The notes below the pieces were generated by a model that had not been told where the DNA came from, did not search any database, and saw only the letters and a program-made list of their open reading frames with translations. This document shows, in pieces, positions 1 through 64,000 of a stretch of 64,000 nt of DNA. Position 1 is the first letter of the stretch; the number at the start of each line of letters is the position of its first letter. The position numbers were made by a program, and so were the translations under genes. Source of the DNA: Leptolyngbya sp. 'hensonii' (GTDB lineage: Bacteria > Cyanobacteriota > Cyanobacteriia > GCF-001939115); NCBI RefSeq assembly GCF_001939115.1, contig NZ_MQTZ01000042.1, positions 1 to 64,000 on the forward strand, in the 5' to 3' direction.

Positions 1-376
1 GACTTACTGCAATCTCATGGGGTCAACTGATGGACTGACCTTTGAAGCCTTTATTTCCCAGAAACTTGTGCCTAAGTTATGGAAAGGTGCCTGTGTCATC
101 CTGGATAACTGCTCTATTCATCTGGGTGAAGACGTTAGAAATTTGATTGAGGATGCAGGAGCCAAGCTAATTTTCCTACCCCCTTACTCACCAGACTTTT
201 CGCCTATCGAGAATTGCTTTTCAAAGATTAAGAGCATTCTGCGTTCGATTAAGGCACGCAGTTATCCAGAACTTGCCAAAGCTATTGATGAAGCTTTCTC
301 CCAGGTGTCATCGAGCGACTTAAGGAACTGGTTCTCTCATTGCTGTTACTGTGCCTCACCAGCATAAAAAACGCTG
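1..376 (+). mobile_element. Right end of an IS630-type insertion sequence
   Basis: The boundary is inferred from protein homology, not from a seen terminal repeat. To the right of about 377, minus-strand sequence codes for conserved OmpR-family residues ending LTMKEFELLKY; to the left it codes for unrelated residues and the transposase lies on the other strand. TA at 377-378 is the likely target duplication. The left terminal repeat and the other half of the target gene lie outside the window. Confidence 0.7.
2..367 (+). CDS. IS630-family transposase, C-terminal part (5' end outside window)
   Basis: The reading frame is already open at the left edge, so this is the C-terminal ~121 residues of a DDE-type transposase. 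Visible signatures are VILDNCSIH (second catalytic Asp of the DDE triad) and LPPYSPDFSPIENCFSKIK (the final Asp/Glu region), both typical of the IS630/Tc1-mariner-like superfamily. The frame ends at 365-367. The element itself seems to end near 376, at a TA dinucleotide (377-378) where the disrupted nblR gene resumes; IS630 elements target TA. The frame is intact as far as it can be seen. Whether the element is complete cannot be judged, because its left end is outside the window. Confidence 0.85.
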   Translation, partial: TYCNLMGSTDGLTFEAFISQKLVPKLWKGACVILDNCSIHLGEDVRNLIEDAGAKLIFLPPYSPDFSPIENCFSKIKSILRSIKARSYPELAKAIDEAFSQVSSSDLRNWFSHCCYCASPA

Positions 377-879
377 TATTTGAGCAACTCAAACTCTTTC
401 ATCGTCAGTTCGATCGCGCGCTCACTCCGAAACGCCTGCCGGGTGGAAAGATCCAACACCAGATCACCAAACCGAAGCTGTTGGGTCCCCTCTGGATCGG
501 GTTGCAGATACAGGCGAATCAGATTGAGGAACTCGTCCGTCCGATAAGGCTTCAGGAAGTAGTCATCGGCACCGGCTTCCAGACAGGCAACTCGATCCTC
601 GACCGTGTCTCGTGACATCAACAACAACATGGGAACCCGCGTGCCCATACTGCGGAGCTGATTGCATAACCGGAGGCCAGAATCTCCGGTCAGCATCCGA
701 TCGATCACAATCAACGCCGGTTGCACCTCACGGACCTGGGAAATCCCACTATTGGCATCATGAGCCAGTACCGCATCGTAGCCTGACTCCTTCAGATCCA
801 GATAGACATTTTGAGCCAGCGACTCGTCCGGCTCGATCACCAGAACTCGGGGCAGTTGTTCGAGAGTTCCTGTACTCAT
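346..879 (-). pseudogene. nblR: NblR-like response regulator truncated by an insertion sequence
   Basis: An OmpR-family response regulator that lost most of its winged-helix DNA-binding domain. Residues 10-125 are a receiver domain with the phospho-acceptor position in ALIVIDRM (Asp60) and the switch-region Lys in YFLKPY (Lys110). The winged helix begins at about residue 135 (LRFGDLVLDLSTR) and reads normally to Tyr168; the last nine residues come from the insertion sequence. Overall similarity, including the ELTMKEFELLK segment and DTVEDRVACLEAGADDYF, is closest to what I recall of NblR, the regulator of phycobilisome degradation under nutrient stress; assignment to another cyanobacterial OmpR-type regulator (RpaB, ManR) is less likely but possible. 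Lacking helix 3 and the wing, the product should not bind DNA. It lies 156 bp downstream of nadK on the same strand. Confidence 0.75.
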
Positions 880-1035
880 AGGAGAAGCTCATCCACTGGT
901 GATGAGTATAAATACTTGCACGCCTCTTTGTTGTAGCACGATCGCGATCGAATTGGGGACTATGCACCAAAACGATCGCGACAGGACAAACAGGAACAAC
1001 CTTTGGGGTTGTCCTGAGTCCATGCCATCAATGGG

Positions 1036-1953
1036 TTAGGGCAATTCTACTGACGTAGGCTTGGCAATATGGGGTAGCCCCCAACCCAATTTCTCCCGCA
1101 GAAGATGGAAAAATTCTGGGGGCCGCAGCCGAATAAACCGGGCTGAGTATCCTGACTTTCGAATCAGCACATAATCATCTGGAAGCACAAAGCAGGCTGC
1201 ATTGCCATCTACGGTCACCACCAACCGGGTCGGATTGGCTGGAAAAATCATCACCGATTCCTGATCTGGAAAGACCAGCGCCCGGGACGCCAGAGAGTGG
1301 GGGCAGATCGGGACAAGCTGCATCACGGGCACGCCCGGAGCAATCACCGGGCCACCCGCAGAAAGGGAATAGGCAGTTGAGCCTGTTGGGGTACAGACGA
1401 TCAGCCCATCGGCAGCAATATCCACCGTGGCATGGCGGCCAATTTGAATTTCAAAGTGGCACATGCTGGTCAGGGGCTCCCGATGAATCACCATCTCATT
1501 CAGACAGAGGGCTTCCCAGAGCAGGGTATTCTCCCGAAAAATCTGAACGGATAACATGACCCGTTCCTCAATCTCGTAATGACCGGCCATGACCTTTTCA
1601 ATCGCTTGGGGAAGCTGATTCAAATAGGTTTCTGTCAAAAAACCCATGTGCCCCGTATTGATCGCTAGTATCGGTATCCCAGCCGGAGCGATCTGCCGAA
1701 AAGCAGCCAGCACAGTACCGTCTCCGCCTAGAGCTACCGCAAAAGTCATATCCTGATCAAACCCCGACGGAACCAGATACTCGATCGAGGTATGACAGAC
1801 AGGCCCTTCAGGCCCAGAACAGCCCAGGATGCCACCAATCCCTGTGGTCAGGCAGACTTCCCAACCAGCATGGGTCAACTTTTGCTCCAGTTCCTTAGCA
1901 GCGCGACATGCGGCAGGCTTAATATCGTTGTAAATAATGCCAGCTTTAGGCAC
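1036..1953 (-). CDS. nadK: NAD kinase
   Basis: ATP-dependent 2'-phosphorylation of NAD to NADP in the cytosol; cyanobacteria usually have two NAD kinases and need NADP for photosynthesis. The 305-residue length is normal. Diagnostic motifs are LGGDGT (about 75-80), the NE pair in CLNEMVIHR (about 152) and the glycine-rich [20 protein letters not shown] segment (about 181-200). The ATG at 1953 is 23 bp from the ycf39 stop codon, so the two genes are probably co-transcribed from further upstream, with nblR as the last member. I cannot tell which of the two cyanobacterial isoforms this is. Confidence 0.95.
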
Positions 1954-1976
1954 ACTTCAAGTCCAGGTTGCGTGAG

Positions 1977-2945
1977 CTAGAAGGGAAACTTTTTCTTCGA
2001 CTGCTTTTTAGCAGATTGTTCGTAGTCCAGTTCCTTCAATTTCTTAAGAATACGGGCAAAGTAATCCTGCAGATAAGCTTCCAGCGTAGTTGTTTCTTGC
2101 GGATTCAGGCCGAAAACCTGGTAAACCTCTTCCATGGGGGCATTGAGGGGGTTACCCGTTGCCAAAACCTCCGTAAAGGCTAGACGATCGGCCACATTCC
2201 AGGTCCATTTAAAAAAGCGGGCCGTTCGCCGAACTGTTCGCAACAGGTTAATCGGCATCCGGGTGATTTTCGCTTCCTGACCTGAGAGTCGTTCGCACAG
2301 GCGAATAATCTCATAGCTACTCCAGGCCCGAGAACCGACAACCGGGAAGGACTTCCCTGCGGTCGCAGGAACGGAGAGCGCCCGCACTGCAAACTTGGCG
2401 ATATCCTGGGTATCCATATAGGCGATCGGAGAGGTTTCACCCATCACCCAGACCGCCTGCCGCTCCAGAATCGGAATGGCATACTGACTGATTAACCCCT
2501 GTAAAAAGCCACAGGGGCGCAGGATCGTGTAATTCAGACCAGATTCTGCCAGGAAGACTTCTGTACAGCGCTTGACTTCCATCAAGGGAACCTCCGGAAA
2601 CTTCTCAGCATCCAGAATCGAAAAGAAGACAAATCGTTCGACACCAGCAGTCTTGGCTGCTTGAATCAAATTGACTTGGCCTTCCCAATCCACCTGCTTA
2701 ATGCTGAGGGAATCCGTCGGACGGGCCGTTGCGGCATCAATCACAGCACTAATCCCGGCCAGAGCAGGGGGTAAACTTTCTGGCTCACACAGGTCTCCCC
2801 GAATCAGCTCAGCCCCCCACTCTTTCAAAAAAGCTGCTTTCTTAAGGCTTCTAACCAGGCAACGAACTTGATAACCCTCATCCAGGGCACGTCGTGTCAC
2901 CTGTCTTCCGAGGGTACCAGTGGCACCCACAACTAATAAACTCAT
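1977..2945 (-). CDS. ycf39: Ycf39/HCF244-type atypical short-chain dehydrogenase, PSII assembly factor
   Basis: NmrA-like Rossmann protein of 322 residues. Ycf39 works with chlorophyll synthase and high-light-inducible proteins in delivering chlorophyll to newly made D1 during photosystem II assembly. The NADP-binding motif VVGATGTLGRQV opens the protein (residues 5-16), and the conserved RFVFFSILDAEKFPEVPLM and LNYTILRPCGF segments follow. The catalytic YxxxK of classical dehydrogenases is absent, as expected for this atypical group. The C-terminus is very basic (KKQSKKKFPF). petM lies 97 bp upstream and nadK 23 bp downstream on the same strand. Confidence 0.9.
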   Translation of the reverse strand: MSLLVVGATGTLGRQVTRRALDEGYQVRCLVRSLKKAAFLKEWGAELIRGDLCEPESLPPALAGISAVIDAATARPTDSLSIKQVDWEGQVNLIQAAKTAGVERFVFFSILDAEKFPEVPLMEVKRCTEVFLAESGLNYTILRPCGFLQGLISQYAIPILERQAVWVMGETSPIAYMDTQDIAKFAVRALSVPATAGKSFPVVGSRAWSSYEIIRLCERLSGQEAKITRMPINLLRTVRRTARFFKWTWNVADRLAFTEVLATGNPLNAPMEEVYQVFGLNPQETTTLEAYLQDYFARILKKLKELDYEQSAKKQSKKKFPF

Positions 2946-3041
2946 CAGGAATGTAACAGTGAATTGTTAACTTTTATAAAAGTCTATCAGAAATTACGGT
3001 CCGCTCACATTCAAAGCGGTGTAATTCCATTTCTGTTTCTG

Positions 3042-3143
3042 TTACTCTTCGCCGCCTTGAATCTTCAGCAACACAAACCCCATGCCCAGGCCAACCAGAA
3101 TCAGGGTGGATGACAGAATAGCTGCAGACATCATTTCGCTCAT
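3042..3143 (-). CDS. petM: Cytochrome b6f complex subunit PetM (33 aa)
   Basis: A complete 33-residue ORF, MSEMMSAAILSSTLILVG onward, with one transmembrane helix (about residues 8-27) and the C-terminus LLKIQGGEE. Both the helix and the KIQGGE tail match subunit VII (PetM) of the thylakoid cytochrome b6f complex, which carries electrons from plastoquinol to plastocyanin or cytochrome c6. The Shine-Dalgarno GAGG lies about 10 bp before the ATG, inside GAGGTAGATCCA. Length and sequence are as usual for the family. It is the first gene of the petM-ycf39-nadK-nblR minus-strand series, tying electron transport, PSII assembly and NADP supply together. Confidence 0.93.
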   Translation of the reverse strand: MSEMMSAAILSSTLILVGLGMGFVLLKIQGGEE

Positions 3144-3388
3144 TGGATCTACCTCAAGTGGATATGGAGAAACTATCGTCAGACTAGGGTTAGGAACAAT
3201 CAATCTTGCGAGGTGAAGGCTCGGTTCCCCACAGGGGGAGCAGGCCCTTCCATCCCCAGCAAAATTTCTGTTTTGGTGTAATACAGATAAGGACGCCGGA
3301 GCAGAATCCTGCCATAGGAGACTTTAGCTGATCATCAACGGCCTTTCCTAACGAAGACATTGTAATCCAGAAGCGATCCCTGATAGAC

Positions 3389-4447
3389 ATGCCGGAGATA
3401 TCCCCATCCTCCCCTCACCTGGCCGTTACCCTGGGCGATCCTGCCGGAATTGGCCCAGAAGTGATTCTGAAAGCCCTGGCCGATCGTGACCTGTGGGCTA
3501 GCTGCACTCTCACTGTTGTCGGAAGTCGTCGCCTCCTGGAAGCCTCTTACCAGCGGTTGCACCAAGCCCCCCATCTCTCTGCCCCGATCGTCGATCCGGC
3601 ACAACTCTCGATTTTGGATATCGAATTAGATTCATCTATCGTTCAGGCGATCTTGCCTGGTCAGGGGAATGCCGCCAGTGGCGAGGCCAGTTTCATCTAC
3701 CTGATGACCGCGATTCAGCAAACCCTGGCCGGGCAATTCGATGGTATTGTCACAGGACCAATTTCCAAAGCAGCCTGGACTGCCGCCGGTCATCCCTATC
3801 CGGGTCAAACAGAACTATTGGCAGAGCAGGCCGGGGTGACGCGATATGGCATGCTCTTCGTGGCTCGATCGCCGCACACAGGCTTGACCTTGAGGACCTT
3901 GCTGGCCACCACCCATATTCCCCTGTGCCAGGTCCCTGGTATGTTGGGTCCAGAATTGCTCAGTACCAAGCTGAACCTGCTGCTAGATTGCCTGGAGCGG
4001 GACTTTGGTTTGACCCGTCCCAGCATCGCCATTGCTGGATTAAATCCCCACAGCGGTGAACAGGGTCAGTTAGGCCGGGAGGAACAGGATTGGCTCATCC
4101 CCTGGCTCCAGGACACCCGATTGCGCCTCCCCCACCTGATCCTGGATGGCCCTATCCCACCAGATACTCTCTGGGTCAAGCCCGGCCAGGCTTGGTATGG
4201 ACCGCATGCCCCCCTTGCCCATGATGCCTACCTCGCCCTATACCACGATCAGGGGCTCATCCCGGTGAAGCTCCTCGCTTTCGATCGAGCGGTCAATACC
4301 TCGATTGGATTACCGTTTATCCGTACCTCTCCTGATCATGGAACGGCTTTCGATATCGTCGATCGGGGAATTGCCGATGCAACCAGCTTGCGAGCCGCAA
4401 TTCAATTTGCGATTGAGATCTCGAATAAGCGGAAGCGGTCTCTGTAA
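3389..4447 (+). CDS. pdxA: 4-hydroxythreonine-4-phosphate dehydrogenase
   Basis: NAD-dependent enzyme of the DXP-dependent vitamin B6 pathway, oxidising 4-phosphohydroxy-L-threonine before PdxJ. The protein is 352 residues, a usual length. The N-terminus [18 protein letters not shown] is diagnostic. The three metal-binding histidines expected from the E. coli enzyme are present in [15 protein letters not shown] and YHDQGL, and the end shows [15 protein letters not shown]. The substrate-contact GHTE motif of E. coli reads GQTE here; I believe this is common in cyanobacteria but cannot check. It diverges from petM across a 245-bp gap that must hold both promoters. Confidence 0.95.
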
Positions 4448-4486
4448 CTGCACCAGTAACACTCCAGGCATGCAGGTGTCTCCAGC

Positions 4487-4511
4487 CCCCAGGGGATTGC
4501 ATTACCTGGGG
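4487..4511 (+). terminator. Possible pdxA terminator hairpin
   Basis: Perfect 7-bp arms CCCCAGG and CCTGGGG with an 11-base loop, 40 bp after the pdxA stop. No T-run follows, so intrinsic termination is uncertain. Confidence 0.3.
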
Positions 4512-4603
4512 ACATTTGAATTCAAGCAAACGCTGAAGATTAACTAAAGGTTAGAAAAAAGGAGAGTGGGTCAAAGTTTAATGACTTTTGTAATCTAAAT
4601 TAA

Positions 4604-4609
4604 TATAAT
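4604..4609 (+). promoter_or_regulatory. Candidate -10 box for the small-ORF/DUF4327 pair
   Basis: TATAAT in an AT-rich stretch, 29 bp before the ATG of the 57-codon ORF. No good -35 sits at the right distance. Inference only. Confidence 0.35.
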
Positions 4610-4637
4610 CATCAAGAGAGCAGCGTGAAAATAGAAA

Positions 4638-4811
4638 ATGTTCAGTATAGCCGAATACAAAGTCAAGCTATATCAAGTTAGCGTTCAATTCTTGCGCATC
4701 ATTCGCGACTTTAGCAGTTTCAACTATAAGATTTCTGAATCTTCCGGCATCAATTTTCTTGGAATCGATCATCAGAGCAACAGTCAGACCTATCTTTGGG
4801 GTGAGTTATGA
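4638..4811 (+). CDS. Small ORF (57 aa) overlapping the DUF4327 gene start
   Basis: ATG at 4638, TGA at 4809-4811, giving 57 residues beginning MFSIAEYKVKLYQVSVQF and ending SQTYLWGEL. The last codons overlap the next gene in an ATGA arrangement (next ATG at 4808), the classic layout for translational coupling. The composition is protein-like: an amphipathic N-terminal half (EYKVKLYQVSVQFLRIIRDF), then a polar half. A TATAAT box lies 29 bp upstream. I recognise no family. Coding status rests on the overlap, promoter and composition; homologues in related genomes would decide it. Confidence 0.45.
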   Translation: MFSIAEYKVKLYQVSVQFLRIIRDFSSFNYKISESSGINFLGIDHQSNSQTYLWGEL

Positions 4812-5029
4812 TTCAATCTATCCAGTACTCCCTAGATGTTATTCAGGATGAGGCCCGTCAGCTTGTTCAGAAAGGAGTAGTCAGTCGCCAGCAACCGATT
4901 TATGTTCTCTGCAACTACATTCCAGCCCGTGAGTGGGGTTGGGTAGAATCTGAGCTAGAAAAAAGTGACTTTCTCCTCAGAGATCGCATTGGCGACCTGA
5001 TCAGTCATGAAAATTGGGAAAACGATTAA
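4808..5029 (+). CDS. DUF4327 family protein, function unknown
   Basis: A 73-residue protein matching my memory of the cyanobacteria-specific DUF4327 family: an N-terminal helix VIQDEARQLVQKGVV, then the conserved QPIYVLCNYIPAREW block (residues 29-43) and a LRDRIGDLI segment near the end. No signal peptide or membrane segment is visible, so it is probably cytosolic. Family members have no established function. The start overlaps the preceding 57-codon ORF by four bases (ATGA), suggesting the two are translated together. Confidence 0.75.
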   Translation: MIQSIQYSLDVIQDEARQLVQKGVVSRQQPIYVLCNYIPAREWGWVESELEKSDFLLRDRIGDLISHENWEND

Positions 5030-5087
5030 GTCGAGGTTTGACCCGTTTCGCTCCTGATCACCCTGGCTCCTACAGGAGCTTAGATTC

Positions 5088-5277
5088 AATAACCTGGAGT
5101 TCTTCAGCCCTCCCCGGGTTACTAAAATTGGGAAGTCTGCGTTAGCGGACCTCCCAATCATGATTTCAACTTGAGCGGCTAAAAAGTTTCAGCTTTAAAC
5201 CTCTCGCTTCGAAGAGACTTTTCTACGCCTCTCCCCTTAGGAACGGGAATTAAATAACCTGGAGTTCTTCAGCCCTC
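5088..5277. repeat. Direct repeat, two 25-bp copies 165 bp apart
   Basis: Copies at 5088-5112 and 5253-5277 are identical and begin AATAACCTGGAGTTCTTC. The second runs straight into the 52-bp palindrome, the first is followed by a different hairpin, so the repeat may mark the ends of a small mobile or palindromic element. Confidence 0.75.
5127..5158 (-). repeat. Imperfect hairpin
   Basis: Arms starting ATTGGGA and ending TCCCAAT around the loop GTTA; 14 pairs with one mismatch and, read on the minus strand, one G-U pair. No T-run follows. Confidence 0.5.
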
Positions 5278-5324
5278 ACCCCCTGCCCCTCTCCCAAATT
5301 TGGGAGAGGGGCAGGGGGTGAGGG
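5273..5324. repeat. Perfect 52-bp palindrome
   Basis: Two 26-base arms are exact reverse complements with no spacer; the centre is CCCAAATTTGGG and the arms are C-rich or G-rich (CCCTCACCCCCTGCCCC at the left). Between two converging genes it may act as a terminator for both. It also resembles the dispersed GGGAGAGGG-type palindromes common in cyanobacterial genomes. Confidence 0.85.
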
Positions 5325-5347
5325 CAATCAGGAGTTTGACACTTTAT

Positions 5348-5725
5348 TTAATTCTCATTCCTTAGCCGTTCGACTTCTGCCCTTAAGGCAGCAATCTGAG
5401 CGGTTAATGCCTCTAATTCTACCTGGGCATCAGGATTACCATTTCTCACAGTAACTCCATCTGCTCCCAATGGAGACGAAGCAGGATAGCGCTGCTGTTC
5501 CTGTTTATGAGCCCAGAAAGTATCAACAAAATTGCGGGCTTCCTGCTCGGTTGCTGCCCCTTTGGTGGCCCATTCCTCCGATAATTGACTCCATTGCTCA
5601 GACAACTGGGTGAAGCCCTGGTTCCGCTTTTGGGGATCCTGTAAGGTCTCAATTACAGAAGCGGCGGCCCCCAGGGAGATACGAAATCCTTTTTGTAAGA
5701 GCTGAAAAAGATTGTCAGAATTCAT
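5348..5725 (-). CDS. Conserved hypothetical protein with C-terminal coiled coil (125 aa)
   Basis: No named family recognised. Residues 1-80 look helical and phasin-like: FQLLQKGFRISLGAAASVIETLQDP, then NFVDTFWAHK. Residues 100-125 form a short heptad coiled coil (LEALTAQIAALRAEVERLRNEN), as in the poly(3-hydroxyalkanoate) granule and related small accessory proteins, but that comparison is only suggestive. No signal peptide. The ATG at 5725 is 93 bp downstream of the next minus-strand gene, so the two could share a transcript. Confidence 0.7.
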   Translation of the reverse strand: MNSDNLFQLLQKGFRISLGAAASVIETLQDPQKRNQGFTQLSEQWSQLSEEWATKGAATEQEARNFVDTFWAHKQEQQRYPASSPLGADGVTVRNGNPDAQVELEALTAQIAALRAEVERLRNEN

Positions 5726-5817
5726 GGCTGCCCTTCTGCTTACTTTAGTAGTTTGGACTTAATGAAGTCGATCTACTCTGATTTTACTCTCCGGATTCGA
5801 ACTGCAACATTCATTCA

Positions 5818-6168
5818 CTAAACCTGTTCCAGATAATGGTTCAGGTCTTCCCGAATCCGGGTGAGTTCAGTCTCAGTGGTCAGACGAATTCGATCGTCCC
5901 GGAGCGTCACTAAAACCTTGGCGGCAAAGGGGGTTGGCCAGATATTGGGGTTGCAAAATAGTTCCAGGAAAACGTCGCCCTGGTAGCGATACTCCATCGA
6001 CTGCTGTGGGTTGGCTTTTGCTCCACCCGGAATTCCCTTGGCTGCGACTGCTTTGAGACGCTCCATGAGTTCAGAAATTGCGGTTTGCAGATCTTGTGCC
6101 GCATCAGGGGTGAAACTGAAGGAAACAGACCCTTCCGTTAAATTCAGAGTCAGAGGAATAGAAACCAT
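5818..6168 (-). CDS. Conserved hypothetical protein (116 aa)
   Basis: Function unknown. The N-terminus MVSIPLTLNLTEGSVSFSF reads as beta strands, followed by a helix (DLQTAISELMERLKAVAAKG), a YRYQGDVFLELFCNPN strand region and a C-terminal helix (ELTRIREDLNHYLEQV). No signal peptide or membrane segment. It diverges from the CDF transporter gene (53 bp between the two start codons) and may be transcribed with the downstream coiled-coil gene. Codon use is like that of its neighbours, so it is probably real. Confidence 0.7.
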   Translation of the reverse strand: MVSIPLTLNLTEGSVSFSFTPDAAQDLQTAISELMERLKAVAAKGIPGGAKANPQQSMEYRYQGDVFLELFCNPNIWPTPFAAKVLVTLRDDRIRLTTETELTRIREDLNHYLEQV

Positions 6169-6221
6169 GGCTGGGGAACTTGATATTCTGAATCTTAATA
6201 GTACCGTTGCAGGGACCGAAT

Positions 6222-7166
6222 GTGACCATTGATCAACGCCCTACTGTTCGTCGAGTTCTGATCATTACCCTGGTGCTCAATCTGTTGGTCATGATCTTGA
6301 AAGCAGTAGTTGGGTTTTTAACCGGATCTTTAAGCCTGCTCTCTGACGCCCTCCATAGTGTAACGGACAGTGCCAACAATATTCTGGGGCTTGTTGCCAG
6401 CCGCTTTTCCTCCCCCGAGCCCGATCGGGAACATCCCTATGGCCATCAAAAATATGAGGCGGTCGGAGCCCTGGGAATTGCTGCCTTTTTGGGGATCGCC
6501 TGTTTTGAAATTTTGTCGGGGGCGATCGAGCGGATCTTATATCCTCCCACAGAGCCACTGCGAATTTCTGCGGTGGAACTCTGGCTACTGCTCATTGTTC
6601 TGGGCATTAACATTTTTGTTGCTTTCTACGAGCGTCACATCGGGCAAAAAATCGGTAACGCTATTCTGATCGCAGACGCCAAGCATACGATGAGTGATAT
6701 CTGGGTCACCATCACTGTTCTGGCTGGCCTGCTCGCCTTCTGGATGGGTGGAGCACGCTTTCCCTGGTTGCAATGGTTGGATGTCGGGTTAGCGTTCCCA
6801 GTCGCCCTGCTGGTGTTTTCCAGTGGTTGGTCTGTACTGCAGGACAATTTACCCTGGTTAGTGGATGAAATGGCGATCGCCCCAGAAGCTATCTACAGCA
6901 TTGCGATGAAAGTGGAAGGGGTTTTGAACTGTCATGAAATTGCCTCCCGTGGTGTTGTGGGTCGGCAAGTTTTCATTGAAATGCATCTGATTGTCAATGT
7001 CACCGATGTGGAAACTTCCCACCAGATTACGGAAGAAATTGAAGCCCAGTTGCTCGAACAATACGGACCAGCCCGCATTGTCATTCATGTCGAACCCCCG
7101 AGATACTACTCGGATCAGATCAGCTTCAGCCAGAGTAACCCTGATATTCCCCTGGAAGAGAGCTAA
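6222..7166 (+). CDS. Cation diffusion facilitator (CDF) family metal efflux transporter
   Basis: Inner-membrane metal/proton antiporter. The HxxxD pairs that form the transport site appear in TM2 (DALHSVTDSANN) and TM5 (DAKHTMSDIWV), and HPYGHQKYE is conserved between TM2 and TM3; the soluble C-terminal domain runs from about residue 210. His-Asp pairs in both helices fit zinc or a related divalent metal, but iron, cobalt and manganese cannot be excluded. I prefer the GTG at 6222 (314 aa), preceded by AGGGA at 7-bp spacing, over the TTG at 6207 that would give 319 residues. No metal regulator is adjacent. Confidence 0.88.
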   Translation: MTIDQRPTVRRVLIITLVLNLLVMILKAVVGFLTGSLSLLSDALHSVTDSANNILGLVASRFSSPEPDREHPYGHQKYEAVGALGIAAFLGIACFEILSGAIERILYPPTEPLRISAVELWLLLIVLGINIFVAFYERHIGQKIGNAILIADAKHTMSDIWVTITVLAGLLAFWMGGARFPWLQWLDVGLAFPVALLVFSSGWSVLQDNLPWLVDEMAIAPEAIYSIAMKVEGVLNCHEIASRGVVGRQVFIEMHLIVNVTDVETSHQITEEIEAQLLEQYGPARIVIHVEPPRYYSDQISFSQSNPDIPLEES

Positions 7167-7177
7167 TGTCCATGGCT

Positions 7178-8323
7178 CTAGCGGAGCGATCGAATCGTCG
7201 CAATTGTGGCTGACGCGACCTGATCAATCTCCGGGCCTGTATTCAACCGGCCAATCCCAAACCGAATCGAGGCATAGGCTAGCTCATCAGCCAATCCTAT
7301 TGCTTTCAACACATGGGACGGAGACATCTTGGCTGAAGTGCAGGCGGAGCCAGAAGACACCGCCACGATCGGTTGCAATCCCAGCAATAGTGCCTGTCCG
7401 TCCACCCCATCCACACTGACATTCAGGTTTCCCGGCAACCGCCGAGTCAGATGACCATTCAGCCGCACTCCATCCAGGCGGATCTGCTGCCAGAGGCGAT
7501 CGCGCAATTCAGTCAACCGTTGAGTTTCCGTCACTCGCTCCACCAGAGCCAGTTCTACCGCTTTGCCAAAGCCCACAATTTGGGGGGTGTAGAGGGTGCC
7601 CGACCGCATCCCTCGCTCATGGCCCCCGCCATGGAGTTGGGGCGCAAGCTGGACCCTGGGATTGCGCCGCCGCACGTATAGTGCTCCAATCCCCTTCGGC
7701 CCATAGACCTTGTGAGCTGTCAGGGACATCAGATCGATCGACAGGGTTGCCACATCCAGAGGCACCTTGCCGATCGCCTGGGCCGCATCCGTGTGAAACA
7801 GCACGCCCCGATCGTGGCAGCGGGCTCCGATCTCAGCCAGGGGCTGCAACACCCCAATCTCGTTGTTGGCTGCCATCACCGACACCAGGATCGTATCCGG
7901 GCAGAAAGCCTGCTCCAGGTCCGCCAGATCCAGCAGGCCATCTGCCTGCACTGGCAGGAACGTTACCCGGAAGCCCAAGGACTGAAGATAGCGGCAGGGG
8001 TCCAGCACTGCCTTATGTTCCGTCTGCACTGTAATGATGTGTCGTCCCTGGTTGAAATAGGCTTCTGCGACTCCTTTAATCGCCAGGTTATTGGCTTCCG
8101 TCGCGCCACTGGTGAAGACAATTTCCTCTGGTTCCGCCCCGATCGCGATTGCCAATTGCTCTCGGGCCTGAGTCACTGCTGCCTCTGCTTCCCAGCCATA
8201 CAGGTGAGAGACACTGGCTGGATTGCCAAACCGTTCCCGAAAATAGGGCAGCATGGTCTCGAGCACCCGATCGTCCATAGGAGTTGTCGCGTGGCAATCC
8301 AGATAAATAGGTCGATTCATCAT
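7178..8323 (-). CDS. iscS: Cysteine desulfurase, NifS/IscS family
   Basis: PLP enzyme that removes sulfur from cysteine as an enzyme-bound persulfide for Fe-S clusters and thio-cofactors. The PLP lysine is Lys205 in SLTAHKVYGPKG; the persulfide cysteine is Cys328 in SSGSACTS, on the short group I-type loop. TSGATEANNLAIKG and HGGGHERGMRSGT are also diagnostic. Length 381 is normal. Whether the family label should be NifS or IscS cannot be decided: no iscU, iscA or nif genes are near. It converges with the CDF gene (11 bp between stops). Confidence 0.92.
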   Translation of the reverse strand: MMNRPIYLDCHATTPMDDRVLETMLPYFRERFGNPASVSHLYGWEAEAAVTQAREQLAIAIGAEPEEIVFTSGATEANNLAIKGVAEAYFNQGRHIITVQTEHKAVLDPCRYLQSLGFRVTFLPVQADGLLDLADLEQAFCPDTILVSVMAANNEIGVLQPLAEIGARCHDRGVLFHTDAAQAIGKVPLDVATLSIDLMSLTAHKVYGPKGIGALYVRRRNPRVQLAPQLHGGGHERGMRSGTLYTPQIVGFGKAVELALVERVTETQRLTELRDRLWQQIRLDGVRLNGHLTRRLPGNLNVSVDGVDGQALLLGLQPIVAVSSGSACTSAKMSPSHVLKAIGLADELAYASIRFGIGRLNTGPEIDQVASATIATIRSLR

Positions 8324-8348
8324 GACGTTATGACCCGGTAGAACCGCG

Positions 8349-8405
8349 ATTTATCACGGTTCAATTTATCACGGTTCATTCCGAGGCAGTTTCAGATTTA
8401 TCACG
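8349..8405. repeat. Short 15-bp tandem repeat, two and a partial copy
   Basis: ATTTATCACGGTTCA at 8349-8363 and 8364-8378, exact and adjacent, with a further ten matching bases at 8396-8405. Lies in the 85-bp gap between the aminopeptidase stop and the desulfurase start. Confidence 0.8.
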
Positions 8406-8408
8406 TCC

Positions 8409-11021
8409 TTACTTGGATTTGGCTTCCAGGCTTTCCAGACGACTACGAAGTTCCTGATTTTCTTTCTTGATCTGATCGAGTTCCTCGCGCAACTGCTTCA
8501 CAGCCTGATCGGAACCAACGCTCTTCTGGACTTTCTGGATCGCTTCCTCTGCAATCCGGCGGACTCGGCCATCAGGGGTCTGGTCTACTAGGGAATGCAG
8601 AATCCGGATCGCTTTCGGCGTTTCCATCTGGCCTAGAGCCATCACGACAGCCACCTGGGCCAGGAAGAAGGTTTCCTTGGACAGCTCGTTCAACCGGTCC
8701 AGAATACGTTCCAGATTGACGTTATTCTGGCCGATCGAAATTGCACCCAGAGAGCGAATTGCCGTTAAGCGTAGGGCTTGAGGGACACCCAACAGGGTGT
8801 ATTCCAAAATCAGGTTCAGGGCTGCCTCAGAGGTTTTCATCTGACTGAGACCTCCGATCGCCCCCGAACGCACCATCTCATTCCAACCTCCACGCTCTTG
8901 GAGCACCAGTTTCAAGAGCTTGAGTACTTTCTCTTCCTTGGGCTTATCTCCTAAGGTGGAAGCTGCAATGGCTCCGATCGCCCGTGCTGCGGCTGCCTCC
9001 ACATAGTAGCTGGGATCACCCTCTTCCACTAAGGGTTTCAGGGCTTTGTAACTCTCATGGGTTTTAATGGCTGCCAGACTCTCTACGACGGCCCGACGAA
9101 CCCTGGCTTCGGGATCTTTTAAACCTGCAACGAGGGCTGTAAAGGATTGATCCAGTTTCACTTCCACAAGTTGACGACTCACTTCTGCGCGCACGCCCCA
9201 AAACCGATCGTGCTTCAAGGCTTGGGCCAAGGCTTTCACGGCTTCCAGCCCTCCTTTCTTGCCCAGGGCTTCGGCGGCAACAATTCGGGCCAGGGGATCG
9301 GGATCATGGGCCAGCTGGGCTTTCAGTTCGGCAACAGGATAGTCCAGCGTGACTGTCTTCAGAATGTGATTGCCCTGGTCGAAACTGATGAAATCTGGTT
9401 TTTTGTCTAGCGGAAAATAAAAGCTCTGTTCCCGCTCATGGATGCGGACTGTGAAGGATTTCAGTTCAGGCTGGTGATTCTCATCTCCCACGGCATCCGA
9501 TTGCACATAGCCAAAGGCGATCGGAATTTTCAGGTCAAACAGATCACTCCGACTGCCGTTGGTCCCTTCTTTGGCATGGGTCTGGGTTACAGTGATTTTC
9601 GCCAGATTACTGTCTCCATCCCAGGAGTAGCCAACCTTGTAGTCGGGGTGTCCGCCTCGGAACACATATTGATCAAACAGGTAGAGCAGGTTACGACCCG
9701 TTGCTTTTTCGATCGCTCGCAGCAGATCTACCGTTTCCACGGTTCCATGCGCATTGTCATTGACGAAAGTTGAAATGGCTTTCCAGAAGAATTCATCTCC
9801 CAACTCGGCCCGAATCATGTGGTAGACGCAGGCACCCTTTTCATATAGGTGCCGGTCATAGAGTTCGATCGCTTCCCGATAGACATGGGTGACGATCGGA
9901 CGCCGATAGCGGGAACTGTCCTCGCTCAGATAGTTGCGGGCTTCATTCAGGCGATAGTAGGCAGCCTCTTCCACCCCGTATTCCTCTTCTGTCCACATCA
10001 CCTCCGAATAGGAGGCCATGCCTTCCTTCAACCAGGCATGGGACCAGTGCTTAATCACAACCAGGTCCCCGAACCACTGGTGGGCGAGTTCGTGGGCCAC
10101 GAGACTCTCGGTGCTGCGGTTATCCAGAGCCGCTCGCTCATCCAGCAGGCAACGATCGGTCAGCAGGGTGGCAGAGGTATTCTCCATGCCCCCGAAAATG
10201 AAGTCATCCACACAGACCTGGGCATACTTGGGAAAAGGATAGGGATAGCCAAAAGCCGAGCTGAAATACTCAATCATCCGTGGTGTTTTACCCATGCTGC
10301 GGCGGGCATTTTCCATCCGGCCCTTATCCACGTAGTAGGTTACTGGCTTCCCCTTCCACTCATCCTGGATCTCAGCAAAGTCCCCCACGGCCAGGGCCAT
10401 CAGATAGGTGGGATGAACTTGAGTCTGAGACCAGTGATAGATTTTTTCTCCCCCATCTACCTGAGTTTCCAGCAGTTCACCATTGGAAACAGCCAGGTAT
10501 TGTCGGGGAACCCGGACTCGAATTTCGGAGGTGGCCAGTTGTCCCGGGTAGTCAAAGCAGGGAAACCAGTAGCGTGAGTCCTCGTCTTCCCCTTGAGTCC
10601 AAACTTGAACGGGTTTATCAGGATAATCTGCATCCGGCCCGACAAAATAGAGACCTCTTTGGGGCTGATCAACTCGGTAAGGAATGACCAAGATCACAGG
10701 CTTACCCGCCTGAAGCGGCTCGGTCAGATGAATATGCAATTGCTCTCCGTCATAATCAAACGGCTGCGGCATATCCTGAATCAAAACAGATTCAATCTGT
10801 AAGTTAACCGCATCCAGTGTCAGTGTTGTGATCCCACTCCGCACTGGATTGAGCCGAATGGAGCAAGTCCCCTGATAGCTCTTGTCCGAGAAATTAAGCG
10901 CCAGGTCTAGAAAGATGTGCTCCACCTGGCCCGGACGATCGGGATTGTAGTGAGGCCGGGCACCAGGCAACTCAAAAGAGCGATGCCCATTGTTGTCCGC
11001 ATCAATATTAAATTGCAACAT
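8409..11021 (-). CDS. M1-family zinc aminopeptidase with C-terminal HEAT-like repeats
   Basis: Zinc exopeptidase related to PepN/ERAP-type enzymes. Start chosen at the ATG at 11021 (870 aa), because the N-terminal family sequence begins just after it (YNPDRPGQVEHIFLDL); the upstream ATG at 11084 would add 21 unlikely residues. GGMENTS (substrate-binding GxMEN) and HELAHQWFGD (zinc HExxH, about residue 310) are intact, with a second Glu ligand in LKEGMASYSEV. After about residue 575 the protein turns into alpha-helical HEAT/armadillo-like repeats (DPLARIVAAEALGKKG, DPEARVRRAVVESLAAI) and ends in a coiled coil. Probably cytosolic: no signal peptide. Confidence 0.93.
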   Translation of the reverse strand: MLQFNIDADNNGHRSFELPGARPHYNPDRPGQVEHIFLDLALNFSDKSYQGTCSIRLNPVRSGITTLTLDAVNLQIESVLIQDMPQPFDYDGEQLHIHLTEPLQAGKPVILVIPYRVDQPQRGLYFVGPDADYPDKPVQVWTQGEDEDSRYWFPCFDYPGQLATSEIRVRVPRQYLAVSNGELLETQVDGGEKIYHWSQTQVHPTYLMALAVGDFAEIQDEWKGKPVTYYVDKGRMENARRSMGKTPRMIEYFSSAFGYPYPFPKYAQVCVDDFIFGGMENTSATLLTDRCLLDERAALDNRSTESLVAHELAHQWFGDLVVIKHWSHAWLKEGMASYSEVMWTEEEYGVEEAAYYRLNEARNYLSEDSSRYRRPIVTHVYREAIELYDRHLYEKGACVYHMIRAELGDEFFWKAISTFVNDNAHGTVETVDLLRAIEKATGRNLLYLFDQYVFRGGHPDYKVGYSWDGDSNLAKITVTQTHAKEGTNGSRSDLFDLKIPIAFGYVQSDAVGDENHQPELKSFTVRIHEREQSFYFPLDKKPDFISFDQGNHILKTVTLDYPVAELKAQLAHDPDPLARIVAAEALGKKGGLEAVKALAQALKHDRFWGVRAEVSRQLVEVKLDQSFTALVAGLKDPEARVRRAVVESLAAIKTHESYKALKPLVEEGDPSYYVEAAAARAIGAIAASTLGDKPKEEKVLKLLKLVLQERGGWNEMVRSGAIGGLSQMKTSEAALNLILEYTLLGVPQALRLTAIRSLGAISIGQNNVNLERILDRLNELSKETFFLAQVAVVMALGQMETPKAIRILHSLVDQTPDGRVRRIAEEAIQKVQKSVGSDQAVKQLREELDQIKKENQELRSRLESLEAKSK

Positions 11022-11089
11022 TGGGAGAGAACCCTGTCTAACGGAGTAAAAGAGTGATATCAATTTCATCAATGATGACGGCAAATCTT

Positions 11090-11134
11090 TGTCACAGAAC
11101 GGGATAAGGAACGCTCCCTACTGTCACAGAACGG
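11090..11134. repeat. 13-bp direct repeat upstream of the aminopeptidase gene
   Basis: TGTCACAGAACGG at 11090-11102 and 11122-11134, start-to-start 32 bp (about three helical turns), so a protein bound at both sites would lie on the same DNA face. No known regulator matched. Confidence 0.5.
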
Positions 11135-11286
11135 ATTAGCAAGTCTTCATCAAATGGCAGTTGCTCCAATCCTAAATTATAAACAAGTTTAAAGATTGTC
11201 TGAGGAAATTAGGGTACCGTATTCTTCCCTGTTTAGCGACCGGGGCATAATGGCCCATAACGGGCTACGCCAACCTTCTCCCAAAT

Positions 11287-11310
11287 AAAAAAGCCATCCC
11301 TGGGGATGAC
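11287..11310 (-). terminator. glnA intrinsic terminator
   Basis: Read on the minus strand: GTCATCCC, a two-base turn, GGGATGGC and then six T. Located 72 bp after the glnA stop codon. Confidence 0.75.
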
Positions 11311-11381
11311 TTGTCGGAATCAAGGTGGAGGTTCAATGAATCAGGGATAGGATAGATCCCTATCCCCACTGCTAATGTCAA

Positions 11382-12803
11382 TTAGACGTCGTAGTATAGA
11401 GCAAACTCGTAGGGATGGGGCCGCAGGCTCATCGGCAGCACCTCATTGTCCAGCTTGTAGCTGATCCAGGTGTTGATGAAGTCTTCAGTGAAGACGCCAC
11501 CCACAGTCAGGAACTCGTGATCCGCTTCCAGAGCCTTGAGGGCATCCATCAGGGAACCCGGTGTGGAAGGAACCTTCGCCAGTTCTTCCGGGCTGAGATC
11601 GTAGATGTCCACATCCAGAGGCTCACCCGGATGAATTTTGTTCTTAATCCCATCAATCCCCGCACAGAGCATGGCAGCAAAGGCCAGGTAGGGGTTGGAG
11701 GTTGCGTCGGGACAACGGAATTCCAGGCGCTTCGCTTTAGGATTGCTTCCAGACAACGGAATCCGCACGGAAGCGGAACGGTTACCCTGGGAGTAAGCCA
11801 GGTTCACCGGGGCCTCAAAGCCAGGAACCAGACGCTTGTAAGAGTTGGTTGTCGGGTTGGTTAGGGCCAATAGCGCTGGCGCATGCTTCAGCAGACCACC
11901 AATGTAATACAAAGCCGTCTCACTCAGGTTGGCATAGCCATCGCCCCAGAAGAGGGGTTGACCATCTCTCCAGATGGACTGGTGGGTGTGCATCCCAGAA
12001 CCGTTGTCATTGAACAGGGGTTTGGGCATGAATGTAACCGTTTTCCCATGTTTCTTGGCTACGTTCTTGATGCAGTACTTATAGGTCATCAGGTAGTCAG
12101 CGGCCTGGACCAACTTGGCAAAGCGGAAACCCAGTTCACACTGACCACCCGTGGCCACCTCATGGTGATGCTTCTCGATCGGTACCCCACAGGCTGCCAT
12201 CGTCAGCAACATTTCAGTCCGAATATCTTGCAGGGTATCGGTGGGAGCAACTGGGAAATAACCTTCTTTGTAGCGGGGTTTGTAACCTAGGTTGCCACCT
12301 GCTTCTTCCCGACCAGAGTTCCAACGGCCTTCAACCGTATCAACGTAGTAAAATCCTTTGTTCTCAGCCTGGTCGAAGCGCACATCTTCAAACACAAAGA
12401 ATTCAGCTTCTGGACCAATGTAGGCAGTGTCGCCGATACCCGTGGCGTTCAAATAATCGATCGCCTTTTGCGCAATCACACGGGGACAACGGTTGTAAGG
12501 TTCGCCAGTCCGAGGTTCCTTGATACTACAAATAATGCTAAGGGTTGGCTCCGCCATGAAAGGATCAATCCAGGCCGTTGTCGGATCCAGCACCATGGCC
12601 ATATCCGACTCGTTAATTGCCTTCCAACCCCGAATGCTGGAACCATCGAAAGGAACACCACTGTCAAAGCTGCTCTCATCAATTTGATCGTGGTACACCG
12701 TCAGGTGCTGCCAGGTACCTGGCATATCAATAAACTTCAGATCAATCATCTTGATCTTTTCATCTTGAATCCGTTTCAAAACCTCTTGTGGGGTCGCGGC
12801 CAT
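11382..12803 (-). CDS. glnA: Glutamine synthetase type I
   Basis: ATP-dependent ammonium assimilation to glutamine, first step of the GS-GOGAT cycle; dodecameric cytosolic enzyme. Length 473 is normal for GSI. Recognisable segments are [18 protein letters not shown] near the N-terminus, NKGFYYVD, the metal/glutamate site [11 protein letters not shown], the ATP-binding [12 protein letters not shown], and the [17 protein letters not shown] and RSASVRIP regions near the C-terminus. The ATG has a strong AAGGAG at 6-bp spacing. The promoter is a canonical NtcA site (see 12969-13010), so transcription should rise under nitrogen limitation. No gifA/gifB inactivating-factor gene is in the window. Confidence 0.97.
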
Positions 12804-12830
12804 GAATTACTCCTTAATCTCTAGGCAGAT

Positions 12831-12849
12831 CTGAAGGGAAAACCTTCAG
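12831..12849 (-). promoter_or_regulatory. Hairpin in the glnA 5' leader
   Basis: CTGAAGG and CCTTCAG arms around a five-base loop, 28 bp before the glnA ATG. It lies between the NtcA promoter start site and the ribosome binding site. I did not recognise the conserved glutamine-riboswitch motifs here. Confidence 0.35.
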
Positions 12850-12968
12850 TTACTTAACTTGCAGTGATAGTTACTTCAGTGGTCTGAATCCAGGCGAATT
12901 TCAGTCTGTTGGCCACCACTGAGCCTCGCCATAAGTTCTTACAGCAGTGACTCTCAAGCACCTGAACA

Positions 12969-13010
12969 ATGGTAGGAACAGGATAGGCGATGTTTTGTAT
13001 CCATAACTAC
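12969..13010 (-). promoter_or_regulatory. NtcA-activated glnA promoter
   Basis: Perfect NtcA box GTA-N8-TAC at 12997-13010; read toward glnA it is followed by exactly 22 bases and then TACCAT, matching the TAN3T -10 box (12974 down to 12969). This is the canonical class II NtcA layout. The predicted transcript start is about 12962, giving a leader of roughly 160 bases. Confidence 0.9.
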
Positions 13011-13223
13011 AAAAAATCAGTTGTCTTGGCGTAAAGGGTGCTGCTTGCCTGAATTTGAAACCTTCCTAGCCCCTTTAGGCCCCTACTCTGGATACAAAAT
13101 TTAACACTAAAGGAGCCAGGGAAGCCAAATTTAGGCTCAATGTGGCTGATCCCACCATGGTAGACTAATCGCTGAATCAATCATTAAGTAATCACGTATA
13201 GAAAACCTGGGGAGAACTGTTTC

Positions 13224-13730
13224 ATGCGGGACGCAGTGACGAGCCTGATTAAGAACTATGACCTTACAGGTCGGTATTTAGATCGGGATGCGATGGATTC
13301 TCTGAAGTCTTACTTCGCATCAGGTACAGCACGGGTCCAGGTGGCTGCCCTTATTAATGCCAATGCCGCCACAATCGTTAAACAGGCTGGATTAAAACTT
13401 TTTGAAGAGCTCCCTGAACTCATTCGGCCCGGTGGGAATGCCTACACAACTCGCCGCTATGCCGCCTGCTTAAGAGATATGGACTATTATCTCCGCTATG
13501 CCAGCTATTCCCTGGTTGCCGGAGATACAGACGTTCTGGATGAGCGAGTTCTGGAAGGTTTACGGGAAACCTACAACTCCCTGGGGGTACCCATTAGCCC
13601 CACGGTGCGTGGAATTCAGATCATGAAAGACCTGATCAAAGAGCAGGCTGCAGCAGCAGGTGTAGACAATGCTATTGTGGACCAGCCTTTTGACTACATG
13701 ACCCGTGAATTGAGTGAAAAGGATATCTAG
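13224..13730 (+). CDS. apcF: Allophycocyanin beta-18 subunit ApcF
   Basis: Phycobilisome core subunit that pairs with the ApcE chromophore domain in the terminal-emitter trimer. The 168-residue sequence MRDAVTSLIKNYDLTGRY onward has the bilin-attachment Cys82 (ACLRDMDYYLRYASY) and Asn72 (GGNAYTT), the N-methylation site of beta subunits. The family call rests on resemblance to ApcF rather than ApcB. RBS GGGGAG is about 9 bp before the ATG. The gene stands alone, divergent from glnA and away from apcE/apcABC, as is common. A strong hairpin terminates it. The usual bleaching regulator nblR of the same genome is broken (see 346-879). Confidence 0.92.
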   Translation: MRDAVTSLIKNYDLTGRYLDRDAMDSLKSYFASGTARVQVAALINANAATIVKQAGLKLFEELPELIRPGGNAYTTRRYAACLRDMDYYLRYASYSLVAGDTDVLDERVLEGLRETYNSLGVPISPTVRGIQIMKDLIKEQAAAAGVDNAIVDQPFDYMTRELSEKDI

Positions 13731-13762
13731 CCTTAAGTTGCTACTCTGGATAGATTTTTGGG

Positions 13763-13792
13763 GGGAGGTAAGGGTACCTCCCTCTTACTTTT
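13763..13792 (+). terminator. apcF terminator
   Basis: GGGAGGTA and TACCTCCC arms around a 4-base loop, then TCTTACTTTT. It lies between the apcF and yidD stop codons and ends apcF transcription. Confidence 0.65.
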
Positions 13793-13803
13793 GAGGCCCA
13801 CTT

Positions 13804-14049
13804 CTATTCTTCGGAACTGTGTTGATGACTGGGCCATTCCAGCGGCACCGGATCGTATCCCCCTGGATGGAACGGATGACATCTTAGAATTCGTCGCAGC
13901 GCCAACCACCCTCCACGCCAGGGGCCAAACCGCTCGATCGCTTCCAGGGCATAGCAGGAGCAGGTGGGTTGATAGCGGCAGGCCGGGAGAAAAAGGGGAG
14001 AGATTCCAACTTGGTACCCTCGAATCATCCAGATCAGCAGACTTTTCAT
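13804..14049 (-). CDS. yidD: Membrane protein insertion efficiency factor YidD
   Basis: Small membrane-bound factor assisting YidC/Sec-dependent insertion. The 81 residues contain the family signature: [21 protein letters not shown] with the two conserved cysteines, then [37 protein letters not shown]. Normal length, start at 14049. It converges on apcF. Its usual neighbours (rpmH, rnpA, yidC) are not here, so it is a relocated member of that cluster, as in many cyanobacteria. Confidence 0.93.
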
Positions 14050-14059
14050 GAAAAATTTC

Positions 14060-14090
14060 TTGTCAAACCTTCTTCAACTCACTGTATACT
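14060..14090 (+). promoter_or_regulatory. Candidate rpsD promoter
   Basis: TTGTCA (14060-14065) and TATACT (14085-14090), 19 bp apart, with TG just before the -10. Ends 43 bp before the rpsD ATG. Confidence 0.5.
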
Positions 14091-14133
14091 AGGAGGTCTG
14101 CGAAGAGTTATACAGAGTATCAGAGGTTAGTCC

Positions 14134-14742
14134 ATGTCCCGCTATCGAGGTCCGCGCCTCAGAATTGTACGTCGCCTTGGGGATTTGCCAGGTTTGACCC
14201 GTAAGTCTGCCAGACGGGCCTATCCACCCGGCCAACATGGTCAGGATCGGAAGAAAAAGTCCGAATATGCCATCCGTCTGGAGGAGAAACAGAAGCTCCG
14301 GTTCAATTACGGCCTGACCGAAAGGCAATTGCTTCGCTACGTTCGAAAAGCGAGACGGGCCAGTGGTTCCACCGGTCAGGTTCTGCTGCAATTGCTGGAA
14401 ATGCGCCTCGACAATACGGTGTTTCGCCTGGGCATGGCCCCCACTATTCCGGCTGCTCGCCAACTTGTCAACCATGGCCACGTCACGGTTAACGGTAAAT
14501 CCGTTAACATCGCCAGCTTCCACTGTAAAGCTGGGGATGTGATCGCGATTCAGAGTTCCGATCGATCCCGCAAAATGGTTGAGCAGAATCTCCAATTTCC
14601 TGGTCTAGCCCATATCCCCAGCCACTTGGAATTTGACAAAGAGAAGCTGGTGGGTAAGGTTAATGGGACTATTGAGCGGGAGTGGGTCGCCCTTCAGGTC
14701 AATGAACTGCTTGTGGTGGAATACTACTCCAGACAGGCATAG
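14134..14742 (+). CDS. rpsD: 30S ribosomal protein S4
   Basis: Primary 16S-binding protein of the small subunit body. The 202-residue length and the N-terminus [23 protein letters not shown] are characteristic of cyanobacterial and plastid S4. The S4 RNA-binding domain, [32 protein letters not shown], spans about residues 90-125. It is a single gene, not part of the alpha operon of E. coli, as in other cyanobacteria. A plausible promoter lies just upstream. Confidence 0.97.
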
Positions 14743-14765
14743 GTTCCCGCAATCTGTTGGGCTAT

Positions 14766-15746
14766 CTAGCCCCCAATCTGGGACATGGTGCGGGTATATC
14801 CCCCAGATGTTCCAGATTCTCTTGCTTTAAAGTTAATCTCTGGCTTCAGTTCGAGTAACTTGCTTACCTGGTTTTGGAGTGTTTGAGTAGAGATCCCCGA
14901 TCGCAGAGCTGTGCGGAGATCGATCTGGCCTGTTTCGTTCAGCAGACAGGGGCGCAGCCAACCATCGGCAGAAAGACGCATCCGATTACAGCGATCGCAA
15001 AAACATTCAGACATCTGGCTGATAAAGCCCAGGGTGCCCTGGGCTTTGGGAATCTGAAAGACATCTGCTGGGCCATTTCCCAGCACAGTAGAGTCTGTTA
15101 ACCCCCAGCGATCGCGAATGCGCTGACGCAAGTCCTCTGACGGAATCCAGCCCTCGTTGGCAAACAGGCTGGCGTTGCCGATCGGCATAAACTCAATGAA
15201 CCGGACATGCCACGCTCGATCGAGGGTGAGGGCAGCTAGGTCCAGAACCTCATGGTCATTCACCCCAGGAATCACCACCACATTTAACTTCAGAGGGCTA
15301 AATCCAACCCGGTGAGCCGCCTGAATCCCTTCCCATACCTTTTGCCAGCGCATCCGCCCGCCTACAATCTGCTCGAAAGTTTGAGGATTGAGGGAATCCA
15401 GGCTGATATTGATCCGTCGCAAGCCTGAATCATATAAATCTTGAGCCAAATGAGCCAGCAGATAAGCGTTGGTCGTCAGGGCCAGATCGCGAGTTTCGGG
15501 CAAATGGGCAATGGCCTCTACCAGTTTGACAATGCCGGGGCGCAGGAGAGGTTCTCCCCCCGTCAGGCGGAAACGAGTAAAGCCAACTGGGATGAACACC
15601 TCTCTCAAAAGGGTCAGCAATTCATCGTGGGTCAGCCAGTCCTGCTGTAGGACATAGCTCAGTTCTGAGCCCTCTGGCATACAGTACTGGCAGCGAAAAT
15701 TGCAACGATCGATAAGGCTAATGCGAAGATAATCCACCTGATTCAT
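14766..15746 (-). CDS. moaA: GTP 3',8-cyclase (MoaA), molybdenum cofactor biosynthesis
   Basis: Radical-SAM enzyme that converts GTP to (8S)-3',8-cyclo-GTP, the first step to molybdopterin. The CxxxCxxC cluster motif is CNFRCQYC about 15 residues from the start; the second C-terminal cluster is visible in [22 protein letters not shown] start the gene at the ATG at 15746 (326 aa), since AGGA precedes it and [15 protein letters not shown] follows directly, as in E. coli MoaA (329 aa); the ATG at 15806 would add 20 atypical residues. Molybdenum cofactor here probably serves nitrate reductase, but no nar/mob gene is adjacent. Converges on rpsD. Confidence 0.94.
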
Positions 15747-16172
15747 GCTTCCTATTGTGAAGCATCTTCTGGCTTTAGAACTGACCCAGGTATCAGTTTT
15801 AATCAATGACTCAGCAAAGATTTAGCTATCTTGCAAGCCAGATGACCCTTAATTACTGGGTTAATTTCTGCCCTGATCAAGGGGCTCATGACTCAATGAA
15901 TCAACTGGGAGGCTTCATCAATTGTCAGAAAGATTATGGGGGCTGCGATCTCACCAGGAAGGGGGTTTCACCCCCTCCACCCCCAGCATCATTTTTTATG
16001 GAATTACGCCTAGCAATCTACTAACGACAATCTCTCAAATTTGCTACTCTAACTGAAACAGATCGATAATGTATCCAAAATATTATTAACGCAATTTTGC
16101 ATGTAGCTTCTTATACTTAAATAAGTGGCAATTTGCGCTTGTTGATTCTTCTACATAAGTTGGTATCCAGTA
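15747..16172. other. Gap between moaA and guaA
   Basis: 426 bp. The only clear structure is a GC-rich hairpin, GGGGG and CCCCC arms at 15961-15975. A TATACT (16111-16116) could be a guaA -10 box but has no good -35. A 72-codon ORF at 15806-16024 shows no protein character. Confidence 0.5.
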
Positions 16173-17780
16173 GTGACTCTTCAAACCGAACACCTCCCTC
16201 AAATTGAATATCTGAGTGCGTTAAATCGCCAGATGATTGTCATCCTGGATTTTGGCTCCCAGTATTCTGAACTGATTGCCCGTCGAATTCGAGAAACCCA
16301 GGTTTACTCGGAAGTCCTCTCCTACCGAACCACTATTGAACAGTTGCGGCAGCTCAACCCCAGAGGGATTATTCTTTCGGGTGGCCCCAGCTCTGTTTAT
16401 GACGCTTCAGCGCCCAAGTGTGACCCGGAAATCTGGGATCTGGGAATTCCGATTTTGGGGGTCTGCTATGGCATGCAACTGATGGTGCAGCAGCAAGGGG
16501 GGGAGGTCGAAAAAGCCGATCGAGGCGAATACGGGAAAGCCTCGCTGCTGATCGATGACCCGACGGATTTACTCACTAACGTCGAAGATGGTACCACCAT
16601 GTGGATGAGCCATGGGGATTCGGTCACCCGTCTGCCGAACGGCTTTGGCCTGCTGGCTCATACTGGGAACACCCCCTGTGCCGCGATCGCGCATCACCAG
16701 AAGAAGCTCTACGGGGTTCAATTCCATCCGGAAGTTGTCCATTCGGTGGGCGGCATTGCTCTGATTCGCAATTTTGTTTATCACATTTGTGGCTGTCAGC
16801 CCACTTGGACCACGGCAACCTTTGTGGAAGAATCAATCCGAGAGATTCGCGGTCAGGTGGGAAGCAAGCGCGTCCTGCTGGCTCTGTCTGGAGGGGTTGA
16901 CTCTTCTACCCTGGCGTTTTTACTGCATCAGGCGATTGGGGATCAATTGACCTGCATGTTCATTGATCAGGGCTTCATGCGCAAGCTGGAGCCGGAGCGT
17001 CTCCTGAAGCTATTCCAGGAACAATTTCATATTTCGGTTGAGTACGTCAACGCCAGTGAGCGTTTCCTGGCTTCTCTGGATGGGGTCACTGATCCTGAAG
17101 AAAAACGGAAGCGAATTGGGCACGAATTTATTCGGGTTTTCGAGGAAGAATCCCGACGTCTCGGTCCCTTCGATTATCTGGCCCAGGGCACCCTTTACCC
17201 CGATGTGATTGAGTCAGCCGACACCAATGTCGATCCCCAGACTGGGGAACGGGTAGCCGTTAAGATTAAGAGCCACCACAATGTGGGAGGCTTACCCAAA
17301 GACCTGCGCTTTAAGCTGGTTGAACCCCTGCGCAAGCTGTTTAAGGATGAAGTGCGGAGAGTGGGCCGATCTCTGGGCCTACCTGAGGAGATCGTCAACC
17401 GCCATCCCTTTCCTGGTCCTGGTCTGGCCATTCGCATTTTGGGTGAAGTGACCTCTGAGCGCCTGGAGATACTGCGCGAAGCAGACTTTATTGTCCGGCA
17501 GGAAATCAACCGACAGGATATCTACCACGACTTCTGGCAGGCTTTTGCCGTGCTCTTGCCAATTCGGAGTGTGGGGGTGATGGGGGATCAGCGCACCTAT
17601 GCCTATCCGATCGTGCTCCGATTTGTCTCCAGCGAAGATGGGATGACGGCAGATTGGTCCCGAGTGCCCTATGATCTGCTAGAGTTAATTTCCAATCGAA
17701 TTGTGAATGAAGTTCCGGGTGTAAATCGCGTAGTTTATGATATAACTTCTAAACCACCTGGCACGATCGAATGGGAGTAG
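16173..17780 (+). CDS. guaA: GMP synthase (glutamine-hydrolysing)
   Basis: Converts XMP to GMP with glutamine as nitrogen donor. The class I amidotransferase domain comes first: the nucleophile is in GVCYGMQLM and the His-Glu pair in QFHPEV. The ATP pyrophosphatase domain has SGGVDSST, and the C-terminal dimerisation domain ends in PPGTIEWE as in almost all GuaA. The GTG start at 16173 gives 535 residues and the extended N-terminus seen in cyanobacterial enzymes; the first ATG would be at 16233 ([13 protein letters not shown]). The repeat-rich gap follows the stop codon. Confidence 0.95.
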
Positions 17781-17824
17781 GGTGAATTCGGCTGGGCAGA
17801 GAACCATCTGCATCTACATTCCCT

Positions 17825-17952
17825 GATGGAAAATCCCTTTAATGGAAAATCCCTTTAATGGAAAATCCCTTTAATGGAAAATCCCTTTAATGGAAAATCC
17901 CTTTAATGGAAAATCCCTTTAATGGAAAATCCCTTTAATGGAAAATCCTTGG
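17825..17952. repeat. Tandem array, eight 16-bp units
   Basis: Unit AATGGAAAATCCCTTT. Copies 2-7 are identical, copy 1 has one change and copy 8 is degenerate. Unit length is not a multiple of three and translation reaches TAA, so it is not a coding repeat. No spacers, so not CRISPR. Confidence 0.95.
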
Positions 17953-18016
17953 CTAGATTCCTGATTATCTGTCCTGATTTTTCACTTGCTGTTTTGAGGG
18001 TTTAACTAGCCTGTCA

Positions 18017-18115
18017 TGGTGTTCAGGTCCACGGTGTTCAGGTCCACAATGTTCGAACCCACAATGTTCGAACCCACAATGTTCGAACTCACAATGTTCG
18101 AACCCACAATGTTGG
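18017..18115. repeat. Tandem array, about 6.6 units of 15 bp with a GTTCGAAC core
   Basis: Two units TGGTGTTCAGGTCCA/CGGTGTTCAGGTCCA, then four CAATGTTCGAACCCA (one with T), then a partial copy. Units 3-6 each contain the palindrome GTTCGAAC. Confidence 0.93.
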
Positions 18116-18321
18116 GTGTCGATGATGTTTGAGTCAGAATTCTGTCCGGGTGACTGGCAATAGGCTATTTAGTCGCCACGGTATTTCTGATTCAGTCTCC
18201 TTTTCCTGAAAATTGCTTTCAGCAAGCATCTTCTGAGGATTGTTCACACTTTAGAACAATTTACTTCCGGATTTGGTTTTGAGCTTCCAGAAAGTTTAAA
18301 ACTGGAATTTTGCTACAGATT

Positions 18322-18371
18322 TGTGGAAAACTGCCCGAAATCTGTGGAAAACTGCCTGCATCTGTGGAAAA
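18322..18371 (-). promoter_or_regulatory. Cluster of three DnaA-box-like sequences
   Basis: TGTGGAAAA at 18322-18330, 18343-18351 and 18363-18371, spaced 21 and 20 bp; this is the reverse complement of TTTTCCACA, the cyanobacterial DnaA box. The last two copies extend to ATCTGTGGAAAACT. Could be part of an origin or a DnaA-binding locus; dnaA and dnaN are not near. Confidence 0.6.
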
Positions 18372-18405
18372 CTTTGTCGGTTGTGAAGTCTGATAGCCCG
18401 ATTGT

Positions 18406-19593
18406 TTATTCGGGTTGGTATAATCCTTGCAGGGGACTGTCTCTCTCTTCTGGAGTCAGATTTTTAGCCTGAACCAAAACGCCAAAATTCCCCAGCCCCA
18501 TCGGATTAATCAGTCCATGTAATGCCTCTCGCCGACGCAATCGTTCCGCGAGGGGCTGATCGGTACCACGGGTCAGCGCAGCCATCCGTTCCCCCATCCC
18601 CAGGGCCATCAAAAACAGTCCTTGCCGAGTAAAGCCGATCGTTTGCAACCCCTTTTGCTCTCCCCAGCGTTCCAGGGCTGTAAAATCCACATGGGCGGTT
18701 AAATCTTGCCAGCCTACATGGATATAGGGGTCAGAGTGATGGGTGTGGCGATAGTAGCATTGCAAAGTCCCCTCCCGGCGAGTGAGGCTGTAATAGCGAC
18801 TGGCTGGATAACCATAATCAATGGTCAATACATACCCCCGATGGAGCCGGTCTGCTACTGCTGCTAACCAATCCAGGGCGGTCAAATTTACCTCAGATCG
18901 ATACCCATCGGCATAGGAGCCTGACAACAGATCAATCCCTACCAGGGAAAAGTAGTCTACCAGTTGGCTCGTCGAGAGTTCTCCCACCCCATCCGCAAAT
19001 TCGGGGCCAGCGTCTCCCTCATGGGCTGTGACATACAGTTCCCGCAGATCCCCATCCTCGATTGTGACGCGATGCACAGGAAAGGCATCCACCAGTTCAT
19101 TCGAGAAGAAGCAACCTGTAATCGAATCTGAGGGAATCTCTGCCAGGGTTTGCCAGCGGAGCTCCGACCATAGGCTGAGCTGCTTTTCCTGGGCTGCTCT
19201 GAGCAGAGGAGACTTCTCAACGATGATGTACTGAAGGGCTTGAAAACAATCCGGACGACGATCGTGAATGGCCCGGAGCACATCCCCAGCCAGGATGCCC
19301 TGCCCTCCTCCCATCTCCACCAGGGTGAAGGGAACTGGAAGCCCCAGAATCTGCCACATCTGCACCAGTTGTTCTGCCAGCAGTTCTCCAAAATCTGACC
19401 CTAAATGGGGAGAGGTGTAGAAGTCCCCACCTGCTCCAATGTGAAGGGCCTGGGTGCTGTAATATCCCGCTTTAGGATGGTACAGGACCAGATCCATATA
19501 CTCGGCAAAGGAAATCCGCTGTTGGGGCTGGTTCAGAATGTGCTGGGCAATCAGATGTCGGAGCAGGGGGTTATCGTCTGTGACCTGGGACAT
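18406..19593 (-). CDS. SAM-dependent methyltransferase, MidA/NDUFAF7 (DUF185) family
   Basis: Class I methyltransferase; in mitochondria the relative NDUFAF7 methylates complex I subunit NDUFS2, and a role in NDH-1 assembly is plausible here but unproven. The N-terminus ISFAEYMDLVLYHPKAGYYS and the SAM motif LVEMGGGQGILAGDVLRAI (about residues 99-117) are diagnostic, as is FFSNELVDAFPVHRV (motif II). Length 395 is normal. It converges on guaA across the repeat region. The substrate is unknown. Confidence 0.85.
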   Translation of the reverse strand: MSQVTDDNPLLRHLIAQHILNQPQQRISFAEYMDLVLYHPKAGYYSTQALHIGAGGDFYTSPHLGSDFGELLAEQLVQMWQILGLPVPFTLVEMGGGQGILAGDVLRAIHDRRPDCFQALQYIIVEKSPLLRAAQEKQLSLWSELRWQTLAEIPSDSITGCFFSNELVDAFPVHRVTIEDGDLRELYVTAHEGDAGPEFADGVGELSTSQLVDYFSLVGIDLLSGSYADGYRSEVNLTALDWLAAVADRLHRGYVLTIDYGYPASRYYSLTRREGTLQCYYRHTHHSDPYIHVGWQDLTAHVDFTALERWGEQKGLQTIGFTRQGLFLMALGMGERMAALTRGTDQPLAERLRRREALHGLINPMGLGNFGVLVQAKNLTPEERDSPLQGLYQPE

Positions 19594-19756
19594 GATGTCA
19601 ATTCGAAATAGGTTAACCTGACTTCTCCTGGCCCAGGGTATTATAACGCCTCCACTCCTGCTCCTGGACGCGCCCCGGCGCTACGGGCTATCCGAACCCA
19701 CCCTCTCCCAAGCGGGGATGAGGGGATTAAAAGGAGAGTCTGGCTGGGAAATCTCC

Positions 19757-22700
19757 CTATTCCCCATGGTGCAGCAGTTCAGGTTCAGTAGCGGGGGCGA
19801 TCGCTGCGGTCTGATCTGTAGACCGACCTTTCCGATTGCGCCAGATCTTGTAATAGAGAATCGGCACCGCCGATCGGGACAGTAGCAAGGACGCCACCTC
19901 CCCGGCCATCAGGGAGATGGCCAGCCCCTGGAAGATCGGGTCAGCCAGGATGATGGCGGAACCAACCACCACCGCCGCTGCGGTCAGGAGCATGGGACGG
20001 AACCGCACCGCACCAGCGTCGATCACCGCCTCCTCCAGTGACATGCCTTCCTTCAAGCGCAGTTCGATGAAGTCCACCAGAATAATCGAGTTGCGAACCA
20101 CAATCCCCGCTCCAGCGATGAAGCCAATCATCGAGGTGGCTGTGAAGAACGACCCCATCAGCCAGTGGGCTGGCATAATGCCCACCAGGGAAAAGGGAAT
20201 GGCCGCCATAATCACCAGGGGCGTGACGAAAGACTGGAACCAACCCACCACTAGGGCGTAGATCAGGACCAGCACTACTGCAAAGGCAATCCCCAGATCC
20301 CGGAACACTTCATAGGTGACCTGCCATTCCCCATCCCACTTGATGGCATAGGTTTCCGTGGTGGTGGGTTGTTCGGTCAGGTAGGTCTGAATTTTCGTCC
20401 CCGTTGCTGGCAAAAGTTTGTCAATCTGGGGCTGCAAATTCAGCATGGCGTAGACTGCACTTTCCACCCGACCAGAGACATCCCCTAGCACATAAACGAC
20501 AGGCTGCAGGTTTTTGTGATAAATGCTAGTGTCAGCTGTGGCCGCTTCTGTTTTGAGCAGAGTACTCAACGGCACGAGATTGCCCGTATTGCCTTTCAGT
20601 TTCAGCGATTTCAAATCTTCCAGACTGGTGCGACTGGCCTGACTGAACCGCAGGTTAATGGCAATGTCCTCTCTGGCATTTTCATCATGGAGCAACCCCA
20701 CATTCTGACCAGAGAGGGCCATCTGCAATACCTGGGCAATTTGGGCTGGACTAATACCATTCAGGGCTGCCTTTTCCCGATCGATGACCAGATGATAGTC
20801 AGTCTGGGGTGCTTCCACATACCAGTCCACATCTACCACCCCGGGCGTATTTTGGTAAATCTGGCGTAACTCGCGGGCTAGTTCAATCTGCCCCTCATAG
20901 TCAGGGCCATAGATTTCCGTGACCAGGGTTTGCAACACCGGGGGACCAGGGGGAATTTCCGCCACCTGCATTCGGGCGCTGTAGCGATCGGCAATTTCCT
21001 TCAAGTGGGGCCGAATGGCCTTGGCAATGTCATGGCTCTGACGGTTGCGCTCCCCTTTAGGCCGAAAGTTTACCTGAATATCAGCCACATTGGGGCCAGA
21101 TCGCAGGAAGTAATGGCGCACCAGACCATTGAAATTGTAGGGAGAGGCAGTCCCCACATAGCTCTGATAGTGGATCACCTCCGGCACCGTTGCTAGATAT
21201 TGCCCCATTTCCCTCGTCACACGAGCCGTTTGCTCCAGAGTCGTCCCCTCTGGCAAATTGATCACTACCTGTAACTCGCTCTTATTGTCGAACGGCAGCA
21301 TCTTGAGGATCACCAGTCGAAACCCGGCTAACCCGACCATGATCACCACCAGCACCAGAGCTGTTGTCACCAAAAAGGTCGTCCCCCGATGGGAATAGTG
21401 CACGAGGGGATACATGAAGCGGCGATAAAGGCGACTGAGGGCATCTTCTCCATGGTCCTGATGGGCATGGTTCGCCCCACTAAAAACCCGCACGGTAGTC
21501 CAGGGAACCACAATAAAGGCTACCAGTGCCGAAAAGATCATGGCAGCGGAGGCCCCCAGGGGAATGGGACGCATGTAAGGCCCCATCAGGCCGCCCACAA
21601 AGGCCATGGGTAAAATGGCTGCAATCACTGCTAGAGTTGCCAGAATCGTCGGATTACCGACCTCATCCACGGCTTCCAGCACAATCTGCTGCAGGGTGCG
21701 GCGACGATTGCCAGAGAATTGCAGCCGAGCCTTGTTTTCCGGCATCTGGAGATGGCGGCCCACATTTTCCACCACTACGATCGCGTCATCCACCAGAATT
21801 CCAATGGAGAAAATCAACGCGAAAAAGGTGACCCGGTTTAGGGTAAAGCCATAGAAGACAAAGCTGGCCAGGGTTAGGGCCAGGGTAACGGGAATGGAAA
21901 CTGCCACCACCCAGGCTTCTTTCTTACCCAGAGCAAACCACATCAACACGGTGACGGACCCCACCGCAATCAGCATATGGAACAGCAGTTCATTGGAGCG
22001 CTCGGCAGCGGTTTCCCCATAGTCGCGAGTGACCGTGAGGTGAACGTTTTTGGGGATATAGTTGCGCTCAATCTGGTGCAGTTTGTGCAGCACCCGATGG
22101 GAGACCTGAATCGCATTGGCACCAGGCCGTTTGGCGATCGCGATCGTCACTGCATCTGTTTCCCCCCGGGTAGAGGTTGCTCGATGGGCCTCTTTCTGGC
22201 CCGGATGGGCTGCTGCGGTTGGCTGACCAAAAAATACATAGCTGACCGGTTCCTCAGCACCATCCATGACCATAGCCACATCCCGCAGGTAAACGGGTTG
22301 ATTGTTGGCAACCGCAACCACCAATCCTTTGGCATCCTCCGCCGATCGAATAAAGCTCTGGGTTCTGACCAGCAAGGATTGATTATTCTGATTCAAGGCC
22401 CCACTAGCCAGTTCAGCATTTTGCACCTGCAGCGCCTGGGTAATTTCCAGAGGCGTCAGCCCAAAGGCATTGAGTCGGGTGGGGTCCAGTTCTACCCGCA
22501 ATTGTCGCTTTTGCCCTCCAATGATGGTGGTTTCCGAGACATCGGGGACCTGTTTAATCTGTTCGTCTAGCTGGGCTGCGATCGTTCTCAATTCAGCCCC
22601 CGTGCTCTGTTCGCCCCAGAGGGTGAGGGTCAAAATCGGCACATCGTCGATCGCTCTCGACTTAATCAGGGGTTGGGACACCCCCGGCGGAATTTTGTCG

Positions 22701-23107
22701 AAGTTAGCGTAGAGCTTGTTATAGAGCTGAACAATTGAGTCTTCGGTATTTTGCCCCACGTAGAACCGGACAATCACGAGGGCAGATCCCGATCGGGAGG
22801 TCGAGTATACATATTCCACCCCGGGAAGTTCCTTAATCAACTTCTCCATGGGCACGGTCACCCGTTGCTCCACATCCTTAGCCGAGGCCCCTGGCATTTG
22901 GACAAACACATCCGCCATGGGCACGGTGATCTGGGGTTCCTCCTCCCTAGGCAGCAGCAACGTCGCCCCAATGCCCAGTAAGAGGGCCACCAGAATAATC
23001 AGGGGTGTTAATTTGGAATCAATAAACTGCTTCGCCAGATGGCCGACAAAGCCAAACTGATAAGGTTTTGAGGGTTGATGTGGATGCCCGTTGGGTTGAT
23101 TCTGCAT
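19757..23107 (-). CDS. RND-family efflux pump permease
   Basis: Inner-membrane, proton-driven trimeric exporter of the AcrB/MexB/CusA superfamily, 1116 residues, twelve transmembrane segments in two halves. Visible are TM1 ([20 protein letters not shown], after a short cytosolic N-terminus), [14 protein letters not shown] with the acidic proton-relay pair in TM4, and TM11-12 near the end. A cytosolic tail of about 30 residues follows. Substrate unknown: the sequence is not clearly CusA-like or AcrB-like. AGGAG precedes the ATG by 5 bp. The adaptor gene ends 8 bp upstream, so the two are cotranscribed. No outer-membrane TolC-like gene is adjacent. Confidence 0.92.
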
Positions 23108-23115
23108 AAGGTCTC

Positions 23116-24408
23116 CTACTCCCGAATGGCGATCGCTTGCCCATCGCTCAGTTGCGGGAGATTGCTGGTGATGATGCGATCGCCCTCTGTCAGACCAGAA
23201 ACAATCTGAATCTGGCCCGCCTGACTTTTACCTGTTTTCACCCAGCGCAGTACCGCAACTGGCTTTTCCGCATTGGTTTCGACCACATACACGCCCTGCA
23301 ATTGTCCCCGTTGAATCAGGGCTGTAGCTGGGATGACGATATTTTTTTGCTGCCCTCTGGGCAGGGCAATGCGGCCAAACATCCCGGATATCAGCCGACC
23401 CGATCCAGACAGGGGGATTTTGACCAGGAAACTGCGCGAATTGGGGTCTGCTGCAGGCACGATTTGCTGAATTAACGCCTTGAAGGATTGATTCACAGCA
23501 TCGACCTGCACCTGCACCGCCTGCCCCACCCGCACAAACCGCAGATTCTCTTCCGGCACGGAAATTTCTAGTTGCAGGCGATTCGGGTTTTCGACTTTCA
23601 GCAAGGCCGTTCCAGGAGCGGCCATCTCCCCCTCATAGGCCAGCTTCTGTACCACGACCCCATCAAAGGGGGCAATCACGGTGCCATAGCTTTCGTTAAC
23701 TGAGGAGGCAGCCACACTTGATTCCGCCTGCCCGACAGCGGCCTGGGACTGGTCGATCGCTGCCCTGGCCTGCTGAGCTCCAGCATCAATCTGGGCTACT
23801 CTCGCCCTGGCTTCTTCTAGACGGGTATTGGCCTCGTCCAGTTGAGATTGGGAAACGGCCCCCTCCCGGCGGAGTTGAGCCATTCGACTTTGGGTCACCT
23901 GGGCCAATCGCTGGGCAGCCTGAGCTTCCACCCGCTGGGCCTGTAACTGGTTCAGGGTGGCCTGGGAGCGAGCCAGTTCTGCCTGGGCCTGGGCCACCAC
24001 AGATTGGGCTTGGCTGGTCTGGGCCGTAATATCCATCACATCCACCTGAGCCAGTACGTCCCCCTTACGGAAGCGATCGCCCGCTTCTAGGGATAACTGG
24101 GTGATCCGTCCCATCACCCGAGTCGATAGGAGAGCCTGTTCCAGGGGCCGAATGGTCCCTGATAGCTCCAGCACATTGGCTGTGGACTGGGAACGAACAG
24201 TCAGGATTTTGACCCCGATCGCAGGGGATGAACCCATTTCCTGCGAATCTGTTGGACGAGTCAGGTGCATGACGCCCCAGGTTCCTACTGCCAGAATCAG
24301 GACCCCTCCCAGGAGAAACCCCCACTTCTTAGGCGAGAGCCCAGGTAGGGGAGAGGGTTTATGTTCCAGAGAATCATCTGGCGAACCGTCTGTGGTGGTA
24401 TGAGACAT
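23116..24408 (-). CDS. RND efflux periplasmic adaptor (membrane fusion protein, HlyD/AcrA type)
   Basis: Links the RND pump to an outer-membrane channel. An uncleaved membrane anchor sits at about residues 34-51 ([19 protein letters not shown]). The biotinyl-lipoyl halves, [21 protein letters not shown] and [21 protein letters not shown], flank a long alpha-hairpin ([19 protein letters not shown]), and the beta-barrel domain follows. I use the ATG at 24408 (430 aa), not the TTG at 24417. The neighbouring pump starts 8 bp after its stop. Confidence 0.92.
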
Positions 24409-24484
24409 ATAGATCAATCCAAATATTTTGGCGGCGTTGTCGGCAACGCCTGGATGTACTGTGGATCATGCCTGTAGGGCAAAT

Positions 24485-24829
24485 TTAGGGGTTCAGGCCG
24501 CGTTGAATGGAATACCCTGTGCTTTGCCAGGCCAGCAACCCGCCTTGCAAGTTATGGACCTGACGATAACCCTGGGCTACCAGCCATTGAGCCACCATGG
24601 CACTGCGGTGTCCGGATAGGCAGGTGAGGGCGATCGGATGGTCTTTAGCAACATTTTGGAGAATGCGATCGCGGCTGAAACAGTGGGCTCCCGGAATATG
24701 GCCCATGAGGTATTCCAGCCGACCCCGTACATCCACAATCAACAGTTGCTCCTGACGGGATTTGAGTTGAGCCGGTGTGAGCAGGATGGGATTGGCAAAT
24801 CCTTTGGTGGTTGATTTTGATTTCATCAT
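24485..24829 (-). CDS. Single-domain rhodanese (thiosulfate/persulfide sulfurtransferase)
   Basis: 114 residues, one rhodanese fold. The active-site Cys70 lies in TCLSGHRSA (family CxxGxRS loop), preceded by LIVDVRGRLEYLMGHIPGA, which carries the substrate-channel DVR motif. It probably moves sulfane sulfur between low-molecular thiols and proteins. Its ATG overlaps the TAA of the SCP2-like gene by one base (TAATG), so the two are translationally coupled. It is close to the sulfide oxidoreductase gene cluster, which makes a role in persulfide processing plausible. Confidence 0.87.
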   Translation of the reverse strand: MMKSKSTTKGFANPILLTPAQLKSRQEQLLIVDVRGRLEYLMGHIPGAHCFSRDRILQNVAKDHPIALTCLSGHRSAMVAQWLVAQGYRQVHNLQGGLLAWQSTGYSIQRGLNP

Positions 24830-25224
24830 TACACCCGACCCATGACTGAGAAGGACTTAATGAAGGGGCCAGCCATACGAGGATCCTTGATCATGGCTGT
24901 GTAGTCCCCCACCCGGAATTGCAGCTTCCGGCTCATGTAGGCCATCCCCAAGCCCATCAGATTCAGCCCGTTTTTAATCCATTGTTGCCATTGCTCCCGA
25001 TCGGCCCGCAAATCCCAATTGAGTTCCTGTCCACTGTAAGCACCTGCAGACACGACCTGGCCATCTTCCACGGTCAGGACACCCACAGGATTGGGATCCT
25101 CCAAAAATCCATACCCAATGTTGGAATTGAAATGAATTTTGGCCAGGGCTGCAGCCAGTTCAGACTCTGCATTCCACTGTTCCCCAAAAGCTTGCATCCA
25201 TTCCGATGAAAATAATTCTGCCAT
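24829..25224 (-). CDS. SCP2-like sterol-carrier domain protein
   Basis: 131 residues matching a stand-alone SCP2-like domain: an N-terminal helix (SEWMQAFGEQWNAESELAAALAKIH), a beta sheet (GVLTVEDGQVVSAGAY), and the C-terminal RVGDYTAMIKDPRMAGPFIKSF. These bind lipids or other hydrophobic molecules; the ligand is unknown. Start at the ATG at 25224, preceded by GGAGG; the longer frame from 25347 has no such site and would overlap the upstream gene. Overlaps the rhodanese start by one base. Family call moderate. Confidence 0.68.
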   Translation of the reverse strand: MAELFSSEWMQAFGEQWNAESELAAALAKIHFNSNIGYGFLEDPNPVGVLTVEDGQVVSAGAYSGQELNWDLRADREQWQQWIKNGLNLMGLGMAYMSRKLQFRVGDYTAMIKDPRMAGPFIKSFSVMGRV

Positions 25225-25307
25225 TATTTTTTCCTCCAAACTACAATTTCCACAGGCGTCGCATGCAATGCCTCTCCACAAAACCTCTATCCCGATTCCG
25301 CAATCTC

Positions 25308-25877
25308 TTAAACATCTGAATTGCCGTAATTGGCAATAACCTTCCACTCCTGAATCAATAATGGTGAGATGGATAAGCGCACAGCCTCACCCCCGATCGT
25401 GGGCAGGATGATCTGCAAGGGGATTTCTGTCTGCACCTGAGACAGCAAGGGCTGGAGATCGTACTGCCCCACATAGGGTTCAGGATGGGCTGTTTCGGTA
25501 AAGAGGTTGCCGGAGGCATCAGCAGCCCTCAGTGTTTGCCCCAGGGAATTTGTTAGCATCAGAGGCCGGGACCGATCGATCTCAACTACACCGGGAAAAC
25601 CCACCAGGCGGATATCAAAACTGGTGCTGCCATTGGGACGAATACGATTGAAGGCAATCACCTGCCAGTTGTGACCCTGCTGATCTTTAAGGGTTTGCCG
25701 GGATTGATACACCCGCTGCCTTGGTGCTTCCTCCAACTGCCGGATTGCTGCTGTAGCCCTTGCCGGAGATAATATGCCCAATCCCAGGACTAATCCCAGG
25801 ACGATCGCACCTAAAAGCAACAACCAGGACAACATTTTTCGCAACTTACAACCCATACTTTTCCTCAAATCGGACAT
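25308..25877 (-). CDS. DUF3122 family exported protein, function unknown
   Basis: 189 residues. A hydrophobic segment with a signal-peptide look (LSWLLLLGAIVLGLVLGLGILSPARA, about residues 16-41) is followed by AAIRQLEEAPRQRVYQSRQTLKDQQGHNWQVIAFNRI and FDIRLVGFPGVVEIDRSRPL, which match the cyanobacterial DUF3122 family in my memory. The Ala-x-Ala at residues 41-43 could be the cleavage site. Exported to the lumen or periplasm by inference. Function unknown. It stands between the ArsR gene and the SCP2-like gene on the same strand. Confidence 0.75.
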   Translation of the reverse strand: MSDLRKSMGCKLRKMLSWLLLLGAIVLGLVLGLGILSPARATAAIRQLEEAPRQRVYQSRQTLKDQQGHNWQVIAFNRIRPNGSTSFDIRLVGFPGVVEIDRSRPLMLTNSLGQTLRAADASGNLFTETAHPEPYVGQYDLQPLLSQVQTEIPLQIILPTIGGEAVRLSISPLLIQEWKVIANYGNSDV

Positions 25878-25950
25878 CGATATAACACTAATTAACGGAT
25901 CAAATTTGCATATAGCTAATCCTTTATACTTGCCCTATTCCGATTCAAAC

Positions 25951-25982
25951 TTCGCAAAAAAGACTTAAACATTGTTTGCGAA
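25951..25982. repeat. Inverted repeat TTCGCAAA...TTTGCGAA
   Basis: Perfect 8-bp arms at 25951-25958 and 25975-25982 with a 16-base spacer, in the gap between the ArsR gene and the DUF3122 gene. Could be a terminator for the ArsR gene or an operator. Confidence 0.5.
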
Positions 25983-26024
25983 AATCTTAAATTAGGTTCT
26001 CATTGGGACAGATTCTTGGTGGCA

Positions 26025-26309
26025 TTACACCTGATGAAAACGACTACAAAGTGTCAACAACTCCGTATCCAGCACCCGGTAATAGCGCCAAACCCCCTCT
26101 CGACGACAGGCTACCACTCCAGCATCTTTCATCAATTTCAGATGCTTGGAGACATTACCCTGGTGCAATCCGGTGCGATCGCAAATCTCCTGGACATTTC
26201 GCTCCTGGTCGCAGATTGCTGCCAGAATTTGCAGTCGTGTTGGGTCGGCCAATGCCTTAAAGCGGTTGGCCAGTAGCTCCAGCTCACTTTGATTCAGGGC
26301 AATCTCCAT
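26025..26309 (-). CDS. ArsR-family transcriptional repressor
   Basis: Winged-helix dimer; 94 residues from the ATG at 26309, or 105 from the ATG at 26342. The helix-turn-helix is VQEICDRTGLHQGNVSKHLKLMKDAGVVACRREG (about residues 39-72). The CVC arsenic/metal ligand motif of classical ArsR is absent; four cysteines are at positions 33, 43, 68 and 88. Cys33 in helix 2 and Cys88 in the last helix are near the two thiols of persulfide-sensing SqrR/BigR proteins, although the helix 2 one is offset by a few residues, so a persulfide sensor is an inference. Start uncertain: the ATG at 26342 overlaps the upstream gene, and neither ATG has an ideal RBS. Confidence 0.85.
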   Translation of the reverse strand: MEIALNQSELELLANRFKALADPTRLQILAAICDQERNVQEICDRTGLHQGNVSKHLKLMKDAGVVACRREGVWRYYRVLDTELLTLCSRFHQV

Positions 26310-26317
26310 AAACTTCG

Positions 26318-26776
26318 CTATTGTTTCCTCCAACCACTCCATACAGGGAAGCCATTTTGATCCCTCAGGGTCAGAATTTGATCACCCTTGCGAATCTTAG
26401 CGGCAATAATGACGGGGACTCCAGCCAGAGTTACCTGAGATCCCGTCACCTCGATCTGGTCTCCCAGTTCAATCTGAACATCCTGATTACCGAGATACCA
26501 GGCTGGCCCCAAATGCACCAGAATGTTGCCATTGGCGGTGGACACCTTCACATGGACCCCCGTTGACATCCCTCGCATGGAAACCTGGTTATCAACTGCA
26601 ATGACCTTACCTGTGATAGTTGTGACCGTATTCAGGTTGTATAACCGCTGATATTGACTGTTTCTACCCCATCCGCCACTGCCCCTTCCCCCTTTTCCTA
26701 ATTGGGCTAATGCAAGAGGACTGAACAGTAAACTGATGATGGAAAGTGTTGCTGCAAGCTTAATGATCTTCTGCAT
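26318..26776 (-). CDS. Exported OB-like protein, function unknown
   Basis: 152 residues. A clear signal peptide (MQKIIKLAATLSIISLLFSPLALAQ, cleavage likely after ALA) precedes a glycine-rich stretch (GKGGRGSGGWGR) and a beta domain with a repeated style of strand: TITGKVIAVDNQVSMRGMSTGVHVKVSTANGNILVHLGPAWYLG, then IELGDQIEVTGSQVTLAGVPVIIAAKI. It looks like a secreted OB-fold of the DUF5666/BOF type, which may bind a metal or another ligand. The family call is by resemblance only. It is followed by the ArsR gene, whose longer start would overlap its end. Confidence 0.6.
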   Translation of the reverse strand: MQKIIKLAATLSIISLLFSPLALAQLGKGGRGSGGWGRNSQYQRLYNLNTVTTITGKVIAVDNQVSMRGMSTGVHVKVSTANGNILVHLGPAWYLGNQDVQIELGDQIEVTGSQVTLAGVPVIIAAKIRKGDQILTLRDQNGFPVWSGWRKQ

Positions 26777-26815
26777 GGCACATCCTCAGGATCACGAATT
26801 AAATAAGATGAACAA

Positions 26816-26866
26816 TTGGGGTGCAGGGGCGTTGCCCCTGCTTGGGGGCGAAGCCCCCAAACCCCT
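26816..26866. repeat. Two stacked hairpins in an outer stem (cruciform-type element)
   Basis: GCAGGGGC-GTT-GCCCCTGC (26823-26841) and TTGGGGGC-GAA-GCCCCCAA (26842-26860), enclosed by GGGGT (26818-26822) and ACCCC (26861-26865). All arms are perfect. Lies downstream of the SQR gene and upstream of the OB-like gene; possible attenuator or dispersed repeat. Confidence 0.85.
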
Positions 26867-26900
26867 ACTTATATTTAGTTTTCGATCCTCAGCATTTTTT

Positions 26901-28202
26901 TCAAGGGATTGGGTGACTCACATTCAGGCTGGCATCCATCGGAATGGATTCCACCAGGGGTAGGCCGATCGCATTCAAAGCCCAGCGTTCAAACCAGGGC
27001 ATGGTCCAACCGACCCGCATCTTGTCCATGAAATATTTCTCGAAGCCAGTCTTCATCCAGGACACCCAGGGTCCCTTCATGGTCAGGGCCCGATGGCGTT
27101 TACCCTCTGCATCTGGCAATAGGGGGTCAGCCAGGAACAGGGCTCCCGTATCCCCAAAATCAGCAAAGCAAATTGCCTGCAGGGTTGGCTTAAAGGGTCG
27201 TCCCGAAATAACACCCAGTTCCAGGGCAATGTTGTGGGCCACGGAGATGACCATCTCCTCAGTCATCTGACCCACCTTGGGCACTCCGATCGGGATGGGG
27301 GTGGGCTCGACCGGTTTGAGTTGGGTGACCACACCTACAGCATAGACAGACTCAAAAGTGGGATGGCGATAGGTCGGTAACACTGGCACAAATCCCTTTG
27401 GATCAGTTAAACCAACGGCTTCTCGCAGAAAACGGGGTCCCCGAAACGGGGGCAACACCATGGCGTACTTAAAGGGAAGGGTTCTCCCGTCCACCAGATG
27501 GACCGTTTCTGGCTCAAAGTGGGAAATGGCGGCGTTTTCCATCAGTTCAATTTCCCGATCGGCCAGGAATTTGCGAATCAGCCAGCGGGACTTGGCCATG
27601 CCCCCAATCCCTAGATGTCCTGCATAGGGTTCGGCGGTAACAAAGGTCATAGGCACCCGATCGCGCAGTCCTTTCTGGCGCAACACATGATGGGCCAGGA
27701 AGGCAAACTCATAGGCTGGTCCGAAACAACTGGCTGCTGGGGATGCCCCAACCACAATCGGTCCCGGTTCCCGCAAAAACTTCTCCCAGGCATCACCGGC
27801 TAGCAGGGCATGGTGAGGATTGCACACGGACTGGGTGTACCCCCCCTCTGGTCCCAGGCCGGGTACGGCATCCAGGGCTAATTCCGGCCCTGTCGCGATC
27901 ACCACATAGTCATAGTCGATCGTTTGGCCTGAAAGGGAGAGTTGACGGGCCTTGGGGTCAATGGCCATCACCGCATCATGGATAAACTCAATGCCATGCT
28001 GGGGAACGATTTTAGCTAGATCTAACTGAATTCGATCCAGCGATCGTAAGCCCAACCCCACCCAGGGCAAGGAGGGCACAAAAGTAAATTTGGGTTGGTT
28101 GGAAATCAGTGTCACTCGGTGCTGAGGTGGCAGTATATGCCGCAGTTCATAGGCTGCAGGTAATCCTCCCAGGCCAGCACCAATCACCACAATATGAGCC
28201 AT
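26901..28202 (-). CDS. sqr: Sulfide:quinone oxidoreductase-type flavoprotein
   Basis: 433 residues from the ATG at 28202; the longer frame from 28280 is not needed, as VVIGAGLGGLPAAYEL, the FAD Rossmann motif, is at residues 5-20. The three redox cysteines expected of SQR are present: Cys127 (SVCNPHH), Cys159 (ASCFGPAYEF) and Cys345 (AICFADFGDTG), close to 128, 160 and 356 of the Acidithiobacillus enzyme. It should oxidise sulfide or a persulfide and reduce a quinone in the membrane; the C-terminal amphipathic helices (WVSWMKTGFEKYFMDKMRVG) suit membrane binding. It is next to an ArsR-type repressor, as known for cyanobacterial SQR. Type of SQR not determined. Confidence 0.88.
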   Translation of the reverse strand: MAHIVVIGAGLGGLPAAYELRHILPPQHRVTLISNQPKFTFVPSLPWVGLGLRSLDRIQLDLAKIVPQHGIEFIHDAVMAIDPKARQLSLSGQTIDYDYVVIATGPELALDAVPGLGPEGGYTQSVCNPHHALLAGDAWEKFLREPGPIVVGASPAASCFGPAYEFAFLAHHVLRQKGLRDRVPMTFVTAEPYAGHLGIGGMAKSRWLIRKFLADREIELMENAAISHFEPETVHLVDGRTLPFKYAMVLPPFRGPRFLREAVGLTDPKGFVPVLPTYRHPTFESVYAVGVVTQLKPVEPTPIPIGVPKVGQMTEEMVISVAHNIALELGVISGRPFKPTLQAICFADFGDTGALFLADPLLPDAEGKRHRALTMKGPWVSWMKTGFEKYFMDKMRVGWTMPWFERWALNAIGLPLVESIPMDASLNVSHPIP

Positions 28203-28349
28203 AATTGCGATTCCTAAACGTGAAATTTTAAGGATGAAGGCGTAAACAATAGGTCCAATTTCACCGTCCGGATCCTGCAAAAGTCTGGCATCAAACCCCT
28301 ACAATACGTTCAGCAAAATTGGTATCAATGGCTAGGACCGATCTTTATT

Positions 28350-28380
28350 AGGGATGGGGAGGTTGAATCCCCACATCCCT
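28350..28380 (-). terminator. Possible hairpin at the end of the DUF2892 gene
   Basis: Interrupted stem between AGGGATGGGGA (28350-28360) and TCCCCACATCCCT (28368-28380), on the minus strand directly behind the DUF2892 stop; there is no clear T-run. It may attenuate before the SQR gene. Confidence 0.3.
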
Positions 28381-28595
28381 TAAGACTCCCTGACTCCCAG
28401 CTTGCGCAGCACCGCAATTAACGGGCACCAGTTCGTAAATGCAGATTGCCACAAATTGAGCCCGACAAATGCAGTCAGGAACAGCCATCTCAGGTCAATG
28501 ACCGCCAGCATTAAACTGATGAGCACCATGCTGCCTGCCACCAGACGAATCCACTGATGTTGTGTCCACGATCCCTTACGACTCAGAGGCTCCAT
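28380..28595 (-). CDS. Small membrane protein with DUF2892 (YgaP-type) domain
   Basis: 71 residues, two membrane helices (about 18-36 and 38-52), ending in NLWQSAFTNWCPLIAVLRKLG. The SAFTxxCPL motif is the DUF2892 signature known from the membrane part of YgaP-type rhodaneses. Here the membrane domain is encoded apart from the rhodanese gene (24485-24829), in the same minus-strand run. It probably works with sulfur-oxidising or sulfur-transferring partners at the membrane, by inference. First gene of the run, with the SQR gene 178 bp downstream. Confidence 0.78.
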   Translation of the reverse strand: MEPLSRKGSWTQHQWIRLVAGSMVLISLMLAVIDLRWLFLTAFVGLNLWQSAFTNWCPLIAVLRKLGVRES

Positions 28596-28897
28596 TCCAG
28601 CATCCTGCCCTCGATAGCTTAATGATGTAATTATACTACTATACGGTTATATAGCTGAAAATTATTCAAATATTTTTTTACATAGCCCGTGAAACATGTT
28701 CCCCCTGAACAGCAGTTGCGTCGTCTCAGGGCAACGATCGTTGGAGCATTGGGATGATTTAGAACGCTATTGTTATGAATGGGCACAATAGATACGTACT
28801 TACAACGACCTACTCGTAACGATCTCACTCATGGATTGGTCTCTATGGCCTGCAACATGGCAGTTTTAAGGTAGATGCTCCAGGAGGCAAGGAACCA
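28596..28897. other. Divergent control gap of the DUF2892/SQR run and the hybrid kinase
   Basis: 302 bp. It holds an ArsR-like inverted repeat (28639-28654) and little else; a 65-codon ORF at 28631-28828 has no protein character. Confidence 0.6.
28639..28654 (-). promoter_or_regulatory. Candidate ArsR-type operator
   Basis: CTATA-N6-TATAG in AT-rich DNA, 44 bp before the DUF2892 start codon. Size and AT-rich spacing suit ArsR/SmtB-type sites. No binding data. Confidence 0.4.
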
Positions 28898-31800
28898 ATG
28901 AGCCAGCCACAACGCATCGTCCTCATTGTCGATGACTCCCCCGAAGACCGGGAACTCTACCGGCGGTGTCTTATGGGCGACCCCGATCGCACTTACCTCT
29001 TTCTGGAAGCATCTCTGGGACAACAGGGACTGGAACTCTGGCAGCAAGGTCAGCCGGACCTCATCCTGTTGGACTACTGTTTGCCTGATCTGGATGGCCT
29101 GGAATTTTTGGCCCAGTTGCAATCCCTCACTCACCAACCTTACCTACCTGTGATTGTCGTGACGGGACAGGGAAATGAGGCGATCGCAGTCCAGGCGATC
29201 AAAGCCGGGGCTCAGGATTATCGGGTTAAAGGACAGATTAGCCAGGAGAATTTGCAGTTAGCTGCAGATAAAGTCATTGAAGCAGTTCGGCTCCAGAGCC
29301 AATTGCAACAGAACCTCGATCGAGAACGGCTGATTAACAAGATCACCCAGCAAATTTACCAATCTCTGGATCTGGACACTATTCTGCAAACGGTTGTGAC
29401 TGGCGTGCGACAGTTTCTCCGCACCGATCGGGTGCTCCTGTTTCGCCTCCAACCAGAAGGGCAGGGCACCGTGGTGACAGAATCGGTGGGGGCAGACTGG
29501 CCCCCTCTCTTGTCTACGACCTACTCCGATCCGTGCCTGCATGAGGGTTACATTGCGCCCTTGCGGCAGGGACTAGTCACGAGCAAATCGGATATTTATG
29601 ATGGCAGTATGGACCCCTGCCATGTCGAGCTGTTAGCCAAGTTGCAGGTCCAGGCCAATCTGGTCATCCCCATTTTGCAGGATCAGCAATTGTGGGGGCT
29701 GCTGATTGCTCACCATTGCGCCGCTTCCCGGCAATGGCAATCTATGGAGATTGATGTACTCAAAGAGCTGTCGCATCAGGTGGGGATTGCGCTCCGGCAG
29801 GCTGAGCTATATCAGCAAACCCAGCAGGAACTGAGAGAACGTCAGCAGGCTGAAATGGCCCTACGGCGGGCTAACGAGCGGTTTCAATTGGCTGCATCTG
29901 CTATCAATGGCCCAATCTACGAGTGGGACTTGAAAACGGGTATGGTGGAACGATCGCAGGGTCTGTTCCAGTTACTTGGATATACCCTGACGGAAGACGA
30001 AGATACAGCAGACTGGTGGCTTGAGCGCATTCATCCAGATGACTTACAGGCCATTCAGGCCCATTTCCAGGCCAACCTATCCACGACTGAGCCTTTCTGC
30101 AGTGCCTATCGGGTCCGACATAAAAATGGTCACTATATCTGGGTAGAAGACCGGAGCATTGTGGTCCAAGATGAAACAGGTCAACCGATCCGAATTGTCG
30201 GCAGCACCCTCGATATCAGTGATCGGAAACGAACCGATGCAGCTCTGCAGACTAGTAATGCGATCGCCCAGCAGCAACTGGCCGAAATTGAGGCCATTTA
30301 TCAATCAGCTCCGATCGGTCTGAATGTGCTCGATCTCAATCTACGCTTCGTGCGGATTAATGAGAAGCTGGCTGAAATCAATGGCTTTTCAGTCCAAGAG
30401 CATCTTGGCCGGACCATTCGAGAACTTCTCCCCAATCTGGCTGATCAGACAGAACAATTGCTGCTGCCCATCCTGCAGACCGGAGAACCTTTATTAAACG
30501 TGGAAATTACCGGAGAGACTCCGGCCCAACCGGGTGTACAACGCACCTGGTTGGAACATTTCTTGCCCCTGAAACAGGGCGACCAGATTATTGGCATCAG
30601 TACAGTTTGCGAAGAGATCACCGATCGTAAGCAGGCAGAACTCACCCTGAAGGAGAGTGAAGAACGGTTTCGCACCCTGGCCGATAATATGTCCCAATTC
30701 GCCTGGATGGCAGATGCCAGCGGAGAGGTCTTCTGGTATAACCAGCGCTGGTTTGAGTATACCGGCACCACGCTGGAAGTCATGCAGGGATGGGGATGGG
30801 AAAAAGTGCACCATCCTGACCATGTGGATCGGGTGGTTCAGCATGTCCGCCACTGCTTTGCCACCGGGGAGTTATGGGAAGACACCTTTCCTCTGCGGAG
30901 ACAAGATGGTACCTATCGATGGTTCCTGTCTCGGGCTACCCCGATTCGCAACGAGAACGGCCAAATTGTCCGCTGGTTTGGCACTAATACAGATATTGAT
31001 GACCACAAACAGGCAGAAATGCTGCTCCAGGAGCAGAATGAGCGCCTGAGCCTGCTCTATCAGGCCACAAGGGATCTGCTGTCTACCGTGGAGCCCGTGC
31101 AACTGATTGCCCAACTGTTTCACAATCTGAAAGATAAGCTAGCGTTGGATATCTACCTGAACTATCTCATTGATCCAGAGCAGCAACAGCTCCGATTAGC
31201 CTCCTACGCAGGTATTCCTGAGTCGATCGTCGGCAAGCTTGAATGGCTCAACTACGATGAGACGATCTGTGGCGTTGCCACCCAACAACAGCGTCAGGTC
31301 GTGGTTGTGGATATGCAACGCTCAGACAATCCTAAAATTGCTCTGGTGCAATCTCTGGGAGTGACAGCTTACGCTGTCCAACCCTTGACGAGTGGGGGAC
31401 ATCTCTTTGGCACCCTATCCTTCGGTAGCCGCAGTCGCACTCACTTTACTGCAGATGAAGCTGAGCTGATGCAATCCCTGTGCGATCAGATTGCCGTTGC
31501 TCTGGAACGATCGCAACTGATGCAATCCCTGCAGTTGCAAAACGAGCAATTACAGCGGGCTAACCAGATTAAGGATGAATTTCTGGCCATTCTCTCCCAT
31601 GAACTGAGATCGCCGCTCAACCCCATTCTGGGTTGGACTAAGCTCCTGCAAACCCGCAAGTTTGACGCTACTAAAACGGCTGAAGCACTGGCTACGATCG
31701 AGCGGAATGCCCGCTTACAAACTCAACTCATTGATGACTTGCTGGATGTCGCCAAGATTCTGCGGGGCAAACTGAATCTGAATGCGGTTCCTGTTAGTTT

Positions 31801-32761
31801 GGTTGCGGTGATTGAAGCCGCGATTGATACGGTTAAAACGGCAGCAGTAGCCAAATCCATTCGGATTGACGCCGTTTTACCCCAGATGGGGCCTGTGTCA
31901 GGGGATGCAACTCGCCTGCAGCAAATTCTGTGGAACCTGCTAGCCAATGCTATCAAGTTCACACCAGCGGGAGGACGGATAGAGATTCGCTTAGATTCCG
32001 TAGAGCTGAAGGCAGAAGAAACTGGCAAAGGGGGTAGAGGCTCTTCTCTGCCCATTGCCCCATTCTTCCAGACTTCCCACCCCTATGCCCAAATCACGGT
32101 GAGGGATAATGGCAAGGGCATCGATCCAGCCTTCCTCCCTTATATCTTTGAGTCTTTTCGCCAAGAGGATGTTTCAACCACCCGCAAATATGGTGGGTTA
32201 GGGTTGGGATTGGCGATCGTCCGGCATCTGGTGGAAGCCCATGGAGGAAGCATTACAGCCCACAGCCCTGGGGAAGGGTTGGGAGCTACATTTACAGTTC
32301 GGTTTCCCCTGCTGAGTACCGTGCCAGAGCCAGAGCCAATGACCCAGTTGCCTAAAGCATCCCCCATTCTAACTGGGGTTCGAGTTCTGGTGATCGATGA
32401 TGAACCGGATGCCCGTGAGTTACTCGCCGTGTTATTAAGCAGTTCGGGGGCAGAAGTGATGACTGTGGCCTCTGCCAAGGAAACCCTGGCGACTCTCACA
32501 TCCTTTCCAGCCGATATTTTGGTGAGTGATATTGGCATGCCAGAGATCGATGGCTATACCCTCCTCCAACAAGTGCGGTCTCTGTCTCCGGAGCAGGGTG
32601 GGCAAATTCCCGCGATCGCCCTGACCGCCTATGCTGGGGACATGAATCGGCAGCAGGCACTGGCCATGGGATTCCAGGCCCATATGACCAAGCCCGTTGA
32701 GCCTGATCAGTTAATTCAAGCGATCGTCGCGCTGGTCAAATCAACCTCTCAGCAAGGCTGA
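28898..32761 (+). CDS. Hybrid sensor histidine kinase with two receiver domains
   Basis: 1287 residues. N-terminal receiver with Asp59 (LILLDYCLPDLDG), then a GAF domain with phytochrome-like character (about 150-310), three PAS/PAC units (about 325-450, 455-580, 585-710), a second GAF (about 720-880), HisKA with His901 (AILSHELRSPLNPILGWT), ATPase motifs NLLANAIKFTP, DNGKGIDPAFLP and GLGLGLAIV, and a C-terminal receiver with Asp1211 (DILVSDIGMPEIDGY). No membrane segment. Signals are unknown; a chromophore cysteine was not identified in either GAF. An N-terminal receiver in a kinase suggests input from another kinase. Next to it is the SQR run, but the genes diverge. Confidence 0.93.
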   Translation: MSQPQRIVLIVDDSPEDRELYRRCLMGDPDRTYLFLEASLGQQGLELWQQGQPDLILLDYCLPDLDGLEFLAQLQSLTHQPYLPVIVVTGQGNEAIAVQAIKAGAQDYRVKGQISQENLQLAADKVIEAVRLQSQLQQNLDRERLINKITQQIYQSLDLDTILQTVVTGVRQFLRTDRVLLFRLQPEGQGTVVTESVGADWPPLLSTTYSDPCLHEGYIAPLRQGLVTSKSDIYDGSMDPCHVELLAKLQVQANLVIPILQDQQLWGLLIAHHCAASRQWQSMEIDVLKELSHQVGIALRQAELYQQTQQELRERQQAEMALRRANERFQLAASAINGPIYEWDLKTGMVERSQGLFQLLGYTLTEDEDTADWWLERIHPDDLQAIQAHFQANLSTTEPFCSAYRVRHKNGHYIWVEDRSIVVQDETGQPIRIVGSTLDISDRKRTDAALQTSNAIAQQQLAEIEAIYQSAPIGLNVLDLNLRFVRINEKLAEINGFSVQEHLGRTIRELLPNLADQTEQLLLPILQTGEPLLNVEITGETPAQPGVQRTWLEHFLPLKQGDQIIGISTVCEEITDRKQAELTLKESEERFRTLADNMSQFAWMADASGEVFWYNQRWFEYTGTTLEVMQGWGWEKVHHPDHVDRVVQHVRHCFATGELWEDTFPLRRQDGTYRWFLSRATPIRNENGQIVRWFGTNTDIDDHKQAEMLLQEQNERLSLLYQATRDLLSTVEPVQLIAQLFHNLKDKLALDIYLNYLIDPEQQQLRLASYAGIPESIVGKLEWLNYDETICGVATQQQRQVVVVDMQRSDNPKIALVQSLGVTAYAVQPLTSGGHLFGTLSFGSRSRTHFTADEAELMQSLCDQIAVALERSQLMQSLQLQNEQLQRANQIKDEFLAILSHELRSPLNPILGWTKLLQTRKFDATKTAEALATIERNARLQTQLIDDLLDVAKILRGKLNLNAVPVSLVAVIEAAIDTVKTAAVAKSIRIDAVLPQMGPVSGDATRLQQILWNLLANAIKFTPAGGRIEIRLDSVELKAEETGKGGRGSSLPIAPFFQTSHPYAQITVRDNGKGIDPAFLPYIFESFRQEDVSTTRKYGGLGLGLAIVRHLVEAHGGSITAHSPGEGLGATFTVRFPLLSTVPEPEPMTQLPKASPILTGVRVLVIDDEPDARELLAVLLSSSGAEVMTVASAKETLATLTSFPADILVSDIGMPEIDGYTLLQQVRSLSPEQGGQIPAIALTAYAGDMNRQQALAMGFQAHMTKPVEPDQLIQAIVALVKSTSQQG

Positions 32762-32778
32762 ACAGGAAGAGAGCACGG

Positions 32779-33768
32779 TCATACCAAGATCGTCGCCAGC
32801 TTCTGAACGGCGGCATCGGGACGCAGGCTGAGCCAGGGAACACCGGGTTGCCCTAACCACCGATTCCCAGTCTGGGAAAACCCTGGCGACTCTCGACACA
32901 ACCCCAGAGGACGGTGGTATTTTCGGGTGGCTGCCAGTAAGTGCTGCACCATCCGTTCGATCACCTCATTTTGTCCTTCCCCTTGCTCTGTCAGTCGCTC
33001 TGAGGCTTGGTCTAATCCCAGAGCCAGTTGGGTCAGGGAATCGAGGTTGACGGACAGGCCATCAAAAAGGGTACAGAATGCCTCTGCCTGCATTACATGA
33101 CTGGGCAACTCTGCCATCAGGTAAACCTGCAGTTCATTTTTACCTTGCTCCAGACCATGCTGGGCCATCTCCTCCAGCACCCGACGGCCTTCTGCAGGAG
33201 TGCGACAGAAGGGAACCATAGGAATGATATTTGTCAGGCCAATCCCATCCCGCACGCGCCGCAATGCCTGACATTCCAACGCAAAGGCTGCCCGATAGCG
33301 ATCGGTGGTATAGCGGGAGGCCCCGCGCCAGCCAATCTGGGGGTTTTCTTCCTGTAACTCAAACTGACTTCCCCCCAGCAGCAGGGCAAACTCAGTACTA
33401 GTGAGATTAGAGAACCGGACAATCACTGGCCTGGGATAAAAAGCGGCAGCGATCGTTCCCAATCCCTGAGCCAGCCGATCGACAAAAAACTGAGCTTTCT
33501 GCCCATCCTCATAATGACGAGTTAAGCGACCAATCCGCTCCCGCTCAGAGGACGACTGCACCTGATCAAAATGGATCAGGGCCAGGGGATGGATTTGAAT
33601 CGAGTGCATCAGCATAAACTCCAACTGCACCAGACCCACCCCACCGACGGGGAGTCCAGCCAGACTGAACGCCTCAGAGGGATTCTCCAGAGTCAGGAAC
33701 ACCTGAGCCTGTTGTCCATCCTGTGCTCTGAGTTGAGTGGATCGTTCTTTCTTTACCGTTGTCAGCAT
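32779..33768 (-). CDS. Stand-alone PEP-utilising TIM-barrel protein, probable pseudoenzyme
   Basis: 329 residues, matching only the C-terminal PEP/pyruvate-binding barrel of PEP synthase. No ATP-grasp or phospho-histidine domain is present. Family residues kept: Arg118 (IVRFSN), Arg148 (GWRGASRY), Glu220 (MAELPS) and the catalytic-site Cys291 (GLCRES). The metal-binding Asp motif GSNDLTQ reads NLDSLTQ (241-247), so the metal site is damaged. A regulatory role is likelier than PEP synthesis. Start at the ATG at 33768 with GGAG at 8-bp spacing; the frame open to 33900 gives unrelated residues. Convergent with the kinase gene (17 bp apart). Confidence 0.8.
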   Translation of the reverse strand: MLTTVKKERSTQLRAQDGQQAQVFLTLENPSEAFSLAGLPVGGVGLVQLEFMLMHSIQIHPLALIHFDQVQSSSERERIGRLTRHYEDGQKAQFFVDRLAQGLGTIAAAFYPRPVIVRFSNLTSTEFALLLGGSQFELQEENPQIGWRGASRYTTDRYRAAFALECQALRRVRDGIGLTNIIPMVPFCRTPAEGRRVLEEMAQHGLEQGKNELQVYLMAELPSHVMQAEAFCTLFDGLSVNLDSLTQLALGLDQASERLTEQGEGQNEVIERMVQHLLAATRKYHRPLGLCRESPGFSQTGNRWLGQPGVPWLSLRPDAAVQKLATILV

Positions 33769-34281
33769 AAGCGTTCTCCAGCGATGGACAAGGAGCAGTG
33801 AGGGATTCGATTCGAAGGCTGTCTCGTTCAACCTGCAGGCCAAACTTGCCTCCCCAGCCATAGGGAGGTAAGTCAGGCAGAACAATCTGAGCCAGACCAA
33901 AACTCTGGCCTTTGGTATTCAAGACCTGATTCTGACAGGCAAGGCTGATCAGACGATGGGGGCAATATCCCCTCTGTTAATGAATTAAGTAACAGCGATC
34001 GGAATGGCCGATCGGGTTGGACTGGATAAAACTCAATCAGAACTTGTGATCCAGCAAGCAGTATCCAATTTGAGGGGAATCAGAAATCAGCCTTGCAATC
34101 GGCTTACCCCAGGACAATGCATGCTTGATGAATTCAGCAGGTTGTGAAGAAATCAGAAGAAAAATGAATGGCAATTAACGAACTTTAAGAATCTCACCTA
34201 ATGCCTACCCGTATTCTAATCAATTCAACTGGGATCAGGGGTAAACCTATAGATATGGATCTAAAAACAATTGGGATCAAT
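33769..34281. other. Gene-free gap between the PEP-utilising and M20 genes
   Basis: 513 bp, AT-rich toward the M20 gene. I see no gene, repeat or terminator of note; a frame at 34201-34404 on the plus strand is a shadow of the M20 gene. Promoter of the 32779-33768 gene should lie here. Confidence 0.5.
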
Positions 34282-35493
34282 CTATTTGAGAAACTTTTCA
34301 ACACAACGAACAAAGAGTTCTACCCCCATTCCCAGGGTGATTTCATCAAAATCGAAGCGGGGATGGTGATGGGGATAGGCCAGATCTCTGGCTGGATTGG
34401 CTGACCCCAGGAAGAAATAACATCCGGGCACTGCCTGTAGGAAGAAGGACATATCTTCGCCCCCCATCGTTTGGCATTCTGGGACCAGACCAGCCGGAGT
34501 TTCCACCACGGCTTCAGCCACCGATCGCACCAGATCCGCCATCTCGGGGTGATTAATCACCGGTGGATAAAGGGAGTGATAGTCCAGTTCGTAAGTGGCC
34601 CCATGGCTCTGGCAAACCCCCGCAATAATTTGCTCAATGCGCTGCTTGAAATAACCTTCGTACTCAGGGTTGAAATACCGCACGGTGCCAGCCAGGTGGG
34701 CCGAGTCGGCGATGATATTCTTGGCGGTTCCGGCATGAAACTCACCCACCGTCACCACTGCAGAATCGATCGGATTCACATTCCGGGCCACAATCGTCTG
34801 CAAGGCAGTCACCACCTGAGCCCCGACCACAATGGAATCGATCGTTTGCTGGGGAATTGCCCCATGGCCACCCTTGCCCTGAATTGTGCAACGGAACAGT
34901 TCTACAGCCGCCATCAGCGCCCCCGAACGGACCCCGATCGTGCCCAGGGGCAGGTTATTCCACAGGTGCAGGCCGATGATCCCGTCCACATCGGGATTCT
35001 GTAATGCACCTGCAGCAATCATGGGTTTGGCCCCACCCGGGCCTTCTTCAGCAGGCTGAAAAATCAGCTTAACCGTACCAGCGAAGGCTTCCCGATGGTG
35101 CGACAGATAGTAAGCTGTCCCCAGACCGATCGTCACATGGCCATCATGACCGCAGGCATGCATCACCCCATCCTGTTGCGATCGATAGGGAACCTGATTT
35201 TGTTCCTGAATGGGTAATGCATCCATATCCGCCCGAATGGCCAGGACTGGCCCGGAGCGAGTTCCTGTAATTAAAGCCACAATCCCAGTTTCGGCCACGC
35301 CAGTCTGATGCTCAATCCCCCAGGCCGTCAATTTTTGGGAAATGAACTCGGCGGTCCGGTGTTCTCGGAAACCCAGTTCTGGATTCTGATGAAGATGCCG
35401 TCGCCACTCCACCAATTGAGGTTGCAAAGTCCGGATCTGAAGCCGGATGCTGGCAAGGTCTACAGTCGCAGGAGCAAGAGAGGTCAGAACCAT
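34282..35493 (-). CDS. M20-family amidohydrolase (N-acyl-amino-acid/IAA-amino-acid hydrolase type)
   Basis: Metallo-hydrolase of the M20D group that removes an acyl group from amino acids or indole-3-acetic-acid conjugates. 403 residues, HxCGHDGH (HACGHDGH) and PAEEGPGGAKPMI binding motifs at about 115 and 150, and the dimerisation insert with GGHGAIPQQTIDSI (about 220). Cytosolic; no signal peptide. The substrate is unknown. Flanked by a gene-free gap and by bioD. Confidence 0.9.
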   Translation of the reverse strand: MVLTSLAPATVDLASIRLQIRTLQPQLVEWRRHLHQNPELGFREHRTAEFISQKLTAWGIEHQTGVAETGIVALITGTRSGPVLAIRADMDALPIQEQNQVPYRSQQDGVMHACGHDGHVTIGLGTAYYLSHHREAFAGTVKLIFQPAEEGPGGAKPMIAAGALQNPDVDGIIGLHLWNNLPLGTIGVRSGALMAAVELFRCTIQGKGGHGAIPQQTIDSIVVGAQVVTALQTIVARNVNPIDSAVVTVGEFHAGTAKNIIADSAHLAGTVRYFNPEYEGYFKQRIEQIIAGVCQSHGATYELDYHSLYPPVINHPEMADLVRSVAEAVVETPAGLVPECQTMGGEDMSFFLQAVPGCYFFLGSANPARDLAYPHHHPRFDFDEITLGMGVELFVRCVEKFLK

Positions 35494-35663
35494 GGGTGAG
35501 AGTTAAATAATGGTCAATTTCGCTACAGCACGATCGGCTGTTCATCTCCATCTTAAGCGGTTCATCGGCTCCCATCAGGTTATAGTGAATGTCTTCCCCC
35601 GTGGGCCTCTTTTCCGGCCCCCTCCTGAAGGAGGGATAGCCGCACCAGGAGGGAAGCCAGCCG

Positions 35664-36356
35664 TCAGCAGCCAGCAGAAATCGGCAGCAACCTTTCCAGA
35701 TCCAGGCTTGATGCCACCTGGGCCAGCTTTTCCAGATCGGTGGGGTCATTCAGGTGGGGGAGGGAGCCTAACACCGGGGTAGCGGTTAGGGATTGGATTA
35801 AGTCGATCGGAGCCCAGTTTTCCTGCTCTGATTGGGAACAGGGCTGGACACAGTTGAGAACAATCCCCTTGAGATGAATCCGGGACTGGCGGGCCAGGGC
35901 AACGTTTGCAACCGCCTGGGCGATCGCCCCTAACCGAACGGGCACCACCAGCACCGTGGGCAGTCGCCAATCCCAGGCCAGGTCAGCCACCGTTGTCTCC
36001 CAGGTCACGGGAGAGCCCAGCCCTCCCAGGGCTTCGATCAGCACCCAATCCTTCTTGTGTTGCAACGCCTCCAGGGTTTGCCAGACCTGCTCTAACTCCA
36101 CATGCCGCCCTTCTTGAGCTGCAGCCAGGGGCGGGGCCAGGGGAGCCTGGAAAGCCAGCGGGGTCATTTCCTCAGGGGTTTGATCCAATTGCAGCAGACG
36201 GGTATACAGTTCCCGATCGCCAATCCCCGCTTGAATCGGTTTCATAATCCCGAGGCGTCTGGACTTGCAGTAGGTCTGCCAGTAAGCAGCCAGAGCCAGG
36301 GTTAGGACTGTTTTACCGGCATCTGTGTCGGTAGCTGTAATGAAGAGCACGTTCAA
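35664..36356 (-). CDS. bioD: Dethiobiotin synthetase
   Basis: ATP-dependent ring closure of 7,8-diaminopelargonate to dethiobiotin, the step before BioB. 230 residues with the P-loop ITATDTDAGKTVLT at the N-terminus and the conserved KPIQAG and EALGGLGSP segments. No other bio gene is adjacent; the biotin importer BioY is 13 kb away. The downstream gap to the M20 gene (35494-35663) has an inverted repeat-like GC-rich stretch but nothing certain. Confidence 0.92.
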   Translation of the reverse strand: MNVLFITATDTDAGKTVLTLALAAYWQTYCKSRRLGIMKPIQAGIGDRELYTRLLQLDQTPEEMTPLAFQAPLAPPLAAAQEGRHVELEQVWQTLEALQHKKDWVLIEALGGLGSPVTWETTVADLAWDWRLPTVLVVPVRLGAIAQAVANVALARQSRIHLKGIVLNCVQPCSQSEQENWAPIDLIQSLTATPVLGSLPHLNDPTDLEKLAQVASSLDLERLLPISAGC

Positions 36357-36626
36357 AGGTTACTATCCCGGTTTCTTCGCAAATGAGTATTATAGCTATT
36401 CCCTGGCGGGTGGGGCACCAGGGAGTCAGGAGGGGAGTGGGATGCAGGTTGCGCCCATTGGCTCTGGAACTGTCTGTGATTTGGACTGACCCCTTGAAAA
36501 CATCCTCTTAAGGGCAACTTCGCAAACCTATCCTTTGAGTCAGGGGGTAAGGGAATCAAACCCTTAGGAGGAGGTTCTCCTGGAGAAAGAATTCTGCTCT
36601 CATCCCGACTGAACAGAGCTAGGCGC

Positions 36627-38528
36627 TCAATCCCTTACACTGACATCCAGGGTGTAGCCGCTACCACTGGTCGCAATCACATCAATCTGGTATTCGCCTG
36701 CTACGTCCACCTGACTCTGCCAAGACAGGATCCGGGCCGCATCCTGAATCAACTGGCCATCCGGTCTGCGAATATCCAGGGTGACTGAGCCTTCAATCAC
36801 TTCCACGCTCAGCACTTGACCTTGCTGTACCGTCACCAGATACCGTTTGACCGCCTCCGGGCGGGCTCTACCAGAAACCCGAGTTTGGGTTTTCCCGGCG
36901 GGAAAATCTACCTGGCTGACCTCCACGGTTTCTGGCAGTGACGGACTGGGGGAGAGGTTTGGAGAAGGACTGGCACTGGGGCTTGAGGTTGGGGTCGGGG
37001 TTGGGGTTGGGGCAGGCTCCGCTAGGGCCACTTTGAGTCGATAATCAGCCCGATCGATGCCTTTGACGGGCTTCACCTGAATGGCATAGTCACCCGTAAA
37101 CGGCAAGGTTCCATTCCAGCGATTGACCCGGTTGGCATTGGCATCAACGGGTTCTCCACTGGGGGCAAGCACAGACAGAAGCACCCCCTCGCTAGGGGTG
37201 GAGACATCCAATTGCTGCCCTTCCTGCCCAGAAAAAATGTAGCTCACGGTTTGATTGGCCCGCAAAGATCCATTCACCCGACTGGGCTCCCCCAGGGTTA
37301 ACCGCAAGCGCTGGCTGTAGTTAACCGGGGTGGGACGAACCGTGGGGCTGGGGCTCGCTGGTTTGGGAGATGGGGAAGTCGTTGGAACTGGACTGACCAC
37401 CACGGTCTCCGTTGGTGTGGGTTGGGGCTGGGGCTTCGAGAGCAGGGCACTGACGATCGCCCAGGAGCCAAAGCCTGCGGCCAGGGCCATAGCTGTGCCA
37501 ATGGAAATGACCGCAAGGGGGTCTTCCCAGAAAGACCGCACCTGGGGCGTGGGGATAGTGGAATCGGGTATATTAGCTGCTCCTCTTGGCAGAGGACGCT
37601 GGCCGCCGATCGCCACCGTTGCTGCCTGGGTAACCCCAGCAGCCCCCCCGGTCATCATGGCCGAGGCTGGAGCCACCGGGAGGGCCGGACTGTTCAAGTT
37701 TTGCAGGGCGAACAAGACCTCATCTGCCGACTGGTAGCGATCGGTGGGGGAGGGTTTCAGCATCTGGTTCAGAATCTGAGCCAGCCTAGAGTTGACGGCG
37801 ACCCAGCGTTGCCAGTTCCAGGACAGGGTGCTTTCATTAAAGAGCTCCTGGGGATCTCGACCCGTCAGGAGCACGATCGTCGTTACCGCTAAAGCATACA
37901 GATCACTGCTGGGGAAAGCCCGCCCCGTCTGAATTTGTTCGCTGGGGGCGTAACCTGGTTTACCAACGGTTGTGGCCTGAATGCCCGTATCCGCTTGCTG
38001 AAACCGAGTCGCCAGCTCTTTTACCACCCCGAAATCAATCAAAACCGGCAGGTGATCTTGCTCCCGCAGAATAATATTGTCAGGGGCAATGTCTCGATGA
38101 ATAATGCCCCGGGTATGGATATAGGCCAAAACGGGCAGGAGTTGCTGCAGCAGTTGAACAATCTCCGTTTCTGAGAAAGTGTAGCCCCGGGATTTTCGAG
38201 CATCTAAAATAGCTCGGTAGGTCTGGCCTTCAACATACTCCTGGACCATGAAGAGCCGCTGATCTTGCTCAAAGGTGGCTACAAATTTGGGAATCTGGGG
38301 ATGTTGAATTTGATGCAGGGTCGTGGCTTCCCGCTGAAAGAGCTCACGGGACTTTTCCAGGGCATAGTCCCCATTCTGGGCCGGGATCAATTCCTTCAGG
38401 GCACAGAGTTCGCGAAAGCGCCCCTGATCTTCAGCCAGGTAGGTACGACCAAATCCCCCCTGCCCTAAGACTTCAACAATGCGATAGCGGTTCTGGAGAA
38501 TCGTGCCGATCGGGATAGGTAGTTGCAT
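36627..38528 (-). CDS. Membrane Ser/Thr protein kinase, with two PPC-like external domains
   Basis: 633 residues. Kinase domain 1-280: the glycine loop GQGGFGRTY, the catalytic Lys in ALKE, the HRDIAPDN loop and DFGVVK are intact. A membrane segment lies at about 339-361 (ISIGTAMALAAGFGSWAIVSAL), then a P/T/S-rich linker, and two beta-rich pre-peptidase-type domains (about 408-505 and 535-633), likely outside the cytosol. It follows the second kinase by six bases, so both should be in one transcript. Domain type of the external part is a resemblance call. Confidence 0.9.
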   Translation of the reverse strand: MQLPIPIGTILQNRYRIVEVLGQGGFGRTYLAEDQGRFRELCALKELIPAQNGDYALEKSRELFQREATTLHQIQHPQIPKFVATFEQDQRLFMVQEYVEGQTYRAILDARKSRGYTFSETEIVQLLQQLLPVLAYIHTRGIIHRDIAPDNIILREQDHLPVLIDFGVVKELATRFQQADTGIQATTVGKPGYAPSEQIQTGRAFPSSDLYALAVTTIVLLTGRDPQELFNESTLSWNWQRWVAVNSRLAQILNQMLKPSPTDRYQSADEVLFALQNLNSPALPVAPASAMMTGGAAGVTQAATVAIGGQRPLPRGAANIPDSTIPTPQVRSFWEDPLAVISIGTAMALAAGFGSWAIVSALLSKPQPQPTPTETVVVSPVPTTSPSPKPASPSPTVRPTPVNYSQRLRLTLGEPSRVNGSLRANQTVSYIFSGQEGQQLDVSTPSEGVLLSVLAPSGEPVDANANRVNRWNGTLPFTGDYAIQVKPVKGIDRADYRLKVALAEPAPTPTPTPTSSPSASPSPNLSPSPSLPETVEVSQVDFPAGKTQTRVSGRARPEAVKRYLVTVQQGQVLSVEVIEGSVTLDIRRPDGQLIQDAARILSWQSQVDVAGEYQIDVIATSGSGYTLDVSVRD

Positions 38529-38534
38529 AACGGA

Positions 38535-40154
38535 TCAGTTACTCGGTGCCGGAGAAGCCGATGGTTCAGAAGTCGGCGGGAAGCTGGGTGATGGACTTTC
38601 CGGGAGGGTTGGGTTGCTGGGTAAAGTCGGATTGGGAGTTTGCACCCCAATCTCCAGGGTAAAATCCGTTTCCCGGGCAGCAATGACATCAATTTGATAG
38701 TCTCCCACACGAGTCAGGGCCGGAGATTGCCAGGATCCAACCCCGGTTGCTCCTTCCACGGGTTCACCCCCTGGGTAACGGATATCCAACGTCACAGCTC
38801 CCTTTAGAATAGCAACAGTCAGCACCTGCCCATCTCTCCCATTGATCAGATAACGTTTGACCTTACCCATGGCCGTGCGCCCGGAAGCTTGCACCTTAGC
38901 CTGATTGGGAGGAACATTGAGGGATTCAGTTTCCACGATCGGGCTCGGAGTTGCACTGGGGGATTCGCTGGGGGACTGGGTTGGCGGCGGAGTGGGCGAA
39001 TTTCCTGGAGCTGGTCCAAACGTAACTGTTTCTGTTGCCACCGGACTGGGTGATTTCTTAACGCTACTGTCTTTGAGGATAGAGTTGATGAAAAACCAGG
39101 GGGTAAAGGCCAGTAACAGAAAGGCCCCGATGCCCAGAGACCAGCCCAGCCAGGGATTGGATTGGCGACGGGGTGGGGGCGGAGCAGGCCGGGTGGCTGT
39201 TGGCCGCCGCACAGGCTGCACAGAAGCCCCTGCCTTGCCGGTAATATTCGTCGCTCCCCCCTGAAGGGTGGTGGGCTTAGAATCCGGGGCGATGGCTGGC
39301 TGCACCAGACCGGTCAACGATCGCAGGGTCTGGGCCACTTCGGTCGCTGACTGGTAGCGGTTGGTTGGCTTGGGACTCAGCATTTTATTGATCAATTGAA
39401 TCAGCAGGGGGCTGAGGCTCGGTACCCGATGATGCCAATGCCAGGTCAGGGTGGTTTCATCCAGCATGGATTGGGGGCTCTGCCCCGTCAGCAAAACCAC
39501 ACAGGTCACAGCCAGAGCATACAGATCACTGTTGGGATAGGCTTTGCCAGTTTGTAATTGCTCACTGGGTGCAAACCCCAGCTTGCCTACAGTGGTGCCT
39601 TGGGTGACTTGCCCCGCCGCACCCTGGACCTGGCTGGCAATCTCTTTCACGACCCCAAAATCAATCAATACGGGCAGACGATCGCGCTCCCGCAGCATGA
39701 TGTTGTCTGGTGAAATATCTCGGTGAATAATGCCTTTCCCATGGATGTAGGCCAGGATGGGCAACATTTGCTGGAGCAGATGAATAATTTCCTGCTCAGA
39801 GAACGCCTGGGCCTGTTCCATCCGTTCCTCCAGCAGTTTGCTGTAGGTCTTACCCTCGACAAAATCCTGGACAAAGAAAAGACGACGCCCTTGCTCGAAG
39901 GTAGCTCGAAACCGAGGAATCTGAGGATGTTCAATTTGATACAAAGTAGCGGCTTCCCGCTGGAACAGTTCTTTGGACTTCTCCAGCGCATAGGTGTCCC
40001 CCTGAACTGGAATAAATTCTTTGACCACACAGCGCTCATTAAAGCGTCCCTGGTCTTCAGCCAGGTAGGTCCGGCCAAAACCACCCTGTCCTAAAACTTT
40101 GACCAGACGGTAGTGGCCTTGCAGAACAGTTCCATTTGGGATTGGCGGTTGCAT
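38535..40154 (-). CDS. Membrane Ser/Thr protein kinase, with one PPC-like external domain
   Basis: 539 residues, close paralogue of the gene that follows. Kinase domain 1-275: GQGGFGRTYLAED, catalytic Lys in CVVKE, HRDISPDN and DFGVVK. A membrane segment lies at about 335-355 (WLGWSLGIGAFLLLAFTPWFF), then a proline-rich linker and one beta domain (VKRYLINGRDGQVLTVAI, TLDIRYPGGEP), which matches the last domain of the neighbour. The C-terminal 20 residues are Ser/Pro-rich. It starts first in the operon; promoter in 40155-40386. Confidence 0.9.
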   Translation of the reverse strand: MQPPIPNGTVLQGHYRLVKVLGQGGFGRTYLAEDQGRFNERCVVKEFIPVQGDTYALEKSKELFQREAATLYQIEHPQIPRFRATFEQGRRLFFVQDFVEGKTYSKLLEERMEQAQAFSEQEIIHLLQQMLPILAYIHGKGIIHRDISPDNIMLRERDRLPVLIDFGVVKEIASQVQGAAGQVTQGTTVGKLGFAPSEQLQTGKAYPNSDLYALAVTCVVLLTGQSPQSMLDETTLTWHWHHRVPSLSPLLIQLINKMLSPKPTNRYQSATEVAQTLRSLTGLVQPAIAPDSKPTTLQGGATNITGKAGASVQPVRRPTATRPAPPPPRRQSNPWLGWSLGIGAFLLLAFTPWFFINSILKDSSVKKSPSPVATETVTFGPAPGNSPTPPPTQSPSESPSATPSPIVETESLNVPPNQAKVQASGRTAMGKVKRYLINGRDGQVLTVAILKGAVTLDIRYPGGEPVEGATGVGSWQSPALTRVGDYQIDVIAARETDFTLEIGVQTPNPTLPSNPTLPESPSPSFPPTSEPSASPAPSN

Positions 40155-40386
40155 GGCAGAAATCCGATGAAATTTTGTGTGATTAAGAAATATAACCTAT
40201 CCAGAGCATCGGACTAACAGGCGTAGCAGGGTGATTTTCCAGGGGGATTACCCCTAGATCAATCAGACGACCCATGCTTCATATCCATTCGCTCATTAAA
40301 CCTATGATTCCACTAAAAACAGGAATTATAGTCACTCTGATTTGCTGGACCACTCCGATCGTCCCCACCCATTTTACCGAAGGCGG

Positions 40387-41523
40387 TTAAGCCGGATGGA
40401 AGTAGAAAGCGGCTCCCAGGACAATGTAAGTAGCCAGGAGAAGGGTTCCTTCCAGCCAGTTGGACCGGCCATCCAGGCTGATCAAATTGGCGATCGTCAC
40501 TGCAATAATCACAGCCACCACCTCAAAGGGGTTGAAGTTCAGATCCATGGGTTGGCCGATCGCCTGCCCAACCAGCACCAGAATTGGGGCCACCAGCAGC
40601 GCCACCAGCAGGCTGGACCCCATCGCCACGGAAACAGACAGATCCATATTATTTTTGATCGCAACACTGACGGCTGTGACATATTCTGCTGCGCCCCCCA
40701 CCAGAGGCAGCAAAATCACACCGGTAAACAGGGCCGTTAACCCCAGACCCTGGGTCACCTCTTCCACCACCCCGACAAAAATCTCTGATTCAAAGGCAAC
40801 CGCGATGGTCGCGACCACCAGAACTCCGATCCACAGGGGCAGATTCGGCTTATGCTCATGCTCTCCTTCCCCGGAATCCGCTCCCGCTTCTTCCAGCTCC
40901 ACCTTACTGACGTCATACAGATAGCTGTGGGTCTTGAGGGAAAACAGGAGGGTCAGGGCATAAACCGCAATCAGGACCACAGCCGTTGTGACGGAGAGGC
41001 TCGCGATCGCTGCCTGTTCCACCCCACTGGTCACCCCGCTGGTGGTAAAGATCACCATAGCAGGTAAGACAATCGCAATTACGGCCAGGGTCATGGTCGA
41101 TCCATTGACCCGGGCCACCACCGGCTTGAACTCCTGTTCCTTGTAACGCAAGCCCCCCAGAAACATAGACAGCCCCATGACTAGGAGCAGATTGCTGATA
41201 ATTGTGCCGGTAATACTGGCTTTGACAATATCCACCAATCCTTCTTTCAGGGCCACCAAGGCAATGATCAACTCAGTTGCATTGCCAAAGAGGGCATTCA
41301 GCAGCCCCCCCACCGAAGGACCAGCCACCAGCGCCACCTCCTCAGTCGCCGTACTCAGCCAGATGGCCAAGGGCACGATCGCGAGCGCGGACGTGAAGAA
41401 TATCACCAGAGGGCTCCAGTGCAGATGCTCTGCAGCCAGAGAGATCGGAACAAAGATCAACAGACCGATGGAAAGAATTTTTCTGATTGCCATGGGAAAT
41501 TGGGCTACAAAATTCACAGGCAT
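40387..41523 (-). CDS. Ca2+/H+ antiporter (CAX family)
   Basis: 378 residues, eleven or so membrane helices in two homologous halves. The cation-binding motifs are GNATELIIALVAL in the first half and GGAAEYVTAVSVAIK in the second. An acidic loop (VELEEAGADSGEGEHEHK) separates the halves. Exports cytosolic calcium in exchange for protons in the plasma membrane, by family. The alanine racemase gene precedes it on the same strand; the 15-bp spacing suggests cotranscription. Confidence 0.9.
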   Translation of the reverse strand: MPVNFVAQFPMAIRKILSIGLLIFVPISLAAEHLHWSPLVIFFTSALAIVPLAIWLSTATEEVALVAGPSVGGLLNALFGNATELIIALVALKEGLVDIVKASITGTIISNLLLVMGLSMFLGGLRYKEQEFKPVVARVNGSTMTLAVIAIVLPAMVIFTTSGVTSGVEQAAIASLSVTTAVVLIAVYALTLLFSLKTHSYLYDVSKVELEEAGADSGEGEHEHKPNLPLWIGVLVVATIAVAFESEIFVGVVEEVTQGLGLTALFTGVILLPLVGGAAEYVTAVSVAIKNNMDLSVSVAMGSSLLVALLVAPILVLVGQAIGQPMDLNFNPFEVVAVIIAVTIANLISLDGRSNWLEGTLLLATYIVLGAAFYFHPA

Positions 41524-41538
41524 TGTAACCCATGGGGG

Positions 41539-42738
41539 TCAGGATAGTTCCCCGATCGCGACCCGGGGCAACCGGTGTTTGAACCCACAGAGAATTTCCC
41601 AGGAAATGGTTCCCAGGTTATTCGCCCAGTCATCCGCTGAGATCCGATCGTGGCCCTCCTGCCCCAGGAGGGTCACCACTTCCCCCTCCTGGACATCGGG
41701 AATCTGGTTCACATCCAGCATCAACTGATCCATGGTGATGGCTCCGATCTGAGGAATCCGTTGGCCCCGGACCAAAACGGTCATCTGGCCTGAGAGATTG
41801 CGGGGAACCCCATCTGCGTAGCCGATCCCCACCACAGCCAGCCGGGTTTCCCGATCGGCCATAAATCGGTAGCCATAACTCACCCCCATCCCGGCTGGAA
41901 TGGTTTTGACCTGGGTGATCCGGGCTTTCACTTGCATCACCGGGCGCAGCTCGATCGTCCCTCTCAGATGTACTGCTGGATAGAGACCATACACTGCCAG
42001 CCCCACCCGGACCATATCGTAGTGGAGCGCGTGATCGGCCAGGGCCGCAGCAGAATTGGCTAGATGCAGGCAAGGAACCGCAATACCAGCGGCTCGAATT
42101 TGTCCGATCGCCTGGTCGAAGCGACTCTGCTGCAAGCCCATCACCGTTGGGTCAGGGCTGTCTGCTGTTGCTAGGTGGGAGTAAATCCCAGCAATCTGCA
42201 AGTTTGGGATACAGTCTACCAACCGGGCAAATTCCACTGCCTCTGTCCAGGAGGTACCCAGGCGAGACATGCCCGTGTCCAGTTTCAGATGAACCGGCAA
42301 CGCTCCTGGATAGGGCATGGCCTCTAAAGCCTCAGCAAAAATTAGCGCCTGCTTCGGACTGCAAAGGGTAGGCTGGAGTGCTCCGCCCGCGATCGCCCGG
42401 ACTTGCTCATGGGTATAGGTTCCCCCCAGGAGCAGAATCGGGGCTTCAATGCCTGCTTCCCGTAGTTCCAGGCCCTCCATAATCGTCGCGACCCCCAGCC
42501 ACGTTGCCCCCTGCTGGAGAGCAGTCTGGGCGATCGTCACGGCACCATGGCCATAGGCATCTGCTTTGACCACTGCCATCAAGGCCGTGGTGGGAGCCAA
42601 ACTCTGGCGTAACTGACGCACATTGTGGGCTACTGCGGCCAGATCAATCTCGACCCAGGCCCGCTGGGTCGCCGAACAATTCAGCTTGACCACCGATCTG
42701 GATGATGTAGCGTCTGGGCTCGACTGCCAACTCAACAT
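41539..42738 (-). CDS. alr: Alanine racemase
   Basis: PLP enzyme making D-alanine for peptidoglycan. The PLP Lys is in VVKADAYGHG (about residue 59), and the second catalytic Tyr is expected near GVSYGYRFMAD (about 285). 399 residues, slightly longer than usual because of about 20 N-terminal residues (MLSWQSSPDATSSRSVVKL); the family proper begins at RAWVEIDLAAVAHN. Start by ATG at 42738. Followed by the Ca2+/H+ antiporter gene at 15 bp. Confidence 0.94.
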   Translation of the reverse strand: MLSWQSSPDATSSRSVVKLNCSATQRAWVEIDLAAVAHNVRQLRQSLAPTTALMAVVKADAYGHGAVTIAQTALQQGATWLGVATIMEGLELREAGIEAPILLLGGTYTHEQVRAIAGGALQPTLCSPKQALIFAEALEAMPYPGALPVHLKLDTGMSRLGTSWTEAVEFARLVDCIPNLQIAGIYSHLATADSPDPTVMGLQQSRFDQAIGQIRAAGIAVPCLHLANSAAALADHALHYDMVRVGLAVYGLYPAVHLRGTIELRPVMQVKARITQVKTIPAGMGVSYGYRFMADRETRLAVVGIGYADGVPRNLSGQMTVLVRGQRIPQIGAITMDQLMLDVNQIPDVQEGEVVTLLGQEGHDRISADDWANNLGTISWEILCGFKHRLPRVAIGELS

Positions 42739-43235
42739 TTCCCCTCACTCCTACCATCACGCTCAACACCCCCATGGAGCGAAACTGAAATAAGGTGGGG
42801 GTTGGGGGCTTTTGCTGGCACAACACTTCGCAAACACTCCCAATCAAGGGGCAGCACCCTTTCACCCCAATTGTTCATCTTTTTGAGTTCGTCATCCTTG
42901 GGTTGTTGACCATGCTACCTGCAAATTCAATGAGTAGAAAGCCCTATTAGGATTGTCATTAGTCAGGGGGCATTAGTTATTAGCTGGATCCCCTCTTGGA
43001 CGCAGAGACTATTCATTCTGGGAAGGTAAAGAGCTTGGACCAGGGAGTTCGATCGAGGCTCCAGGTCCGTGCGATCGATCGCTGTCCCTGCCGCAGATCA
43101 GCCTAGGGGGTTTCTCCCCAGGGGGGAAGTCCGGGATGGGTCTGCTGGGGCACCCAGGCAAAAATGACGAATGACGAATGACAAAAAAGAGCGAGATTGC
43201 TCTCGCTCCTGTCATTGCATCGTGAGTTAATAGGC
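42739..43235. other. Gap between alr and prk
   Basis: 497 bp, GC-rich, with the prk terminator (43183-43208) and repeated ATGACGA units just beyond it. The promoter of alr must lie at its left side. No gene seen. Confidence 0.6.
43183..43208 (-). terminator. prk intrinsic terminator
   Basis: Read on the minus strand: GAGCGAGA, loop GCAA, TCTCGCTC, then six T. 27 bp after the prk stop codon. Confidence 0.85.
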
Positions 43236-44240
43236 TTAGACGTTAACAGCAACCTTCGCCACCTTGGAGGTGACCCGTTCGTAGGTTGCGCGCATTTTTA
43301 GACCGGTTAGGACCTGGAACAGACCGGTACCGTTGTTGGAACCAGGGTATTCCCGGTGCTGCAGTAACAGGTGGGTCAGTTCACCCTCGTACTTGGTTGA
43401 GAGATTGCTAAGGTGCTTCTCAATGTAAATGACCTCTTCCAGGTTATCGAACTGGCCATCCACTTCCAGGGTGGAAACGCTGTGGCCGTAATAGTTGTCC
43501 GGCCCATAGAACATGCGGATGCCGGGATAGGAACAGGTCAACTTGCGCCCGCAGGGAATCCAGTCGATCGTGGAGCCTTCATCAAACAGGTAAGCCGGTT
43601 CAAACCCTTCGACATTATCCCGCTGGATCATCTGCACCCGTAGCACCTTCTTCTCCTGATCATCGGGAATCAGACGGGTCGTCATCACCCGCAGCACCAC
43701 ATCAGCATACTGTTTCTGAGGATCGATGTAGGCCGAGAAGTCAGGACGACGGGCATTGATTGCAGCCAGAACATCTTCATACCGGTGGCCACGCTCGGCC
43801 ATATCCCGCTGGATCTTCCAGGCAATTTTCACATCATCTGTAATATCCAGATAAACGCTAAAGTCAAGCAGCCCCCGGACCCGCTCATCATAGAGCGGAT
43901 GCAGCCCTTCAATCACCACTACATGATTGGGATGAACTAGCTCGGGAGGATCAATCATCCCAGTTTCGTGGTTGTAAATCGGCTTGTTAATGACTTCCCC
44001 ACTTTTCAGGGCCTTGACCTGTTCATACATCAGATCAAAGTTATTCGCCCTCGGATCCAGAGCTGTAATTCCTGTTTCTTTCCGTTGCTTCCGATCCAGA
44101 CTGTGGTAATCATCGAGGCAGATAACCGTGACGAAATCTTCCCCAAACAAATCTGTAATCCGCCGTAGAAAAGTGGATTTTCCACAACCGGAGTCTCCGG
44201 CAACGCCAATTAGTACCACACGGTCTGGCTTCATGGTCAT
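43236..44240 (-). CDS. prk: Phosphoribulokinase
   Basis: Calvin-cycle enzyme that makes ribulose 1,5-bisphosphate from ribulose 5-phosphate with ATP. 334 residues. The P-loop GDSGCGKST carries Cys19; Cys41 is in VICLDDYHS. This is the thioredoxin-regulated pair that CP12 and GAPDH exploit. A further pair, CGRKLTC, near residue 230-236, is also conserved in plant and cyanobacterial enzymes. Catalytic Asp in CLDDYH. Start ATG at 44240. Divergent from petH with a long upstream gap. Confidence 0.97.
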   Translation of the reverse strand: MTMKPDRVVLIGVAGDSGCGKSTFLRRITDLFGEDFVTVICLDDYHSLDRKQRKETGITALDPRANNFDLMYEQVKALKSGEVINKPIYNHETGMIDPPELVHPNHVVVIEGLHPLYDERVRGLLDFSVYLDITDDVKIAWKIQRDMAERGHRYEDVLAAINARRPDFSAYIDPQKQYADVVLRVMTTRLIPDDQEKKVLRVQMIQRDNVEGFEPAYLFDEGSTIDWIPCGRKLTCSYPGIRMFYGPDNYYGHSVSTLEVDGQFDNLEEVIYIEKHLSNLSTKYEGELTHLLLQHREYPGSNNGTGLFQVLTGLKMRATYERVTSKVAKVAVNV

Positions 44241-46346
<2,106 letters not shown>

Positions 46347-46380
46347 AGACCGAACATTCAATCACAGTCTTGATTTCATC

Positions 46381-46417
46381 TGTAGGGGCGCGATCATCGT
46401 GCCCCTACATGTTTTTT
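46381..46417 (+). terminator. petH terminator
   Basis: TGTAGGGGC and GCCCCTACA arms (46381-46389 and 46401-46409) around an almost palindromic 11-base centre, followed by TGTTTTTT. 35 bp behind the petH stop. Confidence 0.8.
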
Positions 46418-46451
46418 CGATCGAATCAGAAGACTCGGTATAAGCCCTAAA

Positions 46452-47795
46452 ATGGGGGAGGTGATTATTCTGCGGGTCAAAACTGTGACGTTTAAGCTTG
46501 GTTTACTGGGTCTGGGAACCGTTGGTACAGGGACAGCTCAAATCCTGCTCGATCCGGCACAGCGGCATCCATTGCTGCAAGAACTGGAAATTCATCGGGT
46601 TGGTGTGAGATCCCTCGATCGTCCCCGTGCCCTGGAACTCTCCCCCTCTCTTCTGACTACAGACCTGGAGGCAATCGTCACCGATCCCGCTGTCGAGATT
46701 GTCGTCGAAGTCATGGGTGGTCTGGAGCCTGCTCGCTCCCTAATTTTGCAGGCGATCGCCCATGGTAAGCATGTGGTCACAGCCAATAAGGCTGTCATTG
46801 CTCGCTTTGGGGATGAGATTTTTACAGCAGCGAATCAGGCCGGAGTCTATGTTTTGCTGGAAGCTGCGGTCGGGGGTGGCATTCCTATCATCCAACCCCT
46901 GAAACAGTCCTTGGGGGTCAACCGAATTCAGGCTGTCACTGGGATTGTCAATGGCACTACCAATTACATCCTGACCCGCATGCAGCAGGAAGGGGCCGAT
47001 TTTGGCGAAGTCCTGGCTGAGGCCCAGCGGTTGGGCTACGCTGAGGCTGACCCAACTGCTGATGTGGATGGCCTGGATGCAGCGGATAAAATTGCCATTC
47101 TGGCCTCTCTGGCCTTCGGAGGTCGGATCAAGCTGCAGGATGTCTACTGCGAAGGCATCAGCCGGATCACGGCGGCAGATATCACCTACGCCGATCGCCT
47201 GGGCTTTGTCATCAAACTACTGGCCGTTGCCCGACGGAATGATGCCCCTGGCACAGAGGATACCCTCCAGATCAGGGTCCATCCGACGCTGGTTCCGAAG
47301 GAGCATCCCTTGGCCAGTATTCACGATGTGTTTAACGCCATTCTGGTGGAGGGGGATCCGATCGGCCAGGTGATGTTCTTCGGTCGGGGTGCCGGGGCTG
47401 GCCCCACGGCCAGTGCCGTGGTTTCCGATATTCTCAGTATTACCGCGCTGCTGAAATCCACAGGCAAGACTTCAGGAGGAGCCCATCCTTTGCTGGCCTG
47501 CTCCCACCAGCACTACTGTACCGTGGCCCCGATCGAGGATCTGGTCACCCGGTTTTATGCGCGCTTCCTGACTCAGGATTATCCAGGGGTGATTGGCAAG
47601 CTGGGCACCTGCTTTGGCGATCGGGATGTTAGTTTGGAGTCAGTTGTCCAGATCGGCTTTCAGAACGATATGGCAGAGATCGTAGTCGTAACCCACGATG
47701 TTCGAGAGGGAAATTTCCGCAGTGCCCTGGACGCCATTCGCACCTTACCGACCATCAAGGAAATTCCCAGCGTATTGCGGGTGCTGCAACATTAA
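46452..47795 (+). CDS. hom: Homoserine dehydrogenase
   Basis: NAD(P)-dependent reduction of aspartate semialdehyde to homoserine, on the path to threonine and methionine. The Rossmann motif GLLGLGTVGTGTAQIL opens the protein, NGTTNYILTRM and the active-site segment EADPTADVDGLDAADK are conserved, and a C-terminal ACT domain (from about 365) suggests feedback by threonine. The ATG at 46452 gives 447 residues; GTG at 46485 would trim eleven. The stop interlocks with the KDPG aldolase stop in TTAA (47792-47795). Nearby start-region bases GGAGGTGAT are discussed separately. Confidence 0.94.
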   Translation: MGEVIILRVKTVTFKLGLLGLGTVGTGTAQILLDPAQRHPLLQELEIHRVGVRSLDRPRALELSPSLLTTDLEAIVTDPAVEIVVEVMGGLEPARSLILQAIAHGKHVVTANKAVIARFGDEIFTAANQAGVYVLLEAAVGGGIPIIQPLKQSLGVNRIQAVTGIVNGTTNYILTRMQQEGADFGEVLAEAQRLGYAEADPTADVDGLDAADKIAILASLAFGGRIKLQDVYCEGISRITAADITYADRLGFVIKLLAVARRNDAPGTEDTLQIRVHPTLVPKEHPLASIHDVFNAILVEGDPIGQVMFFGRGAGAGPTASAVVSDILSITALLKSTGKTSGGAHPLLACSHQHYCTVAPIEDLVTRFYARFLTQDYPGVIGKLGTCFGDRDVSLESVVQIGFQNDMAEIVVVTHDVREGNFRSALDAIRTLPTIKEIPSVLRVLQH

Positions 47796-48463
47796 TCCCA
47801 CCCCGTAGGGGGCCGATTCATCCCGTCCCGGATATGGGTCATCAGAGTTGTCGCCCTAGCCTGGACTATATCCCAATCGCCTGTCTGGATGGCGGTGCGG
47901 GGAAACAAATCCCCTGCCAGACCCACCGCCACCGCCCCCGCGCGCAGAAGCTCCGGGGTATTTGCGATCGTGACGCCCCCAGTTGGGATCAGGGGAATCT
48001 GCCCCAGGGGGCCTTGTAGCGCGGTGATGTAGGCTGAGCCCCCAACAGCCTGGATTGGAAAAACTTTGACACAGGCGGCTCCGGCCTGCCAGGCAGTCAT
48101 AATTTCTGTCGGGGAGAGGGCACCGGGAATCATGGGAATCCCGGCAGCACCTGCCCGCTGAATCAATTCCGGGCTGGTATGGGGTGTGAAGAGAAACTGG
48201 GCCCCGGCGGCGATCGCCTCCTGCATGTCTGCCAGGGTGAGCAGGGTTCCGGCTCCGATTAGGCAATGGGGCAGATCTTGACGGAGTTGGGCAATCAGGT
48301 CAGTCGGTCGATCGCCATTCCAGGTAATTTCGATCAACCCCATGCCCCCAGCCGCAACCGCCCTGGCCATCTGGTGTCCCAACTGCAGGTGCGGCGATCG
48401 AATCACAGCAAAGGCACGGTAGCGCTGGACCAGGTCTAACCAATTGCTGCTTACCATGCTCAA
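47792..48463 (-). CDS. eda: KDPG/KHG aldolase
   Basis: Class I aldolase splitting 2-keto-3-deoxy-6-phosphogluconate into pyruvate and glyceraldehyde 3-phosphate (Entner-Doudoroff), or 4-hydroxy-2-oxoglutarate. 223 residues. The Schiff-base Lys is in CVKVFPIQAVGG and the catalytic Glu in LIEITWNGDRP. No edd gene is in the window, but ED function in cyanobacteria has been proposed. It converges with hom, sharing 4 bp. The lspA stop codon lies 9 bp upstream, so lspA and eda probably share a transcript. Confidence 0.92.
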   Translation of the reverse strand: MSMVSSNWLDLVQRYRAFAVIRSPHLQLGHQMARAVAAGGMGLIEITWNGDRPTDLIAQLRQDLPHCLIGAGTLLTLADMQEAIAAGAQFLFTPHTSPELIQRAGAAGIPMIPGALSPTEIMTAWQAGAACVKVFPIQAVGGSAYITALQGPLGQIPLIPTGGVTIANTPELLRAGAVAVGLAGDLFPRTAIQTGDWDIVQARATTLMTHIRDGMNRPPTGWD

Positions 48464-48472
48464 CCTGGCGAA

Positions 48473-48973
48473 CTAGAGGTCACGATCGGGATCGGACCCA
48501 GGTTTGCCGGATGCAGGAACCCGCACAAAAGCACTGATCAGCAAACAGGCAATCCCAATATTGATGGACACATCAGCCAGATTGAAAATGGGGAAGTTAA
48601 TCCATTTGAAGTGTAGAAAATCCACCACGGCACCACTCAGAAAGCGATCGATCCCGTTCCCCATGGCTCCCCCCAGGATCAAACCATAGCCAGCCTGTTC
48701 CCAACGGCCCATGCGGGGACCAAACCAGGCCAGGGCCATTAAGGCCAAACTGACTCCCAGGGAAAGCCACCGTAACCATGAGCCTCCCCCACTAAACAGG
48801 CTAAACGCTGCCCCCGTGTTCGTGGCATAGGTTAGATGGAAGACTTCTGGCCAGAGGGACCATCCCTCTTTGAGCGGTTTCAAAGCCTGAATCGCCCAAT
48901 CTTTGCTGACGCGATCCAGGATCAGGCTCATCAAGGCGGCTATCCAGAAGAACTGGTTTTTCACTTTCATCAT
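48473..48973 (-). CDS. lspA: Lipoprotein signal peptidase (signal peptidase II)
   Basis: Membrane aspartyl protease that cleaves the signal peptides of diacylated prolipoproteins. 166 residues from the ATG at 48973 (a TTG at 48982 would add three). Four membrane helices; catalytic aspartates are in GNGIDRFLSG and NLADVSINIG, and the conserved NTGAAFSLF segment precedes. The C-terminal tail is polar. The eda gene follows with 9 bp between them. Confidence 0.93.
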   Translation of the reverse strand: MMKVKNQFFWIAALMSLILDRVSKDWAIQALKPLKEGWSLWPEVFHLTYATNTGAAFSLFSGGGSWLRWLSLGVSLALMALAWFGPRMGRWEQAGYGLILGGAMGNGIDRFLSGAVVDFLHFKWINFPIFNLADVSINIGIACLLISAFVRVPASGKPGSDPDRDL

Positions 48974-49033
48974 CACGAGCAATAGGCAGCAGGACGTAGA
49001 GGCATATTCATCCTATCGTCTATTGTCGATCGC

Positions 49034-49627
49034 CTAATAAAACATCAATCGGCGCATGGCATAGGCTAGAACAGCGACGGCACAGGTCACCGCCAGATGG
49101 CCAGGAATGTGATAAACGGAATGCATAAACAGGGAGTCTAGCAAAGAAGGGGCAAATTTATTAAACCAGTGAAAGGCATGCCCCAGCATCAAATAGCTGA
49201 TCCCCGTGAGATGAATCGCCAGCAAACCACAGAGACAACTGAAACAGAGCGATTCGAGCTTGGGCGGAGCCAGGAAGGCGATCGACCCACAGATCCAGGC
49301 TCCAGGGAGGAACCCCAACAGGTAACCGAAGGTGGGGTCTTGATAGGAGTTCAACCCACCGCCACCCGTAAAGACCGGAAAACCCGATAACCCCAAAGCC
49401 AGATAAGCAATCTGAGACAGGGCTCCAGCATTTCTGCCCCCCATACAACCCACCAGTAAGACTGCACCAATCTGATAGGTGACACCCAAAGGATAAGCCT
49501 GCAGGCCATGATGACCCCATTCCCAGGGAGGACTGGTAATGAATGCCTGCAAAAAAGTGCCGATAATTGTAAGGATCAACCCAATGAAAGCCCAGAGCAG
49601 TTCAATGGGAACAGCGACCATTGACAT
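49034..49627 (-). CDS. bioY: Biotin transporter substrate-binding (S) component BioY
   Basis: Membrane S-component of an ECF-type biotin importer, or a solitary BioY. 197 residues from the ATG at 49627; a second ATG is at 49621. The longer frame (to 49792) would add 55 residues with no membrane-protein character. Six predicted membrane helices; GLNSYQDPTFGYLLGFLPGAWICG and SGFPVFTGGGG are typical. No bioM/bioN is near. bioD lies 13 kb away, so biotin can probably be both made and imported. Confidence 0.85.
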   Translation of the reverse strand: MSMVAVPIELLWAFIGLILTIIGTFLQAFITSPPWEWGHHGLQAYPLGVTYQIGAVLLVGCMGGRNAGALSQIAYLALGLSGFPVFTGGGGLNSYQDPTFGYLLGFLPGAWICGSIAFLAPPKLESLCFSCLCGLLAIHLTGISYLMLGHAFHWFNKFAPSLLDSLFMHSVYHIPGHLAVTCAVAVLAYAMRRLMFY

Positions 49628-49909
49628 CGACTTGCCAGAGAGAGAGGTCAGGTGAAAACCGGCCACAAGACCGCTTAAATCGAAGGCTATTATAAAGTGT
49701 TGGCATTCTATCACCTTCTTTTGCAGGAAGCCCACAAACTCAGGTATAGAAAAGAACACCATCATCCTTCTGCGCCCTATTGTTACAGGCATAGGCGTGA
49801 AACGCTGTCCTGAGATCCCAGATAGAAATCCAGCATCGATCGTTAACCTTTGCTTAAGCTCTGCCCTCCTAAAATTAAGCTGAAATCAACCCTATTTCCA
49901 TCGCCCATC

Positions 49910-52054
49910 ATGCCCAGATTAAAAAAGATCCCTGCAGAAATTAGCTTGAGTGATCCACAATACTATTTCAATCGGGAGTTGAGCTGGCTGGAATTTAACA
50001 ATCGGGTGCTCCACGAAGCCTTTGATCCCAGAACCCGATTGCTGGAGCGGTTGAAATTCCTGGCGATTTTTAGTGCCAATCTGGACGAGTATTTCATGGT
50101 CAGGGTCTCGGCACTCAAGGAGCAGGTGGCAGCGCAGATCAGTCAGCTCAGTCCGGATGGGAAAACACCCCAGGAGCAACTGGACCTGATCAGCCAGCGG
50201 TTACGGCCCATGATTACCCAACAGCATCAACATTTTGAAAAGGCCCTGCGGCCTCAACTGGCCCACCACGGGATTCATCTGCTGGACTATATGGATCTCA
50301 CCCAGGAACAGCGTCTGTATCTGCAGCAATATTACGAGGAGCAGATTTTTCCAGTGCTGACCCCTCTGGCGGTGGATCCGGGCCATCCCTTTCCCCACAT
50401 GTCCAACCTCAGTTTGAGCCTTGCAGTTGTGGTCAAAGATCCGAAAACTGAGGAAGAATTATTCGCACGGGTGAAAGTTCCCAATATTTTGCCCCGCTTT
50501 ATTGCCCTCCCGGAGCAACTGCGCCTGTATCATCAGGATAGCCCTGCCATCTGGACAGGTGTGCCCCTGGAGCAGGTGATTGCCCATAACCTGGAAAGCT
50601 TATTTTCTGGCATGCATATCCAGGAATGCTACCCTTTCCGCATCACCAGGGACGCCGATTTTGAGCTAGAAGAAGACGAAGCCGATGACCTGATGCTGGC
50701 GATCGAAGAAAATATCCGCAGACGTCGGATTGGGGGCTCCGTTGTGCGCATGGAAGTCCAGGCTTCTATGCCAGAGTCTGTCCGGGAACTGCTGCGGCAG
50801 GAGTTGGACCTGCAACCCAACGATGTCTATGAAGTGAACGGGTTGCTGGACCTGAAAGGACTGTTCTCCTTCATGGGTCTGCCGGTGCCAGACCTGAAAG
50901 ATCTCGATTGGAAGTCCGTGGTTCATCCCCGCCTGCGTCGCATCGCCGAACCGGTTCTGGATGGTTCTAGCACGGCAGAAGAACGGGAAGACTTCTTTGC
51001 GGCCATCCGTAAAGGGGATATTTTGGTCCACCATCCTTATCATTCTTTTTCCAAATCAGTCCAGCGATTTATTACGGCAGCAGCTTATGACCCGCATGTT
51101 CTGGCCATTAAGATGACCCTTTACAGAACCTCAGGAGATTCTCCGATCGTCAATGCTCTGATCGCTGCTGCCGAGAATGGTAAACAGGTGGCGGTTCTGG
51201 TTGAACTGAAAGCCCGGTTTGATGAGGAGAATAATATCAACTGGGCTCGCAAACTGGAAAAAACCGGGGTTCATGTGGTCTACGGTCTGGTAGGGCTGAA
51301 GACCCATACAAAAACGGTCCTTGTTGTCCGCCGGGAGGACCATGGTATCCATCGTTATGTGCACATTGGCACTGGCAATTACAATCCCAAAACGGCCCGT
51401 CTATATACAGATCTGGGATTATTCAGTTGCCGAGAGGAATTAGGAGCAGATTTGACTGATCTGTTCAACTATCTGACCGGCTATTCCCGACAACAGTCCT
51501 ACCGCAAGTTACTGGTGGCCCCGGTCAATCTCCGAGATCGCATGTTGGCTCTAATCCATCGAGAAATCGACCATGCCCAGAATGGCCATACGGGCAGGAT
51601 TATTGCCAAGATGAACTCTTTGGTAGACCCCCAAATCGTTGCCAGTCTCTACAAAGCATCCCAGGCAGGGGTGCAAATTGATCTGATTATTCGCGGTATC
51701 TGTTGCCTGCGACCTGGTTTGGAGGGAATTAGCGACAATATTCGGGTCATCAGCATTATTGGCCGCTTTCTGGAACACTCGCGCATCTTTTATTTCTATA
51801 ACCAGGGCCAGGAGGAAATCTTCATCGGCAGTGCTGACTGGATGCCCCGTAACCTGGATCGTCGGGTTGAAGCGGTTGTCCCGATCGAAGAACCCGATTT
51901 AATCAAGGACCTGCAGGAAATTCTGGGTATCATGCTGGCGGATAATCGTCAGGCCTGGGAATTACAGTCTGATGGGCGCTATCTGCAACGCAGCCCAGAA
52001 GGGGGGGCTCCTGATTTAGGCACACACCGCGTGCTGATGGAGACGGTTCAGTAA
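49910..52054 (+). CDS. ppk1: Polyphosphate kinase 1
   Basis: Makes inorganic polyphosphate from ATP, reversibly. The ATG at 49910 gives 714 residues, normal for PPK1; the frame open from 49850 adds a 20-residue stretch with no conservation. The N-terminal domain (YYFNRELSWLEFNNRVLHEA), the head domain, and the two catalytic C-terminal domains are recognisable: RYVHIGTGNYNPKTARLYTDLGLF carries the autophosphorylated His, and HSRIFYFYNQGQEEIFIGSADWMPRNLDRR is the second conserved block. Single gene with no pho regulon neighbour seen. Confidence 0.95.
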   Translation: MPRLKKIPAEISLSDPQYYFNRELSWLEFNNRVLHEAFDPRTRLLERLKFLAIFSANLDEYFMVRVSALKEQVAAQISQLSPDGKTPQEQLDLISQRLRPMITQQHQHFEKALRPQLAHHGIHLLDYMDLTQEQRLYLQQYYEEQIFPVLTPLAVDPGHPFPHMSNLSLSLAVVVKDPKTEEELFARVKVPNILPRFIALPEQLRLYHQDSPAIWTGVPLEQVIAHNLESLFSGMHIQECYPFRITRDADFELEEDEADDLMLAIEENIRRRRIGGSVVRMEVQASMPESVRELLRQELDLQPNDVYEVNGLLDLKGLFSFMGLPVPDLKDLDWKSVVHPRLRRIAEPVLDGSSTAEEREDFFAAIRKGDILVHHPYHSFSKSVQRFITAAAYDPHVLAIKMTLYRTSGDSPIVNALIAAAENGKQVAVLVELKARFDEENNINWARKLEKTGVHVVYGLVGLKTHTKTVLVVRREDHGIHRYVHIGTGNYNPKTARLYTDLGLFSCREELGADLTDLFNYLTGYSRQQSYRKLLVAPVNLRDRMLALIHREIDHAQNGHTGRIIAKMNSLVDPQIVASLYKASQAGVQIDLIIRGICCLRPGLEGISDNIRVISIIGRFLEHSRIFYFYNQGQEEIFIGSADWMPRNLDRRVEAVVPIEEPDLIKDLQEILGIMLADNRQAWELQSDGRYLQRSPEGGAPDLGTHRVLMETVQ

Positions 52055-52112
52055 GTTGGTCATGGGCCATTTGCCATTGGGACTGTTGGCACCGATGACC
52101 CATAACCCATGA

Positions 52113-52298
52113 CTAATTGTTATCTGCCGTTGGGAAAGTCCGTTTAAATTCGTCAATCAGATCGTCCATTTCTTCCAGAGCCTGATTGACATCAATCCTC
52201 AGAGTGCCCAGGTCTGGTTGTTCTAACAGGCGGACCAGGGTCTCCCGTTTGCTCTCAATTTGGGCAATTTGAATCCGGATTTCTTCTGGCGTCATCAT
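52113..52298 (-). CDS. Small conserved helical protein (61 aa)
   Basis: Starts MMTPEEIRIQIAQIESKRETL and continues as a charged two-helix hairpin, with a second helix ALEEMDDLIDEFKRTFP (about 38-55). No membrane segment or motif. It converges with ppk1 (58 bp between stops). Length and composition suggest a real small protein common in cyanobacteria, but I do not know its function. Confidence 0.6.
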   Translation of the reverse strand: MMTPEEIRIQIAQIESKRETLVRLLEQPDLGTLRIDVNQALEEMDDLIDEFKRTFPTADNN

Positions 52299-52598
52299 GA
52301 GTCACTATTGCAATTAGCAGAGGTTAGCAGAGGTGGTCACAGCGTTGATGTGACTTTTATCTTCGGGCGACTGTTGCCCGTCCCTGGGAAAAAGTGAGAT
52401 ATCCCCTAAAGCACTTTATCGCATTCAACCCATGCAGAAAAGCATGAAGTCCAGGCTCTCACGATCGAGGTTTCATCCTCTTGCGGCCAAACGGATGATT
52501 TCATCCACAGCCCACCATCCGGAGCCCCGGTGTATTTCTGATGTCTGTATCCTGTATCCTTAATCGAGAGGTTGGTCTATGAAGGTTATATCCCGCTT
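52299..52598. other. Gap upstream of the DUF2854 gene
   Basis: 300 bp with no gene or strong structure. It holds a short tandem motif, TTAGCAGAGG, twice at 52315-52334. It must include the promoters of the two divergent genes. Confidence 0.45.
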
Positions 52599-53156
52599 AT
52601 GCTGCGTCAAACTTCGTTAGGGACTTTAGGACTGTGGATTGGAGGGGTTCTGACCATTGTAGGGGTGGCGGCTTATATCACAGATAACGCAACCCTGAAC
52701 TTGGCGGGTTTCTTCTACGGTATTCCGCTGCTGCTGGGGGGGTTAGCCTTGAAGGCTGGCGAACTTAAACCCATCCCTTACACCCAACCGACCTCCCCAG
52801 AAGTTGCAGCCCTGCGCGATCGGCAGGCCACCGTCACGCAGAACCAGATTCGCCTAGACGTGACGCGCTATCGCTATGGCCAATCGGCTCACCTGGATAG
52901 CTCGCTGCAACATCTGGGGCTTAGACCAACAGAGCAAGAACGGCCTGTGCTCCAGGGGATATGGGAAACCAATGTGAATGGTGACTATGCCCTTCTGTTG
53001 CAATTTGATTCCCCCTTTATTACCCTGGAAACCTGGCAGCAGAAGCGAGAGAAAATGGAAAAATTTTTTGGTCCTGATTTACGGGTTGAGATTACCCAGC
53101 CTGCCGATCAAAAAATTGAACTGGCTTTGATTGCAACTCCTAAGACGGATGCTTAA
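52599..53156 (+). CDS. DUF2854 family membrane protein
   Basis: 185 residues from the ATG at 52599 (the TTG at 52572 would add nine). Two membrane helices in the N-terminal half (about 7-28 and 33-50), then a soluble domain with TSPEVAALRDRQATVTQNQIRLDVTRYRYGQ, conserved as far as I recall in cyanobacteria and plastid-related proteins. Likely thylakoid or plasma membrane by inference. Function unknown. Its stop interlocks with the next gene (TTAA at 53153-53156). Confidence 0.75.
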   Translation: MLRQTSLGTLGLWIGGVLTIVGVAAYITDNATLNLAGFFYGIPLLLGGLALKAGELKPIPYTQPTSPEVAALRDRQATVTQNQIRLDVTRYRYGQSAHLDSSLQHLGLRPTEQERPVLQGIWETNVNGDYALLLQFDSPFITLETWQQKREKMEKFFGPDLRVEITQPADQKIELALIATPKTDA

Positions 53157-54187
53157 CCTTCTCGTTGCCCTTCAGACAGGGGGGGGGCAGGGCTAGCCAG
53201 CCGGGAGGTCATGGGCTCAGGGATAGGCACCAGATCATCGATCGAGGGTTTACGAAATCGCCACCGCAAAGCTTTAGCAGCAGTTCTGGGGACGCCATAG
53301 AGCTTACTGATAAAAAGATTCCAGAGATAACCGTACTGTGGAAAGGTTTTGACCAGGAGCACATCGGTCACAACATGAAACCGCGGTGGTTTGAGCACAG
53401 CAGGCTTGTCAATATAGCGAATTTGTTCTGCCCCAGGCAGCCAGTGACCTATGGTTAGATCCTTCTGGAAGAATTTGGCCTGGACAAACAACCCCATGAG
53501 TCGATCGAACCCGGAGAAGGGAATCCAAGTCAAGGGGCCTAGCAGTTTGCTCCCCTGAGCCAGATCGGGCAGAGCCTGCTGGACTAACGTATTGCGCCAG
53601 ACCACATTGTTGAAATTTTCAAAATGATAACCTTCATTATCAGTTCTCTCGGTCAGGGGCCAGAGCAACAGCTTCAGATTCAGAGGTTTGTCCAGAGGGG
53701 AGATCGGCACTTCCAGCAACCCTGTAAATTGCCCTTGCTGGTAAGGATAGGGATTTTCTGGGGTTTTTCGATCAACATTCAACGAGTTAATATCAGGGGT
53801 GGGAGCCCAATTTTGGTAAATCCGGGCTTCTTCTCGAAAATCAATCACGGCTTTTTTAAGTCTGAGAATCCAGCTCTCTGGAAATCGGTTGAAGTACTGG
53901 ACTGTCAGATCCACCACATCAGGATGAACCAGATCATCATCATCCAGCGCCAGAACATAGTCCCCTGAAGCGTTGAGCAATGCTACAAAGCGCTGCATCA
54001 TCTCACCCTTGAACGGACTCGTTATCAGCTTCACCCGACTATCTTCAATGGGTCGAATCCTGTTGTTGGGGGGGTAAACCATCACGAATTCAACTGCACC
54101 CTGCACCTTGAGTAATTGCTCCAGCCAGTAATCAGAAAATTTTCCCAGCGTCGGAGTCACGATCGAGAGGACAGGTTTGTTGTGCAT
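53153..54187 (-). CDS. Family 2-type glycosyltransferase
   Basis: 344 residues. GT-A fold with the N-terminal VLSIVTPTLGKFSDYWLEQLL and the metal-binding ALDDDDLVHPDV (about residues 76-87), which follows the pattern of DxD in GT2. The donor and acceptor are unknown. The C-terminal part (from about 220) has a hydrophobic stretch GFDRLMGLFVQAKF, suggesting peripheral membrane binding. It converges with the DUF2854 gene by interlocking stops; the PRC-barrel gene is 13 bp upstream on the same strand. Probably cell-surface polysaccharide or a glycolipid. Confidence 0.82.
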   Translation of the reverse strand: MHNKPVLSIVTPTLGKFSDYWLEQLLKVQGAVEFVMVYPPNNRIRPIEDSRVKLITSPFKGEMMQRFVALLNASGDYVLALDDDDLVHPDVVDLTVQYFNRFPESWILRLKKAVIDFREEARIYQNWAPTPDINSLNVDRKTPENPYPYQQGQFTGLLEVPISPLDKPLNLKLLLWPLTERTDNEGYHFENFNNVVWRNTLVQQALPDLAQGSKLLGPLTWIPFSGFDRLMGLFVQAKFFQKDLTIGHWLPGAEQIRYIDKPAVLKPPRFHVVTDVLLVKTFPQYGYLWNLFISKLYGVPRTAAKALRWRFRKPSIDDLVPIPEPMTSRLASPAPPLSEGQREG

Positions 54188-54200
54188 AGCCGTTTGACAT

Positions 54201-55211
54201 CTAATACCCTTCTTCTTCGTACTCCGGTGCTTTTTTCTTTTCAGGAATCTTCAATGGCTGACGAGATTCAGCTTCCGAACCCCAGACATCTTCCTCGACA
54301 CTCTCATCAAAGCTTGACTTAACTATCGGATTATTCTCATAATCCTCGTCATAATCGTCTTCATAAGCTTCGTCGTAGTCATCCTCATCGTATTCCTCTT
54401 GAGGATAGCTATCACGATTGGTTGCTGGACTCCAGTTCGAGTCTTCTTCGTAATAATTAGGTTGTGGCTGCTGCTGACGCATCATCCGCTTAGGCGGGGC
54501 TGCTCCAGGCTGCTCCCAGTGATCATCATCCCAGGTTTCCTCTACGGCAGGGCGGGTTGCCCGCATAGGAGGCTGGGATGCCACTTTCTGGGGGGCGGGA
54601 AGTTGACGATCGACCGGTGTGGTGGGGGCGTAGGGCAACTCATCCTCATCCCTTTCCCAGGGCGGTCTGCCAATGCCAACGCGCTCCAGAATGCCAACGG
54701 TTAATTGATTTAGCCGGTCTTCTGCACCCTCAAACACAATCAGGCGATCGGGACCACTGCTGACAATTTCTTCTACCGGCAGTTCATAGGTGCTGATCAC
54801 CTGATCCGGAATCAGGGGCAGACCCAGCTGGGCAATGATCAGGGAGGCCAGCTTGCCGTTCTCCACATCAAATCGGAAGCCCCGTACCCGACCCAGGGGT
54901 TCACCCGTTTCCGTGATCACTTCACTGTTGGTCAGGCTGTTGTAAACATCCACATTGACATCTTCGATTGCATCCTCCGTGTCCACCAGGATGACATCCC
55001 CAATCTGTCGGATGCTGCTGAGGAGCATAAACTTGGGTACACCGGAAACCAGGCCAGAGAGTAGGTTCTCCCGCAGGCTGAGGACGACCACCTCACGCTG
55101 ATCAACATCGACCCATAGTTGACTGACGACCCCCAGACGCTTACCTGTGTCGCGGGTAATGACCTGGGTACCAAGTAGATCAGAGCGTTGCCAGATTTTA
55201 TCGGATGTCAT
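54201..55211 (-). CDS. PRC-barrel domain protein with long acidic tail
   Basis: 336 residues from the ATG at 55211. Two PRC-barrel units, DLLGTQVITRDTGKRLGVVSQLWVDVDQREVVVLSL (about 9-75) and VITETGEPLGRVRGFRFDVENGKLASLII (about 95-165), of the kind found in photosynthetic reaction centre H subunits and RimM. The C-terminal half is low-complexity and acidic: EEYDEDDYDEAYEDDYDEDY at about 275-297. Function unknown. Frame upstream of the ATG (to 55286) is discarded. The glycosyltransferase gene lies 13 bp downstream. Confidence 0.85.
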   Translation of the reverse strand: MTSDKIWQRSDLLGTQVITRDTGKRLGVVSQLWVDVDQREVVVLSLRENLLSGLVSGVPKFMLLSSIRQIGDVILVDTEDAIEDVNVDVYNSLTNSEVITETGEPLGRVRGFRFDVENGKLASLIIAQLGLPLIPDQVISTYELPVEEIVSSGPDRLIVFEGAEDRLNQLTVGILERVGIGRPPWERDEDELPYAPTTPVDRQLPAPQKVASQPPMRATRPAVEETWDDDHWEQPGAAPPKRMMRQQQPQPNYYEEDSNWSPATNRDSYPQEEYDEDDYDEAYEDDYDEDYENNPIVKSSFDESVEEDVWGSEAESRQPLKIPEKKKAPEYEEEGY

Positions 55212-55485
55212 TTCAAGATTGTTAAGAACGCAGAAAGTAGAGTAGAGCCTAATCCAGATATGGTAGCAGGTGTGCACAAAAGGCACTGCAACAAATCCCT
55301 GAGTACAGGTCAGATCATTGTTGAGCGCGATTGCTCACGATTTGACTCAATCGGCTTGATAGAATCCGCAGAGTCAGCATCTTGATCCATTGCATCAGCC
55401 ATAGCTTTAGAAAGCTCGTTCCCATTCTAGCCCCTTATCTGGGAACGAATGGAGGAGAACGTTGAAAGCAATCCTGGTCTGAGGC

Positions 55486-58400
55486 CTAAACAGATGCCGT
55501 TCGAGGCTGTAGTTCAATCCCCAGGACCTGGGTGTAGGCCCCACGGGCCTGAGTCACCCCGATCGTCCGTTCAGCCGACTCAATCATCGGTCGCCGCAGA
55601 CTGACCACAATGAACTGAGCCTGTTCTGACTGACGACGAATCATGCGAGACAGGCGCTCCACATTTGCACCATCTAGAAACATATCCACTTCGTCAAAAG
55701 CATAGAACGGAGAAGGTCGGTAGCGTTGTAGGGCGAAGATAAAACTGAGAGCCGTGAGAGATTTCTCTCCCCCCGACATAGAGGCCAGCCGCTGGACCGG
55801 CTTTCCCTTCGGATGGGCCACCAGGTTTAGGCCACTACCAAAGGGATCTTCGGGATCATCCAATTGAAGATGGCCATCCCCATCCGATAGCTCGGCAAAA
55901 ATCGCCTGGAAGTTGATATTCACGGCGTCAAAAGCTTCCCTAAAAGCCCGTTGCCGCAGGGTGGTAAAGTTTTCAATCCGCAGGAGCAGTTCCGTGCGCT
56001 CTTCATTCAGGGTTGCCAATTTTTGGCTGAGTTCCTGCAGTCGGGTCTGGGTGCGATCGTACTCCTCCAGGGCCAGCATATTTACAGGTTCCATTGCCTG
56101 GAGCCGCTTTTGCAGAGATCTCAACTCCTGCTGCAGTTGCTCGGCCCCCAGGGTCTCGGGAATCTCAGGCAAGGGATCAGGCAGCTCCCCCTGTTGGGCT
56201 TGCAACTGCTCCAGGAGAGCTGCCAACTCAGTCCGGCGGGCCGTCTGGGTTTCCCCCAATTTCTGCGCCTGCCATTCGAGTTGTTGCTGGGCCATAGTTC
56301 GCTCCCGCACCTGGCGTTCAGCCCGATCGCGATCCTGCCTGGCTGACCCCAGGGTTTGTTCCAGAGCTGCCAGAGCCGTCTGGGTCTGGGCAATTTCTCC
56401 CTGCAGGATACTCTGTTGCTGACTGAGGGCAGTCTGTTGATTTAAAACAGCCGTCTGTTGCCCCCGGTAGTCTTCTATCCGCCCCTGTAGTTGCTGGAGC
56501 TTTTCCTGTAAGCGTTGCCCCTGATTTTCTAAATCCTGCAGGTGTTGTTCCATCTTTCTGAGGGCCTGATCCCGCCCCTGGAGCAGCGCCTCCCGTTCGC
56601 GCACGATCGCCTGAGCCTGCTGCCATTCACTGTGGGTTTGAGATTGCTCCAGATCTGCCAGAGCCGCTCGCAATTGCCTTAGTTCTGCCTCCTGTAGGGG
56701 TAACTCACAGGCCAAAACATCTAGCCGTTGCCGAACCGTCGTCAGTTCTTCATTGTTCCGAGCCCGCTGCTCCCCAGTTTGAGTCTGCTGCTGTCCCAGT
56801 CGTCCGATCTCCGACTGTAGCCTCTCTGCCTGCAGTTCGGTTTCCCGCAACTGTTGACGAGCCTCTATGAGCTCCTGGGTCTTTTGTTTTGCCAACACAG
56901 AGAGGCGACTGATTTCTGTTTCACAGCGACTCAGGATGCGATCGACCTCCTGCAAGCGATCCCGCAATTCTGCCACCTCGGCTGATTCCGCAGGCGCGAC
57001 CTTACCGAAGTGAATGGCATAACGGGTATCCACACTGCCCCCGGTCATAGCTCCACTGGTTTCCAGTAACTCCCCATCCAGGGTTACCATCCGGAACTGG
57101 CCCAGGTTACGTCGGGCTGCCTCCAGGGTTTCAAACACGATCGTATTGCCAAAAACAAAGGCAAACACATCCCGATAGCGATCGTCGCATTCAATCAGGT
57201 TCAGAGCAAAATCTACTAACCCCTCTGCCCGTTTCCAGGTAGCCAGAGAGAGGGGCCGGGGTGCCTGAATCTTGTTCAGGGGTAAAAAGGTGGCTCTGCC
57301 TGCTTTCTTTTGTTTCAAGAGTTCGATCGCCGCTGAGGCAATGCCATCATCCTCGACCACTAAATGCCCCAATCGCGCCCCGGCTGCCGTCTCCAGGGCC
57401 AATTGATAGCGCGGCTCCACCCGTCCCAACTGCGCTACTAAACCACAGATCCCGGGTATCCCCATTTGCAGGATCAGGCGACTGGCCTGGGTGCCCTGAG
57501 ATTCCTGCATGGCCTGGGTTTGGGCTTCCAACCGGTCCAAGCGGCGCTGCTTTTCCCGTTGTTCCTGCAGGAGCCGATCGCGGGTCTCCTGCTGGATTTG
57601 CAATTGCTGTTCTGTGCTTGCCACAGCCTGGGCCAGGCTGTGCACCCGTTCCATCAGGTGCTGCTTCACCAGCATAATGTCTCCCTCCTGAGCCTGGTGA
57701 GCCTCCAGATCCTGATCCAGGGTCTGGAGTAGATCTCCCTGATCCAGCATTTGGCGTTCCAGTTGAGTAGCCCTCTCCTGGAGCTGGGCCTGCTCAGTCT
57801 GGTGAGGGGTGAGGGTTCGGAGCAGTGTATCAATCTGATGGTGGAGGGCTGTTTGCTGTTGCACCCAGGCTTCCGAGGCCGACGCGATCGCGTTGGCCGC
57901 TTCCCGACTCTGTTCCAGGGCCTGACGGGCTTCTTCCCAGGCTGCCTGCAGCCCCGGCAACTCCCGCGTTGTGCCAGTCTGTTGCTCTAGGGCCACGGTT
58001 TCCAGATGCCGGAGGTGCTCCTGAATCTCTTGCTGGGTGCGGGCAAGTTGATTGGCCGCCTCCTGCCCTGCCTTAAGCAAATCCTGCTCTTGTCGCTGGA
58101 GCTGGCGTAGTTCTGCCTCCTGGGTCGCCAGGGTCGATTGTAGGGCGAGCTGCTCCTCCTCCCCCAGAATCTTTACCCGATCGGCCAGGTCTTGCAACTC
58201 CCGGTTTAACTGTTGCAACTCCGTGGCAATCGTGGCCACCTGCTCCACCAGATCGGCTGCGGTGAGATCGTCGGTCTCGATCTGGCGCTGGAGTTTCTGA
58301 GCCTGACGCTGCTGGTTACGCCAGGTCAGAACTGCTTCCCACTGGGACTTTGTCTGTAGTTCCTGGCGCAGTTTCTGATATTTTTCAGCCTTGACCCGAT

Positions 58401-59184
58401 CCTGGGCCAGCCGATCGCGCTGGACTATCAGTTCCTTTTCGACAATTTGGAAGCGCTCTTCCCGCTCTTTGACCGCATTCAGCTTATCCTTGGCCTGAAT
58501 AATCTTGCGATCGAAGGCAGCCACTCCGGCCAGCTCATCAATAATCTCCCGTCGTTCCCGGGGATTCATCGAAATGATACTGGTAACATCCCCCTGCAGC
58601 ACTACGTTATAGCCCTCTGGGTAAATTCGCAGGCGATGAAGTTGTTCATGCAATTCATTCAGGGTGCAGGGCTGGCTATTGATGTAGTAGTTGGAGGTGT
58701 AGGTTCCCTGCTGCGTCACCCGTAACTTGCGGGTCACACTCCACTCCGTCAACCCGGACAGGTTAGGGCTGGAGGTGCGGCGAACCTCGGGGATTGGCTC
58801 GGAAATCAGAGCATTCCCTTCTCCCTGCTCCGGTTCTGGCTCCAGTTCTGGCTCCAGCTCTGTTTCTGCAGGCTCCTCCGCCAGGGGGGACTCTTCCGGA
58901 GCCGGTTCAAAGTAGTCTTCCAGGTCGAAGGTAACGGTAACACTGGCCTCGACGGTGGCCCGTCCCTTATTAGTGGTCTGATTATGGTTGACCAGGTCAG
59001 GGAGGCGCTCCGCCCGCATGCCCTTTGACCCTGAAAGCCCCAGGGCAAACAGGAGGCCGTCAAGGATATTCGACTTCCCTGAACCGTTGGGGCCAGAAAT
59101 TACCGTGAAACCAGGAAGTAGCGGCACCCGGGCTGTGCCACCGAAAGATTTGAAATGGGAAAGCTCAACGCGCTTAATGTGCAC
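55486..59184 (-). CDS. smc: Chromosome segregation protein SMC
   Basis: ATPase of the SMC-ScpAB complex. Starting at GTG 59184 gives 1232 residues; TTG at 59202 would give 1238. Walker A GPNGSGKSNILD is at about residues 27-38, long coiled coils run on both sides of a hinge (about 540-700; LILQMGIPGICGLVAQL, GRATFLPLNKIQ), the ABC signature LASMSGGEKSLTALS is near 1110 and Walker B PFYAFDEVDMFLDGANVERL near 1140. An acidic insert (PAETELEPELEPEPEQGEG) lies at about 115-140. Partners scpA and scpB are not in the window. Confidence 0.95.
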   Translation of the reverse strand: MHIKRVELSHFKSFGGTARVPLLPGFTVISGPNGSGKSNILDGLLFALGLSGSKGMRAERLPDLVNHNQTTNKGRATVEASVTVTFDLEDYFEPAPEESPLAEEPAETELEPELEPEPEQGEGNALISEPIPEVRRTSSPNLSGLTEWSVTRKLRVTQQGTYTSNYYINSQPCTLNELHEQLHRLRIYPEGYNVVLQGDVTSIISMNPRERREIIDELAGVAAFDRKIIQAKDKLNAVKEREERFQIVEKELIVQRDRLAQDRVKAEKYQKLRQELQTKSQWEAVLTWRNQQRQAQKLQRQIETDDLTAADLVEQVATIATELQQLNRELQDLADRVKILGEEEQLALQSTLATQEAELRQLQRQEQDLLKAGQEAANQLARTQQEIQEHLRHLETVALEQQTGTTRELPGLQAAWEEARQALEQSREAANAIASASEAWVQQQTALHHQIDTLLRTLTPHQTEQAQLQERATQLERQMLDQGDLLQTLDQDLEAHQAQEGDIMLVKQHLMERVHSLAQAVASTEQQLQIQQETRDRLLQEQREKQRRLDRLEAQTQAMQESQGTQASRLILQMGIPGICGLVAQLGRVEPRYQLALETAAGARLGHLVVEDDGIASAAIELLKQKKAGRATFLPLNKIQAPRPLSLATWKRAEGLVDFALNLIECDDRYRDVFAFVFGNTIVFETLEAARRNLGQFRMVTLDGELLETSGAMTGGSVDTRYAIHFGKVAPAESAEVAELRDRLQEVDRILSRCETEISRLSVLAKQKTQELIEARQQLRETELQAERLQSEIGRLGQQQTQTGEQRARNNEELTTVRQRLDVLACELPLQEAELRQLRAALADLEQSQTHSEWQQAQAIVREREALLQGRDQALRKMEQHLQDLENQGQRLQEKLQQLQGRIEDYRGQQTAVLNQQTALSQQQSILQGEIAQTQTALAALEQTLGSARQDRDRAERQVRERTMAQQQLEWQAQKLGETQTARRTELAALLEQLQAQQGELPDPLPEIPETLGAEQLQQELRSLQKRLQAMEPVNMLALEEYDRTQTRLQELSQKLATLNEERTELLLRIENFTTLRQRAFREAFDAVNINFQAIFAELSDGDGHLQLDDPEDPFGSGLNLVAHPKGKPVQRLASMSGGEKSLTALSFIFALQRYRPSPFYAFDEVDMFLDGANVERLSRMIRRQSEQAQFIVVSLRRPMIESAERTIGVTQARGAYTQVLGIELQPRTASV

Positions 59185-59235
59185 TGGCGAGACTGGCCCC
59201 AATTAAGTACATATATACTAAAAGTCTAACTTGCA

Positions 59236-59262
59236 GACAAAATTTTTGGCGAAAATTTTGTC
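59236..59262. repeat. Inverted repeat upstream of smc
   Basis: Perfect 11-bp arms GACAAAATTTT and AAAATTTTGTC with a 5-base loop, 52 bp before the smc start (GTG). It could stop transcription from the cupin gene or be an smc regulatory site. Confidence 0.75.
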
Positions 59263-59309
59263 TAGCATAAGTCATTTTCCAAAGGAATGGGTCGGGGCCG
59301 GATGGATGG

Positions 59310-59597
59310 CTATTCAAATTTGTAATGCTTACGCACCGGACTGAGGATATTCCAGGTACAGGACATTCCCGTTGGAAAAACTACGAGATCCCCTTGACCG
59401 ATCGAGACGGGAGAGCCTCCCTCTGGGGTCACTTCCACAGCACCCTCCAGCAAATAACAGGTTTCCTGAGCCTCATAGGTCCAGGGAAATTCAGAAATTT
59501 CTTTGGACCAGGTGGGCCAGGTCGAAACCCCCAATTGAGTCAGATGGTCTGCCGTGGGGTGATGATCGACCTGAATGTGCAATTCCTGGGTGTCCAT
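59310..59597 (-). CDS. Small cupin-domain protein
   Basis: 95 residues forming a single cupin barrel: FPWTYEAQETCYLLEGAVEVTPEGG (first motif; Glu in place of most metal-binding His) and QGDLVVFPTGMSCTWNI (second). It resembles the cupin_3/DUF861 group. The metal ligand set is incomplete, so it may be a non-catalytic binder. It shares strand with the dehydrogenase gene 13 bp upstream and may be cotranscribed. Confidence 0.8.
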   Translation of the reverse strand: MDTQELHIQVDHHPTADHLTQLGVSTWPTWSKEISEFPWTYEAQETCYLLEGAVEVTPEGGSPVSIGQGDLVVFPTGMSCTWNILSPVRKHYKFE

Positions 59598-59610
59598 GGC
59601 TATAGGGTCC

Positions 59611-60474
59611 TCACAACGTTGGGTTCATTGCCGCAAACAGGGCAGAATAGTCTTCATTCGCCAGGTTCAGGGCGATCGCCTGTTCCAAGATCTCCTCTAC
59701 GCCTACAACATTGGCCACATTCAAACCTGCAGCCTCAGCAGTTTTTATAAATAACTGTATGTCTTTCAGCAGATGCTTGGTGGGGAAATTGGGTTGAGCA
59801 AAATTCTGGTCTACCATCCGTTGCAGCTTCTTATCAAAGGTAGGGGCATAGAGGGCACTCTGTCGCAGGATCTCCATAAAGACCTCAACCTCAATTCCCT
59901 GGCGTAGCACCAGCCCCAGGCTGGCTGCAAAAGCGGTGGTCAGGGAACCAATCAACTGATTCAGGGCCAGTTTGAGGGCTGCTGCCGTCCCTATTGGTCC
60001 AATCAGGCGGGGAGCTGGGCTCAAATGCTGCAGTAACCCGATCCACTGCTCAAACTGGGCTGGGGATGCACCGACCATGATCTGTAACTGGCCAGAACGG
60101 GCCTCTCCAATACTTCCCAGCACCGGAGCCTCCAGATAGTCTCCACCAGCAGCGGTAATCTCAGCTCCGATCGTCTGACTGTCCTGGGGTGAGATAGTCC
60201 CCATCTGGATGACGGTGTGATCGGCCAGCAGTGCTTGCGTGCTCCCAGTGAGCAATACTGTCCGAATGGCGTCTGCATCCGTCAACATGAGCAGAATCAC
60301 CTCTGTTTGCTGCAGGACTTCAGCCGGAGAGCTGGCAATCCTCGCGCCCTGGGTCTCCAGCGCCGCCAGTCGAGTTGGGGTTCGATTATAGGCCATCACA
60401 GGAATTTGACGATCGAGCAGGCGCTCAACCATAGCCGAACCCATCAGGCCAGCCCCCATCAACCCCACTGACAT
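59611..60474 (-). CDS. Beta-hydroxyacid dehydrogenase family (3-hydroxyisobutyrate/glyoxylate reductase type)
   Basis: 287 residues from the ATG at 60474, preceded by AAGGA at 7-bp spacing; the ATG at 60492 overlaps the kinase stop and has a poorer site. Rossmann motif GLMGAGLMGSAMVERLL at the N-terminus, catalytic Lys in ALKLALNQLIGS, and the C-terminal helix-rich domain fit the family. Likely NADPH-dependent glyoxylate or succinic-semialdehyde reductase, but the substrate is not shown. Follows the histidine kinase gene on the same strand and precedes the cupin. Confidence 0.88.
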   Translation of the reverse strand: MSVGLMGAGLMGSAMVERLLDRQIPVMAYNRTPTRLAALETQGARIASSPAEVLQQTEVILLMLTDADAIRTVLLTGSTQALLADHTVIQMGTISPQDSQTIGAEITAAGGDYLEAPVLGSIGEARSGQLQIMVGASPAQFEQWIGLLQHLSPAPRLIGPIGTAAALKLALNQLIGSLTTAFAASLGLVLRQGIEVEVFMEILRQSALYAPTFDKKLQRMVDQNFAQPNFPTKHLLKDIQLFIKTAEAAGLNVANVVGVEEILEQAIALNLANEDYSALFAAMNPTL

Positions 60475-60484
60475 AGAACAGTCC

Positions 60485-62710
60485 TTATTCATCCGACTCT
60501 TCCTGGAATAATACTTCCGCAGGTTTGTTCTGAGAAATGGGGATCTCGATCCAGAATTCTGCCCCCTGCCCGATCTCAGACAAACATTTCAATGACCCAT
60601 GGTGCTTGTCTACAACAATCTGATAGCTGATGGACAGCCCCAGCCCCGTCCCCTTACCCACCGGTTTGGTGGTAAAAAAGGGATCGAAGAGTTTGGACTG
60701 GACTTCTGGGGCAATGCCAGGACCATTGTCCTGAAAGCAGATAAAGACCCGCTCCTGATCATGGGTGATGCCGGTACGAATCATAATGGCAGGGGATGGG
60801 CCTGCTTCGGCAGGGTAGAGCGATGGTGGGGCAGAATCTAAAGCTTGCCCATTGCCCTCTAGCCTGTCCTCAGCATCAGTCCCAAATCGGGCAATCAGGG
60901 CATCGATCGAGTTACTGAGAATGTTCATGAACACTTGATTGAGTTGACCAGCATAACACTCTACGGGCGGCAGGTCTCCGTAATTTTTCGCTACCTCAAT
61001 CGCCGGATGATTGGCTGTTGCCTTCAGCCGATTTTGCAGGATTAAGAGTGTGCTATCGATCCCTTCGTGGATGTTGACGTACTTCATTTCCGCCTCATCC
61101 AGGCGCGAGAAGTTGCGCAGGGAGAGCACAATTTCGCGGATCCGATCGGCCCCAATCCGCATCGATGTCAACATTTTCTGCAGATCTTCGACCAGAAATT
61201 CCAGGTCAATTTCCTCCTCCATGGCCTGAATTTCAGGGTCATGGGTCGGACTCTTCCGCTGATATAGCTCAATCAGATTCAGCAGATCCTGAGTATAGCT
61301 ACTGGCATGGGGCAGATTACCGTAAATGAAATTGATCGGATTATTAATTTCATGGGCAATCCCAGCGACCATCTGCCCTAAGCCCGACATCTTTTCCGTT
61401 TGAATCAACTGCGCCTGAGTCTGCTGCAAAGCCTGGAATGCCTTGGCCGATCGGGCCATTTCCTGGCGCAAGCGCTTCTCGTTAACCGTTACCTGGCCCA
61501 AAAGGTTGTAGAACGAGATGGTTAACCGTCCCAGTTCATCTTCCCGCCCCATCAGTTCTTCCCCTTTCAGGCTGGTTTCTGCCAAGCGGTTGCACTCATC
61601 CATAATGGGTTGCAATCGACGATTGAGGTTACGCACGAACTGAATCACCACAATCAGCAGAAAGGCGGCGGCAAAGAAAGCAGCCAGTAAGGTTCCGCCA
61701 GCCGTTAAGCGGAGCAGAGGACCGTAGACCACTGACTGGGGTACGGAGGCCAGCAAGATCCAGCCAGTATTAGGAATTTTGCGATAAGCCCAAAACTCCC
61801 GCTTCCCCTGACTGTCGGTCCAGGACACAATACCGCTATTCGTGGCCTGCAGTTCCGTCTGGATTTGCTCCCAGAGCTGGGCATAGTTATTAATCTGGGG
61901 AAAAGGCTTGAGGGCCAGCGCTGCATCAGGATTTGGGGGATAGGCAACAAGCTTCCCCTGGCTACTGACCAGAACAAAATAGCCATCATCTTGAATCACA
62001 GGGACTGAAAGGATACCACTCAGAAACCCTAATTCGATATCCTGCCCCAAAACCCCCAGCAATTGACCTTTAGCACTGTAGAAAGGGAGAGAATAACTAG
62101 TGGTGACAAAAGTACGAGGCGGATCAACAGTGGTTTCCTCATAGCTAACCGGCTCCAGCCAGATACCCTTACAGAGATTGATGGATGAAAGCTGCTGGCA
62201 GGCTGCGATCGGTTTACGGAAGTAACCCTCCTTAAAGTTGGCTGGATCGGATTCTCCGCCTTTGGCGGTCACGGTCCCGTCACTGGCTTTAATGGCCCAG
62301 GGATAGGCGTACTTACGGGAGGGGATGATCAACCGATTTTCTGGGGGTTGGCCAAAACCCAATCCTGTAGCCAGGGGAGATCTTTTCAGCGCCCCCCGGA
62401 TCAGGTTGACGTACACCTCTTCCCGTTTTTCTCCGGCTTCGTAGAAGGTAATGGCCGAAGTTGCCACCAGACGGGCCGAGTTTTCAACCGTATCAAAACT
62501 CCCTTCCAGGGATTTGGCCTTGACATCCAATCGAGCAATCAATTCATCCTGAGCCTGTTGCACCAGCCTTTGATAGAACAGATAGGAGGCGCAGCCCAGA
62601 CCAATCAGAGAGCCGCACAAAACCGAAAGAAACAGGCGCAGGCCAACCGAATTTAATAGGGAAACCCGCCATTTACGTTTTGGAGGTGAGTCGGAAGCAG
62701 TAACCTGCAT
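60485..62710 (-). CDS. Membrane sensor histidine kinase with Cache-type input domain
   Basis: 741 residues. TM1 at about 24-46, a large extracytosolic double-Cache-like domain (about 47-340) with DDGYFVLVSSQGKLVAYPP and TGWILLASVP, TM2 at about 345-367, a HAMP-like linker (NRRLQPIMDECNRLAETSLKG, REDELGRLTISFYNLLG), and HisKA with His453 (MVAGIAHEINNPINFIYG). ATPase motifs MNILSNSIDAL, DNGPGIAPEVQSKLFDPFF and GTGLGLSISYQIV are intact. No adjacent response regulator: orphan. The signal is unknown; Cache domains bind small molecules. Confidence 0.93.
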   Translation of the reverse strand: MQVTASDSPPKRKWRVSLLNSVGLRLFLSVLCGSLIGLGCASYLFYQRLVQQAQDELIARLDVKAKSLEGSFDTVENSARLVATSAITFYEAGEKREEVYVNLIRGALKRSPLATGLGFGQPPENRLIIPSRKYAYPWAIKASDGTVTAKGGESDPANFKEGYFRKPIAACQQLSSINLCKGIWLEPVSYEETTVDPPRTFVTTSYSLPFYSAKGQLLGVLGQDIELGFLSGILSVPVIQDDGYFVLVSSQGKLVAYPPNPDAALALKPFPQINNYAQLWEQIQTELQATNSGIVSWTDSQGKREFWAYRKIPNTGWILLASVPQSVVYGPLLRLTAGGTLLAAFFAAAFLLIVVIQFVRNLNRRLQPIMDECNRLAETSLKGEELMGREDELGRLTISFYNLLGQVTVNEKRLRQEMARSAKAFQALQQTQAQLIQTEKMSGLGQMVAGIAHEINNPINFIYGNLPHASSYTQDLLNLIELYQRKSPTHDPEIQAMEEEIDLEFLVEDLQKMLTSMRIGADRIREIVLSLRNFSRLDEAEMKYVNIHEGIDSTLLILQNRLKATANHPAIEVAKNYGDLPPVECYAGQLNQVFMNILSNSIDALIARFGTDAEDRLEGNGQALDSAPPSLYPAEAGPSPAIMIRTGITHDQERVFICFQDNGPGIAPEVQSKLFDPFFTTKPVGKGTGLGLSISYQIVVDKHHGSLKCLSEIGQGAEFWIEIPISQNKPAEVLFQEESDE

Positions 62711-62926
62711 AGTCTCTTAAATTAGGTCTGAATCCCCAGCAGGCCCAAATCTCCAGCAACAGAGAGAGGGATCAGAGGATAGGTGTCCATATGCCCTATA
62801 TCATAATGGGCCATATCCAACCCAATTGGATGAGGCTTCACCCAATCTGTACAAACCTCCTGCCAGAAATCCCTTTCAGCATACTACTGCATGGGTACCA
62901 TCCGTTCTGAGGCTGAAACCCCTAAT

Positions 62927-63580
62927 TCAACTGACAGCTTTGAGGGGGCGAGTCCGATCGTAGTAACAATTCAGAATCGACTCCATCGGCGTTTGGCCAG
63001 AGGCCACCCAAACTAATTTCTCCCAGGCAATCTCGTCAATCAGCACTTTTAGGGGCTGATCAACCTGATTAAAACGGGTAAAGGCAGCGGCTGCTTTCCG
63101 ATCCCACTCCGGGTAATAGCGCAGGATATCATCCGGCAAAACGCGGGTGCGATCGCAGCCTGATTCTGGGAAACAGTCAAAGGGTTTATCCAGATTGAAG
63201 TAACCGTAATCATCCGTCAGCTCTTCTCCGGGGTAAATATCCCGGGCTGCCAGTTCCAGACTGTATGCTGTGCCAATATTGCTGGAGTTAAAACTATGAT
63301 TGACAAACTTAGCAATATCCCAACAAAGAATGTATTTTCCCTGCTCGTCCCGATAGGAATACTTGAGCAGGCGTTCCCGCAACACAGGTGGGGTCGAAAA
63401 TACATAGGATTCATCCAACCTCTGGTCCAGATCGTCCAGAACCCAGGTAATCGTCCCTTTGGGAATAAATTGTGTCGCGAACACGCCAAATCCAATCTGG
63501 TGATTGATAAAGCGAAGTTCAGTGTGGGGGTGCATCATAGGGCGAAACCAGTCGGAGACTCTCAAAATTGACGTTAACAT
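62927..63580 (-). CDS. SET-domain protein (putative lysine methyltransferase)
   Basis: 217 residues from the ATG at 63580; the frame to 63649 is less likely. The SET core is visible: IGFGVFATQFIPKGTITWVL, then the NHS motif in FVNHSFNSSNIGTAY, and the ELTDDYGYF segment before a post-SET-like cysteine in SGCDRTRV. SET proteins are mainly eukaryotic; bacterial ones are few, and cyanobacterial function is not settled. Divergent from the YdcF-type gene, with 90 bp between their starts. The substrate is unknown. Confidence 0.82.
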   Translation of the reverse strand: MLTSILRVSDWFRPMMHPHTELRFINHQIGFGVFATQFIPKGTITWVLDDLDQRLDESYVFSTPPVLRERLLKYSYRDEQGKYILCWDIAKFVNHSFNSSNIGTAYSLELAARDIYPGEELTDDYGYFNLDKPFDCFPESGCDRTRVLPDDILRYYPEWDRKAAAAFTRFNQVDQPLKVLIDEIAWEKLVWVASGQTPMESILNCYYDRTRPLKAVS

Positions 63581-63670
63581 GAGTATTCCCGCATGGTGGG
63601 GCGGGACTGACAGATTCTCAGGTGGGCCATTGGCCCGTGATGATTGCAAGTATGACCATGGAGACTGCAG

Positions 63671-64000
63671 ATGTTCTTATTCCTCTCAAAATTACTGCCT
63701 CTGTTTTTGTATCCCCTCGGCCTGACTTGCCTCCTGATGGTGGTGGCCCTGGTTCTGATCTGGAAGCGTCCCCGTTTGGCTGCAGGTGTTATTGCGCTGG
63801 GATTGGGGGTTTTGTTACTCTCCAGCAGCAGTTGGGTCTCTGGCCAGTTGCTCAAATCTCTGGAGTGGCAGTCCCTGCCCACAACCCTACCCCAGGCAGA
63901 TGCGATCGTGGTGTTGGGTGGTTGCACCCGTCCTCCCTTACAGCCCCGACCTGGCGTAGATGTTACGGATGCGGGCGATCGGGTCATTTATGGTGCCCAG
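63671..64000 (+). CDS. YdcF/ElyC (DUF218) family membrane protein, 5' part
   Basis: The first 110 codons, cut by the right edge. Two membrane helices (about 7-28 and 34-50) are followed by the start of the DUF218 domain with ADAIVVLGGCTRPPL. GGAG precedes the ATG by 7 bp. Family members are involved in envelope biogenesis or are vancomycin-resistance-like SanA proteins; the exact role here cannot be seen. Confidence 0.85.
   Translation, partial: MFLFLSKLLPLFLYPLGLTCLLMVVALVLIWKRPRLAAGVIALGLGVLLLSSSSWVSGQLLKSLEWQSLPTTLPQADAIVVLGGCTRPPLQPRPGVDVTDAGDRVIYGAQ

Follow-up and report, generated by a model that had tools for sequence, protein, structure and literature searches.

The window analyzed here is the whole 64-kb stretch comprising positions 1 to 64000 of contig C42, part of a draft genome of 5.94 Mb in 77 contigs. 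It contains a gap bounded by the stop codon of guaA (17780) and that of a convergent MidA-like gene (18406). An exact word search of the full window located three copies of TTTTCCACA in this gap, all on the minus strand and in a single orientation, with start-to-start steps of 21 and 20 bp (Table 1), in agreement with an earlier note that had described three in-line cyanobacterial DnaA boxes 20 to 21 bp apart here. Boxes of this sequence in cyanobacterial oriC regions are bound by DnaA in vitro (PMC4674748). The window holds four copies in total against 0.58 expected by chance, three of them within 50 bp; the fourth, at 44178, falls within a coding frame. Boxes with one mismatch are not enriched across the window (21 versus 18 expected).

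Table 1. Features at the guaA-linked box triplet (window coordinates)
Feature	Position	Strand	Basis and remarks
guaA, GMP synthase; conserved anchor gene, 3' end toward the triplet	16173..17780	+	Pfam GATase and GMP_synt_C; side and orientation constant in all guaA-linked loci
16-bp tandem repeat, 7.7 copies	17826..17948	.	Unique to the locus in the genome; judged outside the element
15-bp tandem repeats (GGTGTTCAGGTCCAC, then CCACAATGTTCGAAC)	18018..18113	.	CCACAATGTTCGAAC unit unique to the locus; judged outside the element
DnaA box 3 (TTTTCCACA), closest to guaA	18322..18330	-	Exact match; invariant across 13 aligned guaA loci with 21/20 spacing
DnaA box 2 (TTTTCCACA)	18343..18351	-	Exact match; 21 bp from box 3; same 13-locus alignment
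DnaA box 1 (TTTTCCACA)	18363..18371	-	Exact match; 20 bp from box 2; same 13-locus alignment
Methyltransf_28 (MidA-like) gene, convergent with guaA; variable neighbor	18406..19593	-	PF02636, E 5e-72; other genomes have different genes there

The gap is rich in repeats, as had been noticed previously, with the 16-bp and 15-bp arrays lying between the two stop codons. These arrays are perfect or near-perfect, and neither the 16-bp unit nor the CCACAATGTTCGAAC unit occurs anywhere else in the genome. Their proximity had been taken as support for an origin, titration, or reactivation locus, a use of them that we did not retain: we regard the arrays as bystanders and rejected them as part of the element, because in this genome they are confined to this locus and the gap is much shorter at most other loci of the kind (often 50 to 250 bp), the gap in the window having been made longer by the arrays. 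An RNA element was likewise rejected, the gap yielding no match to any Rfam family, and a link to the MidA-like gene, suspected at first, was dropped once the shared gene turned out to be guaA and the other neighbor variable.

Across all contigs we counted 69 exact copies of TTTTCCACA, compared to 25 for the reversed word, and box clusters stand out on contigs C39, C42 (the guaA triplet), C45, and C41. The C39 cluster consists of five perfect boxes in two opposed groups, together with near-matches, directly upstream of dnaN, a layout that agrees with the known position of cyanobacterial oriC beside this gene (PMC4674748). The observation that no dnaN lies near the triplet was thus borne out, since the dnaN of this genome is on C39 with a box cluster of its own, and these five boxes make it likely that the origin lies there, on another contig of the same genome. 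Cumulative GC skew falls across the window with no turning point at 18 kb, which we treat as weak evidence because skew is often irregular in cyanobacteria, as is described for many of their chromosomes (PMC7198777). Given the dnaN cluster and the lack of a skew turn in the window, we rejected an origin at the guaA triplet as the main reading. The earlier note had left open an origin, a DnaA-titrating locus, or a reactivating locus while leaning away from an origin, and had proposed a box census and a skew profile as checks; the census covered the genome and the skew profile the window. The origin option is not supported, and a dedicated non-origin site draws good support from the conservation behind guaA across many lineages described below. 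A constant distance from oriC was considered and rejected, as the dnaN-type cluster and the guaA triplet lie approximately 573 and 579 kb apart in two single-contig genomes of 5.5 Mb each, and approximately 1,490 kb apart in a third, of 4.7 Mb.

We searched 59 genomes of the class, including the window's own, for paired boxes at a spacing of 17 to 25 bp and recovered them in 45, with 0 for the reversed control pattern. Grouping by similarity the frames around 80 clusters and 3 from the window's genome, besides the window itself, revealed recurring contexts: dnaN (27 loci), a position upstream of a small DUF2811 gene that constitutes a second non-origin cluster (19 loci), and guaA (12 loci, including the window). 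At the guaA loci the three spaced boxes always occupy the strand opposite to guaA, past its stop codon, while the gene on the far side varies. We also read the 3' flank of guaA in 51 relatives and 80 named genomes as well as in the window, and at least two antisense boxes, usually three, are present at 29 of the 124 scorable loci; carriers include Kastovskya, Trichocoleus, Elainella, Kaiparowitsia, Oscillatoria sp. Prado101, and Phormidium tanganyikae. The cluster is missing behind guaA from all 36 scorable Nostocales-clade loci, and also from Thermosynechococcus and Microcoleus vaginatus; because it is absent from this position in most sampled genomes, it is not universally needed. Loss of dnaA was rejected as the cause of a missing triplet, since a gene with the DnaA C-terminal domain is found in all 59 sampled genomes, the window's own included. 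Several large Nostocales genomes (G059, G060, G061, G063, and G064) have only one or two paired-box loci, fewer than most genomes with a guaA triplet.

Mapped on a GuaA tree, presence of the cluster requires 15 changes compared to 26.2 in shuffles, with none of 500 shuffles as low, although this is a single-protein tree made with a fast method on which gain and loss are indistinguishable. The label is therefore clustered in a manner that indicates inheritance with several gains or losses. The exact geometry of three boxes at 20 and 21 bp is present in 28 of 390 class genomes and nowhere for the reversed control; in 23 of the 28 it lies behind guaA, always antisense and 53 to 713 bp away. The remaining five loci, whose genes were named by eye from protein sequence, are 3' of a cation-diffusion-facilitator-like gene (L305, L306, and L309; two with a small open frame between) or of a YggT-like gene (L307 and L308). 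This occurrence of the same element behind unrelated genes argues against it serving its neighbor. The window itself encodes a cation-transporter-like gene (6207-7166), beside which no box cluster is located.

Comparison of 11 lineages with the 21/20 spacing shows boxes that are 100% identical, inner spacers that are 30% identical (about random), and flanks at 30 to 32%; these lineages were chosen through exact box matches, so the contrast between boxes and spacers is the informative part. Each box position carries 2.0 bits of information; around the center of the first spacer the values are mostly under 0.3, and beside the boxes they are raised. We also surveyed the spacing of neighboring same-direction boxes in relatives over a range of 9 to 39 bp, with oriC pairs included and three near-duplicate genomes excluded. 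Among the matches listed, 117 of 122 pairs lie within 1.5 bp of 10.5, 21, or 31.5 bp, compared to 35% for a flat distribution, and the maxima fall at 11 and 21 bp, plus a small number of pairs at 30 to 33 bp (classes of 9 to 12, 20 to 22, and 30 to 33 bp). Two guaA loci have a longer second step of 30 and 31 bp, which corresponds to three turns. What is retained behind guaA despite randomized spacers is three identical boxes in one orientation and on one face of the helix.

These patterns make it likely that the triplet is dedicated to binding a DnaA oligomer outside the origin and acts on the supply or state of DnaA; it probably holds (titrates) DnaA or tunes its activity rather than serving as an origin. 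DnaA molecules would bind the three boxes side by side to form a short ordered oligomer, which would either keep DnaA from oriC or shift its ATP/ADP state. Replication of the locus as a fork passes would then alter the DnaA available for the next initiation. The triplet would act in trans on oriC and not on neighboring genes. Two converging genes flank it in the window, and at other loci the boxes persist as the neighbor changes. Titration, inactivation, and reactivation would each fit the same sequence evidence alike. We found no publication linking the DnaA box, cyanobacteria, and guaA among open-license papers, and DnaA ChIP-qPCR in cyanobacteria, as presented in parts of two reports, addressed oriC and a single control gene (PMC6478999, PMC7198777).

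By analogy, the triplet may work like the DnaA-box clusters of Bacillus subtilis or the datA and DARS loci of Escherichia coli. Removal of all six non-oriC clusters in B. subtilis leads to early initiation, and re-introduction of one cluster at various places partly relieves this effect, which fits a DnaA sink (PMC5295017). The guaA triplet resembles these in comprising several consensus DnaA boxes clustered outside oriC, but differs in being compact, same-direction, fixed at a two-turn spacing, and anchored behind guaA across lineages. Both datA and DARS alter the nucleotide state of DnaA in E. coli, and datA, which lowers active DnaA, combines five boxes with an IHF site that it requires (PMC4585315). 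The likeness to datA is that of a non-coding DnaA-box locus away from oriC, but the triplet has three boxes, and the strict datA mechanism, or a copy of datA, is unsupported because we found no IHF consensus near it. With DARS the triplet shares a core of three boxes, in number only: DARS1 depends on a particular flank and DARS2 on IHF and Fis, whereas the flanks of the triplet are not conserved (30 to 32% identity) and, of the protein sites, the IHF consensus that we examined is missing. Extending the analogy, we tentatively suggest that cyanobacteria may have a trans-acting DnaA control set of their own, composed of the guaA triplet, the DUF2811 cluster, and oriC, which would be datA/DARS-like yet IHF-free, would rely on same-direction boxes in helical phase, and would have been lost from some lineages, Nostocales among them.

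Several other explanations bear on the same evidence. The fixed position and orientation of the triplet relative to guaA could reflect transcriptional control, with DnaA at the triplet regulating guaA itself, a transcript running antisense into it, or the gene on the far side, and a role for GTP supply as a partner of replication control would be plausible. A promoter role is possible at the second conserved cluster, upstream of the DUF2811 genes, and in some genomes the gene past the guaA boxes points away from them, so that a local promoter effect is possible there. We nevertheless consider this unlikely for the triplet, as the boxes lie behind guaA at a variable distance (the 53- to 713-bp range of the 23 exact-geometry loci), the other neighbor varies and is convergent in the window, the gap has no terminator-like site and no excess of promoter-like sites over chance, and the identical geometry is also present 3' of unrelated genes. 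A site for another protein that reads TGTGGAAAA, or a tandem repeat inherited neutrally, would account for the units in the window scoring as a 21-bp tandem repeat (90% match); however, neutral descent would not yield invariant boxes with near-random spacers between lineages, and the word is an established cyanobacterial DnaA box that is also clustered at dnaN, making this pair of explanations quite improbable.

A second or former replication origin would be in keeping with the use of the same box word at similar spacing in the dnaN cluster of the same genome, with the AT-rich sequence that adjoins the boxes at some loci, and with the several firing places reported for some cyanobacteria (PMC7198777). 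Set against this, oriC at dnaN has more boxes, arranged in two opposed groups and adjacent to dnaN, none of which holds for the triplet, and the window has no skew turning point. AT-rich flanks are present in all three contexts (guaA, dnaN, and DUF2811) but those at guaA are, on average, shallower than those at dnaN, with a median lowest 30-bp GC of 0.30/0.32 compared to 0.27/0.20. A simple search for DnaA-trio-like repeats 3' of the boxes returned none at any of the three locus types and is non-discriminating for that reason. On this balance we regard a second or former origin as highly improbable, and a non-origin DnaA site remains the reading that we prefer.

Cyanobacteria are often polyploid, and to our knowledge little is understood of how they limit initiation. 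An element of DnaA boxes that is fixed, deeply conserved, and separate from oriC offers a concrete 50-bp stretch for deletion or relocation, and the pattern of genomes that have or lack it can be compared with dependence on DnaA. In Nostoc sp. PCC 7120, DnaA is dispensable (PMC7198777), and no scorable Nostocales-clade locus carries the element behind guaA.

The other box clusters of this genome have features of their own. The DUF2811 cluster lies at G000:C45:14537-14620 (L033:5537-5621), with examples in relatives at L083, L070, and L081; its boxes are often spaced 22 and 21 bp apart, and in several genomes the gene after DUF2811 encodes a protoporphyrinogen oxidase that is HemJ-like or HemY-like. 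The cluster on C41 comprises three perfect boxes in small open frames (L032:7300-7518; G000:C41:455299-455517) in a region with an integrase-like gene; this region may be a mobile element that employs DnaA boxes in its own way.
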